Assembly: GCA_021432605.1 (NCBI GenBank)
Contig: MU271143.1
Span: forward strand, 1,435,277-1,499,276
DNA: 64,000 nt
Origin: Coniochaeta sp. PMI_546
Lineage: Eukaryota; Ascomycota; Sordariomycetes; Coniochaetales; Coniochaetaceae
Reading direction: 5' to 3'
In this document: positions 1-64,000 of the stretch, piece by piece
Layout: each line of letters begins with the position of its first letter
How positions within the stretch are numbered: position 1 is the stretch's first letter
The notes under the pieces: generated by a model
What the model was told of the DNA's origin: nothing
Databases searched by the model: none
Seen by the model: only the letters and a program-made list of their open reading frames with translations
Position numbers and translations under genes: made by a program

Positions 1-351
1 GTCACCCCACAAAGTGCTCAAATCAGGGGGAATCGTGACCAGACTGCGGAGAGGGGTGGGCGCCACCACTAGGTAGGTTGCGCCCAATGGCTTGACTGAC
101 TGACTGAACCGGAGATAGAAGTATATACCTTACCCAGCTCCCGTGTTCTCACTAAAAAGTGAGATAGATCTAAACTGAAGTGAGAGTCGTTTGCAAGCGC
201 CGCATAAAGAACAACATTAGATTCAATATTAGCAATTACTGCCCTTGCTTGCTGTATCTCACGCGCAGCACATCGAGTCGTGGTACAGTACAGTGCACAT
301 CGGATCCCTTACCTCGGCCAAAAAGACGCATCATATCACAGCTTCACCACA

Positions 352-773
352 ATGAATCACACGCCATCGAAACAGTTCTCAACATCCGCCCGCGTACACC
401 CGAGCTACCTACCGTACATCCACACCTCGAAAGCAGCCAAGGGGGCTAAATGGTATGTGCTCGCACCAGTTCGGCGCCACGTAGGTCGCATGAAGTGATG
501 CCACCCCAGCTAACATGAAGGGCAAGGATACCACCCGCAGTGGCACTGGCCGCCGTCGGCTACGGCGTGGCCGCGTATAGGCAGGCACAGATCGAGCGGC
601 ATATCGTGGCGGCAGAGCAGGACATGGCCGCCGAGAGGATGAGGCGGCAGGCGGCCGCGATGCTGGACGACGCGTACGGCGACCGGTCGAGTCTCGAGGG
701 GCTGGAACACGCCATGCGTGTGTACGAGGCGCAGCAGCAGCAGCAGCAGCAACAACAAAATCATGGGAACTGA
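352..773 (+). CDS. Small predicted single-pass (mitochondrial-type) membrane protein
   Basis: I do not recognise a named family. Two exons fit: 352..452 and 521..773 (117 residues). The 68-nt intron has a GTATGT donor and a CTAAC branch site only about 7 nt before its AG. Using the later AG at 539-540 instead puts a stop in frame soon after, so AG 519-520 is preferred. The N-terminus is basic and rich in Ser/Thr/His, like a mitochondrial presequence. One hydrophobic segment follows at about residues 36-51 (PPAVALAAVGYGVAAY). After it comes a charged helix with alternating Glu/Arg/Gln/Ala, and the chain ends in a run of nine or so Gln encoded by a CAG/CAA repeat. Inner-membrane or import-related location is inference. 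The close branch-to-acceptor distance is the weak point of the model. Confidence 0.55.
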
Positions 774-1138
774 TTTCACGTTTCATTGCCGAGACCATCC
801 GAGCTGAAAGGGAGGGGTGAACGGCAAAGATGAGAAGAATTGAATCCGACGACCGTATCACGGGTCTGAGCGGTCGGATATGCAGCATCGTTTGAGATGC
901 TGTCATACGACAAATGTGCATTGTACATACATGGATGACTTTTCGGGCGGATCGGGCGTTATGGAGTTGATCGACTAGCGACACTGGAGGGCGGTATGGA
1001 TTTGGAGCAATAGGAGATTTTGTACATGTAAAACGGTGCATTTGTGAGGCACAGAGAAGGATCGGATTCAAAGAAAAATTCCAACTCCATTCACTACATA
1101 CATCCTTCAGCCTCGGATTTCATAATGACGCTGTAAGA
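774..1138. other. Spacer, nothing recognised
   Basis: This is the 3' flank of the small membrane-protein gene. I see no supported coding, RNA or repeat feature here. Confidence 0.5.
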
Positions 1139-1537
1139 CTAGTCAGGTTGGACTGGTGTCCCAACTCTCGGAACTGTAAGTAGAAAGACGAGTGGTGCTA
1201 TGGCACTTGTCTCAAGTTCTAACAAACATTTGCGTCCGTGATCTAGCATTAGCATCTTCTCATGGATGTGAAACGCGATGTGACCAAGTTTTGGCATATT
1301 GGGCATACTAGAATCAATCTGCTTCACTTGATCACATGGACAAGTACCAGATGTACATGGTAGCGCATATGTACTATAACTCTCAAAACGCTCACCGTCT
1401 GCTAGGTACTTCTCTATAATATGATTTGTGGCGTTCAACTCGTTTATCTTACTGAGCAGATGTTTGTAGTTAAGATCAGCCGGAGAAACGAAAACGGATA
1501 TGTTGATGAGCAGTGGAAAGAGACCGTCAAGCTCCAT
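1139..1537 (-). CDS. Orphan hypothetical ORF (132 aa)
   Basis: This intronless frame opens with ATG at 1537 and ends at 1139. Its composition resembles coding sequence (LLSKINELNATNHIIEKYL, then a Cys-rich CTSGTCPCDQ), but it matches no domain I know. No signal peptide or convincing membrane segment is present. It may be the remaining C-terminal part of a larger gene, for example the middle region of a fungal regulator, because the upstream 270 bases offer no obvious first exon. An ACCCTAAG stretch lies just upstream of the ATG. It could also be a chance frame. Confidence 0.3.
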   Translation of the reverse strand: MELDGLFPLLINISVFVSPADLNYKHLLSKINELNATNHIIEKYLADGERFESYSTYALPCTSGTCPCDQVKQIDSSMPNMPKLGHIAFHIHEKMLMLDHGRKCLLELETSAIAPLVFLLTVPRVGTPVQPD

Positions 1538-1807
1538 GATCCAACCCTAAGACTAAGGGCTGGAGTAAGGGTGTGGCACCATTGCAGTACTTTAAGTTGA
1601 CTGTAACTAACTTTTACACACAAGAGACCGGTACTGGATAGGATGGTATTACTGAGGGCGGCTGAAGCTCCTCTTCTCGATCTAGTGGACGGCCTCTTGT
1701 TATTTTGTTTTTATTGCACAGTAGCAATGCTGATTGGAAGAGATCGGGTCGCAGGCCACTCTAACCCCTTGAGAATCACGAGGGGAAAAGCCTCCATGAT
1801 CCGCAGT

Positions 1808-2806
1808 CTAAGCCCATGCCTCAAACCACCTTACCGCCTGGAAGAACGCCGATTCTTTGCCAAACTTCTGCTCGGGATCAGAAACGTTCGCGCGGACGCC
1901 AAAGCCGTGCTGAGTGCCGGAGTACAGGGACACCTGGTAAGGCTGGGTGGTGTTCGCCAGCAGCGCCTCGATCTGTCCTCGTCGAGCAGGTGGCATCAAC
2001 GAGTCGGTTTCTGGCATGAAGACTTAGCCCAAATGTTCGCCCAATGACCACACGACGGATAACAGAAATACTTACCAGCGGCAGCTACACTCGCCGGCCC
2101 GGCGATCGCCAGGATCTCTCCGTCCTCGAGCAAGCTCGGATGCGCAGCAAAGGCAGCATCGGCCCCTTTACCCTTGGCCACGGCCCGGAAGGCATACCGC
2201 CCACCGTAGCAGTAGCCCGTGGCGGCTATTTTCTCGACACCGGAGCTGCGGAGGTAGGCGATGGCCTTTGCGATCAGGGGGTCGGCGACATCGGGTCCGT
2301 GGGCGGCGAGGAAGGCGGTCGTGTTGAAAGTTGGATCGTTCAGATCGCTTGGGGCTGGGGTGCCGTTGAAGAGATCCGGGGCTACGGTTAGGTAGCCTGC
2401 TCGGGCGAAGCTGTCGGCCAGTCTGTGGTGGTGCTGTTAGATTTTCTTCTGTGGCCACGGCACATCGGAGGGCGATGGAGCAAGGGAATCGCTCTTAGAC
2501 ATACAACTTGTTCTCTGCGAGCTGGATGCCGAAAACGTCGGTGAGGTACACGACGCCTACTTTAGGGGCCTTGCATCCAGGCTTGGACACGTACAGGGTG
2601 GCTGCATGTAGCTCTTTGTTAGTGACTGTACGTTCACCGCGAGACACAGATTTGAAATCCGTACTTCCGTTAACGACCTCCTCTTTTCCCACTGGCGTCC
2701 CAGTGTGGGCGATTATTGATGTGTCCGCAATTGGACAGCTCTTCGCTAATGCCAGTGGAATAGAACAAATGCTCCAAAGAAGCAGAGTGGTGAGAGATGT
2801 TCGCAT
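1808..2806 (-). CDS. Secreted dienelactone hydrolase family protein
   Basis: Alpha/beta-hydrolase of the dienelactone hydrolase (carboxymethylenebutenolidase-like) family, which cleaves lactone or ester bonds. Three exons: 2806..2505, 2422..2076 and 2010..1808 (283 residues). Both introns are 65-82 nt with GTATGT and GTAAGT donors. ATG 2806 is preferred over the in-frame ATG at 2833 because it places a clean signal peptide (hydrophobic TLLLWSICSIPLALA) at the N-terminus. The nucleophile elbow GYCYGG supplies the catalytic Cys, the ETD created across the second splice junction supplies the Asp, and QHGFG supplies the His, so the triad is complete. Family members act on aromatic breakdown products or mycotoxin-like lactones. 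The substrate here cannot be read from sequence. Confidence 0.88.
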
Positions 2807-2833
2807 GATGGCACGCGTGCTATGTAGAGTCAC

Positions 2834-3741
2834 ACAAACCTTTTGTTGTTCTCTTTTTACAAGACACTAAACAGAGCTCGAAAACAGGTGTTACCTTGAA
2901 GCTTGGGATGGAAAGCAGTCCAAAGTTTTTATCTGTACCCGTCCTATCAATCAATGATGCCATTGACTTGGTAAGCTTTAGCAATATTTCCCACGTCACA
3001 CTGCAGTGCAAGACCTGCCATATTCAGCCTGCCAAGACGGCACTGAAAGACGGTTTTAAACCAACCGACTCCGCACGCTGTCAATTTCGATGCTCTGGCT
3101 GAGATGTACAGTCGCATACTCGGCTAAAAACGTGTTGATACTGTAGACTAAGAGGTAAGCGGCATACGCAAAAGCGGCAGATCGGCAGGGTGTTGACGCA
3201 TGAGGGTATTCTGCCGGAAAGGTATGAGATTCCGGGGACTATAATCAACGGTTCTACTTTGAAGGGATGAGGTTGCGAGGCTTGTTGTTTTTTTATGTTT
3301 CTTCAGTAAAGTTTTCGACGTTGTTTGGGGAGCAAAGATAACAGTGCGGTCTTTTCACATATGGACTCTTTGCTCATTGATACGTGATGTGATTCAGCTG
3401 TCTGGTATTACCTAAGTATGACTTGCTTGGCGTAAGGCACTTTGTAAAACTTTGCTTAAAACCTATGAGCAGACCAAAGTGACGAACATACCGTGTCGTA
3501 TCAAAGATGCGTTTAGGTACATGACAAAAGGGTACTGAAAATGCAGATGGGTATATCACCAGACTCAAAAAGAGACAGGAAGCCACAGGACACCAGTCGC
3601 TCATGCGAAACATCTAAAAGTGAAACCGAACACCGGAAAGCGAAGCTCGTAGAATAGTCGGTGTCGTGACCTGCCTTTTCCGAAACACCATAGACACCGG
3701 ACCAGTGAAAGAGCAGAAGGGTACGTCGTAGATCAGCTTGC
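2834..3741. other. Spacer, nothing recognised
   Basis: About 0.9 kb between the dienelactone hydrolase start and the end of the EFE homologue. The open frames here are short and lack domains or splice-consistent extension. Confidence 0.5.
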
Positions 3742-5248
3742 TCAAGCAGTTGCTGCGCTGCATTCCTCGACATGCATTTCGTCCTTGTCGTTCATGTCCT
3801 CCATGGTACGAAGCTCGTCGGTCGCAAGGACGGAGTACCGGTTCTCAGCGAGCAGACGCTTGGTGGTGATACGGTCGGGGTAGTTGCGCATGAACATGTT
3901 GGTGAAGTGCGTACCATAGTGCACCCCCTCACGCTCGGCCGGTGCTGCCCCGTCCTGAACGGCAGGTACTGCCGGGGAGGAGTTCGTGTTGCCTTCGCTG
4001 TATTCCTTGAGGGGCTCCACGACGGCCCGAAAGTTTGGCTCATGGAAGTACGCGATCGTGTAACGCTCACGGTTGTTCAAGCCGACCTTGTGCGGGGTCG
4101 ACTTGAGGAAGGAGTTGGTGAGGTACTGCATCATGTCGCCTGGTTTGACCAGCCCGGTTAGCAACACAAGATCTTGCCAATGGCATGTCTCCACGAGAGA
4201 CAAGAATAACGAAACAAACTGAGTTTGGCTTACCGAGTATGACAGTGAAAGTGTCTTCCATCGGTGGAACATAGACCCAGCCGTCGTCGTTCTCCTTCAT
4301 CCCAGCTGCGCTGTTCTTCCAATTGGCGTACTCCTCATCTTGATAAGGTGGTCGGACAAAGAGTCCTATGTCCGAGGTCAGTGAGACTATCATAAGACCA
4401 AGAAAGTCTAGGGCATCCTTACCTCCCACGTTGTCCTGAGCGGAGATCACCAGGAGACCGTAGTCAGTATGCGATCCAATACCACGGCCGGCTTTGCCCT
4501 TGCCGTTGGTGTTGTTGCGTCCCGGAAATCTGAGCACCCTCGAATGATGCCAGCCATCGGCCGTATACTTGGTGAGGCTGCCAGGCTCTAGTCCGAGACC
4601 CATCTCGGTCAAGCCAAGCAAGACCTCTCCGCACCGGCCGACCTCATCCATGTAAGCGGTCAGTGGGTCTTTCATGTTCGCCTTGGCCGCCCAGGGACAC
4701 GGGCCGTGACACGGCCAGCGAGCCTGGACCCGGGGATCGCTCAGGGGTAGATCCTTTGTCACTGTGAAAATCTCCGAGTAGTCCGCGATGCCGTCCGTAA
4801 TCTCCTCTCCCGATGCGATGTACCCGGCGTAGCTCTGATCGTCAACACAACTGGCCTTCTCCTTGTACGGCAGAGAGAAGAAGCGCCTAGATGCGGCAAA
4901 CGCCGCGTCCCGAAGGCGCTTTTGGTGCGGAGTCATGCTGAATTAGAGGATTCCATCCCGGCGCCAGGTTCGGATCATGGCCCGGCCGAGAGCCTCATCG
5001 CCGGCGCAGTGCGTCACACTAGAAGGTAGCTCGAATGTGTCGAAGTCGCCAACCCGTGCACGGAATCCCGGCGGCATCGTGTTCCTATATTGGTTCATAG
5101 TAGGCGTGACAGGCGACCGGCAGAAAGGAGGCGGCGTGTGAAAAGAGGAGCCCATGGCGCCGAGTGCCTCAGTGCTCATGGCTCGAACAGTATTGAGGAG
5201 CCTGACTCGACCGCTCAAGCTGATGACGGGTTGTGATAGTGCTTGCAT
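3742..5248 (-). pseudogene. Ethylene-forming-enzyme homologue (2OG-Fe(II) dioxygenase) with in-frame stop
   Basis: Strong resemblance over its length to Pseudomonas syringae/Penicillium EFE, which turns 2-oxoglutarate and O2 into ethylene and CO2 and also couples 2OG decarboxylation to L-arginine oxidation. Exons: 5248..4423, 4365..4234 and 4139..3742; introns 57 and 94 nt. Visible motifs: ASGEE (Arg-binding Glu region), RVLRFP, HTDYG (iron His/Asp, about residue 260), STPHKV (second iron His), NNRERY (2OG Arg), AYFHEPNF and YPDRIT. All match EFE as I recall it, so the catalytic set looks complete. However, codon 102 (4945..4943) is TAA. The context DGIL-stop-FSM aligns gap-free with DGIFQIK of the bacterial enzyme, so a CAA or CAG glutamine was probably lost. 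Upstream and downstream frames are otherwise clean. Either a recent pseudogene, an allele, a sequence error or readthrough. The start is uncertain: ATG 5368 and 5179 are also in frame. Confidence 0.85.
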
Positions 5249-5368
5249 TGTGATAGATGTGGTTGATCGTGAAGTAAGAAGACTAGATGGCTTCGAGGAT
5301 TGTTTTGTTTGCGATTCGAGGTGAGTGCCTGACGATGGCTTCCAGGGCACTATGAGTCGGGAGGACAC

Positions 5369-6808
5369 AGGGCTTTAAATAACTTTTCGACAGGAAGCTA
5401 TTCAGGAGGTGCTCTCGATCCTTCTGCGGGCAATCGATGATCCTTTACCTCATTGGTAGTTGCCCAGTGGCCTCGGCCTCGGTATCAAGAAGGTATAGAC
5501 GAGTGGCACTCCCTTGTGTTCCATCACCAAAGTCCCGAGTGTAGCTCAGGTCGCACGGGCAAATTATTCCCTATGGCCCAGGGCAGTGTCCAGGCAAAGC
5601 GAGAGCAAGATGGCAACATGCAACCAGCGATATACTAAGAGCAGAGTGACAAGATAGAAGACGCAAGGCCGCAGTCTGCGAGAAAACCAGGGCAGTCTGT
5701 ATCTGTATCATTGCTCCAAAGCAATCACATAGAACAATGTCGACAGAACCAACGTCTTGGACCGACTCCAATAGACGTTGCCACCGCTGTGATCTGGCGT
5801 GAATCACAAGAGCAATGGCCGGTCCAGGGTGTCAGCCCTCGACTGAAACAGTCTTCTGAAATATCGGTGAGAGCATGACGGAGCCGCGGATACATGCCCT
5901 CGTCGCCGTCTCTGCCGGCCGCAGGTTCTACAGGCCCGCCGTCGTTTCTGTCGATGCAGCCGTAGCCGGGGAGAGAATACGCACTCCACGGGAGTGGATA
6001 GTCGTACGCCACGAGAGATTGAGATTGAGACCGAGGCCTTCATTGTGGCAGTTGTTCAAGTGTCGCATGGTCTGCAATGAAGGGGGCTGTCCCCTATCAC
6101 AACTTGCTTCCGAGGCTTCAAAACTTCAAAACAACGTCTGCAGGTCTTTCGAGGTAACGATGCACAGCCAGGTTGGGCAGCAGGGTCTCAAGTGGCATCT
6201 TCCACTAAGACAAGTCCATATATATTGAACTCAATGACTTTCAGATATCTGCGCACGAGAGGATGGCAGTGTTTGTATCGGTGCACTGCGTCGCTCGGTT
6301 ACCGTAGCCAGCCACCCCTGTCGTTGACCATCGAAAGACATACCCTTCCAGGTCCGGCTCATGATGCGAGCGAGCAAGCAAAGTGTAGCCGAAGCGTGAT
6401 CGAGATGAACGAGCCACGACCATCACACAGCTGCACTACGGCAAGGCTCTTGCTCTTATGAGCAGAGCTACATAGCTGAAACATGCACCCGGGAAAGATC
6501 GCAGCTGAGAGACCCTAAAGCAGTGTAAAGTCGGGAAAGTCTGCCTTCTAATGCAATGAACTTTGATTGGTATAAACACTTTCCAGCTCTTGGTCCGTGT
6601 ATAGAAAAGGTGTAGAAGACTCCAGCCGGTAGCCCATCGCCTAGCGTACATGATACATAATTAGAGTTAGTTCTAGAGAAAGCACTCGTCCAATCCCATA
6701 CGTCCTTAAGAGGCCTGTTTGCCAGAGCCTTCTTGCGCTCGAGACAGCAAGCACCATTGGGAACGAAAGAAAAAATAGGGTCCATGAGCATGATAGATGC
6801 GATTTCGG
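5369..6808. other. Spacer, no supported gene
   Basis: About 1.4 kb. Several 60-130 codon frames exist on both strands, but none has a domain, consistent splicing or convincing composition. I leave it unannotated. Confidence 0.5.
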
Positions 6809-7579
6809 TCATGATCGCGCGAAGCGGCGATGCATGGTACCGTTCCATGCCGGATACGTCGTATGCCACTGGCCATTGTCGAATGTGTGACTGCTACTGG
6901 ACAGAGTTGGGAGGTTGGTGGTGGTGGACGGGAACAATGTTGTAGATTCCGGTTGTAAGGTAGCAATCTGCACGGTAGACGTCTGCAGAATCGACGAGAA
7001 CGTGGTCGATGCTGTAGTAAGGGTCTCGGGTGACGACGATGAAGCGGTCTGCCATGGAATTGACGTGGAGGCAGAAGTGGTGACGCCTCGGGTTGGATCC
7101 GAGGACAGGGGCGTGGGAGAAGAAACCGGCGGTGAGGATAACGGTGAAGGCGGCAATGAGGGGGTGATGTAAACAACGGAGGTCTCTGTCCTGGTCTCCG
7201 GAGGTTGATCGATGTCGACGGTTATTATTGCCGTCTGGGTGATAAAAGCAGTAGTAGGCGAGGCGGTCAGGATAATGGTGTCTGTCACACGCTGAGTCGC
7301 CGGCGGTGAAGACCGAGACACAGTCTCGGTGGTCTTCGGAGGAAGAGTCACAGTCTTAACGACGGTCTCCGGTCCACCACCAGAACCTCCGTTGCCTCCT
7401 GATCCAGTTCCCGAGCCTCCAGACCCGCCAGAGCCACCGCCATCAATCGGGACTACCGAGTATCTCGGGGCAAGGACAGCCGCTTCATTTGCTTGTTGCT
7501 CACTGATAGGCAATGCGGACGAGAGATGAGAGCAAAGAGGTATCGTCAGGAGAAAAGATGCGGAGAACTTAAGCCGCAT
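6809..7579 (-). CDS. Secreted Ser/Thr/Pro-rich wall-type protein
   Basis: A 256-residue intronless protein. ATG 7579 is preferred over an upstream ATG at 7639 because it gives a signal peptide directly (MRLKFSASFLLTIPLCSHLS, cleaved near SALP). A Gly/Ser-rich linker follows at about residues 48-72 (GGGSGGSGGSG type). The remaining chain is about 45% Ser, Thr and Pro with TVTLPP, TETV and VVYITP blocks, typical of heavily O-glycosylated fungal surface or wall proteins. No hydrophobic C-terminal GPI signal is visible, so a secreted or wall-trapped protein is more likely than a GPI protein. No catalytic domain is seen. Confidence 0.7.
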   Translation of the reverse strand: MRLKFSASFLLTIPLCSHLSSALPISEQQANEAAVLAPRYSVVPIDGGGSGGSGGSGTGSGGNGGSGGGPETVVKTVTLPPKTTETVSRSSPPATQRVTDTIILTASPTTAFITQTAIITVDIDQPPETRTETSVVYITPSLPPSPLSSPPVSSPTPLSSDPTRGVTTSASTSIPWQTASSSSPETLTTASTTFSSILQTSTVQIATLQPESTTLFPSTTTNLPTLSSSSHTFDNGQWHTTYPAWNGTMHRRFARS

Positions 7580-8795
7580 CTTCGGGGAGGGATGTTGAGC
7601 CGATGCAGTATGTGTGGAGGCACTTGACGGCGTAAGCAATCTTCTTGGCTGCGAAAGACAGAGCTGGAAAAAGACAAGCAGAGACAGTTAGGGAAAGATG
7701 TGCGACAGACACATTCCTCCAGAGCGCGCTACATCTCTTTTATTTGGCACTTGCCGATGGGAAGCTTTGAAATCTGGATGGCTGGTGTATCACTTTTACA
7801 CTTGATGGAGTTGAGGAATAAGAGGTTGGGGAGAAGGGACGGGACGCAGGGATGCCAGAAATTCGGTGCTTCAAAACGGACCAATAATGCTGGAGGATGT
7901 TGAGGTACTTCGACAACCAGCCACTCCTGTGTTCGAGGACCCACTATCTTTGGAGGTCCCGGTCTGATTGGTTGTAGCCTGACTGCGGCGTTTAGGTTCA
8001 AGGGGACAGACAGTCGCGGCGCAACAGATCTAGATCCAGCTCCAGGAACAAGCACGTGTACTATACACAAAAGATAATGTAGAGGTAGGTAAGTACCTTC
8101 GATATAGCATCAAGTTTATCAGGAATCTATTTGTTAGGGTTGTAGCTGAACCACCAGTCTTAGTAACACCGGTACGTAGTGCGTTCTACAGGAAACCACA
8201 GTCCGAGCTCGAAAGTAGCTGACACTACCGCCGAGGGCACTGTGGCTGAGCTGCGTCGCCGACGTTTGTTTTTGAGTTGATCTGCATCGTGGCGCAAGGC
8301 ACGGCTTGTTGGCAGAACAAATGTCAAATCTAACATGCGCAACCAGAGCACATCAAGCAGCTGACATAGTGTACTCGTGGAGCAGGCAAATGGTTGGCCT
8401 CAGATCCGCTGAAGCTCGCGAACAAAGACCTGCTCAGCCACGACGGCAGTGACGTAGCTTGCCATAGGAAAGCGAGCTGGTTCGTCTTGGCATGGATCAC
8501 GGCTTCCTTCATCCAGCAATCTGGGCCATCTGGGAATCGAATCACCAGGCCGTTGAACATCTGCGCCACTCGCTTCTGCGTGAAGTGTTCTACGAATTGC
8601 CCTGAAGCGCCAAACTAGCGACCATCAAAGGATATATATGTCCCTTGGCTCGCTGCACCTCTTTGCGCAACCTTTTCTACAGTTTTGAAGCTCTCTTGAC
8701 CCCGCTGCGTGGCCTCCGTGCATCTATCTACCCAGCCTCCGCGATTAGGCAGGTGTCCAGTATATCTCCTACGAAGACAGACACAGTTCGCCATA
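7580..8795. other. Spacer and annexin upstream region
   Basis: About 1.2 kb between two divergent genes. It contains an AGGTAGGTAAGTACCTTC motif near 8082-8099 and a GTTAGGGTTG telomere-like word at 8133-8142. The last 150 bases look like the 5' leader of the annexin gene. No gene is supported. Confidence 0.5.
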
Positions 8796-10282
8796 ATGTC
8801 GTATCCAAACTATCCACCCTATGGCCGTGAGCAATACCTGATTGCGCTCCAAAGATGACATAACATCATGTCCAATCCGCTAACGAACAAGCAGAGCCGC
8901 CGACAGGCAACCAGGGCTATTACCAACAACCTCCCGCAGGCCAATATCCGCCTCCGGCGCATTCTCCGTATCCTCCTCAGCAAGCACCACAGGGTGGCTA
9001 CTACCCCCCACCGCAGCCTCCTGCGCAACCCTACGGCGCATCGCCTCCTCCCTCTCCATACGGTCAGCCCTATGGTCAGCCACCAGCGCAAGCGCCTTAC
9101 GGAGCACCGGCTCCTTCGCCGTACGGCGCACCGCCAGCTCAGTACGGCGCGCCTCCCCCGCCAGCGCAACCCTACGGCCAACCACCGCCACAGCAGTATC
9201 CCCCACAGCCCTACGGTGCCCCGCAGGCATACAACAACTACCCGCCGACGCCACCGTCGCTAGGTTACGGCCCTCCACAGAGCATACAATGGAACGGTGA
9301 CGCGGACGCCCACGCGCTGCGCTCAGCCATGAAGGGCTTCGGCACAGATGAGAAGGCGCTGATCCGGATACTTGCTACCAAGGACCCCCTGCAGATAGCC
9401 ACCATCCGCGACGCCTATCAGCGCATCCACCGGCGCAACCTGGAAGCAGACATCAAGAGCGAGACGCGCGGATGGTTTGAGGAGGGGCTGTGCGCCCTGG
9501 TGCGCGGCCCGCTGATGCAGGATGTCCACCTGTTGTGCTCGGCCATGGACGGTCCTGGCACCAAGGAGAAGGTGCTCAATGACGTGCTGCTCGGCCGGTC
9601 CAACGCCGATCTGAACGCCATCAAGAAAGCGTATTCGCATGCCACCCGTCAGCGGCTGGAGGATGCTGTGCGCGGCGACTTGAGCATGAAGACGGAGCGG
9701 CACTTTATGATCGTGCTGCAGGCGCAGCGCGCAGAGGACTCGGCGCCCGTCGTCAAGGCCGACATCGACCGCGATGTCTCGGATCTGTACAACGCGACCG
9801 AGGGAAAGGTCGGCACCGACGAGATAAGGGTCTGCAGCATTCTGAGCACGAGGAACGACAACCAGATCCGGGCGATCGCCCACGAATATCGACTCAAGTA
9901 TGCGAGAAGCCTAGAAGATGTCATCAAGAGGGTAAAGATGCTCCAAACCATCTCAACGAATACCAACGTCGACGTCCACTAACTTGTTTCATAGGAGTTC
10001 TCCGGGCATATGGAGGATGCCTTGCTCTACCAGCTACGGCATGGCCTGGACAAGTACATGCACCAGGCCCAGCTTCTTGAAGATGCGATGTCCGGTGTCG
10101 GAACCAAGGACCATCTGCTAGTCAGCCGTGTCGTTCGTTCACACTGGGACCGCCAGAACATGGACAACGTCAAGGGTGCTTACCAGCAGCGCTATCACAA
10201 GAGTCTGGCTAGCAGGATCAAGGGAGAGACGAGCGGCGACTATGAGCGGCTAATGCTGGCTTGTATTGGGGAGAATGTGTAA
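8796..10282 (+). CDS. Annexin (fungal annexin XIV/C type)
   Basis: Calcium-dependent phospholipid-binding protein. Exons: 8796..8826, 8895..9931 and 9995..10282 (451 residues); introns 68 and 63 nt. The first exon encodes only ten codons plus one base; splicing restores MSYPNYPPYG-Q. The first 150 residues or so are a Pro/Gln/Tyr/Gly-rich tail with repeated PPxQPYG units, as in other fungal annexins and like the N-tail of human annexin VII/XI. Four annexin repeats follow, each opening with a G-x-G-T calcium-site loop: GFGTDEKALI (about residue 158), GPGTKEKVLN, GKVGTDEIRV and GVGTKDHLLV. This matches the expected four-repeat core. Role in fungi is probably membrane organisation or secretion; that is family knowledge, not visible here. 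Confidence 0.95.
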
Positions 10283-11519
10283 CTGGTGTGTCTTGTCTTC
10301 GCTCGTCTAGTTCAGAATCTGTCTCGCACTGCTGGACGTCTGTTTAGTTCCTCGGGCGTCCTTGTCGGACCTCCTGTGTTCTTTTCCTCCCACTTCGCGC
10401 CACTCGCGGTTTCAGTATGAGTGTATGATAGCAGAGGGAGTGTCTTGCATCTTGTAATGTACACATCCGAGCCTCATAGTGCTTGCTTGGCAATTTATCT
10501 TTGCATGTCGCAATTGACATAATCGACATGAAGGAGAACAGTCAGCGACGGACACACTACCATAGTAAAGGTAATAATGCCAAGAGCTATATGTGAACAG
10601 GCCGATATTTTGCGGTTCAATGTGCATATTATAGTATATAGCATATACGAACTGCGGAGCGCATTAGGCGTGAAAGTTCTGCAATTGAGGTTACCTGAAT
10701 CGGCCCTCCGCCGTTCTCAGATGGCAAGTCTGCGTCAACCTGAAACGGCCATCACCGGCCCCGCCAGGTCGGGCAATGTTCACCTTCCACTTTGTGCAAT
10801 CGTAGCATTACCGGTAGCTACCGAGAGTACTTGGTAGTGCATAAGGTAGGCAAGTGAAGCGGAACGACCCTTTCGATGTGTTTCTCGCAGAATCCAAGGC
10901 GCAATGGCTCATGGTGTAAAGATTATAGCATGGAAAACAGAGACCCTCGTCTTTAGAGGTACGTACCTTACCTAATTTACTCCTGCCACCGACTGTATTA
11001 AACCAAACCCGCTGAGCAATGATATACCCTTCCACTGCCTGCCGCGTTGTGCAGCCAATGGGAGTTTCAGCCACCTGTCACGATAATATAAATTTGATGC
11101 TAGCGTACTACTTTAAATTCATTTTAAGTAAACGACTCCCCGAGCCGTTCAACTAGGTCTAGTGCCTTTCACTCCTTCCCGTTCCAAACTCTGTTTTTTT
11201 TTTTTTCGTGGTGTTAAAAAGCGTGTATGGTTTTTACATATTATTTATGAACTACCTACCCACTTCCCTGCCCACTCAAAACGAGCTTGCCATAGCTTTC
11301 ATTTCACCCTCACCATCCGCAGAGGCTTCATCGTCCTCTTCACATTTATGCATCTGAGTTCTTTCGCACCAGGAGATCACATATAGTCAATACTCCTATG
11401 CGCAAGTGTTTAGTCGAGGGTCGAGTAGACACGTGGGTGTCTTTTCGCACGGGATTTTGCCATCAACCTAGTCTCGCGTCTCGCGAACTTGTGTGCACGC
11501 GCTAGACTTTCGTGCCAGT
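10283..11519. other. Spacer
   Basis: About 1.2 kb between tandem plus-strand genes. It holds an AGGTACGTACCTTACCTAA motif at 10956-10975 and a 13-base T run at 11194-11206. The last 200 bases are probably the 5' leader of the next gene. No coding feature is supported. Confidence 0.5.
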
Positions 11520-14402
11520 ATGTCGGCCACCACAAGCCAGCCCTCGGCAGCCGCCCCGGCCGAACCAGCTCCAGTAGTCTCGGATATCGCATCGTCGCAA
11601 CTCCCGCTTGCCGTCAGTCCTGTACCCGTCAACGGTATCGGTACTGCGACCGAGAAACTCGGCGTTAGTGCAGGATCAGCGCCTGCAAAGCCCGGCCCGG
11701 TTGTTCCTCCGGTACCCGCACTGCCAAGCCACGGCCCGTCTCGATCGGCGCCGTCACAATTCCCCCCCGCGGCATATCCGCAAAGGCATCCGGTTTCTTC
11801 CACACCATCCGGCCAAAGTGCTCCGCAACCTCAGTATCACGGTCAGCCGCTACGGTCAACCTACCCGGCACCACCTGCCACCCAACACTTACCAGCACAT
11901 TACCAGGCTCATGCCGCCCAGCCACCGGTGTATCCGGCGTCGCAGCCTGCTCAGATAAGCTACCAAAGGCAGCCTGTGCAGCAACAAGGTTACCAGTCAC
12001 AGTCCTCTAGGCCTCTCATCATCGACCCGCCGCGCAAGCGATCGTCCTTGGGGTTGGCCGTAACCATGCCCCTGGTGCACTCAGCCAGTCTGGGATTCCC
12101 ATCGCCGACCAAGGACTACCCTTCCGCGTTCCCAAAGTTCTCCGATGACCTGTCTAGAAATACACTAGCCATCAAGCAGAGCGTACCGGAAGCTGTCAGG
12201 CAAGCCGTGCGTGATAACTGGGAAAAGTGCCTCCTGGGGTCTGAATTCCACCAAGCTTTTGTGGTAAGTGCAGTCGCGCTCCCTGTTGTAAGAGTTGCAA
12301 TCGTGTGGTCTCTCGCGTCCATGTGTAGTTCACGTCTAGCGGAGCAAGCCTTCGCAATGAGTAGTCGTTGAGTTTATACTTTAAGCTGGGCAACGTTGGA
12401 AGTGTTTCTGCTCAACCCATGGATTCATTTCATCTGAGCATCTTCCGCTCTCAGCACTATCCACTTTACTCGTAAAGAAGCAATCATCTATCATTTCTAT
12501 ACTACAAAGTCCACTGTTCCCTTCCCAACTAGTACCTCGACCTCCAGGCCCATCAGTTCTTTTGCGAGTGAGCCATCACTGACCCAGCCAGCTAAATGCT
12601 TCGATGCATCACGCAACTCCGAGCGTCCAGAACCGGGCTGTCCACGATTTCGGCGGCAATCTGGTAGCAAACTGCAAGGCTGAACTCATCGAGCACTTCT
12701 CAAACAGAGACATCGACGACGTGGCCGACTTGATTCTGGCCAAGGCCAGCAATGCCTTCCTCGACAAGGCGCTCGAGATGCGCTTGGCCACTATTGACGC
12801 GAAGCCTCTCCTCAACGCGCTGGCCCGAGCGGAACGGCTGGGCTATGACTCTCAGGATCTAGTCGAGGTGTCTCATGGGGAACACGTCATTCCGAACAGC
12901 CAGATGCCCCAAATGCCTGGTTCCAATATGGGTGCTGCAGCCTCCAATCCGCTTGTTGCCAGGAGTGGTAACCGTGCCGCGCAGCCCAATGAGCTGCAGT
13001 GCATGAAATGCTTTCGCACCTTCACCAGAAAATCCTACTTCGACTATGTAAGCATTGTCCTCCTTGCACAACAGTTGTGTGCATTGAGTCTGACCTTCAT
13101 CCCAGCATACGTCGCGGACTGTTTGCTCCAAGGTACCACCGACGGCCGATGGCTTCAGGTATTCTTGTGCCAAATGTGGTCAAGGATTTACTCAGCCCGG
13201 CGGCCTTTCCTATGTGAGTCCTCATCTTTTGAAATCCACACACATACTGCGATTCCACAGAGCAAGACTTTGCTGACAAAGTTCTCAAGCATAACGCACA
13301 TCTAGTGTGTGAGTCCGGCGCGAATGCTGCGAGCGAGCCGCAGCAGGGCAATGATGGCTCGGCAACACCACTTCCAGCGCGGAGCATTGCGTCTCCAGGC
13401 TTTCCCGCGCACGTCCAGACACCGTCCTCGCAAACCGCCGGGACAAGTTCGACACATGGCATACAGGCTAACCGCCCCGGGGAACTATCCGCGTCGAAAG
13501 GGTTCAGCCCAGGCGCCGACCCCTACCGTCATTTGACCGCGGACCAGATGGCTGCCCTGAACGCAGAGCTTCTCCAGGCTGAAGAGCAGTATGCCGGTAG
13601 ATTCCGCGAGGCGGAAGCCATCACGGATCTGGATCTGAGGAGGAATAGGCTAGAGAGCTTGCGCAATACGTTCGGCACAAAACAGAGCATGATCCGCAAA
13701 AAGTACGGCGTCAGACTGAGAGAGCGGCGTACCAGAGCAGAGATCCAGGCGGAGCGAGAGCGCATGGGTCGCACCCCTCTCAAATCCGACACTGGTAGCG
13801 AATCACCGGCCCCGATAACCAAACCAAGCACGTCCTCATGGACTGCTGCTAACAAGGTGGTCCCTACAGAACCTGGCGACGACTCGACACCTAGTTTCAA
13901 ACGCAGGCGGTTGGATGAAGGTAACCAATACAACTCGCCATACAGCCAGGTGGGTGGTCCGACGACCAGGGTCTCGGAGATGGCAGGCGGTCTCGCCGCC
14001 TCAACCGCCACTGCGGCCCTCCACGACCCGACTCTGCCGCCACCATCCACGCCTGCGCACACGTTCCAGCAATCAGGTGCGCGCGTCGAGATACACTTGC
14101 CGAGCAAGACCTCGCCGAGCAAGCCGTCGTCGGCCGCGGCTTCGACGTCCGGGGCCGTCAACGGCGGCACGCGGTCGCGAGATCCCGACAGCATGACTCC
14201 CGATGCTATGGAGGTTGACCATGCGCCGGGCAACCGGGAAGGATACATCAAGACCGACCTCAAGGAGGAGAAGGAAAGCGAGAGTGAAGTGATAAACATC
14301 GATGACGAGTCGGATGATGACGACGACGGAGACATCCCGGCCAGTCTGCCGCCGAGTGTCCGGCAGAGTCTGGCCTCGTCCCAGCTCGGACCGAGTCACT
14401 AG
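11520..14402 (+). CDS. Large zinc-finger-like nuclear protein with acidic SIM-like tail
   Basis: A conserved-looking fungal protein without a name I can give. Proposed exons: 11520..12263, 12592..13047, 13106..13213 and 13263..14402 (815 residues). The first intron is unusually long (328 nt). The start follows the TATG of the 5' leader. The first 170 residues are Pro/Gln/Ser/Ala-rich and disordered. A folded block spans about residues 200-370 (EAVRQAVRDNWEKCLLG, then ADLILAKASNAFLDKALE). Next come two CxxC pairs: CMKC near 385 with FTRKSYFDYH, and CAKC near 421 with GQGFTQPGGL, resembling degenerate C2H2 fingers. A Glu/Arg-rich coiled segment follows, then Ser/Pro-rich sequence with a KRRR basic patch. 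The C-terminus carries VINIDDESDDDDDGD, a textbook SUMO-interacting-motif pattern. Exact acceptors of exons 2 and 4 are the least certain points. Confidence 0.75.
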
Positions 14403-15474
14403 GAGGGGTTCTCTCGAGCTATGAGCGCATTTCTTTTCATGTCACCTAATAAATGTCATCATCGAACGCCGATGTAGGGGGGAGAGGCCACGGGCAATAG
14501 TGGCTACGTCAAAGACGGATGCTCGCGGTGCTTTAGCTATAACGAAGAGGTGGCAGGATACCCGGTGGTCGGTTGATACAAGCGCGGGTCCTTTGGCACT
14601 GACCTCTAGAATACGAAAGATTATGTATTTTCGATGCTTTCTTTGAAGAGCAGCGGTGAATTTGTAGATCATTTTGGGTGTGCTCGACGTTTAGTTTTAG
14701 ATACCTCAGCCATCCTACAAGGCAAGTCTTGGAGAGAGGGAAATGCCAAGAGGTCACCCGCAGAATCGAGACGAGACTGTTCCACGAGGTAAAACTGAGC
14801 AACTCGAGGCTATTGTTGCCAAGAGCACGCCTCGGTCCTAAAGGAGACTTGTCCGCGACCCATAGTCGAGTGAAGATGCTGTGGGTTTGCGAGCGAGGCT
14901 AGCGGTAACGCGAGACGAGGTGCATGTGGAATCAGTTTATAGAGTCTTGAACGGATGTGTCCCGAGGTTACGACACGCGAAAATATTGTCTTTGGTATTT
15001 CCTTGGCGAGTCCATTAGCAGCCCGTCCCTCGGGACGTAGGGATAGGATAGCACACGGCACTGGACATTTTAGAAGTGAAATAAGGTCATTCACACCTCA
15101 TGCTGCAGAAGGCCAGACAGGGAACGTGGCACAGCACACAGTTTTTGAATATAATAACCATTCCATAATGATATTCCGGGAGGATATGAACTTGTCGACC
15201 GCCACGGGGTTGAATGAGGCGAGGTTTGCCCGATATACGGGTTAGGGTTGACTACTGTATCCTGCGATAAGCAGCGATAAGCTATGCCCCACCAAAATTT
15301 TCATGCCATACCTTGGTGAAGTGGGCGGCCAGGAATTCCCAGGCTCGACATTCAAAAGACAGACATCACCAACCATTCGAACCACCTTCTCGAGGAGCAC
15401 CAATTGAACATCTCACCGACGCAGGAGCCGTTAACAGACACACATAGGAAGCAAATACAGGAAGTCTGCCAAAA
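14403..15474. other. Spacer and Rrp1 upstream region
   Basis: About 1.1 kb. Short frames on both strands lack support. A GTTAGGGTT telomere-like word at 15241-15249 lies 226 bases before the Rrp1 ATG. Confidence 0.5.
15241..15249 (+). promoter_or_regulatory. TTAGGG-type (telobox/Tbf1-like) word upstream of RRP1
   Basis: The sequence reads GTTAGGGTT. In yeasts the TRF-like factor Tbf1 binds TTAGGG in promoters of snoRNA and ribosome-related genes. Its placement before a ribosome-biogenesis gene fits, but a single short word is weak evidence. Confidence 0.3.
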
Positions 15475-16412
15475 ATGGAGTCCCAAGAACGGAACATGCC
15501 GTTCATCAAGAACCTCGCATCAAGCGGTTAGTCCACCTCTACCCTTCTGCCCGCGCCACATTCTGCTTTCGAAAGAGATCCGCGAACTGAGACCAGAGTT
15601 TACAAGACCGCAAACTCCGCACCAAGTCCCTCGAATCCCTGCGCAACTTCCTCTCGGCCCGGCAGGTGGCCTCGTCGCTGTCGCCGCTCGACATCCTCAA
15701 GATGTGGAAGGGCCTCTTCTACGCGCTGTGGATGTGCGACCGGCCCCTGCCGCAGCAGGCCCTGGCCCAGGACCTGGCGGACCTCATATACGTGCTGCCC
15801 GACCGGGGGGACGGGGCCGTGGTCGTGGCGTGGCTTAGGGGGTTCTGGGCGACCATGGCCAGGGAGTGGACGGGCATCGACGTGCTGCGACTGGACAAGT
15901 TTCTGCTGCTGGTGAGGCGGGTGCTGGGCGCGAGCTTGGCGTGGATGAAGGTCAGGGAGGAAGGGGAGGGGGGCCAGAAGAAGAGGAAGAGCAGTGGGAA
16001 GGAGAAGAGGCAGAGCAGGTGGGACGCGAAAAAGGTGGATGCTGTTCTTGGTGTGCTCGGAGACTACCCTTTTGTGCTCGAGGAGGATGCCAAGTCGAGG
16101 AGAGACGAGGAGAAGGAGGAGGCTGAGCAGGAGACCGACAAGACCGATGATGACAAGCTGACGCCGCAATTTGTTCCCGTGGGCTTGAAGCTGCATGCGC
16201 TGGATATCTGGGTCGATGAGGCGGAGAAGGTCGGCCTGCTGGAGGAGGAGGACGAAGAGGCAAAAGACATCATGCGCCGGGTCACGGAGATAGTCGACGA
16301 GCTGGAGAAGGGCACCACGAATCCGGGCGTGAGGGCGCGAGCCAAGCAGTCGCTCTTGGACGATCGGCTACCGTTCAACAACATAGCTGGGTCAGATGCG
16401 GAAAGCGAATGA
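15475..16412 (+). CDS. RRP1: Rrp1/Nop52 family ribosome-biogenesis protein
   Basis: Nucleolar protein needed for 27S pre-rRNA processing and 60S subunit assembly. Two exons: 15475..15526 and 15607..16412 (285 residues); intron 80 nt with GTTAGT donor. The splice junction regenerates the start of the Rrp1 signature, IKNLASSDRKLRTKSLESL. The Nop52 domain continues with DILKMWKGLFYALWMCDRP and ADLIYVLP, then RLDKFLLLVRR. A basic insert (KKRKSSGKEKRQSRW) lies near residue 165 and could serve as a nucleolar targeting signal. An acidic Glu-rich stretch and a helical C-terminus follow. Length matches fungal Rrp1. The 3' end converges on the phosphoesterase-like gene 238 bases away. Confidence 0.93.
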
Positions 16413-16650
16413 ACGATTTGGTGTTTTGTATGATATTCGAGTTGCAGTACTCTATTCTATACCCATATCGTGTGTTCCCTCAAGACGGACAATCCGCTGT
16501 GCTTACTTCACGCCTGTTTTCCTGTTGGCCTCATCCATGTTTTCACATCTACTCTGAAATCGACCCTCCTGCTTCGACGGTCTCCGATCTACGGCAACGG
16601 AGCTCGTGCAGTTCGCGGGGATGACACTCGTTTATATTGCTCGTACGAAG

Positions 16651-17628
16651 TCACGTCTTGACATACATTTCGCCGTCAAAACAGGGGTGCTTTCCGTGCC
16701 AGCCCTCGGGAGGTCGTCCAGGAAGATGGAGATCGACCACGCTACAGGGTCGGCAGAGCTGGCTGTACGTATCCATTGTTGAGGCGTTGATGAACAGCGT
16801 CTGATACGCCTCCCCGCCCTGCGGGCCCTGTCCCCTAAAGTCCACTCCCCCGAAATCCTCCACGAGCAGCTCTCCCTCGGCCTCCTCGTCATCCACCCAG
16901 GTCCCCATCCTCTCCCCCCAGCTCTCATGCGCCTGGCCAAAGCAATGCAGGCTCGGCCGCGCAGTGGCAATGGCCCCGAGCAGCTCCGGGGATCCAATGT
17001 GCCTTCCCTCTGCGTTCTGGTCCAGGATCGCGTACGGCGGGACGTACGTCACGGCAATGTCCGTCTCTTCCTCCATGACGAACCTGGCGTCGAGATAGGG
17101 CTCGGGCGTGTAAGGCGCCACGAAGTATCGCAGGTAGGCACCGTTGGCCAGCCGCACCTCGTGCGTCCCTGCCTTTTCATGTAGGATGATCTGGTGCTTG
17201 CGCCTCGCTTCTGTGAATAACTCCCTGCTTTTGTCCATCCACGGGATCTGTGTGTCTTCCACAAGGTCGTCTTCCGCATAGAGGGAGAAGTCGGTCTTCC
17301 CGGGAATGACGAGCTTGATAGGGGCGTTGATGGTTGCGAGGAGGTCGATCGCGGAGTTGTACTCGTCAATGTCTGAACTGCCCGTCAGGCCGCCGCAGTG
17401 GATGGCCACATCTGCTTCTTGGGTAGATAGTGTCTGGACAAGAGTCCGAAGATCTCTATCAGGGCCGTAGGTGTCTGACAGGATGATGATTCTGGTCCTG
17501 ATGAATTGCGGAGGGTCGGGGGGGTCTCGGCCTGGGTCCTCCCATGGAGGCAGTGTTGAAGGCGCTACGGTAGGACCCCCGTAGTAGAGCGCCAAGTGCT
17601 CTAACCGTTGCTGCTGTGATGGATTCAT
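16651..17628 (-). CDS. Metallophosphoesterase-fold protein with degenerate metal site
   Basis: A 325-residue intronless protein of the calcineurin-like phosphoesterase fold (MPPED/UPF0046 type). ATG 17628 is preferred over an in-frame ATG at 17721 because family homology begins after it. The scaffold is clear but the metal-ligand motifs are altered: LSDTYG where active members have SDTHG, HCGGLTG for HAGDLT, PGKTDF for GNHD, VTYVPPY for VTHGPPY, and FGQAHESWG for FGHIHEGxG. Most His/Asp/Asn ligands are therefore missing, while the structural residues around them are kept. No stop or frameshift is present and composition is normal, so the gene looks intact. I infer a pseudoenzyme, for example a binding or regulatory protein. 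It converges with RRP1. Confidence 0.85.
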   Translation of the reverse strand: MNPSQQQRLEHLALYYGGPTVAPSTLPPWEDPGRDPPDPPQFIRTRIIILSDTYGPDRDLRTLVQTLSTQEADVAIHCGGLTGSSDIDEYNSAIDLLATINAPIKLVIPGKTDFSLYAEDDLVEDTQIPWMDKSRELFTEARRKHQIILHEKAGTHEVRLANGAYLRYFVAPYTPEPYLDARFVMEEETDIAVTYVPPYAILDQNAEGRHIGSPELLGAIATARPSLHCFGQAHESWGERMGTWVDDEEAEGELLVEDFGGVDFRGQGPQGGEAYQTLFINASTMDTYSQLCRPCSVVDLHLPGRPPEGWHGKHPCFDGEMYVKT

Positions 17629-18077
17629 GTTAAGATTCGATTGGTATGATACGGGATGGGGATTGCTTTGACTATGGCTTTTGGACGAGTTGTGAATCGA
17701 GTGAAGAAAGACGAAGCACATACATTATTGTTGTCCGCGTCCGCCTGTCTTGCCTCCGAGTTGTGCCTGCAAATACATAACGGTCAGATGGGGGAAAGAC
17801 TAAAAGACCATAGGGTCAATTTCTCTTGTCATCAGGAGAAAGCTATCTCGCTGAACAGATTCATTTCAAGGAAGAACAACCAAAGGCGCCGTTGTTATAC
17901 ATACAAGGTAGTCACTACCTGTCTAGTTGGGTATCAAGCCTCCTCTTTCCGCTACTCTTCTCGCTTCCTGCTCGACCCTTGCATCGCATCCGCCTACCCA
18001 CAGCCAACGCATTTCAAAGTCCTGGGATGGACCATTGCCCTTGATAGACGGACCATAGTACACACCGTCCCGGTGAC
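17629..18077. other. Spacer
   Basis: About 450 bases between two minus-strand genes: the upstream region of the phosphoesterase-like gene and the 3' flank of the kinase gene. Nothing else recognised. Confidence 0.5.
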
Positions 18078-19838
18078 CTACGCAAGCAGTCTCTCGCTCA
18101 CAGTAACCTTATCCCAATGCCTCGGGCCAGGGTTCTCGTACCCGCCAACCTTGGACAGCGTCCGCCCTAGCGCAGGATGGACTTCGGCCTGGAACGGCTT
18201 GAAGTCGAACTTCTCGCCGTCGATGCTGATGATGCCGTTCTCGTCTTCCACCCGCGGGATGATGCGGTACGCCGACACCTTGCGGTACTTGATGAGCGGG
18301 TTGTCGAAGTACTTGCCCGACTCGACCCCCAGCTGCACCTCGATCGCCTTGGCCGCCGAGACCGGGCCGTCGATGGTGACTAGATCCATGAGTCCGTCGT
18401 TGGCCATCGCTGCTGGGAAGAAGTCCAGCCCGGGCGACATGTAGGCCATCTATCTCATACATTAGCGTGAACAAGACTGGACGAAGGAGGGACACAAAAC
18501 AAAACTCACATTTCCGCAATAAAAGCTCCACAACTTCTCATGCCGTATCAGCTCCCATCCCTCAGGCAACTTATCCTGAACGGTCCCATACTTCAGCGGC
18601 GGAAGTCCGAGAGCATCGTCCTCCCCCGGCGTCGCCGTCCTCGTAGCTTCTGACTCCCGGTCGCTCTTGTGTCCGGCCTCCTCGCCACTCTCACCACCAC
18701 TACCACCACCACCCACCACCCTACTCTTGTAATGCTCCCTCACGCCATCCTTGTGGTCAATCTCCACCTTGACCGCAAGATCGCACGGGTACAGGTTCTT
18801 CTTCCAAACCAGCCAGAAGAACCCGACCGTGAACCTCGTGCTGCCGAGCCACCTCATCCCCTCCGTCGTGATATCCAGGTCGGCAATCAGCCCCAGGCTC
18901 TGACTCAGGAAGCTCAGGGTCCGCGTCTGCCCCTGCGTGACAGACACCAGGTCGAACGGCGTGCTCACCCCCTTCACGATCGCCAGGGCGGCGAGGCTGG
19001 GCTTGTGCGTGCCGTACAGGTTGCAAGCCATGGCATTCCCGCTGCCGCACGGTAGCATGACGACGGGCATCCGGCCCAGGGCGCGGCGGGCGTCGGCCCT
19101 CCTCCCCAGCCCGTTGAAGACCTCGTGCGGCAAGCCGTCCCCCGAGCACGCCACCACGACGTCGAAGGCCTCCACGTCCATCCTCTCCGCCAGCTCGGCC
19201 GCCTCCCCCCGGTACTTGGTCGTGGCCACCGTGAGCTCCATCCTGGCCGCCTCGAAGATGGGCCGCGCCTCCCGGGCGAAGAGCTTGTCGGCCTCGCCCG
19301 GCCCGGAGTTGGGGTTGATCAGCACGTAGGCGCGCTTGCGCCTCTGGGCGCTGCCGTAGGAGCGGGCCACGACGGCGGCGAGGAAGGCGGCGATGGTCTC
19401 GACCGAGGCGATGGGGGGTACGGGGAAGGTGAGCTTCGCTGCGCGGAGCTTGGTCTTTTTCACCTCTTGGGCGTGGTCGATCACGAGCGTCTGCGAGTCC
19501 GGGGAGAGCTCCGCCCAGAGGATGTTGTAGAGGGGGATCGAGCGGGTGTTGGTGGCTTCGGAGGAGCCGATGGGCGGGCATGAGGTTCGGCTGGATTTGA
19601 CGGAGGATCTGTCTGTAACGAAACGCCAAATGTCAGAATTCAAGAACGCAATTTTCTTTCCCTTTCCCCCGCCGGGTGCTGTGAGTAGAAATCTACCATG
19701 TATGACCAGTGCGTCGTGCTCGAGGAGCAGCGTCAGCTTGGGGCCGAGCTCGATCGACTGGACAACCCCGGCTTTCCCGGCCGAGATCGCCGCTGGCACA
19801 CTCGCCGTAGCGACAGGTTCTGGTGCCGCTTCTGCCAT
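18078..19838 (-). CDS. Sphingoid long-chain base kinase (Lcb4/5-like)
   Basis: Lipid kinase that phosphorylates sphingoid bases with ATP, controlling long-chain-base phosphate levels at membranes. Exons: 19838..19697, 19612..18510 and 18449..18078 (538 residues); introns 84 and 60 nt. The diacylglycerol-kinase-type catalytic domain begins with YVLINPNSGPGEA (nucleotide-binding loop), then SGDGLPHEVFNGL (catalytic GDG motif) and MLPCGSGNAMA. The C-terminal conserved block reads MSPGLDFFPAAMANDGLMDL, as in sphingosine kinases, and is joined correctly only when the 60-nt intron is removed. A Gly/Ser-rich acidic insert of about 50 residues (GGGGSGGESGEEAGH) splits the C-terminal domain, commonly variable in fungal members. 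No membrane segment is seen. Confidence 0.93.
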
Positions 19839-20730
19839 TGTTGTGTGTTATGTACGGCGGCGTCTGGACTTAAGATTTGCTGAGAGTGTATTATGCGTTA
19901 TGCTAACGGGCGGTTCGAGAGCTCAGAACATGCTCAACGCGTGCTGGGGTTCCTCGGCATGTGACAGACCGAGCTTGGACAACACAAGAAACGTAGCAGT
20001 GGTGGGAACAAAGAGAGCTTCAGGGAGCTACCATATGCACGGGAACAGGAAAAAGACTATATTGACTTAACGAGAGGCATGGAGGAAGGTGTTGACGGAC
20101 CCTTAAACACTAAAAAGAAAGGTAACAGAGACGTTGAAAGAAGTTGCGGGTTGTGGATTTCCCTAGATGTCGTCCATTGACGCGGCCAATGTTAAGAGAG
20201 ACATGGGGAAAGCTTCTTCTGCTGAGCTGAGCACTAATGCAGCTTCCATGTCGCTGGAAGGGCCGGAGATTTGGCGGCGTTTGCAGTGCAACGGCCCCCG
20301 CGTGCGACCCTCCCAAGCAGGTGTGGAACAGCGGCAGGATCCGGATACCTCTTACTATCCGAGTGTTCTCGTACAGAAACCAGCGAGTCAGCGACGATAC
20401 TCACGATACTTTGTAGCCCCCCGAGATGCTGAGTATGACACGGAGGTGCATTTTGGCGTCTTCTCGTTACACATCGTCGTAACTCTGGTACGAGATAGCC
20501 ATTCACGAAGCATGCAAACAGAGCTAGCTAACCTCAATCTTCTAAACTTTTTTGTCAGAGTCCTTGCCGCCGCAAAATTGCCCTGCCTGCATGTCCCTGA
20601 CCGCAACCAAAAGATGCTATCGCCGTGGACCATGCAAAAGGTCAATGTCGCACGTGTGTTCGTGTTCATGTACAAAGAACGCCAACCTTCACTCCCTGGC
20701 AGGTTGGACTCCTTACCCAAAACGACCCCT
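19839..20730. other. Spacer between kinase and NatA subunit genes
   Basis: About 0.9 kb: upstream region of the kinase gene plus the 3' flank of the Naa15 gene. A long plus-strand frame entering the Naa15 gene from this region is an antisense shadow. No separate gene is supported. Confidence 0.5.
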
Positions 20731-23329
20731 CTAGGCGAACTGCGTAACCTCTGGCCACTTCTCGTGGGCCGCCTTCTTGAAAGCTGCCGCCTCGCTGCTC
20801 CTCCACTTCCTAAGCTGCTCGAACACGGCGGCAGCCTCATCAAACGTAACAGACTGGACTTGAAGGGCATCAACGAGGCTCTTCTCGATAGCCGAGGTCG
20901 GCTCGCCGAGAACCTTGGCGGCACGGGCGGCCGCGATCCTATGTGTGGCGCTGCTGCTGTGTTTGTCGAGATACTCGGCATTCAGCTTCTTCAGGTCGGC
21001 CGAGGCCGGAACAGCGGTGAACTCTGCGCTGAGTGTCTCTTGGACCTTTGCAGGCAGAGACTCGAGTGACGAGTTCAGGGCGTGTCGCAGCTCAACCCCT
21101 TGGGCATGCAGCGCAGGATTTTGCGCGTCGAGGGCCAGAGCCGCGTTCAGGCAGCGTAGAGCCAGGAGGTACTTTTCTAGAGGAATGAGTTAGCTAAGTG
21201 CGTCACTTGTGAGATGAAGTTCGGTAAACATACTCCTCCGGATGTACACCTCGAATCCCGCGATCTGTGCCTCGATGTTCTTGGGGCTGAATTGCAGCAG
21301 TGGCACGAGGAATTTCGTTGCCTCTCCCAGCGGGTCGGCTGTCGCTGCCAGCTTCGTGCCGTTCGGGTCCTCGTCCTTCTTCTTGGCCGGTTCGTCCTTC
21401 TTTGCCGTTGGCTTGTTCGGATCTTGCTTGGCTGCCTTCTCGGCGGCTTCCTTTTCTGCCTTTTGCGCCTCCTTCTTAGCCTTCTTGGCGGCCTTCTTAC
21501 GCTCCGCAGCGTCGTCTCCGTTTGTCTCGGCGACGCCGTTGACGCCGTTTGCACTATGACCTTGGTCATGCATATCGATATAGACCTTGATGGCATCCAA
21601 CGCGGCACGCGAGTAGAAGGGGTGGTCGCGCAGCCGATCCTCCCACCGGATCATGTCGACATATGCCCGGACCTGGCCCTTCCGGAGAGAGAAGGTGTGG
21701 AAATCAAACTGGTCTTCTTGCCAGACATCGAAGATGTTGTAGATGGCGTGAAATCTCTTGAGCGCCAAGCCAACGTTGCCCTGCCGAGCATGCGACTCGC
21801 CATCCTCCGTCAGGTACCATATGCATTGCATCTCGAGGAGGTCGGCAAAGGGGCCGCCGACCGTATCAGCGCGCGTGAACAGCCCCATCGTTTCTAGCGC
21901 CTTCTCGTTTTCGTCGTTCCGGAGTTGATACTTGGCCGTCTTGGAGTTGATGTACCGATCGCGCGTGTCAAGGAGCCGCGCCTCGTTCATCGCCTCGGCT
22001 GCCTTTTGCGTGTTACCTTGGTGTTTAAATATCCTGGCCTTCGTCATGTGGAAATCGGTGTTCTTTGGGTCCAGCGCAATTGCTTTCTCGACGTACTCTT
22101 CCGCCTTTGCCAGATCACGACTCAAGTGGTAGTTGTAGTGCTGCGCAAGGAAATACAACGCGGCTCCTTCACCCTTCGAGCTGTCTCCGTTTGTTTGCTC
22201 CTTGCCCTCGCCCGTCTTGAGTTCCTGGATGTACTCTTCCGCAAGGACAGGCAGGATGTCCCTCTTGTAGGAGTCGCTGTACAAATGTTTCACGTTTGCG
22301 AATAGAGACGGTACTCCTTTGCTCAGCATAAGTGCGAGATACTTCTTTGCATGATCCCGGAAAGCGTCGCCTACTCTGGTTAGCACTGCTACACAGTCTA
22401 GATAGCTTGGTGTACTTGTACTCACCCGTCAGAAAGTCAAGGGGTAACCGCTTGGCGGCATCGGACCGTGGGAACTTTTCGGCGTACTCGTCATAGACCG
22501 CTTTCTGAGCCTCTTCCTGGCCCTCAGCCAGGCCGAGGATATCGACCAACCGAGTGTAGTATTCCGGATGCTCTGGGTTGCGGTTCAGGAGGGCCCGGTA
22601 TGCCTGCGCAGCCTCTTCCTTCTTCCCAAGCTGAGCGAGGTACTGCGCCCGGAGCTCCATGACGGCAAGCTTGTCCAGATTGTCTTTTGCGATTGTCTCG
22701 AGATGGTCCAACGCCCGCTGGGTGTCTCCCGACTCGGCGATGATGGAGTTCTTGTACAAGACGGCTTCTGAGTTTTCGAAATCGGACTTGAGCGGCGGCG
22801 ACTTGAGCGACTCTTCGTACGAGGTCAGGATATGCTCGGCCTGTTTCAAGTCGCCGGCGAGGTGGTAGGCGATGGCAAGCGCGGTCCAGCTTTGTCGAGC
22901 CTGGGGTCTCGCCTTCAGCATGGCAAGTCTGCTCTGGATGTAGCCCTGGTAGTCTCGCATCTGGATCTGCAGCACAGCCAAGTCACGCAGGATCTGGGCC
23001 GACTCGGGCTCGAGCCGGAGGGCAAACTTGTAGGCCTTGATCGCCTCGTCGAAATTCTTGTTCGTCCGGTAGAGGATTCCATAGACGTGCCAGCAGATGT
23101 GGGATTTCATGTCGAGCGTGAGAGCCTCCTTGGCCAAGGCGAAGGCCTCCTCGGTCTTGCCCTGGGCGTTTATGATGAGGGCCTTCATAGCTATCGTGTC
23201 GCCATGTTTAGGGTTCTTCTTGAGAATCTGTTCGGCAGCCTTCAAGCCACGTTTATACTGCTTGTCCTCATAGTGGCGGATGACAGTGCGAAAGAGGTTG
23301 GACTCTCTCGAACTCAGTGGTTGCGGCAT
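20731..23329 (-). CDS. NAT1: NatA N-terminal acetyltransferase auxiliary subunit (Naa15/Nat1)
   Basis: Ribosome-anchoring TPR scaffold of the NatA complex, which acetylates N-termini of nascent chains together with catalytic Naa10. Exons: 23329..22426, 22370..21234 and 21176..20731 (828 residues, the usual fungal length); introns 55 and 57 nt. The N-terminus reads RESNLFRTVIRHYEDKQYK, the family signature. About a dozen TPR-like helix pairs follow, for example AILRTNKNFDEAIKAY-type units near residue 90 and YLAQLGKKEEAAQAYRALL near 240. After them comes LSKGVPSLFANVKHLY near 320. A Lys/Glu/Ala-rich coiled segment (AAERKKAAKKAKKEAQKAEK) near residue 590 matches the typical basic linker of Naa15. 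The C-terminal helical part is split by the third intron. Confidence 0.95.
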
Positions 23330-24148
23330 TGTAGGAGCTTCCTATCGGGTACACAACCAAAATCAGGCCCAAGTCTAGTCGATCGTATAGATCTGAGGAG
23401 TATAGTTGTTGAGAAGGAGGGAAAGTCGTGAGGTGGGGGATCGCTTCAAGGTCAGACGATGATTGAGCGCGAGGCTGCCTCTTCTGAGCCAGTCCACTGA
23501 GGCACAAGGTCGGGAAATGAGGTGCTCAGGAGACTGTTCACTCGCTGAGAGACACGATTGGCAGCACACAGTCAGTTAGCTGTGTGATGCGCAGGAGGAG
23601 TGTTGCTGGCGGAGGAGACGGGGGGGGGGGCAGCTCAATGGCGTCGTCGCTTTGGGGAGAATTGAAGGGTTGAAGCTTCGCTGAGCCGGTGCCGCTTTGG
23701 TGGTAAAAATGACCCACTTTGGTTGGTTCACAGTGTACTGCATTAGGAGCAGCATTATTAGCTGCAACGTCAGAACCCGGAGCCCTGCCTGAGTCCAGTG
23801 AGTGTCCAGCGAGTCCATGTCTCCGCAGTGTCTGCCGCCTGGAAGAGTACCGGACACACTGTGCGGCGATAAGCCAAAAAAGGGCCGGGGTGAGAAAGGA
23901 ACGAGCCGCGCGATAAGCAAATGACAACTGGAAAAATTAGGAAGCTCTCCAGTGACCGTCAATCGACAATGAGCTCTTCTCGTTGGATCCCGGTTTTGAC
24001 GACTCCATCATAAGATCTGCTTTTCTTTCAGCCTCCTCGACCTCAACCTCAAAAACACTCAACTGCAATCTAATCTGAGCCCACAGCAATTGACTCTGAG
24101 TCGTACTTGGCAAGGACACTTGATATCCCTACACATACCATCATCGAC
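23330..24148. other. Divergent promoter region of NAT1 and TOM20
   Basis: About 0.8 kb between head-to-head genes, so it should hold both promoters. An 11-base G run lies near 23621-23631. No further feature is supported. Confidence 0.5.
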
Positions 24149-24885
24149 ATGTCTCAACCAAACACAAAAGTGATTGCTACAGCTGCAGTCGCCGCAGTAG
24201 CTACAGGAGTTCTCGGTACGCTTTGGTGATGCATCACTGCCCTGCCCTGCCCCCTTGCCTCGCAACCAACCGTCAAAGGTCGGCTGCATGCCAGCCAGCC
24301 TCACTAACACCTGTTCACCACCCACACAGCCTATGCCGTCTACTTCGACTACCGCCGGAGAAGTCAGGCCGAGTTCCGCCGGAACCTGCGCAGGAACGAG
24401 CGCCGCGTAGCGCGCCAGGAGAAGGAAGCCGCCCAAGCCGACGCCATCGCCCACCGGCGCAAGGTCAAGGTCGCCATCGACGAGGCCAAGTCAGAAGGCT
24501 TCCCCACGGGCTCCGACGAGAAGGAGGCCTACTTCCTCGAGCAGGTCCAGGCCGGCGAGGTCTTGGGTGCCGATCCGACGAAGCTCTTCGACGCCGCGCT
24601 ATCATTCTACAAGGCCCTCAAGGTCTATCCCACTCCCGGAGATCTCATCCAGGTCTACGACAGGACTGTGCCCAAGGTTAGTAGTGATTCATGCTTTCTT
24701 CTGATACGAAGTGGTGGTCCGTTAAGAAGATCTGCGCTGACTTGTAACTTACTCTACAGCCTATCCTCGACATCCTGGCCGACATGATCGCCTACGACAC
24801 GTCCCTCAAGATTGGCACCTCCTTCACCGGCAATGCGGCTGGTCTCGACAGCGCCGCCGACATGCCTACCGTCGGACTCGACTAA
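24149..24885 (+). CDS. TOM20: Mitochondrial import receptor subunit Tom20
   Basis: Outer-membrane receptor of the TOM complex that recognises mitochondrial presequences. Exons: 24149..24215, 24330..24676 and 24760..24885 (179 residues, close to the Neurospora protein); introns 114 and 83 nt. Residues 5-30 form the single N-terminal membrane anchor ([21 protein letters not shown]), interrupted by the first intron. The basic stretch [20 protein letters not shown] follows on the cytosolic side. The TPR-like receptor helices include [18 protein letters not shown]. The tail is acidic and Gly-rich ([10 protein letters not shown]), as in fungal Tom20. The gene is divergent from NAT1 and convergent with TYW1. 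Confidence 0.95.
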
Positions 24886-25483
24886 GACAGATCCGACTAG
24901 GAGACGAGTCGTGAGTCGGGCTGCTTGGTAGTGAGGTGCAACTCTCCCTCTACTCGTCATACCCGATGAGGGGCTGCCCCTGACTTGATGACGATCTCGG
25001 ATGCTCTGTGACGATGCCAGAGGCTTCTGCCTCTGTTATTTCCCCTCCACGCAAAACAAACAACAAAACCTGGTCGGGCATCTCTTGCTTCCCGTCTTTG
25101 TTCCATGGCAAGACTAGCAAAACTCGGCTTGGTCCAAGGCTTTTGGTCCACACTGTACAACATCTCGTATTTTCATGATGGAGCCATTTGGAGGCAGCGC
25201 ATTGATAGAGCTGTAATTATTATTGTACATAACAGCGGTGAAGGCGACAAGGCATTGACTTGGAAAAAAGGTGTAATGAATCTTGTTCGACAACTATATC
25301 CTCGATGCTCCTTGATCGATGTTACCAAGGCCTCTCTTTCGCTTACCCCTTGGTGACTAGCTTTGGTTCAGTCGTGTAACGCAGGTTACACAGTGTCAAA
25401 TACATCAGATACAACAGGTTTCCATTTTAGTTCTGACTTGCAACAGCTACCAATTTCAATCTTCGCAGCAGCAGCAGCAGCAC
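24886..25483. other. Convergent 3' spacer TOM20/TYW1
   Basis: About 600 bases holding the 3' flanks of two converging genes. Nothing else recognised. Confidence 0.5.
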
Positions 25484-27895
25484 TTATATCTCGATAGCCC
25501 TCCCCTTCCTATCCACCCTCTGATCCCTGGGATCGAACCCGCCATTCCCCCATGTGGCCCACTCCGGCGTAGCGGCACCCATATAATCCTCCGGCGAGAA
25601 GTCGCCGTCCGGACCCTTCTCCTCGAGCAGCTCAAAGAACTTGTCATAGTCGATCAACGTATGCCACTTCCCGTCCACCTTAAACCGCTCGCTCGCGATA
25701 AGTATGCAGCAGCTGTGCGCGTGCTCAGCGGCGATACCATACTTCAGCCCCCTCCTCTCCAGAGCCTCGTTCAGCGCCTTGACGAAGTCGCAGACCTCGT
25801 GGTAGAAGGGCACGTTGCCCATCGTCAGCCCGGCGCTGGAGCTCGTCGACGTGCCGCAGTACGTAACGCCCTTGATCTCGATGAAGCACGGCAGTCCCCT
25901 CTCGACCAGGTCCGCATACCCCTCCGCCTCGTCCTCGATGTTGAAGCCCTTGACGAGCGTCAGCCGGAACACAGTCCGCTGGCGGAACCGCCGCTCACGC
26001 AAGATGTCGAGACAGCGCTGGAACCGCTCCCAGAAGTCGCGGTGCAGCGGCCGGTCGATCTTGCGCAGCGACTCGCGGTTGGACGCGTCGATGCTGACGT
26101 ACAGCTGCGTGACGTGCTGCAGCGCCGCGAGCTGGTCCGGGTGCTGCGCATTGCAGACGAGGAAGGAGCTGATGCGCTCCCCGTGCAGCATGTCGAGGAA
26201 CTCGTTGATGTGCGGGTAGAAGATGGGCTCGCCCACCAGGCTCAGCGCGCAGTGCCGGATGCGCATGGCCTCCGCGAAGCGCTCGGCCCGCACCCCCGGC
26301 ACGCCGCGCATCATCTTGATCTTCTTGTAGTGGCCCTCCTTCACGCCCGAGAAGATCAGGTCGGGGGGGTCGACGACCCAGCGCCACGAGGTGCCGACTG
26401 GGTTGGTGCCGTGGCGCCAGCAGAAGACGCACTTGTTGGAGCACGAGAGAGACGGCGTGGTCTCCATGCACTGGTGTGAGTTGATGCCGTAGAAAGAGAA
26501 CTTGTAGCAGGATCCGCGGCCACGTAGGGCCGACTTCGTCCAGCGGCAGATCTTGACGCCTGAGTGCGATCCGACAATTTGGTAGCCCTGCTTCGTCAGG
26601 GAGTTGTAGGTAGGTGAGTTCTTGGGCACCATCTCCTTGACAGTAACGGTGGTGGCTTTTGCCCTGCCCTTGCTATCCTTTCCGTAGGTGGTAAAATCCA
26701 CCGCGATCGGGACCTTGACGTCGACTCCATCGGGCCGCGAGTCCTGCATTATGCGACCCAGATCCTCCACGTCTCCTAGATCTCCTCCCTTTCTTGACTT
26801 GGCCGTCTTCGTCGGCACTTCGTCGTCCAACACCACTTCTCCATCGTCGTCCTCGGCCTCTGCCTCGTCGTCGCTCTCGGCCGGGGCTCCAGACCCAGCG
26901 ACACCTTCGCCTAGGCTTCCGGTGCGCGCAAGCAGACCAAGCACGTCCAAAACGCCCTCGTTCCACTCATCGAGCCTCTTCATTCCGTCCTCCTTCAGGT
27001 CGCCCATCCCGAGCGGGAACGCACGCTTTCGCCCGGTGAGCTTGGCCATCCACTTATCGACCTCTGTCGCCTGGCAGCAGAAGCCCTCCTCTTCCGTCGG
27101 CCAGCCTTCCCTGCTGCCAAACCCAAAGACAGAGTATCCCAGAAGACCGGAGAGTGGCGCCGTATCGATGCGGAAGTCATGGTGTGTCTCCTTCAGGTGT
27201 TCTAGCAGATTGTCGTTGATGGTGTCGATGTTGTAGCTGGGCAGCAGAAACAGGTAGAACACCTCGGCCGGGGTACCGATATTCTGCGTCTGGACGGTAG
27301 GTGGGCTGATGAAGTACTCGTCGTAGTCGGCCTCGGCCAGATCGAAGACTTGCGGGGACAGAAACGCAAAGGTCTCGCCATCTTTTGGTATGATCGCTTT
27401 CAACGACTGTTCCAGCTTGGCGCCGTATTCTCGCGCGACCTTCTCCGTGTTACCCGTTAAGGATGAGAAGAAGATGTATACCTGGATCTCTCTAAGTCCG
27501 GACCCATTCCTTGCTGGGCTCGACTTCCTCCCCAACTCGCCCTTTATCCGCCGTGGTTCTTTTGGTTTCGTGGCAGTATGTGTAGTGGTGGCATCGGTTT
27601 TCGACGCTTTGGTGCTGGTCTTCTGCTCCTCGGGGGCATTGTATAACGTGGGGGAAAGCAGGAGATCTTGCTTGTCCGTGGTTCCGTGCAGATAAGCTCT
27701 CAGGAGCATCAGAGTCGTGAAGGCTACTAGAAGTATAGGAATTCGGTAGCTATGCCATAGTTGAATAACATCTTGAACGAGTTCTCTTAGTCAGTTCGGG
27801 TTCGTCTTGCGGTTATGTGATGGAGCCGAACATGGTTGTTTACCTTGAGCCAGAGGCCCATTCAAGGGACTCCAATTGGCTATCTCCAAAGCCAT
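25484..27895 (-). CDS. TYW1: tRNA 4-demethylwyosine synthase Tyw1 with N-terminal membrane anchor
   Basis: Radical-SAM enzyme that condenses N1-methylguanosine-37 of tRNA-Phe with pyruvate to 4-demethylwyosine, the second step of wybutosine synthesis. Exons: 27895..27844 and 27783..25484 (783 residues); intron 60 nt. The short first exon (MALEIANWSPLNGPLAQ) joins to ELVQDVIQLWHSYRIPILL, so a hydrophobic segment at about residues 30-48 precedes the enzyme and predicts membrane anchoring. A flavodoxin-like domain follows (YIFFSSLTGNTEKVAREYG), then an acidic linker. The radical-SAM cluster motif C-x3-C-x2-C (CSNKCVFC) is near residues 465-472, and WRHGTNPVGTSWRW follows. The C-terminal wyosine domain (DYMGAATPEWATWG) is complete. 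Starting at ATG 27709 would lose most of the anchor. Confidence 0.95.
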
Positions 27896-28419
27896 AATGT
27901 TCTGTCGTGTAGCACCTGCCCCAGGCCGGAAACTCCAAGGGTCAGAGATGTTACAGTCGTACTTCGGTGAAGGTGGTGAAAGTCGAGTTGCCTCTTTGAT
28001 GCTGCCCCGCCAAAAGTTTCCATCCCGCACAGCTTCTCTGCTTATCGATAACAGGACCAGAGCTGCAAAGTAAACCCTAACCCTGAATGGACCCGGTTTC
28101 AGGGGTATGCTTTCTCCAGGCGTCTTGTGTATTATACGATCGCCAACAAGCACATTGGATAACCACATGCATGGTGGTGAGTTATGTATTCACTATAGCC
28201 CATCCGTAAGCTACCTAACCAACTCCGATTTTCAATAGCAAACATCCGCCGGGTATCCATCCTCTATCAGAGCGAGACTTTCCAACCGATATAAACCAAC
28301 CCAGCCTCCCAAGCATCACCTCCACGGCGTATAGTAGACATGTTCTATCTGACGCCCACACCGCCTGCTCCTCAGCGTAAAACCTCATTACCAATGGGGA
28401 GTCGACCCATGTCTCATAC
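27896..28419. other. TYW1 upstream region
   Basis: About 520 bases holding the TYW1 promoter side and the 3' flank of the receptor gene. A double telomere-like word lies at 28072-28084. No gene supported. Confidence 0.5.
28072..28084 (-). promoter_or_regulatory. Double TTAGGG telomere-like word upstream of TYW1
   Basis: The plus strand reads AAACCCTAACCCT; in TYW1 direction this is AGGGTTAGGGTTT, about 180 bases upstream of the ATG. Tbf1-type factors bind such sites in other ascomycetes. It may instead be a chance or short interstitial telomere-like tract. Confidence 0.35.
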
Positions 28420-30044
28420 CTAGTTATGTTGAGCATCCTTCTCCAAGCTGCCTACCGACAGCGAGTACTCTCTATGTCTCGTACCCGCCTTGTCAACATC
28501 CACCTCTATCTCCACGGTCGTTACGACGTCCATCTGGATCGCCATGTCCCCACGGCCCCTGAGCGATTCCTGGCTGATACTCCTTGATCCAATCCGCTTG
28601 TGGCCTCGTGCCTGAGCACTAAGTGACGCCATCGTCCTGTGCCCGGCTGGCGGTCTGTTGGCCGTTCTTGCTCGTCGCCATCCTCCCCACCAGCCGGGTC
28701 CGTCTCTTGCGTCGTCTGTCGTGGTCGGGTACTGTGTCTGCTCCCCTTCGGGGTTACGACTTGCCCCTTGCACCCACACCATGTTGCCGTATTTGCGCCC
28801 CGGCGGTGTCCTCATGAAGGCAAAGGTCTCGAGGCCCACTTCTTCCGCGTCAATGTCAGACTCAAAGAGAAGGACCCGCCGCGTCAGACCCCAAAGCAGC
28901 ACATCCAGCCATCCGTTACTCGTAATGAGCGCACCGGCTGCACAGAAGTAGCCGAGGGGTACCGATGCGCCTGCCATGGTTGCGATACGGCCGAGCGCCA
29001 AAGGTGCTGTGCATACCACGTAGATGACCGGGTATATCAGGAACGCCGGGTGGTGGCCAGGGTGCGGCTTTTGCGCTGTAGAAGCGGAGGTAGCCTGGTT
29101 AGACTTGGTCCGGAGGTCGAGGCTGGATTTGCTCTGGGACTGATCGTCTGTTCGTGGCTGGGCCAACTCGAGTCCTCTCTGGTTCTGCCGCCGGCGCAGA
29201 GTGAAGAAAATAAGGGTGTAGAGAATGCTCACGACCGCTAGGGAGATGAAGATGAACAGATAATGCGTCAAAAGCCTCAGGTTCTCATACTTGAGGTTGA
29301 TCCAGCACTGCAGCAGTTCAAGTTAGCTATCCATCCCGCCGTTATGCTCTGTCTCGGTGTTTTCTTCTGTGGAAGCGGACTCACCCATGCACCCGCGCGC
29401 ACATAAAACCCGCCCCCGGATTTTCCATTGTGCGTGATAGCGATGCCCAATGCCGAGATGAAGTAGGTGAAGACCCATACTCCGATGACGCCGGCATACA
29501 CCACCCACTGCGGCGGTTTGCGGTTCCAGACCACAGTCAGATAAGTGTGAATCGCAATGGCCGAGAGGAAAAGCCCTCCAGCCACATCGCCGCTCGATAC
29601 CAACCATCCCTGAATGAAGCACGCCGGACTCCCGACTTGTATTGTGTCTTTGGTGACCCAGACACCGTTGATCAGGAATGACCCGGCCTGGTGCATGTCG
29701 GCAATAAGGAGATTGTAGAGAAGAACGAGGAACTGGTTCGGAGAGCTCCGGTTGCTCTGCACTCTCTGGCCATTCCGAGCGTCACCTCCCCCAAAGTGTC
29801 TCGGTGCAAGTCCCAGGGACAAGTCGACGTTAGGTGAGTGCGATCCGTCATGCCCTCCCCTCCTCGACCTGAGATGCCATCTCACAAGCTTGAAGGTGAG
29901 ATACAGGACAGTAACAGTAGAAGCGAAGAACGACATGCAGGCCAGCACGGCAACGGCCGTGAGGCCTCGGTGGAGAACGGGGGGCAATGGCGTGAGGATG
30001 CCACTCTCCGGCGAGAGCCCGCCGCTGTCTGCCGAGCTCGCCAT
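28420..30044 (-). CDS. Putative seven-transmembrane G-protein-coupled receptor
   Basis: Exons: 30044..29385 and 29307..28420 (515 residues); intron 77 nt with GTGAGT donor. ATG 30044 (MASSADSGG) is preferred over ATG 30110 because it leaves a short polar N-tail before the first membrane helix. Hydrophobic helices appear at VAVLACMSFFASTVTVLYL, QFLVLLYNLLIADMHQAG, FIQGWLVSSGDVAGGLFLS, WVVYAGVIGVWVFTYFI, YLFIFISLAVVSILYTL, AFLIYPVIYVVCTAPLAL and GYFCAAGALITSNGWL, giving seven. NLLIADMHQA and the Cys-containing SPACFIQGW loop resemble fungal Git3/GprM-like receptors. A long polar cytosolic C-tail of about 150 residues follows. Ligand and coupled G-alpha are unknown. The class assignment is recall, not a search. 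Confidence 0.82.
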
Positions 30045-32486
30045 GGTCGAGAAAGAAGCAGACTGGACTTCCTTAGGAACCTCAACCCATAATATTATCA
30101 AGAATTCCAAACTCTTCCCGGGCCATTGAAGGAGAAGGTAGAAGAGGGTGCCGGCGAAAGGAAAGTCAACATGAAAGTATCACGACTCGCAGCGATCAGA
30201 GAAATACCATGGTACGTGGGGAAGGCGCGCAGTCTGATATGTATTACATCTGCAACCGAGGACCGTTCAGATTCCAGGTTCCAGGTTCCAAGTTGTCAGG
30301 ACATGTCATCCGTATCCGGCAGGAACACTTGGACCTTCGGGCCAAGCTCCAAACGGCGACGGGCATAGGTAGATTCGTCTAGGATAAGGTAGCTTACTTG
30401 GCTCCTAGGGGTAAAGTACCTTGGGTGCGCCCTGGTTGATGAACTCGGTGTGCTACCTTACTAAGGTGACGCTAGAACGTCTAGACTCTTGAGCCTGTGC
30501 CACCGTCCGGTTGGACAAGGTCACGGCAAGGAATCTCGTTTGATTTCGAATTTGAGACTCGCGTGTTCGTCGTTTACCTTTCCACTTGGAAGGCAAGCCT
30601 CCTGAGACACTGAGCATGTCTGCCGTAAGTCGTGACAAGACAGGGAGGCAAGTGAGTGAAAATGGCTCTGGCAACAAACAGGACGGCACACAAATTCATG
30701 GTGGCTCTGCTTCTTACAGTCGGGACTTTTTCCTTTTCAGGATTAATCACGGAGATGTGAAGCTGCGGAGTACTGCAGAGGAGTAGCAGTCAATCTCAAG
30801 AACCATGCGAGTGCCATGCGTTGAGGATAGATGGGGAAGCGGGTCTCTGCAACCTCACGGGCCTTTCCAACGCAATTGCCCACTGTGGTACCCCAGGAAT
30901 CAAAGGAGGCTATCCCAGAACCGGCCTAATTGAATTCCATATGATGATGGATAAGGGACCGGGGTCCAAACAGCACCTACACGTGTACACTAATAACTGA
31001 ACCGACCAGGTTCTGTTTGCTGCGTGACCTCGGGTTTCAACTTCTCGTAAGACAGGACTGTCCGGATCCTGTGCTTGACTCCCAATCCATCATTGGATTT
31101 TAACGTCAGACTGTGCTGAATGCGTTGCTGAGTCTTGATTTTCTCGTGAGCGATACTGAGCATCAATGAGCATTGGTGAACTGTGGTATGTCTGTGTCCC
31201 TTTACGGCCGAGAACTGGGCCTACAGCCAATATCAGGCAAGATAACGTCCACATGGAAGTGGTTTCTGGTACCGGTCTCATGGTCCGCAGCAAGGAGGCG
31301 GCCCCTCCGCTATCCCGCACCATCGCGCTGTGCGTATGTACCGCTCCTGAGTCCAGGTATCAATACCCCGTAACTCCATCGCCAAGATGGTGCATGAGAG
31401 GGCTTTGGCCCCTTTCCTAAGCTCTTGGGATTTTATACTTTTTCAGCACCCACGAAGTACGCCTCTCTGCGCAAAGGGGGCTACGGAGTCGCCGCTGTCG
31501 AACTAGCCACCCAAAATGTCTATATTCTAGCCATGTTGAGTGTGCGGTCCTGAGGAACACAGCATCTGGCCTTGAGCCACGTGCCAGGAAACGGCGTGTA
31601 CACTACTGTAGTAGTAGTAAGCGTGTTGAAATCTCCAACAGGTTACAGTGCCAATATCGAAGAGTTACATTGTTCTAGAAACCGATGGGAATGCGGGCTC
31701 AGCCAAGAGCCAGGCGTGTGTCATGTGTGACCATTCCACCATCTAGGACGAGATAACGGAACCATGGAAATGGAAAGCGATGAAACACAAACACTGAAAT
31801 TAGATTGTCCGTAGAGCACAACGGTAACACAAGCACCGCTTCAATACGAATCTACGTGTATCCATTACCTACCTTCGTGGGAGGATGATCGTTGAAGAGA
31901 CTACCTAATTCTACCTTGCCAGGCTTGCTCGACAGTGTAATAACAAATGGAGGTTGGCGTGGTCACGTGCCGCGCATACCACCTTGCATAGAGCAAAGCC
32001 GAGGCCCATGGTTTGGTGCTACCGACTGCCGCCGATTACCTTCCGCGGCCAACAAGCGACACAGCAAAAATGAGCAAAGTGTAGATCACGTGCAAGCACG
32101 CAAGAGCTCGTTCTCCTCACCAGCCTATCACAGGAGAGCATGCCATTAATACAGGCCTACCACTTCAACGACACTTCTTTTCGCTTGACAACTTCATGTC
32201 ATCCTCTGGACAAAGTCAAGCTCTGTTGAGCAATCTGATATATTCGAATTAAACCCTGGTAACGGTGTGTGGTTGCTCGCCCGTCAAGCAAAGCTGTCTC
32301 GCTACATCATCACGGACCCTCCTCAAATGGGGACCCCACGGAAAAGACACGAGACGAGAACATGATTCAAAAAGAAAACATAAACCAAATAACGCCATAC
32401 CGTCATGAGAATCATCACAAAGGGCCGGCTTGAGGTTGCGCGAGGCAAGCCGGGACAATCCCTTTCTCTCCTACACCGCGGTCTTG
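30045..32486. other. Long gene-poor spacer
   Basis: About 2.4 kb without a supported gene. It contains several TACCTTAC/AAGGTA-type motifs near 30364-30470 and TTACCTACCTTC near 31864-31876. I see no transposon ends or RNA gene. Confidence 0.5.
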
Positions 32487-33315
32487 CTACTCATCAAGCA
32501 GCTTTCCATACGCGGAGTAGTAGCCGCACTTCTTGACGTGGCTCTTCCTCCCCGTGTTTGGATCGAAGATGTTGCATCCCCCTTTTGCTACGTTAGGGGG
32601 CGTGTACACTTTATCGTCAGTCAGCTTCCATCTCTCACTCTCTTTTTATCTTTCGCTTTCTCTCTCTCTCGCTTTCTCTCTCTCTCTCTCTCTCTTTGGG
32701 TGGCAGACATACAGTGTAGGGAGACAGCGAAGTCGCTGCCCTTGTTCCAGATTCGATGCACCCCGAGCTCGTCGGCCATGTAGGCTACCGAGTTCTCCGT
32801 GTACGTCTTCTCGGAGATGATCTTCATCCCGGCAGGCTCGTCGCCGCTGGGGAACTCGTACCGCGTCTCGGTCAGGTCGCCGCGGAGGATCTTCATGAGG
32901 CAGTGTGCGTTGCCGTGATCGTGGATGGGGCTGCCCTTGCCGGGAGACCATACGAGAACGAGCTGTTTTGGATGGGCAGATGTTAGGGAAAAAGGGGTGT
33001 TTTCTTTTTGAGACATGCGCGAATGGCGGTGGGGGGGGAGGGGGGTGAGAGACGAACCAGGTTGCTCTTTCCGTTGCCTTCGTCGACGAGGTTACGAGTG
33101 TAACCGCGGCTTGCATCGCCCATGGCATACTTCTGCCAGCCGTTGTCTTCGGCGTCGTACTCCTGCATCAGCGACATGAGAAAGCCGACGTCGACGTCTT
33201 CGCAGGTCAGACCGGACGAAGGGCCGAGTGCCGCCTTGAGAGCCAGCACCAGCTTGTCGAACTGATCACCTTTGGCGCTGGCGACCGGAGTCAAAGGGGT
33301 GCTGCCGACAGCCAT
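32487..33315 (-). CDS. Cysteine dioxygenase
   Basis: Non-heme iron enzyme that oxidises L-cysteine with O2 to cysteine sulfinate, the entry to taurine/sulfite formation and cysteine disposal. Exons: 33315..33058, 32962..32713 and 32608..32487 (209 residues, usual for fungi); introns 95 and 104 nt. The cupin iron ligands appear in SPIHDHGNAHC (two His) and LGVHRIWN (third His). The Cys of NAHC and the Tyr of SLHLYTPP correspond to the Cys-Tyr cross-link pair of mammalian CDO. The Tyr codon is reached only after splicing the 104-nt second intron, which carries a long GA microsatellite. The C-terminus RKSHVKKCGYYSAYGKLLDE is intact. Confidence 0.95.
32660..32696 (-). repeat. (GA)n microsatellite in cysteine dioxygenase intron 2
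   Basis: About 37 bases of TC/CT repeat on the plus strand, read as GA repeat in the transcript, with one interruption near 32671. It occupies over a third of the 104-nt intron and lies between its donor and the CTGAC branch region. Confidence 0.9.
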
Positions 33316-34474
33316 GGTTCTTGTATTGCTATGTGTGGACTGAACTGAAGGGATATTGGGTGTTTTGCTATCCAAAAGGGGGAAATGGAAGGCCTTGATG
33401 ATGGGACATATGGGTTGAGGACTGAATGATTGCAGATACGGCAGCCCGGGATAAGCGGTGGTCAGATGATTACACGTTTGGTGGTGGGATATCCGAGTTC
33501 TCACGCAGAGGGGCTTCCGCTAAAGTTCCCTGGCCGCCGAGCCGGCGTCGGGTGGGTCATCCGAAAATCGCAACAAACGACAGAACGTTACGTACACCAC
33601 CTCACAGGGGCCATCTCTCGACCGAACCCATCAATCGTGGCTATCTCGACTGAGCACATTAATCATGCGACTGTGACCAAGCACGCGAATTGTCATTGGA
33701 AGGGAGCAATCACTTTGTTGTGTTCAGTTGTTTTGCTGGTTTGGCACGATTTGGGAATACGCCTGTGGGCAGCCGAGGACAGCGGGACCCACCGGTCGAC
33801 GGCAAAGCCAAAGATAAGCTGCAAATCAGTTTCCATGTCTGGAAAGGATCCTTTTATCTTGCCCGACGTTCGGTTTGGTGTGGGTGCGTTTTCTTGTGTT
33901 GGCCATTCTGCCATTGCAACAAACACACTAGTGTACACAAGCTGTGGCATTGCGATCCACATGCAACAAGCAGCTCATCGATGTGCAAGAAGAAGGGTCG
34001 TTGCTAGTCCCATTCCAGCTGTTGACGCTATTCCGTTGGGCTACTTTTGCGTAGGTAAACTACCTCACCTTATTGGACTGTAATTACAAGGCGCTAGAGC
34101 TAGGCCTGCCAAGATACCTTGTGCTGTATTTCTTTCGTGTTGAAGACGTTGATATAGTTTTTGATGGCCATCTCTAAGTTAAGGTGCTCTTACGCGATAG
34201 AGAGATAATATCATACAAATCTTGAATACTTTGGTCCATCTAACCGTGAAAATTGGCCAAGAAGTTCCCGAGAGACGCGGATGCACCTGAGCACACCCGC
34301 AGCAAAGAATGAGAAAAGGGGACTCTAACAACAGACACATGCCCTGAACCGGAACTCCGTCGCTAAAGAGACTCGGGCATATTAAGAAGAAGAAAAAACG
34401 TAGGCCAATTTTCCACCTTCGGTCCTACTCAACAGCCCAGAAACAGCACCCAGCTCCCAGCAAACATCACGATT
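33316..34474. other. Spacer upstream of cysteine dioxygenase
   Basis: About 1.2 kb. A 217-codon plus-strand frame at 33430-34083 lacks any domain and crosses a GTAGGTAAACTACCTCACCTTATT motif at 34051-34074, so I do not call it. Nothing else is supported. Confidence 0.5.
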
Positions 34475-36316
34475 TCATCCAGTAACCCTCCTCACCCACA
34501 GGGTAGTAGGCTCATAGTTATCATCCCGGTCCATCCGCTTGTAAGCCCGGTGCAGCTTCAGCCCGAGCTCGTACTCCTCCCTCTGCACCTCGGCCAGCTC
34601 CTGCCTGAGGGTCTCGACCTTGCGCTTCTCCAGCTCGCGCTTGTGGATCACCTCGGCGCTGTCGAGGATGCTGTCCGTCGGCATCAGCTCCGTCATCTGC
34701 TTGATGCTGCGCGTGATGTTGATGCGCCTGTTGCCCAACCCTTGCAGCTGCGCGTTGATCATGGCGACGCGGTCCCTGGTCTCGCCGGCCGATGTCTCGG
34801 GCGGTGCGGGCGGGAGGGACTTGTTGATGCTCGAGGCGATGGATTCGGGCCGGTCGGCCGTTGTGCGGGCGCCGCGCATCGCGGTGAGGGCGGGGTGGGT
34901 GAAGCCCGTTGCCGCGGCCTTGCGCTGTTGGGCGGCTGCCGAAGGCGGGTTCTGGAAGGGGGAGGACATGTAGTGGTCTCTGCGGTCGGGGATGGTGGGA
35001 TCCTGCTGGAGTTGTGGGCTGTCGCGGTACTGGAGAGGTGTCTCCGGCACGGGGGGGCGGTTGTGGTCGAAGTCGTCCAGGGACTCGCGAGGGGTGTTGG
35101 CCGCGCTTGTCGCGTACGTGGTGATGCTGAAGCGAGATGCGGGCTGCACCCACGGGTCTCCGGGTGCGAGGGTGTTCGGGTTCGCACCGTGGGCTGGGGG
35201 AGCTGGTGCATGTGAAGCCTGCGAGTAGATCGACGACACTGATTCCTGATGAGCATGGGCGGCGGGATGGGGTTTCCTGTGAATTGCTGGTTCCTTGAGT
35301 TGTGGCGAGCCAGCATCTAGTGTGCTCGAATTATTTCCGCCGGTGATGGACGACTGCAGTTGCTTGGCTGCAACCGATGGCGCGTCTCTTCTGTCGAATG
35401 ACCCTGAAAGCGGTGGGCTTGGGTAGCTCGGACCACCCGACTGGTGTTTCGACTCGGCCGGGGTCACGATCTGGGACGAGGGCACAACTTTTCTGATGGT
35501 CTCCCGGGGTCGGGAACCAGGTGCCGTTTCAGGTCCGGGAGGGCTGACAGGGGGCGTCTGTCCCCTCATCGACCTCTCTGTAGGTTGATTAGATGCCGGA
35601 CTGGTGGCCGAGGTTGGGGATACCAGTCTGTTGGGATTCTTTGGCGCGATTTTAAGCGGCGCAACCTGGAGATCGTCGCGGACGGGCTCAACAATAGCGG
35701 TCCGACCGCTTGCGCCACGCCAGCCGGGCCGCGACGAGGCGAATGCGTTTGCCGCGGGGTCGGTGTCGTTCTCGACTGGTTCCGCCTTTTTATCGCCCTT
35801 GCTCGAGTGGCGCATACGCCGCACCCTGTCCCCAAAGGCAGTCATCATGGCACTGGGGCTTCTCTGCGGCGGTGATGATCCTGTACTGATGCCCAGTCCC
35901 TGCGCATACTCTGCTGGCCGGACCTGAGGCGGCCTCCCTGCTGCGCTGGCTGTCGGCTCCCCGGTCATAGCATCCCAGCGAACCTCTCCTCTCTGTTGAC
36001 CTGAGGAGGGATTCGAGGCCTGGCGTTCACGAGCTTGCGCTTCTCTCAGGGCAGCATCAGACTGCTTCCGCCGGGCCCGCCGCATCATTGGAATATTGGT
36101 GCGAGATTGCTGGCTGTTTGGGCCATCTCCGCCGTTGCGTGAACTGCTCCGGGGAAGTTGAGCGGTGGCCCGTCTATCATCATCGATAGGGGACACATCA
36201 CGGTCCTTCTGCCCGCCTTGAGTTCTGTAATACATGTTAGCACTGATGTAATAGAGGTCGAGGCACTGGTAGGTCCATAATGGCCCAAACAAATGACGAC
36301 ATTCACAGCAGTCCAT
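34475..36316 (-). CDS. Disordered Ser/Pro-rich protein with C-terminal coiled coil
   Basis: A single open frame of 613 residues; no family is recognised. The first 30 residues are Cys/Tyr-rich (MDCCECRHLFGPLWTYQCLDLYY) and may include an unspliced intron or a start further downstream: ATG codons follow near residue 28 (MYYRTQGGQKDRD). Residues 40-500 are low-complexity Ser/Pro/Gln/Arg sequence with PPVSPPGP and SYPSPPLSG blocks, several likely phosphorylation sites, and a basic RRARRKQ patch near residue 80. The last 110 residues are the most conserved-looking part: INAQLQGLGNRRINITRSIKQM, then a Glu/Arg/Lys heptad-like helix (HKRELEKRKVETLRQELAEV) indicating a coiled coil. A cytoskeletal or scaffold role is possible but unsupported. 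Confidence 0.75.
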   Translation of the reverse strand: MDCCECRHLFGPLWTYQCLDLYYISANMYYRTQGGQKDRDVSPIDDDRRATAQLPRSSSRNGGDGPNSQQSRTNIPMMRRARRKQSDAALREAQARERQASNPSSGQQRGEVRWDAMTGEPTASAAGRPPQVRPAEYAQGLGISTGSSPPQRSPSAMMTAFGDRVRRMRHSSKGDKKAEPVENDTDPAANAFASSRPGWRGASGRTAIVEPVRDDLQVAPLKIAPKNPNRLVSPTSATSPASNQPTERSMRGQTPPVSPPGPETAPGSRPRETIRKVVPSSQIVTPAESKHQSGGPSYPSPPLSGSFDRRDAPSVAAKQLQSSITGGNNSSTLDAGSPQLKEPAIHRKPHPAAHAHQESVSSIYSQASHAPAPPAHGANPNTLAPGDPWVQPASRFSITTYATSAANTPRESLDDFDHNRPPVPETPLQYRDSPQLQQDPTIPDRRDHYMSSPFQNPPSAAAQQRKAAATGFTHPALTAMRGARTTADRPESIASSINKSLPPAPPETSAGETRDRVAMINAQLQGLGNRRINITRSIKQMTELMPTDSILDSAEVIHKRELEKRKVETLRQELAEVQREEYELGLKLHRAYKRMDRDDNYEPTTLWVRRVTG

Positions 36317-39100
36317 GAACGGAACCGGACCAGATTTCCGCGGTCCGTGTTGACATGATGATTACCAAGGTCCTCGCCCCGACCAAATCAAACGCATCCA
36401 CCTCACTTCGACGGGAAGGGATGGTACTTACTGTTGCCCAGTTCTGCGAGCATATGCCGGCTCCGGTGAGCTCGGAGGCGATATTGTCTCCATCATGTCC
36501 TGCTGACGGTGAAGAGCTCGAGAGGCTGCGTAGACGTTTGCTACAGCCCGAGGTTGCGAGTGTGCGGACGTCGCAGGTCCAGACGCCAGGTTGCGGACGA
36601 GGTTGCGTTTCGGATTGCGAGGTGGAGGTTCTTGTACCGGAGGCGCAGTCTCACTAATTGGAGCGTCTCACAGTTAGCACGATTTCATTTGATGAGTCGT
36701 CGCAGCGACGGTGAGCGGCGGCAGGCTGTGTTGGGTTGACGAGGGAAACAGCTGTGTAAAGAAGCCCCCAAGGTTTGTTCTTGCTGCAGCGCCGCGCTCG
36801 TCTAAGCCGCGACCCTGTCGGACAAGCATAACCTTGGACCAACAAGGGATGGGGCCGATGCTTGTTTGGTTGCTTCAGAGCGCCTCCCCCGCCATGACTT
36901 TGCGCCAGAACGGCCGCTAACGTTGCACTGGAACTTGTGGCACTTACAATTGCGAATCCACAAAGTCGCGTGGTGGCCGTGAAGGTGCTGGGCCTCCTTT
37001 GATAGAGTAGCTGTAACCCGTCGCCATGTTGTTGATCGGCCGTGTACTGCCAGCATTCCTCGATGAGGGCCTTGATCGGCCCATATCCCACATCGCTGCT
37101 GGCATTTTTGCTGAGGTCGGGTGTCAGAGTTGCGAGCAGTCGGTGGACGTGGACCCCTTTTCGCTTTGATTCCCAAAACCACTGTAAAATGACGGAAGGG
37201 ATGAGGGGCAGCGCTGCAGGGTGCCGTCAGATCGATGCCAGGGGTCTGATAAGCTAAAGCTCAGGTGCATGAACTTGATGTTTTCGAAGCTCGTGATTTC
37301 TGAAATGGGATTGATCTCGTTGACTTCAAAGGGAGCGACGTTCGAAGCGGAAGCAATGTGAGTGAAGTCACAGCGACTCGCAAAGATATAATTTAACCCG
37401 CACCTGCAAATCGAGAGGGGGTTGTTGATTGTTGACAAATGGATCGGGGAAGGCGCGTCACTTTTATGGTCGGTAGCACTGACTGACACCGGATTCAGGC
37501 AAATGCCATCGTGATGGTTATCGTTCGGATCTTGTGGGCTGCCAACTGTCGCGTGGGTGTGTGTCGCGGTTGAGGTCGCGTTAAGTGGCCGGACAACTCA
37601 GAGCTGAGTGCGTTATTCACTGGCAGGTCAAGGCAGGTAGGTGGCTCTTTTCCGGGGTTGTCGAAGGGATGCTGTCAAAGGTTGATTGCACCCAAACTAG
37701 TGACACTTTTTCACTTTTGAACTCAGATCGATACAGCTTGATCTCAACTTCATGTACCAACTCGAATGACTGATGGCACGGCGGGAGCGAGCCGCAAACG
37801 TGTTATATCAACCAGGTTGTGGCATGTGCTACCTCATAATATCTCCGGCCGCGGTTACAGGGCCCAGGGTTCTGGATAATATTGCACAGGACTTGATCAT
37901 CCATCCAGCTCAGACCACACATCACCAACTTGGAACAAGGAATGCCAAATGGCCAAAGGAGGACCGCAGCACACGCTGGCGAACCACCGCCCGTCCGTAC
38001 CTGCAGATAGATAGAAGCATCATAACGGTTGCAGGGGTTAATCTCCAGACAGAGCACTGGAATCACACAAGCATCAGACTCGGCAGACACTAGAACAGAC
38101 AGCAGATATCCGCTGTTTGGCTGGTTATTCACAGGTTCATCCACTCTAGTGCTGGGTCTCGAATTGAAGGCTCTGTTCCTGTTCCGGGACTCGATCTTCT
38201 GTTACCGTTGGATTGGCCAAGGGTCGTCCGATCCACCATTCAGCTTCGCCCAATGTTTCAAGAAGAGGCTCTCCAATAACAGCACTGGGAGTCGCACAGC
38301 GAGGCATGGCGGCTACGTTTCAGCATACAGGGCTAAGGTGTGCGCTACTGCAGGTGGCGCGGACGCTTTGGGTTCCTGGGCCATCTTAACTTTCGGGACA
38401 CAGACGCCTTCAGATCATCAAGTTCAAGAGACTCAGACAGACACATAGACAGCCGATGTTCCGTGGCTGGGACATGGAAGCATCCCCGAGCATTCCATGG
38501 ATTCTACCGGCACAGGCAAAACTGAGGCTTTTCGAGTATGACATTCTCTGGTTCTGTGCGATACGCAGAGATCACACCTCTCATCTTCATGCCTTCTGGC
38601 TAGTCACACGCGCCATGATCTGCTTCTCGGCACAAGTGTCGATCGCCACAGTATCCAGTGTCCATGGTCAGTTTGGGTGCGATATGGCATGCACAATGGC
38701 ACTGTCCATTCCTCGGTTTCTTGACAATCCACACAGCGGTCTTTGATCCTGGTCCTCACCTTGTGGATGGGTGCTGTTCGCCTTTCATGCGCTTGTTTCT
38801 GTTCGAAAGATAATGGGCATTGTGTGCATTCGGCATACAGGCTCGTTGTCTAACATGTACTTGTCGAGTGACAATGACGGATTTGATTCAAGTCCCTTGA
38901 ACACTATCTTTGTTCGACGCAATTACAGCTAGCACGGCAGCGGGCCCTAGACGTATAAATGGAAAACCGCATTCGCTTCCCAATGGCTTTCCCCGTCACC
39001 ATCGATCTTTGATTGACTGCAACTGAACATATCACTCACCCTCTTAACCACCAACGACCACATACCAGGACGTCCTGACAACCTGACTAACTCGCCCAAC
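36317..39100. other. Long gene-poor spacer
   Basis: About 2.8 kb with only short frames on either strand. It separates the divergent coiled-coil and acidic-protein genes. A TATA box at 38954-38959 is the only element I can place. Confidence 0.5.
38954..38959 (+). promoter_or_regulatory. TATA box before the small acidic protein gene
   Basis: TATAAA in the context CGTATAAATGG, 142 bases before the ATG at 39101. The interval is CT-rich with CATCACTCACC-type leader sequence, as expected of a fungal 5' leader. This supports the downstream frame as a real gene. Confidence 0.5.
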
Positions 39101-39646
39101 ATGTTTGACCGAGAAATGCCCCTGCGCGTCTTCTGGCGTGACCAATCCTCGGACATGGAGCTGGCTGAGCCAAGCTCCGACGACGTCCAAGGTGCGGATC
39201 ATCTCGACAGCCCTTCGCCGCCCCAAGAGACCACCCAAAGCTCCATTCCGGCTGCGAAGTCGGACCAACCAGACATATATGAAGGGGAAGACGTGAGCTT
39301 GTCTCGCCCTGGTCCCGAGTATACCCCCGACTCCTTCGATGAGCTGCCCCACGACGAGATCTACCTCGGAGGCTATGAAACCCTGCAGGTCTATCGGGCT
39401 AACAAGCACACGGAGCAGATCAAATCATCGGATCTGGATGACTTGCGCCTGGTGGATGTCACACCTATAGCAGTAGAGTCTGCACTGATCCAGCATCTCC
39501 ACGCTCCCCCTGGGCATGCCCCCTCCACAACCGGCGCCTCTGCCGCAACTGCGGAGCCGGAGCCCGCCGACACCGAACTCCCGGCTCCCTCGCTTGCCTT
39601 GGATGCATTCGTAGAGATCGAGATCCTTGATGTGATTCTGGGCTGA
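39101..39646 (+). CDS. Small acidic hypothetical protein
   Basis: A 181-residue intronless frame, strongly acidic and rich in Pro, Ser and Asp/Glu. No signal peptide, membrane segment or known domain is seen. Two blocks look constrained: SFDELPHDEIYLGGYETLQVYRANKH near residues 78-103, and the hydrophobic-acidic C-terminus DAFVEIEILDVILG. A TATA box lies 142 bases upstream. The minus strand is also open across part of this stretch, but without such composition. It may be lineage-specific. Confidence 0.5.
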   Translation: MFDREMPLRVFWRDQSSDMELAEPSSDDVQGADHLDSPSPPQETTQSSIPAAKSDQPDIYEGEDVSLSRPGPEYTPDSFDELPHDEIYLGGYETLQVYRANKHTEQIKSSDLDDLRLVDVTPIAVESALIQHLHAPPGHAPSTTGASAATAEPEPADTELPAPSLALDAFVEIEILDVILG

Positions 39647-40370
39647 TGTGCTACGCAGAGAGAAGGACGGTTGGGAGATCTAGTGGAGCATTTGCCTGGG
39701 CCAGCTACGAAAATAACACCCAGTTGAATAGCGAGGTATTGGCTGCCCTCGCGGATGTTTTTCGCTCTTTCCCAGGACACGAAGACGGCATGAGACGGCT
39801 CTCACGATGCTACTTAGGCCATGTGCCGTCACGCCACGTGCGTGTAAGCAGCGCGGAGTGCTGGTTTTCCCCTTCTGAAGCAGGTCTTCTGAGGGTTTTG
39901 TCGTCTGGAGGCAAGATACACGAGACAAGTGTCTCTGTGCCAGCTATTTCTTTTTTTCTTCTTCTTCTTGGAGTTGCAGGGTGCAAGTGTGGATGCAAGG
40001 TGTGGTTCACGGTAGGTTACGGCGGCGATTACTTTTTAGGTACATGGTTTACGAGGGTAGCTGTCCCGGCAATGAATGTTCTTTCTTTAAGAAATGTGAA
40101 TCCGAGAAGTATGCATATCCCGTGACTGATTTGAGGACTAATATGTGACTTTTAGGCATCTGTGTACATACGAGCTCCTGCTGCTGAAACAGCGTTGCCG
40201 TGATTTTTGCCTCGCACGCTCCCAGTCATGACAGTATGCTGGAGTGAAATAGCTCATAGAACAAGATGTGAGACCCAGCACAAGTGCATGGTACTGTACA
40301 CGAGTAAGACTAAACCAGTATAGACGCCCAACGCCTGACCCATCCACACATCCACGCGGTTGAGCATGAT
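39647..40370. other. Spacer before the SEC62 3' end
   Basis: About 0.7 kb of 3' flank for two converging genes. A TTTCTTTTTTTCTTCTTC tract lies near 39949. Nothing else recognised. Confidence 0.5.
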
Positions 40371-41615
40371 CTACTCGTCGTCCGCAAGTTCCTCGACTCT
40401 CGGCGCAATATAACTTCGCGGCTTTGCTGTACCAGTGGCGACCTGTGTGTCAGTTGCAGTAGTCGTTGCGCTGGCCGGCGCAGGTTGACCGGTGGTTGCG
40501 GAGAAGGTAGCTTGTGCGCTGGCTGAGCCCTTGGCAGACTTCTTCTTCTTCTTCTGAGTCTGGCAGTTCGTTAGACAAAGCTTCCCTAGATGTTACGATC
40601 AAAGATTACATACCTCATGCCAAGCCCAGACGGGCTTGAAGCTGTCGAGGAACGACACGTCCTCCCAGAGGTTGGGGAACAACCACAGTCCAGGCGGAGT
40701 GGCGAAGTATGTGACGCAGAAGAGTATAACCCGGAAGATGGCCATCAGGAAGAACAGGCCGAGCAAGATCAGGAAGCCCCAGCTCAAGTAGTAGACGCCT
40801 TGGCGCATCTTGAGAGGCCAGAGAGGATAGAGGACGACGGCGAAGATGACCAGCAGTGCGAGGGCGGCGTAGACTTGACGCTTGATCTGGCTGCCCTCCC
40901 AGAGCCACACGTAGTACATTTCTTCCTTGGCCTCTTGCTGCGGCTCAATGCGGACTGTCCACAGACCCTTGACTCGCTTCGTCTTTTTCGGCGGGGCATG
41001 GTTGTGGCCCTCGTGCCCCTCGTTAGGATCTATCTTGGTGACTCGCAGGGCCAGCATGGACATGGGCAGCAGCTTGAAGGTGTTCTCGAGTGAGGCTCGG
41101 TCGGTGATCTCTGGTAGGGCCGGGTTCTTCTTGCGGGCCTTCTCGTACGCGGGAGACTGTAGAGCTCGGAGCGCGCGTTTGACTTGAGAAGCTAGTCAGC
41201 AACAGTGCATCTTTGTCATCGTAGTGGGCAGTGGGCGGACAATACCCTTGAACATGTCCTTGCGATCTCCGTTCAGAATGCAGGTCCGCGGCTTGAGGTC
41301 TTGGCTTCGGAGGAACTTGGCGAGAGCAATTGCGACAGGATTCGGCGGACCTGGGACAATGGGCTGCGGCTGGCCCCCCTGTGGTGGTCCATGTTGATGC
41401 TGGTGTTGGTGTGGTGGCTGGCCGCCTTGTTGTTGTTGCATGGCCTGCATCCTTGCCTGCTGCTCTTGGGCCTGCTTCTTGAGGTGCTCGATGAACTGCG
41501 GAACGGTCATGCCAGCTTTCTCGGCATCGCGGGCCAGCTGCTGCTGCATGGCCATGATCTGTTCCCGGGTGGGCATTTGCCCGGGGGCGGGCATGCCAGG
41601 TGGGTGTGCTTGCAT
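40371..41615 (-). CDS. SEC62: ER translocation subunit Sec62
   Basis: Membrane subunit of the Sec62/Sec63 complex for post-translational import into the ER. Exons: 41615..41246, 41182..40614 and 40553..40371 (373 residues); introns 63 and 60 nt. The N-terminal 85 residues are Gln/Pro/His-rich. The cytosolic Sec62 domain follows (AIALAKFLRSQDLKPR, then VKRALRALQSPAYEKARKK). Two membrane helices are clear: QVYAALALLVIFAVVLYPLW and GFLILLGLFFLMAIFRVILF, flanking MRQGVYYLS. The motif WLFPNLWEDVSFLDSFKPVW is the Sec62 signature. The last exon begins with five Lys codons (AAG repeat), then an Ala/Thr-rich tail ending ELADDE. ATG 41615 starts the conserved part; an upstream in-frame ATG at 41729 is probably leader. 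Confidence 0.95.
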
Positions 41616-41920
41616 TGTTGACCGCGAGCAGACCGCAAGTATCTGTACGAAGAGGTAAGAGAAGGGTAGCTGGCACGGATGGGACAGACAATATGGTGAT
41701 GTTGTTTGGTATGTGCTGCGGCAGCTCAAGAGACGTGGGCAACTTTTTGGATGACAAGCTGTTCAATTGACGACAAGGGGACACTTAGGCAATCGTGTCC
41801 CTTGACCTCATTCGCTGTGTGGAGGGACAGTTCGACGTTGAAAGTGGGTCTGCCGCTGAGAGGTAGTAAGGTACACGTGTATCGGACTCATGTTCCTCCT
41901 GGGCCGCTGCTCAAGTTATC

Positions 41921-42032
41921 TTACCTTACCTTAACCACAGTAGTGTCGTGTACACAGGTACCTCCACTGTGATACCGGTAGACATACCGGTACTGCGTAC
42001 TATAAGGTACCTTAGTAAGAATAAGGTACCTA
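41921..42032. repeat. Cluster of TACCTTACC / AAGGTACCT motifs
   Basis: Four or more copies of the same short word in about 110 bases: tandem TTACCTTACCTTAA, then two AAGGTACCT palindromes 19 bases apart, with further GGTACC and ACCGGTA words between. The same word occurs in several other spacers of the window. Confidence 0.7.
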
Positions 42033-42620
42033 CACGAACTGGAATACTGGATAGGTACACTAGAGCACACCTCAGGTGTGAGAGCCACCTGCGCCGAAGC
42101 CGTGGATCTGGACCCCCTAGTCGAGACATGGCAGATACCGTAACAAGCCACCAAAAAGCCACTATTTCCCTGCACATCTTCAATATTTCCTCTTTTTGTG
42201 ATGTCGGCGCTAAGACGAGGGCATCATATGTCTACTATAGTATTAGGCACCGGGTGTGCATGCATGGTCTCTTATGATGACTCCTCTGACTGTGTCCATT
42301 GCCATCGCCATCAGCCTGATGGCATTAGGTCCGCCAGAGCTGACGTTGATCCCCATGACATTCACCGTCTCATGACAGCGGAGCGGATCACCAAGGCTTC
42401 GCACAGTTTAACAAGTTCCGCGCTCCGGACTTGGCAGATCGAGTAAGGCGTCGCTTTCGCGAATCTGGTTGGATCGCGCAGTCCCGACAAAGTTTGTGCT
42501 TTATCGATCACGCAGCCTGAAGAGGGGCGACAAATACCACTGCGCCTCGCACTTGACCGAACCTCTCGAAGTCGCCAACACTGAGGCAAGTGAGGGTACA
42601 GTTTACTGAACCCCGTACCC

Positions 42621-42642
42621 AAAACAAACAAACAAACAAACA
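42621..42642 (+). repeat. (CAAA)n microsatellite
   Basis: Five tandem CAAA units in a spacer. No association with a gene is apparent. Confidence 0.9.
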
Positions 42643-43757
42643 GCACGACATCGCACTGTCGAACCAATCTGCATTGTGAAGCCGGTTCTGAGAGAAAACG
42701 CCCTTCCCGTTTGTGCCACGGTGCCGTGCATGCGTCGTCAGGATACTAATTCATCCGGACAAGCTGCAACATGTCACCATGCATTTCAGAGTCCCAGGCG
42801 TCATTTGAAATCATCTGACAGTAGGCTGAAAATATCACCGAGCTCGAGGGGCTAGAGTCAGGTACCCGTCAAAGGAGCGGCCAGCCGGTCGCGACCTGGG
42901 CGAGTTCGCGGCCAGTTATTGTTGCCACGCAGTGGCCGTGGCAGACACACCGCCCTCGTGTCGGTTTCAGGAAAGAATAGAAGTCTTCTCTTTTTGCATG
43001 CCCCTCTCCCCAGTCACTCAGTCACCCAGTCACCAGGGGACGCTGAAGACGCGATGTTTGAGAAGTCCAAATAAGAGGAGGCAGCGAGCCCTCGGCCAGG
43101 ATCCAATCTAAACTGCCCACGAGACAACCAAGTCGGCATCTTGTGGCAATGCGGTCGCGAAGACAGGCGTTGAGTGGGTTCCTCGACCAAGGAAAACTAA
43201 GACATCGACTCGCTGTACAGCACCGTTCATCTTACACCACTGGTGGGCCAGCCAATGTGGTGTGAAGCGCCAGCCATCCGAATCACCACCACACCCCGGT
43301 ATGGTAAGCGCCGAGTGGTTCGCGGCCAAACCACGTCAGCCTATCAAATCGTCAGTCCGGACATCTTCACCAGCATCCACGAACTCTCTTACAGCAAGGC
43401 CAGTACAGATCCGTACTCAACTTTTGCTTGCCATTACACTAAGCTAGCGGCCTCTCTCACGCCGACCCATCATTACGATGGGATAAGGTAGCGTGGTGGT
43501 CACCAAGTGGTGGGCATGTTCAGGCTCGAGCTCCGAAATAATAAGATGCAGAGTAATTCCTCAGCCTTTCCTACCGCCTTCTTCCCTCTCTGGTTTGCTC
43601 CTGTATATGCTATGTTTCTTGTTTCTTGTTTTCTTGCTCATTGCGGTTCTCTTTCCGCGCCTTCCGTCACTTGTCAGGTTCCCGGCTCGCTGCCCCGTCG
43701 TCGTTCGTTGCTCGCCTTCTCCTAGGGCGGACATGAGGTAATCACCTCTCACACAGC

Positions 43758-45275
43758 ATGAGGACCCTGGGCAGCATGCTTGCGGAGACGTACACATCAT
43801 GGCTGCACTCGCTTTCTCAGTGTTGCGCGCCACTATCTCCGCGACATGACGAGAAGCGTCGTCTGAGCGATGCGGGCTCGTGGGACTATGGCAGGGATAC
43901 GGTCCTGCTCCGGTTGTCTGGAGGAACCTGGCGGCGGACGCTGACCGGCGCAGACGCAGACGCCGAGACGGCGGATGGGACACACCGAGACCAACCACCA
44001 CGCGAACCACCGCCGTCTACCGAACAAGCATGGCCGACCGAGAGGGAAAACGGGAATGCGCGAGCTCGGAAGAGGACTCTGAGCGGCGGCAGTCGCTTCT
44101 CTGTGAGAAGGAGGTTCATGTCCAATGCTTCGCGCCGGCCGCAAATATCAGCACCGACCGACTTTCGTCATTTATACTCAGAGACATTCCAGTTCCCCTC
44201 ATCACAACCGCGTCAGAGGCCGGTTTCCTTTCGCCCCCTCGAACTGAGCATCTATGTGCCAAATAACCAACTATCACCACTACTGCCGGAGTTCAATATC
44301 GACGAGCACGTCCCCCCACCACCTGCTGCGTACACTCGCCGGGACACCTCCTGGGATGACAGCAGCGTGACCTTAACCCACGAGAGGAGCACTTCTTCCG
44401 TATCATTTCATCTGCCAAGGAGACAGGTGCACGAAGGCTCCTCTTTCACCGAGAGCCTCGAATCAACACCTCCCAGGGTACCGCCACGATCCAGAGCTAG
44501 AGCTTACACGGCACCGAACGTGGAGAGAATCGTGGAGCGGATAGCCAGCGCCATGATAGAGAAGGAGCGGCTGCAGTGGGAGATTGACTCGATCATCGAG
44601 CGGCAGAGCATCTACACCAACAGCCGACCTACCACTGCTTACGGGATGCAAGACCTCGAACCGATGCCCTCCATCCCGGCCGTGCCGGCAGTAGCTCCTT
44701 CTTTCGCCGAGCGCCTCAGCACGGAGGGCCGTCCTCAGACGGCGCCCGCTCAACCGATCCAAATTCCGAGACGGCATACACCATTTGCCGAGGCTTCGGC
44801 GAGGTTCAACAGCTCCTCGCCCAGACTCGAAAGGGACGATCTAGACCGTCCACTCGCTCCACCTCTCCCTCTCGTGCTCCGGCCACCACTACGCAAGAAG
44901 AAGTCATTCTCTCGAGTCTCGAACTGGCTGTTCCCCGGTGGTGCCGAGCACCAGCGCGACATGAGCCTCGACTCCATCACCAACCTGCCGAGGCCGATCA
45001 ACGAGAGCGACGGCTTCTACCAGACCGTGGCGCCGGCAGCCCGCAACAGCCTCGACACGATCACGACGGCGTCGTCGTCGTCGTCGTCGTGGGCGACAGA
45101 GGAGGAAGGCCAGAGCCAGACGGTGCCGACGACGTGGTCTCCGGGGAGCAGTCCGATGGTGACGCAGGATGCGACGCCGATCAAGACTCAGGCGCCGCCC
45201 ATGATGTCTCGCACCGCCGGTACTCTCGGACGTGGTAACGTCCACCGACCGCAGAGCGTTGGGGTTGCGTTCTAG
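43758..45275 (+). CDS. Disordered protein with CRIB-like motif
   Basis: A single 505-residue frame. Near residue 130 it carries ISAPTDFRHLYSETFQFP. This resembles the start of the Cdc42/Rac-interactive-binding (CRIB) motif, ISxPxxFxHxxH, though the second His is replaced. This form, with SETFQFP after it, is what I recall from a set of uncharacterised fungal proteins. An amphipathic helix is predicted near residue 258 (NVERIVERIASAMIEKERLQ), ending with QWEIDSIIERQS. The rest is Ser/Pro/Arg-rich and disordered, with a basic RKKKSFSRVSNWLF patch near residue 380 and a run of Ser from TCG repeats near 440. A link to small-GTPase signalling is inference. Confidence 0.75.
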   Translation: MRTLGSMLAETYTSWLHSLSQCCAPLSPRHDEKRRLSDAGSWDYGRDTVLLRLSGGTWRRTLTGADADAETADGTHRDQPPREPPPSTEQAWPTERENGNARARKRTLSGGSRFSVRRRFMSNASRRPQISAPTDFRHLYSETFQFPSSQPRQRPVSFRPLELSIYVPNNQLSPLLPEFNIDEHVPPPPAAYTRRDTSWDDSSVTLTHERSTSSVSFHLPRRQVHEGSSFTESLESTPPRVPPRSRARAYTAPNVERIVERIASAMIEKERLQWEIDSIIERQSIYTNSRPTTAYGMQDLEPMPSIPAVPAVAPSFAERLSTEGRPQTAPAQPIQIPRRHTPFAEASARFNSSSPRLERDDLDRPLAPPLPLVLRPPLRKKKSFSRVSNWLFPGGAEHQRDMSLDSITNLPRPINESDGFYQTVAPAARNSLDTITTASSSSSSWATEEEGQSQTVPTTWSPGSSPMVTQDATPIKTQAPPMMSRTAGTLGRGNVHRPQSVGVAF

Positions 45276-46015
45276 TAATTGTATTACCCATTTATTTTTT
45301 ACGCGCCGTGTGCGACTTGAAGTCGGTTGCACGGCTGTATCTATCTTGAACTTATCCTTTGCATGATTCAAGGCCTGTCAAGGCCGATAGAGGAGGAAAT
45401 GGCTGGGAGCATGGGTTGCGGTTCGGACGATACCGTTGTACTGGTGGCCTTCTGAGATACCCCGACCGTGGGCATCAAATTTGTCTTACAAAATACTAGC
45501 ATCTTGGATGATACCTCTATACCTTACCAATGAAGAGTAGTTGTTACGGAGAGACCCAAAGATGGTAATTGTTACAGTAAGTGCCGATAATACTGCTCAC
45601 TGTGTAGTAGTGACCTGCTAGAGTGGGAAGTCTCGCGATGTGCCAGCCCTACGGCGAGGGGTTAGTGGGATTTTAGGGCGGATTGGACCCCCTGCTGAGA
45701 CCCCCCCCGAGACCCTTCATCCCTTCAATGTCGGTCATTGTCCCACGTGGGCTCAAGTGTCAGATCTCAACCTCAACTTCACACGTGTGGTGTTGACCTT
45801 CGCTGAACCTGTGAATTAAATGCAAGCTGCCTGGCCCGGCCATTCAATCCTGTCAATAGTAATCACTCTACCCGTCTTGGCAGCGATGAACCGGCACCCT
45901 CACTATCTACAAGATACCGACCTCGGCTGCTGATGTGCGGCAGTTTACATGTAACTGTGCCATCCACGTGGATGGCGACCCCCGGGAACAGGGTCCTTCA
46001 ACAGTCGCAGTCGGT
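45276..46015. other. Phytase-gene upstream spacer
   Basis: About 0.7 kb between tandem plus-strand genes, with ATACCTCTATACCTTACC near 45511-45528. No gene supported. Confidence 0.5.
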
Positions 46016-47646
46016 ATGGGGCTCTCGGAAGCGATTGCGTCCCTGCTATCATGGCGCGACCATAAATACACGGCATTGCCTGTAGCTAGTTCTGGCGCAA
46101 CCAGTTCGACAGCAGGCGAGGGCGAACAAAGTAGTGAAAAGCGTTACCCAATAGACATCAAGAGAGCAGCTCTGAAGTTTACCATGGGAGCTACGACTGC
46201 CGTTCTGATAGGGTACCTGGTGTTCTCTGCTTTCTGGTGAGTCGGGTCTCACAACACAAACCAGCCTCACTCCTAACTATCTCTTGCAGCAAGATCACCC
46301 AGGGCACATGCGTCCCCCGGCCATGCGACACTCCTGAAAAGGGCTACCAGTGCCACGCCGACATCACGCACTCATGGGGCCAGTACAGCCCCTTCTTCTC
46401 CGTCCCGTCGGAAATAGACGCCGCAGTCCCGCCGTCATGCACCATCACCTTCGCACAGCTCCTCTCTCGCCACGGCGCCCGGGATCCGACGGCGTCAAAG
46501 ACCAAGACCTACCGCGACCTCGTCTCGCGCATCCACGCGTCCGTCGCCACCTACGGCCCCGGCTTCGAGTTCGTCAAGGACTACAGCTACACCCTCGGCG
46601 CAGACCAGCTCACCGCCTTTGGCCGGACAGAGATGGCCAACTCGGGCATCAAGTTCTACCGCCGGTACCGGTCTCTCGCGAGCCAATCCGTCCCCTTCAT
46701 CCGGTCCGCGGGCCAGGACAGAGTCGTCGAGTCGGCCGTCAAGTGGACAGAGGGCTACCACGCGCAGCGGGTGGCGGACAACGCCTCGGACACGCTGCCG
46801 TACGATCTCCTCCGCATCCCCGAGGCGGCGGGCGTGAACAACAGCCTCAACCACGGGCTCTGCCCGGCCTTCGAGACCGGCGCCTACTCGGCAGTCGGCG
46901 ACGCGGCAGCCAAAAAGTTCCTGGCCGCGTTCGCGCCACCGGTCACCTCGAGGATCAACGCGGGTCTGAGGGGGGCCAACATCACGGACCAGGAGGTGGT
47001 GTACCTCATGGACCTCTGCGCCTTCCAGACCGTCGCCTCGGAGGGCGGGGGCGCGGTCTCGCCCTTCTGCGGGCTCTTTTCCGAGGCCGAGTGGCTGGAC
47101 TACGGCTACTACCAGTCCGTCGGGAAGTGGTACGGGTACGGGCCCGGCAACGGGCTGGGGGCCGCGCAGGGCGTGGGGTGGGTCAACGAGCTGATTGCCC
47201 GGCTGACGGGGCTGCCGGTCGTGGACCACACTACTACGAACGCCACGCTCGACGGGGACGAGAGGACGTTCCCGCTGGGCCGGAGGCTGTATGCTGACTT
47301 TAGCCATGATAATGATATGATGGGGGTTTATGCGGCGCTGGGGCTGTATAATGGGACGAAGGGGCTGGATGTCGAGGGGCGGCAGAGCGAGGCCGAGACG
47401 GGCGGGTATGCGGCCTCGTGGACGGTGCCGTTTGCGGCTAGGATGTATGTCGAGAAGATGGTTTGCGGTGGTGGTGATGGTGGAGGTGGTGAGGGGGAAG
47501 AGCTGGTCAGGGTGCTCGTCAACGACCGTGTGATACCGCTGCGGAACTGCGGTGCTGACGGGCTGGGGAGGTGCAGGCTGGGGGCATTTGTGGAGAGTCT
47601 GGGGTTTGCGAGGAGTGGTGGGAATTGGGACATGTGTTTTGCTTGA
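46016..47646 (+). CDS. Membrane-anchored histidine acid phosphatase (3-phytase family)
   Basis: PhyA-type histidine acid phosphatase, which releases phosphate from phytate or other monoesters. Two exons: 46016..46236 and 46290..47646 (525 residues); intron 53 nt. The catalytic RHGARDP lies near residue 134 and the proton-donor pair in DFSHDN near 412. Substrate-pocket Arg residues occur in [13 protein letters not shown]. Cys residues occur at the positions expected for fungal phytase disulphides. Unlike secreted phytases, the N-terminus is a polar 55-residue cytosolic segment followed by one membrane helix ([19 protein letters not shown]), then CKITQGTC. This predicts a type II membrane protein with a luminal or outside catalytic domain. 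An upstream in-frame ATG at 45935 is less likely. Confidence 0.92.
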
Positions 47647-48100
47647 ACGATACTGCACCATGGACGGAAAGAGGAGCATAGCATAGCATGGCGTGTGTTC
47701 TGGAGGTCTAGCATCTGGTAATGGAAGCATCACGGTATTATGATGAGATGTTCTTCGGACTTGATTGTTGACTTGTCGTTATTTATATCATGACTACCTT
47801 ACCAAGCCTTGCCTTACCTTATGATAGGACAGACCTGCTCGCTGCTCCGACTCGATGCACATGTCGTCGCAAAAATAGAATCAGGTAAGACATCGGAGTA
47901 TAAAACATGAAACATGCAGGGCTTCTCGAACAGATACGTGGTGCTTTGTGACATGTTCTGCGTAGTAGTAGCTGGAATCTGGACAGCATATAGCATGTCA
48001 ATTGCCCAGTCCAAGATGCACCTTGGAGATCTCGGCAGCTCTTCATTCAGCTCTTCAGCTTGTATCAGGACGTAACTATCTACTATGCAGTAACTGAATC

Positions 48101-48119
48101 GAGATGAGATGAGATGAGA
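48101..48119 (+). repeat. (GAGAT)n short tandem repeat
   Basis: Between three and four GAGAT units in tandem in a spacer. Confidence 0.85.
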
Positions 48120-48186
48120 GAGAATGGAAGTCGCTAAAGAAACACTTCGGCGGGACCGAGAGCTAAGCTGTTGGCTGATACACAGA

Positions 48187-48213
48187 AAGGTACCTCAGGT
48201 ATTTCAGGTACCT
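48187..48213. repeat. Near-palindrome of AAGGTACCT units
   Basis: AAGGTACCT and AGGTACCTT flank CAGGTATTTC, making a 27-base near-palindrome. Its first 14 bases, AAGGTACCTCAGGT, recur exactly at 50087-50100 upstream of the inositol monophosphatase gene. Confidence 0.8.
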
Positions 48214-48674
48214 TGGACCTGGTTACGACCCACTTTGACGTAAGCTAGGCGCTAAAGCTCAGCCCTTTAGTGTCGTGTAGGTACTCTGCCAACCTTGGAA
48301 GTGGTGCCCTGCCGAATGCGGATCACTGTACTTTACAAAGGTACGTGTACCGTATCCCGCCTGTCTCACCTCGTCACCATCATTTGAATCATATCATAAT
48401 ATCATCAGCTGGCAGCAACTGCTCGTCCCGTTCCGGTGTCAGCAACCATTCCTCCCAACTCTCCATCCTCCCATCCCATCAAACCGACCAGCAACTCGCT
48501 GCGATTCCCTTTTTGCAGACCCATCCTCTCTTCCAAGCGAAAGCCCCCAGATGTCAGCCCGTCGCTGAAGGGGTGAACACCATCAACCTGCTCTTGCTCA
48601 AGGCAATTCGACCTTTCGAGCCTTTTGTATTCTCTGACACGCTCAGCTCGCAACACCTGCACCCGACACCCACC

Positions 48675-49530
48675 ATGAATACCGCCGGCACAATCGTGCT
48701 CATCATCTTCCTGCTGCTGATCGCGGCAGGAGTTGGCTGGATCATCTACACCCGCGTACGCGCATCACAACTAGGCGTATGTGTCCCCCCTCTACGTCAT
48801 CACATAACCTCCAGCAGCAAGCAGCAGCAGCAGCAGCAGAAGCAGCTCACAACTGACCCTTCCTCTCCAACAGCTTCCACCACCACCCCTACGATCCTAC
48901 GTCCCCTTCCTCAAGTCCTCGCCCTCGCCATACGGACCCCCGCAGCCCGCGCCCGGCGGCATAGTCGGCTGGATCAACGACCGCATCCGCATGTTCAAGG
49001 CGGGCCGCAACTCGCGCACCGCCGCCGGAGCCTACGAGGGCGCCGCAGGCGGCGGCGCATCCGCCCGCTCCGGCCGCCGCGGCTTCGGGCCCCTCGACCC
49101 GGACGACGCCTGGGACTCCCGCGTCGGCGCAGAGGCCGACACCTACGGGCCCGGGGGTTACTACGAGGAGCAGGAGCTGGGCCTGCACGGCGACACGGGC
49201 TATGCCGGTGCTGTTTCTTCTTCCGGAGGCGGAGGCGGCAGCAGCTATCCCATGAACCTGGCGGCCACGCCCGGTGCGGCGCCGGCGGGGTATCCGGGCG
49301 GTGAGCATGAGGAGAGGGGACGGACGAAGAGCCGGTCGCCTGGTCGGGTGGGCGGCGCCGGTGCTAGGGGTAATCCGTTTGACGACGATGCGGAGCCGAG
49401 CAATATCAGCTTGAGGGGGGTCAGTCCTCGGCCCATCGATACCGGTGCGGCGAATGCGGCGGCCAAGGGCGGTCAGAAGGATAAGGACAGCCCAACCGAG
49501 AGGAGGTCGGTGTTTAGGGAAGATATGTGA
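48675..49530 (+). CDS. Conserved fungal single-pass membrane protein, unknown function
   Basis: Two exons: 48675..48776 and 48874..49530 (252 residues). The 97-nt intron carries a CAG repeat. The N-terminus is a membrane helix (TIVLIIFLLLIAAGVGWIIY) followed by TRVRASQLG. The second exon starts LPPPPLRSYVPFLKSS, then APGGIVGWINDRIRMFKAGR. A Gly-rich stretch leads to GPLDPDDAWDSRVGAEADTY, GPGGYYEEQELGLHG and finally NPFDDDAEPSNISLRGVSPRP. I recall these blocks from uncharacterised proteins in other Pezizomycotina. NPF is a known EH-domain-binding tripeptide, so an endocytic link is possible but only inferred. No enzyme domain. Confidence 0.85.
48812..48846 (+). repeat. CAG microsatellite inside an intron
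   Basis: About 35 bases of CAG with a CAA and an AAG interruption, inside the 97-nt intron at 48777..48873. Confidence 0.9.
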
Positions 49531-50341
49531 GTTTGGGGGGTGGGTTGCAGAAGGGCTTTTGGGCTTTCATATGAGATTGTACGGCCGAGCACGAGAGACC
49601 GAACTGAAGCTTGGGACCTTGCGGTTTTCCGGATGCGACAACGGCTGGTTTATGACAGACGAGACTTTGCTTGCCAGAGCATTCGGGCGTGTGCTTGTTC
49701 CCTGCTGCGTTGTTTTTGGTGGAGGGGCTAAGCTTCTGCAAAAGCATTCGAGATGGTTACAGGCAAGGGAGTAAATGTCTGGTCCGGGTTCGGTATATTG
49801 TTCTGTCAGGACGGAATGGGCGTTTTTACGGATTGATGTCTGTATCACTGATGATACCATGTGCAGATTCAAGGGATGAATATATATCACAAGGGCAATT
49901 GTCATGTTTATGTCAATACCTAGCTCTCTCCCAGGGGCAATCCTCTCCTTTTCCCGTGACTTGACATCCATGGTGACGATGCGGGCTGGTAGAGTGCTTG
50001 GCAACCTGCGGTTACTTTACGGTCCGCTTCTGGGCGACGGGAGCTTTAAGTCTGGAGTCTAAAGAGTCCTAGGGGTCCCGTCCAATAAGGTACCTCAGGT
50101 TATCTACTCCAAAGCTGCCGCTGTGTACGATACGAGCTACCCCGCAGGGCAGTGCAGCTGCGAATGCGCCCGATGGAAGCTCTACCCCACCATGATCGTC
50201 CTGAGTGCAAGCTGGAACCCCGAATATCTTGCCCAAGAGATCTCCATGCAAGCCTAATATCAGCTTATAAGAGCTCTCTTCTTTTCTCAGAGACAACCCA
50301 ACCCAACAGCGAGAGAATACACACCGCAGCAAAGCAAAACC
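49531..50341. other. Spacer upstream of inositol monophosphatase
   Basis: About 0.8 kb. It contains AAGGTACCTCAGGT at 50087-50100, about 240 bases before the next ATG. No gene supported. Confidence 0.5.
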
Positions 50342-51265
50342 ATGGCCGACATCAACCTCCAAGAGATCCACGACCTCCTGGTCTCCATCGCCTTCGAGGC
50401 CGGCAAGATGATCATGGCCGCCAACCCCAGCACCATCTCCACCGACACCAAGCTCAACTCGGCCGACATCGTCACCGAGACCGACCAGGCCGTCGAGCGC
50501 ATGGTCGGCACCAGGCTGCGCGCCGCCTACCCGGACTTCGCTTTCGTCGGCGAGGAGACCTACGTCCCCGGCCAGACAAAGGTCACGGACGCGCCCACCT
50601 TCATCGTCGACCCCATCGACGGCACCACCAACTTCGTGCACGGCTTCCCCGCCGCCTGCACCAGCCTGGGCTTCGCCGTCGGCCGCAGGGCCGTCGTCGG
50701 CGTCGTCTACAACCCCTTCCTGGACGTGCTGTACACCGGCATACAGGGCAAGGGGAGCTACATGCACGTCCGGGCGAGCCTGTCCGAGGTCACGCAGAGG
50801 TTCAAGCTACCCTTAGCCGGCAAGGGGGAAGGGAGCAAGGCGCCGCCGCTCAGGGGCCTGCAGAGCTCGCTGCTGGCGGTGGAGTGGGGGTCGAGCCGGG
50901 ACGGGCCCAACTACGACGTCAAGTGGAAGACCTACCACAAGCTGGCCGCGAGCAAGGAGAGCGGCGGGTCGATGGTGCATTCCCTGCGGTCCATTGGGTC
51001 GGCGGCGCTGAACCTGTGCCATACGGCGGCTGGAGAGGTGGATCTGTACTGGGAGGGGGGTTGTTATGCCTGGGACGTGTGTGCTGGGTGGTGTATCCTC
51101 GCTGAAGCTGGGGGGATAATGGTCAGTGGCAACCCCGGCGGCTGGGAGACGGAGCTGGACTCGAGGGTGTACCTTGCTGTGCGGGGGGCGCCGAGCGGGC
51201 AGAAAGAGATGGTGGAGGAGTTCTGGGCGGTTGTCGGGGAGGGGAGGTTGGACTTCAAGCATTAG
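50342..51265 (+). CDS. Inositol-1-monophosphatase family enzyme
   Basis: Mg-dependent phosphatase that releases inositol from inositol monophosphate; fungal relatives include the quinate-cluster protein QutG. Intronless, 307 residues, typical length. The metal-binding motifs are complete: GEET near residue 75, DPIDGTTNFVHGF near 98, and YAWDVCAGWCILAEAGG near 246. The substrate-side RSIGSAALNLCHTAAGEVD is also present. The ATG sits in a good context (AAACCATGG). No quinate-pathway genes lie nearby, so a housekeeping inositol phosphatase is more likely than QutG. Confidence 0.93.
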   Translation: MADINLQEIHDLLVSIAFEAGKMIMAANPSTISTDTKLNSADIVTETDQAVERMVGTRLRAAYPDFAFVGEETYVPGQTKVTDAPTFIVDPIDGTTNFVHGFPAACTSLGFAVGRRAVVGVVYNPFLDVLYTGIQGKGSYMHVRASLSEVTQRFKLPLAGKGEGSKAPPLRGLQSSLLAVEWGSSRDGPNYDVKWKTYHKLAASKESGGSMVHSLRSIGSAALNLCHTAAGEVDLYWEGGCYAWDVCAGWCILAEAGGIMVSGNPGGWETELDSRVYLAVRGAPSGQKEMVEEFWAVVGEGRLDFKH

Positions 51266-51966
51266 ACCTCTATATATCAGTGGATGACGGCGCGGATAGA
51301 ATGTGCTATGACGGGTGCAAGTGATCTTCTGTTGTTATGCTACACACACACACTTCAGGTCGCTCATATCTTCTCGATCTTGGGTGAGACATTATACATA
51401 GATTATTGGGGTTTCGGTGACAACTCCCATTGGTCGAATAGGGGTGAATCCCCGAAGGCGATCGGTCTCGCTTTGATGACTTTTGAAGCAAAACTACACG
51501 TGTATACATGACGGACCATGTTTCGTGTACGCTGGAAGACACGGCCAGTCTTGAGGGCTACCGACACATGGAACGTCGACGAGTTAGTTGTTTTCCCCCC
51601 CGCTGCCTTTGAACAAGGTCCTGTCCTTGGTTGTCGTTCAACTACCATTATTACATACGTCCATTCTACGGCATGGATAAGCGATCATGGTTTACATGAT
51701 CCTTTTCGTCCTCGCGGCTATCCCTCTTGATCTGAGAGCGTCCTGCTTACTGCGCAGATGCCTCTAAATCGACCTCGACCAGGCTCCATGACTCGCTAGC
51801 TACTGTGGTAGTCTTGGCCCCCGACTCCACCGCCCGGATCGTCCCCGTCGACCCGGTTAAAGCATCGCTCTGACTCGCCCACCGCTTGTCTGGCTGGCGT
51901 GTCAATTTATCCCTCAAGACACTCGCCTGCATCCAACATCCACAGCTCGAACACGAGCGCCACGTC
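51266..51966. other. Spacer
   Basis: About 0.7 kb between the inositol monophosphatase gene and the tRNA gene. No supported feature. Confidence 0.5.
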
Positions 51967-52094
51967 GGTCCCATAGCTCAGTTGGTTAGAGCGTCGTACT
52001 AATAGATTCACACATGTCACAGATCACACGCGGTTCTGTGATGTGGATCCATCAAGTAATGCGAAGGTCTTGGGTTCAACCCCCAATGGGACCA
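51967..52094 (+). tRNA. tRNA-Ile(AAU) with 54-nt intron
   Basis: The acceptor stem GGTCCCA (51967-51973) pairs with TGGGACC (52087-52093); A 52094 is the discriminator. The D-arm contains AGCTCAGTTGGTTAGAGC. The anticodon stem TCGTA (51994-51998) pairs with TGCGA (52060-52064) with one G-T pair, and the loop CTAATA-A gives anticodon AAT (52001-52003). An intron of 54 nt (52005-52058) interrupts the loop after position 37, the canonical site. It contains a hairpin-capable CACAGA/TCTGTG pair. The T-arm reads GGGTTCAACCC. AAU becomes IAU after adenosine deamination. Confidence 0.93.
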
Positions 52095-53047
52095 GTTCTT
52101 TTGCCTGTTGACGACGGTGTCAGTCTCTGAATGGCATCCATTTTTGTCGCGCAACATTGACTGTCTTCTTGCTGCTTCCGTTCCTGGCCCAGGGAGAGAG
52201 TGGTAAGGTTCACCTTTTTACTTGTGACATCTGAGCTTGCAAGTCGATGGCGTACTTTGCAACTGGGAGACACCGAATTGTCCATGGCAGAGTGGACGGG
52301 TTCCAGGGCCAAGCCGTTCATCTCTTTCTTTCTCTGATTAACGTGCGAGGAGAGTCATCATGGCCGTGAACAATGGCGACTTTGCCAGTAAGTAGAATTG
52401 GCGGCTGGAATCATCTTCGGAACAGATGTTTAAAAGATGTGTGTGAAACAAACAAGAGAAATAGTCTGCATGGCCCTGTTGATGGCAGATACAAATGGAG
52501 AGGACACTTGGGACATCGTTCCGTGGATGTGCGTGGCAGCAGGTCATCAAGCCGTTTCGTAGAAATGTAGAAGAACACCATGATGAGAGCCATGATGAGA
52601 GCCATACATCGATGTAAAGTTTATCTTGAAGACAGGCGTCGTTGTTCCTGGGTTCATGGTAGGTAGAGGAGGGTAAAGATAGAGAACAGATGGTCGTAGC
52701 GATGACGATGGTGGCATTTAACGTAGTTTGCTTTTGCGGAAGGTACCGCATCCCACCCCAACTACACCTCATCTACCGTACTCTTCTTTCACATGTCCTC
52801 ACTCATTCGACAGATCATTCCGCGAGAAAATCAAAATGATCCGAACCTGTACGATATAAGAAAGTTGGCTGAGTGATAATTCGTCGATGAGTAGCCACTC
52901 AGCCGGTTCAAGATACTCCTCGTCTCAAACTGTCAGGTTCATGAACGAGCCCTGTACCGTCCATCTCTCATCCTCACACCTCTCCAGGCCAAAAATCTCC
53001 TACTATATTGACCCCTTGATCTAAGGTACACATTTGCTCGGAAGACA
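52095..53047. other. Spacer
   Basis: About 0.95 kb downstream of the tRNA. A CTAAGGTACACATT motif lies near 53021, shortly before the next ATG. No gene supported. Confidence 0.5.
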
Positions 53048-54172
53048 ATGGGTCTTCTAGAATTCCTCCACCTGCGGCGTCGCTCAGTCTGGGATCCTCC
53101 AACGCCGCTAGACATCTTCCTCTCCTCGCCGCTGCAGTGGCTCATATACCGCACCTACCACCTGATCCTCCTCCTCCGCGGCCATCCCTTCTACCCACCC
53201 AAGGACAGCACGCCCATCCGCGTGGTCTGCCTATCTGACACGCACGACGGCATCGTCGCCAACATACCGGACGGCGACCTGCTCATCCACGCCGGCGACC
53301 TGACCACGGACGGCACGGTGGCCGACATCCAGCGGCAGATCGACTGGCTAGACGCGCTGCCGCACAGGCACAAGGTGGTTGTCGCCGGCAACCACGACAG
53401 CTGGTTCGATCCCTCGGCCAGGAAGGCCGAGGACCGCGCACAGGGCCGGACAGTAGATCTCAAGTCGCTGAACTATCTACAGGACCGACTCGTCTCGCTG
53501 GAGTTTAAAGGGGGTCGGATGCTGAATGTCTATGGGGCTGGCGATATACCCAAGTGTGGAGGGTCTAGCTTTGCGTGAGTCTGCTTTTCCTCCTGCCTAC
53601 TGATATGTGCGGCGGGCTTGAGACTGATGGGCTTTTTACAGCTTCCAATATCCGCGCCATGAGGCTCCTTGGAACGGGAGGATACCCATGGAGACGGACG
53701 TGCTCGTTACTCATGGGCCACCTGTAAGCTTCAATCTCCTCGCTCCTATGGTTCAACTCGGGGCTGTGATCTGTAGACTTCACATTGCTGATAACCAATC
53801 CAGCGTTACCACATGGACCTGAACCTCGGCTGCGCCAGTCTCTTGCACGAAGTCTGGCGAGTGAGGCCGAAGCTGCATGTATTCGGGCACGTCCATTGGG
53901 GCCACGGCAGGGAGTCAGTCTTTTACGACGAGTGCCAGAGGGCTTACGAGACGCTCATGTCGCGTCCAAAGAAGGGTCCCCTGTACGACTTCTTCCCCAA
54001 CTCAAACTGGATAGAGGCCTTCAGGGTCGTCTACTACGGCGTCAACAGTGTCCTGTGGAAGTGGGTGATGGCCGGACCGGGGTCGAACAATGCCGGGTTG
54101 ATGATCAATGCTGCCCTGATGTACGGGAATACGGGGAAGCTCGGCAACAGGGTCGAGGTGGTTGATCTGTAG
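53048..54172 (+). CDS. Metallophosphoesterase domain protein (intact active site)
   Basis: Calcineurin-like phosphoesterase of the MPPED/UPF0046 type. Exons: 53048..53574, 53642..53723 and 53804..54172 (325 residues); introns 67 and 80 nt. All metal motifs are canonical: LSDTHDG near residue 61, IHAGDLT near 80, AGNHDSW near 115, VTHGPP at the second splice junction and FGHVHWGHG near 236. A hydrophobic stretch before the domain (LQWLIYRTYHLILLLRG) may associate with membrane. The substrate is unknown; relatives show phosphodiesterase activity. It contrasts with the metal-depleted relative at 16.7-17.6 kb, which by coincidence has the same length. Confidence 0.92.
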
Positions 54173-54435
54173 CATCACAGGGCAGTGTAGTAGGCTCGGT
54201 AAGAGCGTAACCTCATCAAATGGGTGAATACCAACCCGTCCAATACCCTCCGTGCACGACATGAAACCTGCTACTAATCGCTGAGCCTTCTATGCCATGT
54301 GGTCCTGACCCCTTAATTCCTTCCTTGGGTTCCATTAAACTCCTAGCCATGATACGCTGATAATTCGTACACTCAACCAAGAAAGGGGGAGAGGAAATAT
54401 GTCCACTGGTCCAATCTCTCGACTATCGAGCCCAG

Positions 54436-56132
54436 CTAAGTGGACGTCTCCCTCCGACGCTCAACATTCCGCACCCTCCTCTTGCTCTTCTGCTGTACCT
54501 GTCTGTACTTGGCATACAGCGTGAACGCGTCCTTCAACACGACATACATGCACCCGCCGACGAGACTGCGACCCCAGCGCCGCTGCAGCAGCCCCGTCGC
54601 CTGTGGCCTGCTACCCCACGACGGCGGCGGTCGAGTGACCCACGAGCGAGGAAGGGCTACACGCAGCACCTCACCCATCCCGAAGCAGATGCTCGGGTAC
54701 AGCAGCGACAGGGCGATGCTGCTCATGATATCGGTCAGAGTACCGCCGACGGCACGGTTGTTGTCGCCGGCTGGAACCGGGTCGTCGTCGTTATCGTTGT
54801 TGTTGTTGTTGTTGTTCTGAGCCTGTTGCGCAGGGGCTACTTGCTGCTGCTGCTGCTCCTGCTGTTGTGGTGGCGCGGGCTCGGCATTGTCCACTTGAGC
54901 TCCCGGCGGCGCATCCTGCCGAGCCGCCCGCAGCTGCCGTAGATGCTCGCCAGCATCCACGTCGTTGAGGAACTCTTGAAACTCCTCCGCCATCTCCAGG
55001 GCCCCCTCGTCGTCGAACTGCTCTTCCCCAACCTCGATCTGGACCTCTACATCGCCGTGCGCGTGATGATTATGGGGTACGACCTCTGCCTCCAAGACGA
55101 TCTCCTGGTCCCGGAAGATGCCCACAACAGCCTGTCCTAGCCCCCAGATAGCCGCCCAGACACTCTGCTCCTGGTGCTCGTTCCCGCCTTGCTGTCCGCC
55201 AGCTCCACCCTGCTGACCCGCGGCATCGCCTTCTCGCCTGGGCGCGGCCTCGCGGTCTTCCTCTGCCGGTCTCGCCCTGAGCGCCCGGTTGAGACGGCGC
55301 TCAAAAGCGCCAAAGAACTCGTAGTAGATGTTGGAGTACGTCAGGCTGACAAACGGGAATAGCGTGGCAGCCCATGCCGGCGAAGGCGGCCAAGTCGGCA
55401 TATTGTCCCATGCGACCAGTATGGCGGCAGACTGGTAGCAGCACAAGTCAGCAAGGGTGTCCTCCCTCTGTACCAGCCAGAAGGACATATATAGGAGTCT
55501 AGACTTACCATAAGAGATGCCGGGACAAGCAATATGTTGCCGACAGCTGGAATAGCCCTCCCGATCGTCAGCGCCGGGCCAACCAAGCTCAGCGCCCATA
55601 TCTTTGCCGTGAAACTCCACATCGGCGCCCACCGCCAGACGGGCACATTCGGCCGCCTGTTGACCATCGTCTGCAACCCCAGCCACTGCGCCGTAGCCAC
55701 CGGTCCGGCAAAGAGGTGGGCCGACATCAGTCCGTACCAGGCGCTGCCCACGGCACCTCCTCCCACCACCAAGCTTAGCAGCACGTAAGGGGACACCCTG
55801 GCGAAGCTGCGAGAGATGCCATCTCGCAGCGCCACGACGGCGTCTGACGGCTCGTCGACGCGGATGCGGGCGTGGCAGGCCGGACAGCGCAGGGGCTTGG
55901 AGGCGGACTGGGTGCGGTTGGCCTCCGACTCGGCGACCCAGCGGAGGAGGCAGGACTCGTGGGCCTCGAGGGTGCAGGGGCAGGGGTTCACGAAGGGCTC
56001 GCCCGGGGTCTCGAGGTCGTTGAGGAGGCAGATGAAGCACTGGTGGCTGTAGGGCTGGGTGTCGCCGGTGGTGGTGGTGGTGGATGTGGCGGGTTGCGCG
56101 GCAGGGGCTGAGGGTGGTGGTGCGGAAGCCAT
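54436..56132 (-). CDS. RING-CH (MARCH-type) membrane protein, putative E3 ubiquitin ligase
   Basis: Two exons: 56132..55509 and 55431..54436 (539 residues); intron 77 nt. A RING-CH finger lies near residues 31-89: QCFICLLND, NPCPCT, HESCLLRWV and LRCPACHARI give a C4HC3 arrangement that binds two zinc ions. Hydrophobic helices follow (PYVLLSLVVGGGAVGSAWYGL, then SLVGPALTIGRAIPAVGNILL). More hydrophobic segments lie after the intron (AATLFPFVSLTYSNIYY) and near the C-terminus (SSIALSLLYPSICFG). An acidic loop, a poly-Gln run and a poly-Asn/Asp run lie near residues 395-440. By family, it would ubiquitinate membrane proteins in the ER or endosomes. The target is unknown. Confidence 0.88.
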
Positions 56133-56784
56133 GGCTGTGGTCGAGCAGAGGGGAGAGGCGAGGCGACGGGTTGAATAAAAGGATTGAAGTAGTAGGCCAG
56201 GAATAAGAGAGTTGGTGCAAGGAGTGATGCAGCAGAAGTTGAAGTGAGTTGAAGCGACCAGGCTGTACGGAACAGGGCTGGTTGGTTATCTTGGTGGACG
56301 ATTAAGCTGTCGAGAAGTGACACGGAGAAGTTGATGTTGAAGAACCCTTACATGACAGTAATAGTATTACACAGTCATGTCTTATGTTGGTTGTTGAGTA
56401 TTCAGAAGCCAGCCCAGGTTGATTACTGGTTTGGCCGGTGTGTTTGTGTACAGGTACTATGTACTGTACCTAAGGCTGACGATGTTTGTTCCCAGTTGGA
56501 CCTGAGTCTTGGAGACACAGCAGATGGTCGCTGGCGTCAGCGACTGCAGGTGCCCTGGAGCTCGGGCCAACTCTAAACTATTGCCCCTCTGCCCCTCTAT
56601 CGACCCCAGTATCGACGAGTTTCCATGTGAATCTGGCCCAACCAAGAGACCAGACATTGAACTTTATCCTCTCCAAAATCTACCAAAATATTCACCTAAA
56701 CACTCCTGTCTTTTTGCGATACTGATAGACCGAGTCTAAAATAGAACCGACTGTCACCCTTTCAAAGGAACATTATCAAGAAAC
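56133..56784. other. Divergent promoter region of RING-CH and SGT2 genes
   Basis: About 650 bases between head-to-head genes, with CAGGTACTATGTACTGTACCTAA near 56451-56473. No further feature. Confidence 0.5.
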
Positions 56785-57996
56785 ATGGTATTATTTACAA
56801 GCCAACTTGTTCCCCCTCAAATCGTGAAGATGTTGCTGACCGCAGGCGCTTCAATAACAGGCCACGACATCAAAGCAGCGCCTGGCGCTGGCTATCTGCG
56901 ACTTCCTCAACACCTCTTTAACCGACGGTACTCTGCAAGCCGACGACAAGGACTCCATCGATGTGGCCATCAACTGCATCGCCGAGACCTTCGGCGTCGA
57001 CCCCTCCGACAAGGCCGCCGTGTCCGCCGCCATCGGCAGCCAGAACCTGCTCCAGATCTACTCCGTCTACGAGAAGCTAAAGAACGCCGGCAAGCCCGCC
57101 GCCGGCTCGAGCAGTAGCACAGGCGACGCCTCGACATCGGCACCGGCACCGGCACAGATCTCCGAGGAGCAGAAGAAGCAAGCCGAGGCCCTCAAGTCCA
57201 AGGGCAACGCCGCCATGGCGCAAAAGGACTACGCCTCGGCCATCGACTTGTACACCCAGGCCCTGGCGCTGCACCCGGGCAACGCCGTCTTCCTGTCCAA
57301 CCGCGCCGCCGCCCACAGCGCCGCCCGCGACCACGAGTCCGCCAAGGCCGACGCCGAGGCCGCCGTGGCCGTGGACCCAAAGTACACCAAGGCCTGGAGC
57401 CGGCTGGGCCTGGCCCGCTTCGCCCTCGGCGACGCCAAGGGCTCCATGGAGGCCTACCAGAAGGGCATCGAGTACGAGGGCAACGGCGGCAGCGAGGCCA
57501 TGAAGAAGGGTTTCGAGACAGCCAAGAGGCGCGTCGAGGAGCTCGAGTCCGAAGAGCAGGAGGACGGGAGCAGGGGTGCGCCCGGCGGCGGTGCCGGTGG
57601 TGCCGGCGCGACGCCGAGTCTCGCTGACTTGGCCGGTATGTTTGGCGGCGGCGGTGCCGGACGCGGTGCCGGTGGCATGCCCGACTTCGGCGCCATCATG
57701 AATAACCCCATGTTCGCTTCCATGGCGCAGAACTTGATGAGCAACCCGGACATGATGCAGAACCTCATGAACAACCCCAGGCTGCGCGACATGGCGAACC
57801 AGTTCAGCAGTGGTGGAGGTATGCCGGACCTCGGGGCGCTGATGTCGGACCCCAACATCGAGGAGATGTAAGTCTTACCCCTTTGGAAGTTACTTTGTCG
57901 GTGCCCGTCAGCTGACGTGTCGTCAACAGGGCTCGCAACATGCTTGGTGGCGGCGCTGGCCGTGGAGGTGCCCCTGGTGGTGGAGCTGGTCGGTAG
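56785..57996 (+). CDS. SGT2: Sgt2/SGTA-type TPR co-chaperone
   Basis: Cytosolic co-chaperone that captures tail-anchored membrane proteins for the GET pathway and binds Hsp70/Hsp90. Exons: 56785..56787, 56861..57867 and 57930..57996 (358 residues). The first coding exon is only the ATG; splicing gives M-ATTSKQRLALAICDFLNTSL, the family's N-terminal dimer domain. Unspliced reading from the same ATG leaves the frame of the conserved N-terminus, which supports the model. Three TPR units follow (EALKSKGNAAMAQKDYASAI, GNAVFLSNRAAAHSAARDH, TKAWSRLGLARFALGDAKGS). The C-terminal half is Gly/Met/Asn-rich with MNNPMFASMAQNLMSNPDMM, the hydrophobic client-binding region. A 62-nt last intron splits the Met codon before ARNMLGGG. 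Confidence 0.93.
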
Positions 57997-60157
57997 ACCT
58001 TTGCTTTGTGGCTAGGAATGTGACGTTGCGGCTCCCAGGAAGCAAGGAGGTGACACGCAGGAATGCCTTGCGCGGCTGCATCATCGCGGTTATCATCTGT
58101 GGTGGCTCGTGAGTCAGGTGTTTTACCAGCGACGTCGCAGTCGTCTCCTGGAGAGGAAGGTAGAGGACTTGTATAGGGGGGATAGCGTCGAAACCCATGC
58201 CATTGGTCCTGGCGATGATATATACGGTTGAGCGACATGTCCTTGGCACTGCATAGTTTGCTATTTTGAGAAGCACGCCTTGACTACCCAAGCACCTCGT
58301 TGGCTTATTCCATGGAGTTCCCCTGTCGATCCTAACGATCCTAACCCACTTACACGCGTTCATAGACGAGCGGCTTGGTTGCGGCTCTTGGCTGCACGTG
58401 AATATACCACTCCACGCGTGAGATAGCTACTGCCTACCTACCTACCTTAGGTCTTTGTACTGGCTGTCACATGGTGATGGCTCTCGTATCTCTGACTAAT
58501 GCTGGCAACAACCGCATACACAAGCCATTTCCTTTGATCTTACGCAATAACGTTGTGGTTGCCGCGACTAGCTTCACCAAGGGACCTTAGACAATTCATC
58601 ATACGGATGAGCAGTGGCTGCCGGCGTCGTAATTCGACGTATCCCACCGCAGAGGTTTCATCCACACAGATTTGGGGTCGGTGAGCTTAACAATTTCTTC
58701 GACAATGTACATACATTTGAACCAACATTAGTCCCGTCGTCAAGCGCACAATTGCCCGCTAATCGACTTGCGGTAAACTCTGCGTTTGTTCTTCTTTCCC
58801 ACGGACGCCACGCCCCGGTGTGGCTTGCCTTGGCGACCGATGGTCGGATGGTGCAGTGCCACGATCCAAGGACTCACCACCCACTGACTTTGAACCTCCC
58901 GACGCGTGCGGCTGCTCCAACGGACCGACCGCCCTTCGTTCTTCTTTACCGTTACCGGAATAGCGATTCCTCGCCAGCGCAGTGCATCGAACCATGTGAT
59001 TTAACGAGCTGAGGTCGAGCTGATGACTAACCAGGCTCACTTCTATGTTGGCAAGGCTTTTCGCTCTCAGCTACCATCAGCTGTAGCAATCGGCTGGTCA
59101 ATTCTTTCAGTTGAATTCTCCAAAATCATGCCGAGTTCTCCAAGTAGTAACGAGAGCGCCATCGTTATCATCATCATATTATCGTAATTGTATACGGCCT
59201 ACAGCTGTCGGCGGATGTAACGTCGACTGAAAGTAACAGAGGCCTTCTCGGAGGCGTGACGCGTTACCCGATGGTTTGGTCATTCAGGGATTACCGTTGG
59301 TGCAATTTTACCAGACCAGTGACTCCAGGTACTGAAGGGATGTCCTTGAATGTTACTCGCACTCGAGTCCCGAAATGGGATAATCATCCCACTAAAGTGA
59401 CGTCCCGTCTTCTTTCTCTTCATTATTCTACTCTCTGTGTCGCTAGACTTAGTTGCACACCGCTGTGACTCGCCCTTGCGTCTCTCGGCGATGATGAATG
59501 CAGTGCAGAGATGTATGCCAAGACGCTGCTCGCTGCTGTCTGGTTAGGCTAGAGATGCCTCCAAGGAAGGCATTTAGGCTTCTTCGAGAAGGATGCGTGG
59601 AAGGTTTCCAGCAATGCACGGTCAAGCCTCGTCCACATGTCGATGCGTCCAACCACAGAGAGGATTCCCAAATAGGGAAAGCAAATGCGGTGGATGGCTT
59701 GAGTGTCGTTTGGTCAAACTCAATTCCGCATCTCCACTCACCCCTCAATTAAAGTGGCCGGTCAACCCCGGAGTCCGGACAGCTCAGGAATAACCTCATG
59801 ACGCTAGAGCTCTCTGGGGGCTAGTGCACAGCTAGAACACGGGTGGCCCACAATCAAGGCTGAGCTTGTCCACCGTCTTTCATGTGTTGCTTTCCAGTCT
59901 GCCGGTTCGCGATCCCAGCCGCACTAGGACATGGTTACTATGCGACGTGTATCATCATCATATATGAGTAACATGGCCGCCTTACGAGTTCAAGTCTCTC
60001 GGAGACGTCAAGGCAAACCAGGCTTCGGAACAAAGGGCTTCAGTTGTCCATCATACTTGCATTGGATAGATCAACATCGACCGTTACTACTTTGACTTCA
60101 TTCCTAGACTCTGATACCTGATACCACTTCCACTTCCTAGGAGATCAAGAAATCACA
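57997..60157. other. Long gene-poor spacer
   Basis: About 2.2 kb. CCTACCTACCTACCTTAGG lies at 58434-58452. A 132-codon plus-strand frame at 58614-59012 has no domain and unconvincing composition. No RNA gene seen. Confidence 0.5.
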
Positions 60158-61781
60158 ATGCCAGGTATTCCGCTGAGTAACCGCTGCTCCTTCTGCAAGA
60201 GGCGGAAGATCAAGGTAAGCCGGACAGCCCTCATCTTCATCGGCACAAGCGGCACCCACTGAACATCAGCAGTGTGACGAGAACTGGCCGAGATGCGGAA
60301 ACTGCAAGAGATCCAATCAAGAATGCTCCGGTCCTCCAAAGGGCGTCAAGTTTGTCCAGAACAACTGCCACTCTGCAAGAGGCAATAGCAAGCTCTCGGA
60401 CAGTCCAATTCCTCGAAATCAGGCGCCTTCACCGTGCGGTACCCTCGTAGACGTGAAGCTCCAATCCACCGCAGACGGCACTGGGACTTTTCACCAGATG
60501 AAGATTGTTCGTGACGTACCAGCAAGACCGAGGGAAGTCACGCCAACCTCGGAGGAGAAGGTGGCAGCCAAACTGCTGCATGCCATGGCTGTGTCCGAAA
60601 CCTCGGGTTACGGCAACGCTCTGCTCCTGTCACACGAGACTTTGAGTCTCATGGCTGCTCGCATCTCAGAAAGTTCAGCCCTATCTGACGCCTTGGGCTG
60701 CCTCCTTGCCACATTCGGCAACCTACGGCGCGCCTTGCCGTTCCAGGACCTCATCGATCTGCACACCTACGGCAGGGCGCTCAAGAGCCTGCAGAAGGCG
60801 CTCAAAGATCCTGAACAGCAGCTAAGCACGGCCACACTAGCTGCTGCCACTGTACTTTACCAGATCGAGATTGCTTACGACTCAAGCAAGGGACCCAACA
60901 AGGCCTTTCACTGTGGATCCATCTACTCCCTGATGCACACCAGAGGTCCACCCTCCCTTGACGACATGCTAGATGTCCACTTGGCCTTTGAGAATCAACA
61001 ACCGATGCTCTCCTACTGCCTACTCTCTGGTGAAGAAAACTTCTATGCATCCCAAGAATGGATTTGGACCCTCCAAGCAGCCCTCGACTCAGGCTTGGTG
61101 ACCTCGCCTGCCCTAATGAATATCTACTCGCTTAACATGACCATCTCGAGTTGGCCATACCTTGCCTCGCTTCTCCGCACACTGCAACATGACCCTCTGA
61201 ACCCATACGCTGCAGAAGTCGCAATGGAACTTATGCACACAGCAAACACTCTCGCCCTGACCCTTCAATCAGTCGACGACACAACCATAGCCTCACTGAT
61301 AGCCACTGGAGACATATACTACGTCCCATGTCCAGACTCCGATAATACAGATGATTCAACCCTGGAGTTTAGCTCTTACACGTTAGCCCAACTCTTCACC
61401 ACACATGCCATGGCTAGCATAGCAGCCAGCCAGATCCTCCGCAGTGCAATGGAGTTCTGCGGTCCCGTGGACAGCACAGCATTCGAGATCCAGAACCGGG
61501 AGTGGACCGCCCGTCTCCTCCGATGTGGGGCGTACGCAGCGAGGCAGAAGGACTCGTTCCTTGTTCCCGGTCTGGTCATGGCATTCGGTGTTGCTGAAAG
61601 TGACATCGAGAGGAAGACGCTCGTGAGGGCACTCAGGGAGGTTGAGAAGTGGAGATACCCGTGTGAAAGGGGACTGAAGGGTCGGTGGTGCGAGAAGAAT
61701 GTCCTGGAGATGGGCCTCGTTCTCAGCGGGCGCGGCATGTTCGGTGCCGGGCAGGGAGGAGCTGTCGAGTTCTGGAGTTGA
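60158..61781 (+). CDS. Zn2Cys6 fungal transcription factor
   Basis: DNA-binding regulator. Two exons: 60158..60214 and 60273..61781 (521 residues); intron 58 nt. The zinc cluster reads CSFCKRRKIK-CDENWPRCGNCKRSNQEC, giving the standard C-x2-C-x6-C-x5-C-x2-C-x5-C spacing exactly when the distal AG of a CAGCAG acceptor is used. It lies at residues 10-37, as usual for the family. The rest is helical and matches the fungal_trans_2 style of middle region (LSHETLSLMAARISESSALSD, LLATFGNLRRALPFQDLIDL). No partner enzyme gene sits beside it, so its targets cannot be guessed. Confidence 0.9.
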
Positions 61782-63004
61782 AACATTGTCCCCAGACATG
61801 CACAAATGTATTGGTTTTAGAGAGGGCATATGGAAAAGCGAAAAAGCATTGCAAAGTGGATGGGGAAACCTGGCATTTATGGCAATATTGACTCGGTGCG
61901 GTCGGACTGGATAATAAAAAGGGACCTGATGAATTACGACACATTCATGTCATGATATAATACGAAATCTTAGACACGGCTAAATCACATCCTTGGACCA
62001 AGAAAACGCATGCCGTCCTGGCCTGTACTTCAAGCAACCGCCCCAAGGTTTTATCTCAATATCTATAAGACCTTCGTTGTATGTATTAGGCCTAGTACGA
62101 GGACCCTATGCCTACTCACGATCTTGACTTGTCATCTTGTAGAAAGCTGAAGCTTGCATGTGGTCGAATACACACGATCACATCTTGCCCATGGAGATAA
62201 TCAAGCAATCTCATAAAGACGGGTGACGGAGGAGTACGATTGATGTAATTGGAGTGAATGGAAGTATTAATGTGTCTGGCCTGTGGCTTGCGCGACCAGA
62301 GTGCCAGCAGGAGAGGCATGTTGTGGAAGTGATGTCACGGGAGAGAGTGAAGTTTCGGTTGTTAAGAACGGGCGGAAGAGCAGACGGCCAACCCAGTGGA
62401 CACGGTCGACTGCACGGCGCTTCATCTTGTCTGAGCAGATATGGAGACTCGCAAGGTCGGGAGAGGAACATAAAGTTGAGGTAGAAACCTACGCAGCGAA
62501 TTCTTCTGGTTGCGGACCCAATGCCCGTGAAGTTCAGCAGTACTTCAGGACTAGCGCTCCCGACTTTCTGGGAAATTATCCAGCACCAACTCACCACAGT
62601 TCTTTGAAGCTATTTCTTGACCACTGCTACCAGCTGCTAGTAACAGGATTCAAGCTGCTCAGCCATCCATTCAGCCATCCATTCACTACCAAGGGGCTAG
62701 TCATCATCATTCCAGCACTTCCATTACCAAGAAATAGACGATCTTATCACTTTACCATCAGAGAGTCATTACGACCAACGCCATTTGGCAAAACAGGTGG
62801 CAGCATCATCACCTCGGCGTGCCAAAGAGCCATCCAACGAGCAACCTCGTTGTACTGTACCATCTCGTACACATTACCACCCAGCCACGATAACCACTTG
62901 CAACTTGCACCATCTACTAGGGAAACAGACAAACTGTGATCATATCCATCACTCTCTGCTCAAACATCTGCACCACATATCTCAATCCTCTCACCTTCTT
63001 CACC
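61782..63004. other. Spacer and leader of the terminal gene
   Basis: About 1.2 kb. A 12-base unit TCAGCCATCCAT is repeated twice in tandem near 62659-62682. The last 200 bases are C/A-rich and look like a 5' leader. No gene supported. Confidence 0.5.
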
Positions 63005-64000
63005 ATGTCTTCACCGAACGCGAACAACACTCGACCCACCCATCCCGAGAACCCTAACCCATATCTCGGTGAGCACAAAACCCCACAAGTGGCAGACCCA
63101 CCATCATCCACCAATCACACCATCAAAGAGCGGATATCCGATGAACCCCAACCCCCACGCTCGAGCACAGAGCAGCATAACGGCACCACTCCAGCTACCA
63201 CGACCAAGAAGAGAAAGAGGACCTCTACCTTGAAGGAACAATTTCAGGAGGGACATAAGAGAAAACGTCTTGCAGATGAGGCCCCCAAGATCACCAAGAA
63301 GACTTGTCTGAAAAATCAGGCCAATGGTGCACATGCCGCTGATGTCCCCAACGAGGAGCCAGCCTCAAGCAAGCCCCCACGTCACAGCACGAACCACACC
63401 ACGGGATCCAAGCCTGCAAGCACCACGATATCGCGAGTCGCGAAAACTACACTCTCATTGACGGAACAACCCCCCGGGGGAGCTGAGGAGCAGACTATTG
63501 CCCGAAAAGCTAGCAAGTCCGTCGCTGAGCCCTCCCTGACCAACAAAATCAAAGTCACACCTGCACGCAACCTCACAAAAGGGAAGAGGAGTTTACCTGC
63601 GTCGGATGATGAACAGCTTCAGCGCGCGGTGAAGAAGAGACGTCTGACACCTAAATCCGCTAAGCTGCCTGAGACCAACCAAGTCAAGGACAAGCATGCC
63701 ACTGCCTATTTGGGGGCACAGTTGACCAAGCCGTTGCGCCGCCCAAGCACGGGCAATAACGTTGGACAAATCACAGCTCCAAAAGCCCTTCCAGTCGAAG
63801 AGCCGTTACAGTTTGCGACGGCGAGGGAACAGCGGCGTATAGCGCGAGAACAACTATTCGCGTTCGAGGCCCTCAAAGCCGCCAGCAAGGCCCAGGAGCA
63901 TGAACAGGTGAAGCCCACGCCAAGTGCCAACCAAAACAAGCGGGAAAATCATCATCCCAGGAGCGCCGATACGAAGCATCGAATCTGCTACAACACCAAA
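63005..64000 (+). CDS. Lysine/arginine-rich nuclear-type protein, 3' end outside window
   Basis: The frame is open from ATG 63005 (MSSPNANNTRP) to the last base, at least 332 residues, and continues past the window. Start context is CACCATGT after a C/A-rich leader. No folded domain is recognised. The chain is polar, Thr/Pro/Lys-rich and disordered. It carries several monopartite nuclear-localisation patterns: KKRKR near residue 72, HKRKRL near 86 and VKKRRL near 215. A charged helix follows near 287 (REQRRIAREQLFAFEALKAA). It could be a chromatin- or RNA-associated protein; nothing more specific is visible. The ORF is intronless so far. Confidence 0.65.
   Translation, partial: MSSPNANNTRPTHPENPNPYLGEHKTPQVADPPSSTNHTIKERISDEPQPPRSSTEQHNGTTPATTTKKRKRTSTLKEQFQEGHKRKRLADEAPKITKKTCLKNQANGAHAADVPNEEPASSKPPRHSTNHTTGSKPASTTISRVAKTTLSLTEQPPGGAEEQTIARKASKSVAEPSLTNKIKVTPARNLTKGKRSLPASDDEQLQRAVKKRRLTPKSAKLPETNQVKDKHATAYLGAQLTKPLRRPSTGNNVGQITAPKALPVEEPLQFATAREQRRIAREQLFAFEALKAASKAQEHEQVKPTPSANQNKRENHHPRSADTKHRICYNTK

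Follow-up and report, generated by a model that had tools for sequence, protein, structure and literature searches.

A premature stop codon in an ethylene-forming-enzyme-family gene of Coniochaeta sp. PMI_546, probably a recent nonsense allele

The closest described relatives of the gene considered here are the ethylene-forming enzymes (EFEs) of Penicillium digitatum Pd1 (PDB 9eir/9eis) and Pseudomonas savastanoi PK2 (5v2y, 6vp4). The P. digitatum enzyme has been reported to carry a mitochondrial presequence (excerpts of PMC12060275 and PMC4202696), and a construct without its first 49 residues is described as mainly insoluble, one starting at Leu37 as soluble (PMC12060275, in part). Judging by the accessible portion of PMC4202696, few organisms carrying fungal EFE homologues seem to make ethylene: the homologue of P. 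chrysogenum gave none in yeast, whereas the P. digitatum EFE did. The same excerpt sets ethylene formers against the non-forming protein of P. chrysogenum at ten positions – single changes at 235, 254 and 278 had no significant effect on ethylene, a 212/213 double change lowered it, and the P. chrysogenum protein with all ten residues exchanged still formed none – so that, on this partial account, the ten positions alone are not decisive. Effective ethylene formation is further described as needing a hydrophobic 2OG pocket, with Ala279 named among the pocket residues (PMC12329707, in part).

Coniochaeta sp. PMI_546 (taxid 1450552) is a Populus root endophyte (PMC6757388, in part); the same source names genomes of Lecythophora sp. 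AK0013 and C. ligniaria CBS 111746. No paper in the literature searched paired ‘Coniochaeta’ with ‘ethylene-forming’, while PMC9006483, as far as its excerpt goes, pairs ‘Coniochaeta’ with ‘ethylene production’; a search on ethylene-forming enzyme, pseudogene and premature stop yielded nothing on topic among the matches listed. The EFE-family gene of this fungus lies in a window – the whole stretch of DNA analysed, 64 kb of contig C1 in an assembly of 33.5 Mb and 24 contigs – where it occupies positions 5248-3742 of the minus strand, with three exons and two introns between an ATG at 5248 and a TGA at 3744-3742. Exon 1 (4423-5248) is interrupted at codon 102 by an in-frame TAA (4945-4943), which divides the product into a piece of 101 residues before the stop and one of 349 residues after it. 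There follow intron 1 (4366-4422, 57 nt, GTAAGG...ATAG), exon 2 (4234-4365), intron 2 (4140-4233, 94 nt, GTAAGC...CCAG) and exon 3 (3742-4139), which contains the TGA end, all on the minus strand. This spliced reading agrees with the public NCBI protein (P0001), a ‘clavaminate synthase-like’ protein of 347 residues, which starts at the first ATG past the TAA (4934-4936, minus strand) and is identical to the post-stop piece from its first Met.

Both sides of the TAA look coding, given their similar third-position GC (0.64 before the stop, 0.72 after it, and 0.68 over the 44-residue stretch that opens with MPPGF and ends at the stop). The first 25 residues (5174-5248, minus strand) contain three Arg and no Asp or Glu, and by their resemblance to what is reported for P. 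digitatum EFE they probably form a mitochondrial presequence. Public models of two related proteins – P0003 of Coniochaeta sp. 2T2.1 and P0040 of P. digitatum PHI26 – begin at an internal MPPGF/MPPNY methionine and so lack a presequence; such an omission has been published for P. digitatum and is perhaps true of 2T2.1 too.

In a search of solved structures, the P. digitatum EFE chain (9eir) was the best match for both pieces, with E values of 8e-10 for the pre-stop piece (which matches 9eir residues 43-93) and 5e-141 for the post-stop piece, both well outside what chance would give. The P. savastanoi EFE was the next best match for the latter (about 1e-94 to 5e-93, with PK2 at about 3e-94), and the extant EFE chains thus range from 5e-141 to 5e-93. 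Below them came an EFE ancestor obtained by reconstruction (9ovh, 2e-32), and the extant protein that followed was an IPNS-like one of Pseudomonas aeruginosa (6jyv, 5e-30). Pfam identified DIOX_N and 2OG-FeII_Oxy in the post-stop piece and nothing over the cut-off in the pre-stop piece, and NCBIfam matched neither. The gene keeps the 2-His-1-Asp iron triad (H189, D191 and H268 in PK2 numbering), the 2OG-site arginines R277 and R171 and the L-Arg site (E84, T86, Y192, M313, F314 and R316), with Asn, as in P. digitatum, at PK2 position 317; a Glu corresponding to E215 of the long loop is also present, as it is in 108 of 116 other relatives at the same column. Every ligand checked, whether for Fe, 2OG or L-Arg, falls downstream of the TAA. 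These data confirm what the initial annotation had proposed, namely that this is an EFE homologue, with generic 2OG oxygenases standing much further from it; a closer relationship to the latter was looked for and not seen.

Compared with the two characterised enzymes, the PMI_546 gene resembles that of P. digitatum Pd1 in its iron triad, its 2OG arginine and its L-Arg ligands, in having Asn where PK2 has Cys317 and in its N-terminal extension, but differs from it in carrying the TAA and in having Thr, Ser and Ile at Pd1 Ala338, Ala260 and Phe309. With PK2 it shares the metal, 2OG-carboxylate and listed arginine-site residues, whereas the fungal N-terminal extension, A198 to Ser, A279 to Thr and Cys317 to Asn set it apart. 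The rarity at first ascribed to EFE does not hold for the family, since EFE-family genes are common in fungi: 1170 proteins among 3619 candidates matched at E<=1e-3, and the best 120 of these 1170 come from fungi wherever the source is named.

The position of the stop was examined in an alignment of 119 relatives (the best 120 listed minus P0001), in which the two pieces of the PMI_546 gene were entered as separate rows. A single column lies between the pieces, and it holds Gln in 117 relatives – that is, in every one with a residue there – and a gap in the remaining two (P0065 and P0094). In the alignment to the 9eir chain, the last pre-stop residue falls on residue 93 and the second post-stop residue on 96, so the TAA replaces just one residue. 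No other defect was seen along some 1350 coding bases, and this one leaves the gene without an uninterrupted frame from the family’s start region. The earlier description of one in-frame TAA in place of a glutamine, with no other defect, is thus accurate. P0094, a JGI protein of 356 aa, has its annotated start just past the stop column, which may reflect an intron, a start that was miscalled or a further interruption.

The stop column is intact in Coniochaeta ligniaria NRRL 30616 (P0002), in Coniochaeta sp. 2T2.1 (P0003) and in the fragment P0032. Over the post-stop piece, the first two are 91% and 84% identical to PMI_546, respectively; they differ from it in lacking the stop and in having annotated starts at methionines other than that of the PMI_546 model. 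A search for the same stop in other strains, with the 101-residue N-terminal piece as query, was uninformative (12 candidates, none at E<=10).

As a test for decay, amino acid relative rates were compared between PMI_546 and C. ligniaria, with 2T2.1 as outgroup. Among 393 columns, 326 were alike in all three proteins, 11 were changed uniquely in PMI_546, 12 in C. ligniaria and 29 in 2T2.1, and 15 differed in all three; for the post-stop columns only, the unique changes numbered nine in PMI_546 and ten in C. ligniaria. Around the ratio of 11:12 the 95% interval spans 0.37-2.27, and this three-protein comparison gives no sign of relaxed constraint on the PMI_546 gene. Two other triples point the same way, with 6 changes in PMI_546 vs 12 in 2T2.1 (outgroup Diplogelasinospora) and 7 in PMI_546 vs 8 in C. 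ligniaria (outgroup P0032). Departures at 90%-conserved columns were likewise few: four in PMI_546, the same four in C. ligniaria, and those plus one more in 2T2.1, set beside seven in P0032, in part at its poorly aligned end, and a median of three (range 0-10) in 116 others. Assuming a normal rate of about a tenth of the neutral one, the upper bound of the interval would confine a loss to roughly the final seventh of the branch. Such an absence of decay fits a very young loss, but an error in the sequence or continued use of the gene just as well; the recent loss suggested at the outset stands to the extent that the mutation, if real, is young.

We consider it likely that the TAA is a real, recent nonsense allele representing a young loss of function, and it is the reality of the stop, as opposed to a sequencing error, that we infer. 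A recent point mutation would have turned codon 102, for a conserved glutamine, into TAA; as the initial annotation suggested, it may be a strain polymorphism. A ribosome setting out from the normal start would then make a 101-residue peptide without catalytic residues, and a restart past the TAA would yield the 347-residue protein, in which the presequence is missing along with the first long helix and the strand after it – when the intact C. ligniaria protein is modelled with AlphaFold, a helix (59-75) and a strand (77-81) precede Met82, the residue matching the public PMI_546 start. With two introns downstream of the TAA, which is the usual setting, the transcript is likely to be subject to nonsense-mediated decay. 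By the models, the restart protein probably does not fold well: built, like that of the intact protein, on a shallow alignment (31 and 32 rows), its model has a mean pLDDT of 71.7 vs 75.9 and a TMt to 9eir_D of 0.76, that of the intact protein being 0.94. The product would accordingly be expected to be non-functional and, as the peptide is non-catalytic and the restart product probably folds poorly, the strain should lack this enzyme.

Among the alternatives, a base error in the assembly, with the real gene intact, is unlikely, though it would account for a solitary defect in a gene without excess changes, and nothing in P0001, which comes from the same organism, indicates that the base was read a second time independently. 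The contiguity of the assembly argues against such an error, as does the nature of the defect, a single substitution, where long-read assemblies more often err by indels. It is very unlikely, in our view, that the gene is still used by starting at the ATG just past the TAA to give an active protein of 347 residues. The public gene model does use this start, every ligand checked is retained in such a protein, and post-stop changes are not in excess; however, a ribosome scanning from 5248 would have to bypass eight earlier ATGs, six of them in frame, the helix and strand of the intact model would be lost, and the truncated model is the poorer one, while in P. digitatum the removal of just 49 residues already gave the mainly insoluble product mentioned above (PMC12060275, in part). 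Taken together, the bypassed ATGs, the lost elements, the insoluble construct and the lower model scores lead us to expect a null allele.

That the TAA is read through or spliced past, leaving some full-length or shortened enzyme, seems highly improbable. The lack of excess changes would suit it, and 19 in-frame GT-AG pairs of 40-250 nt do span the TAA, but even the shortest of them takes 33 codons – the TAA and 32 aligned residues – and strong donors (GTAAG, GTGAG, GTATG, GTAAA, GCAAG) are found in none of these 19 pairs and in none of the 70 GC-AG pairs spanning the TAA, the latter judged by donor motif only. Splice removal was rejected on these grounds, in line with the initial annotation, which had held that splicing would delete aligned residues and that no donor fits. 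To our knowledge, a TAA followed by TTC is no recognised readthrough context, which counts against readthrough. There is just as little to recommend RIP, one of the origins that the initial annotation had considered for a CAA-to-TAA change, or any other C-to-T process that acts premeiotically on duplicated DNA. The type of change would fit, but there is only a single site, the RIP composite index is negative and alike in the gene (-0.45) and the window (-0.47), with 1 of 126 one-kb windows above zero, and no second copy was found at the protein level; with neither a duplicate nor a RIP dinucleotide signature, RIP was set aside as the cause of the TAA. The search for a second EFE in the PMI_546 genome, made in six frames and exon by exon with all 16 of 16 candidates scored, found none: of eight matched places, three are the EFE-family gene itself and five are distant (27-39% identity, E>=1.5e-8), the latter presumably other 2OG oxygenases.

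Returning to the nonsense allele, what would have been lost with it is a separate matter, as ethylene formation, whose loss the initial annotation had considered, is not implied by EFE homology – the P. chrysogenum homologue, in the accessible part of PMC4202696, makes none. At the ten positions compared in that source, PMI_546 agrees with the non-former at four (Y212, D235, M254 and Y278), and has the P. syringae EFE residue at four (L22, V172, A199 and I322) and another residue at two (Q213 and V304). The P. chrysogenum/rubens homologue in our set (P0060, identified by its residues and not by accession, with the published P. chrysogenum residue at 10 of 10 positions) is likewise a fungal EFE-family protein and shares the first four residues with PMI_546, but it is intact, and it is PMI_546 that has the ethylene-former state at L22, V172, A199 and I322.

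The 2OG pocket offers a more distinctive feature. At PK2 A279 (Pd1 position 338), where P0032 lacks a residue, the proteins of PMI_546, C. ligniaria and 2T2.1 all carry Thr, whereas 116 other relatives have Ala in 110 cases, Ser in three, Val in three and Thr in none. Together with Ala179 and Val194 (Pd1 numbers), this Thr338 is common to the three Coniochaeta proteins at columns that are 93-99% conserved in other relatives. Ser at A198 and Ile at F250 are less unusual (found in 15 and 23 of the 116 others, respectively), and the pocket residues L173, F175, V196, A281 and F283 are kept. The literature searched, parts of papers included, contained no measurements on an A279T enzyme, so lowered ethylene formation is a prediction; from sequence, even the intact Coniochaeta relatives may be poor ethylene makers. 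One could go further and suppose – tentatively, as we think it rather doubtful – that the shared Ala-to-Thr change at 279, with Ser198 and Ile250, has moved the Coniochaeta EFE clade away from ethylene formation and into arginine hydroxylation or a different 2OG reaction, and that the enzyme then became dispensable in PMI_546. This genus-specific pocket change is the part of the finding most worth assaying.

The interruption itself is an ordinary kind of event, correctly read from the DNA and concealed in public annotation because the model there starts downstream of it. Some caution is due in using that annotation, as a broken EFE gene probably lies behind the 347-residue ‘clavaminate synthase-like’ protein, which should not pass for a natural N-terminal variant. 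If real, a fresh natural null allele with intact sisters would allow a direct comparison of the enzyme’s role in a root-dwelling fungus.

As for the neighbourhood, the gene is accompanied by a dienelactone-hydrolase-family gene (1996-2436, minus strand) and an annexin gene (8864-9982, plus strand), and a Pfam scan of nine reading frames in the window brought up nothing that would connect them with EFE. The seven best matches of a neighbouring inositol monophosphatase gene are 82-99% identical to it. ARAGORN, run with bacterial settings, found no tRNA at 51967-52094 (plus strand), where Rfam gave a tRNA match of 53.6 bits; its span of 128 nt suggests an intron-containing tRNA gene.
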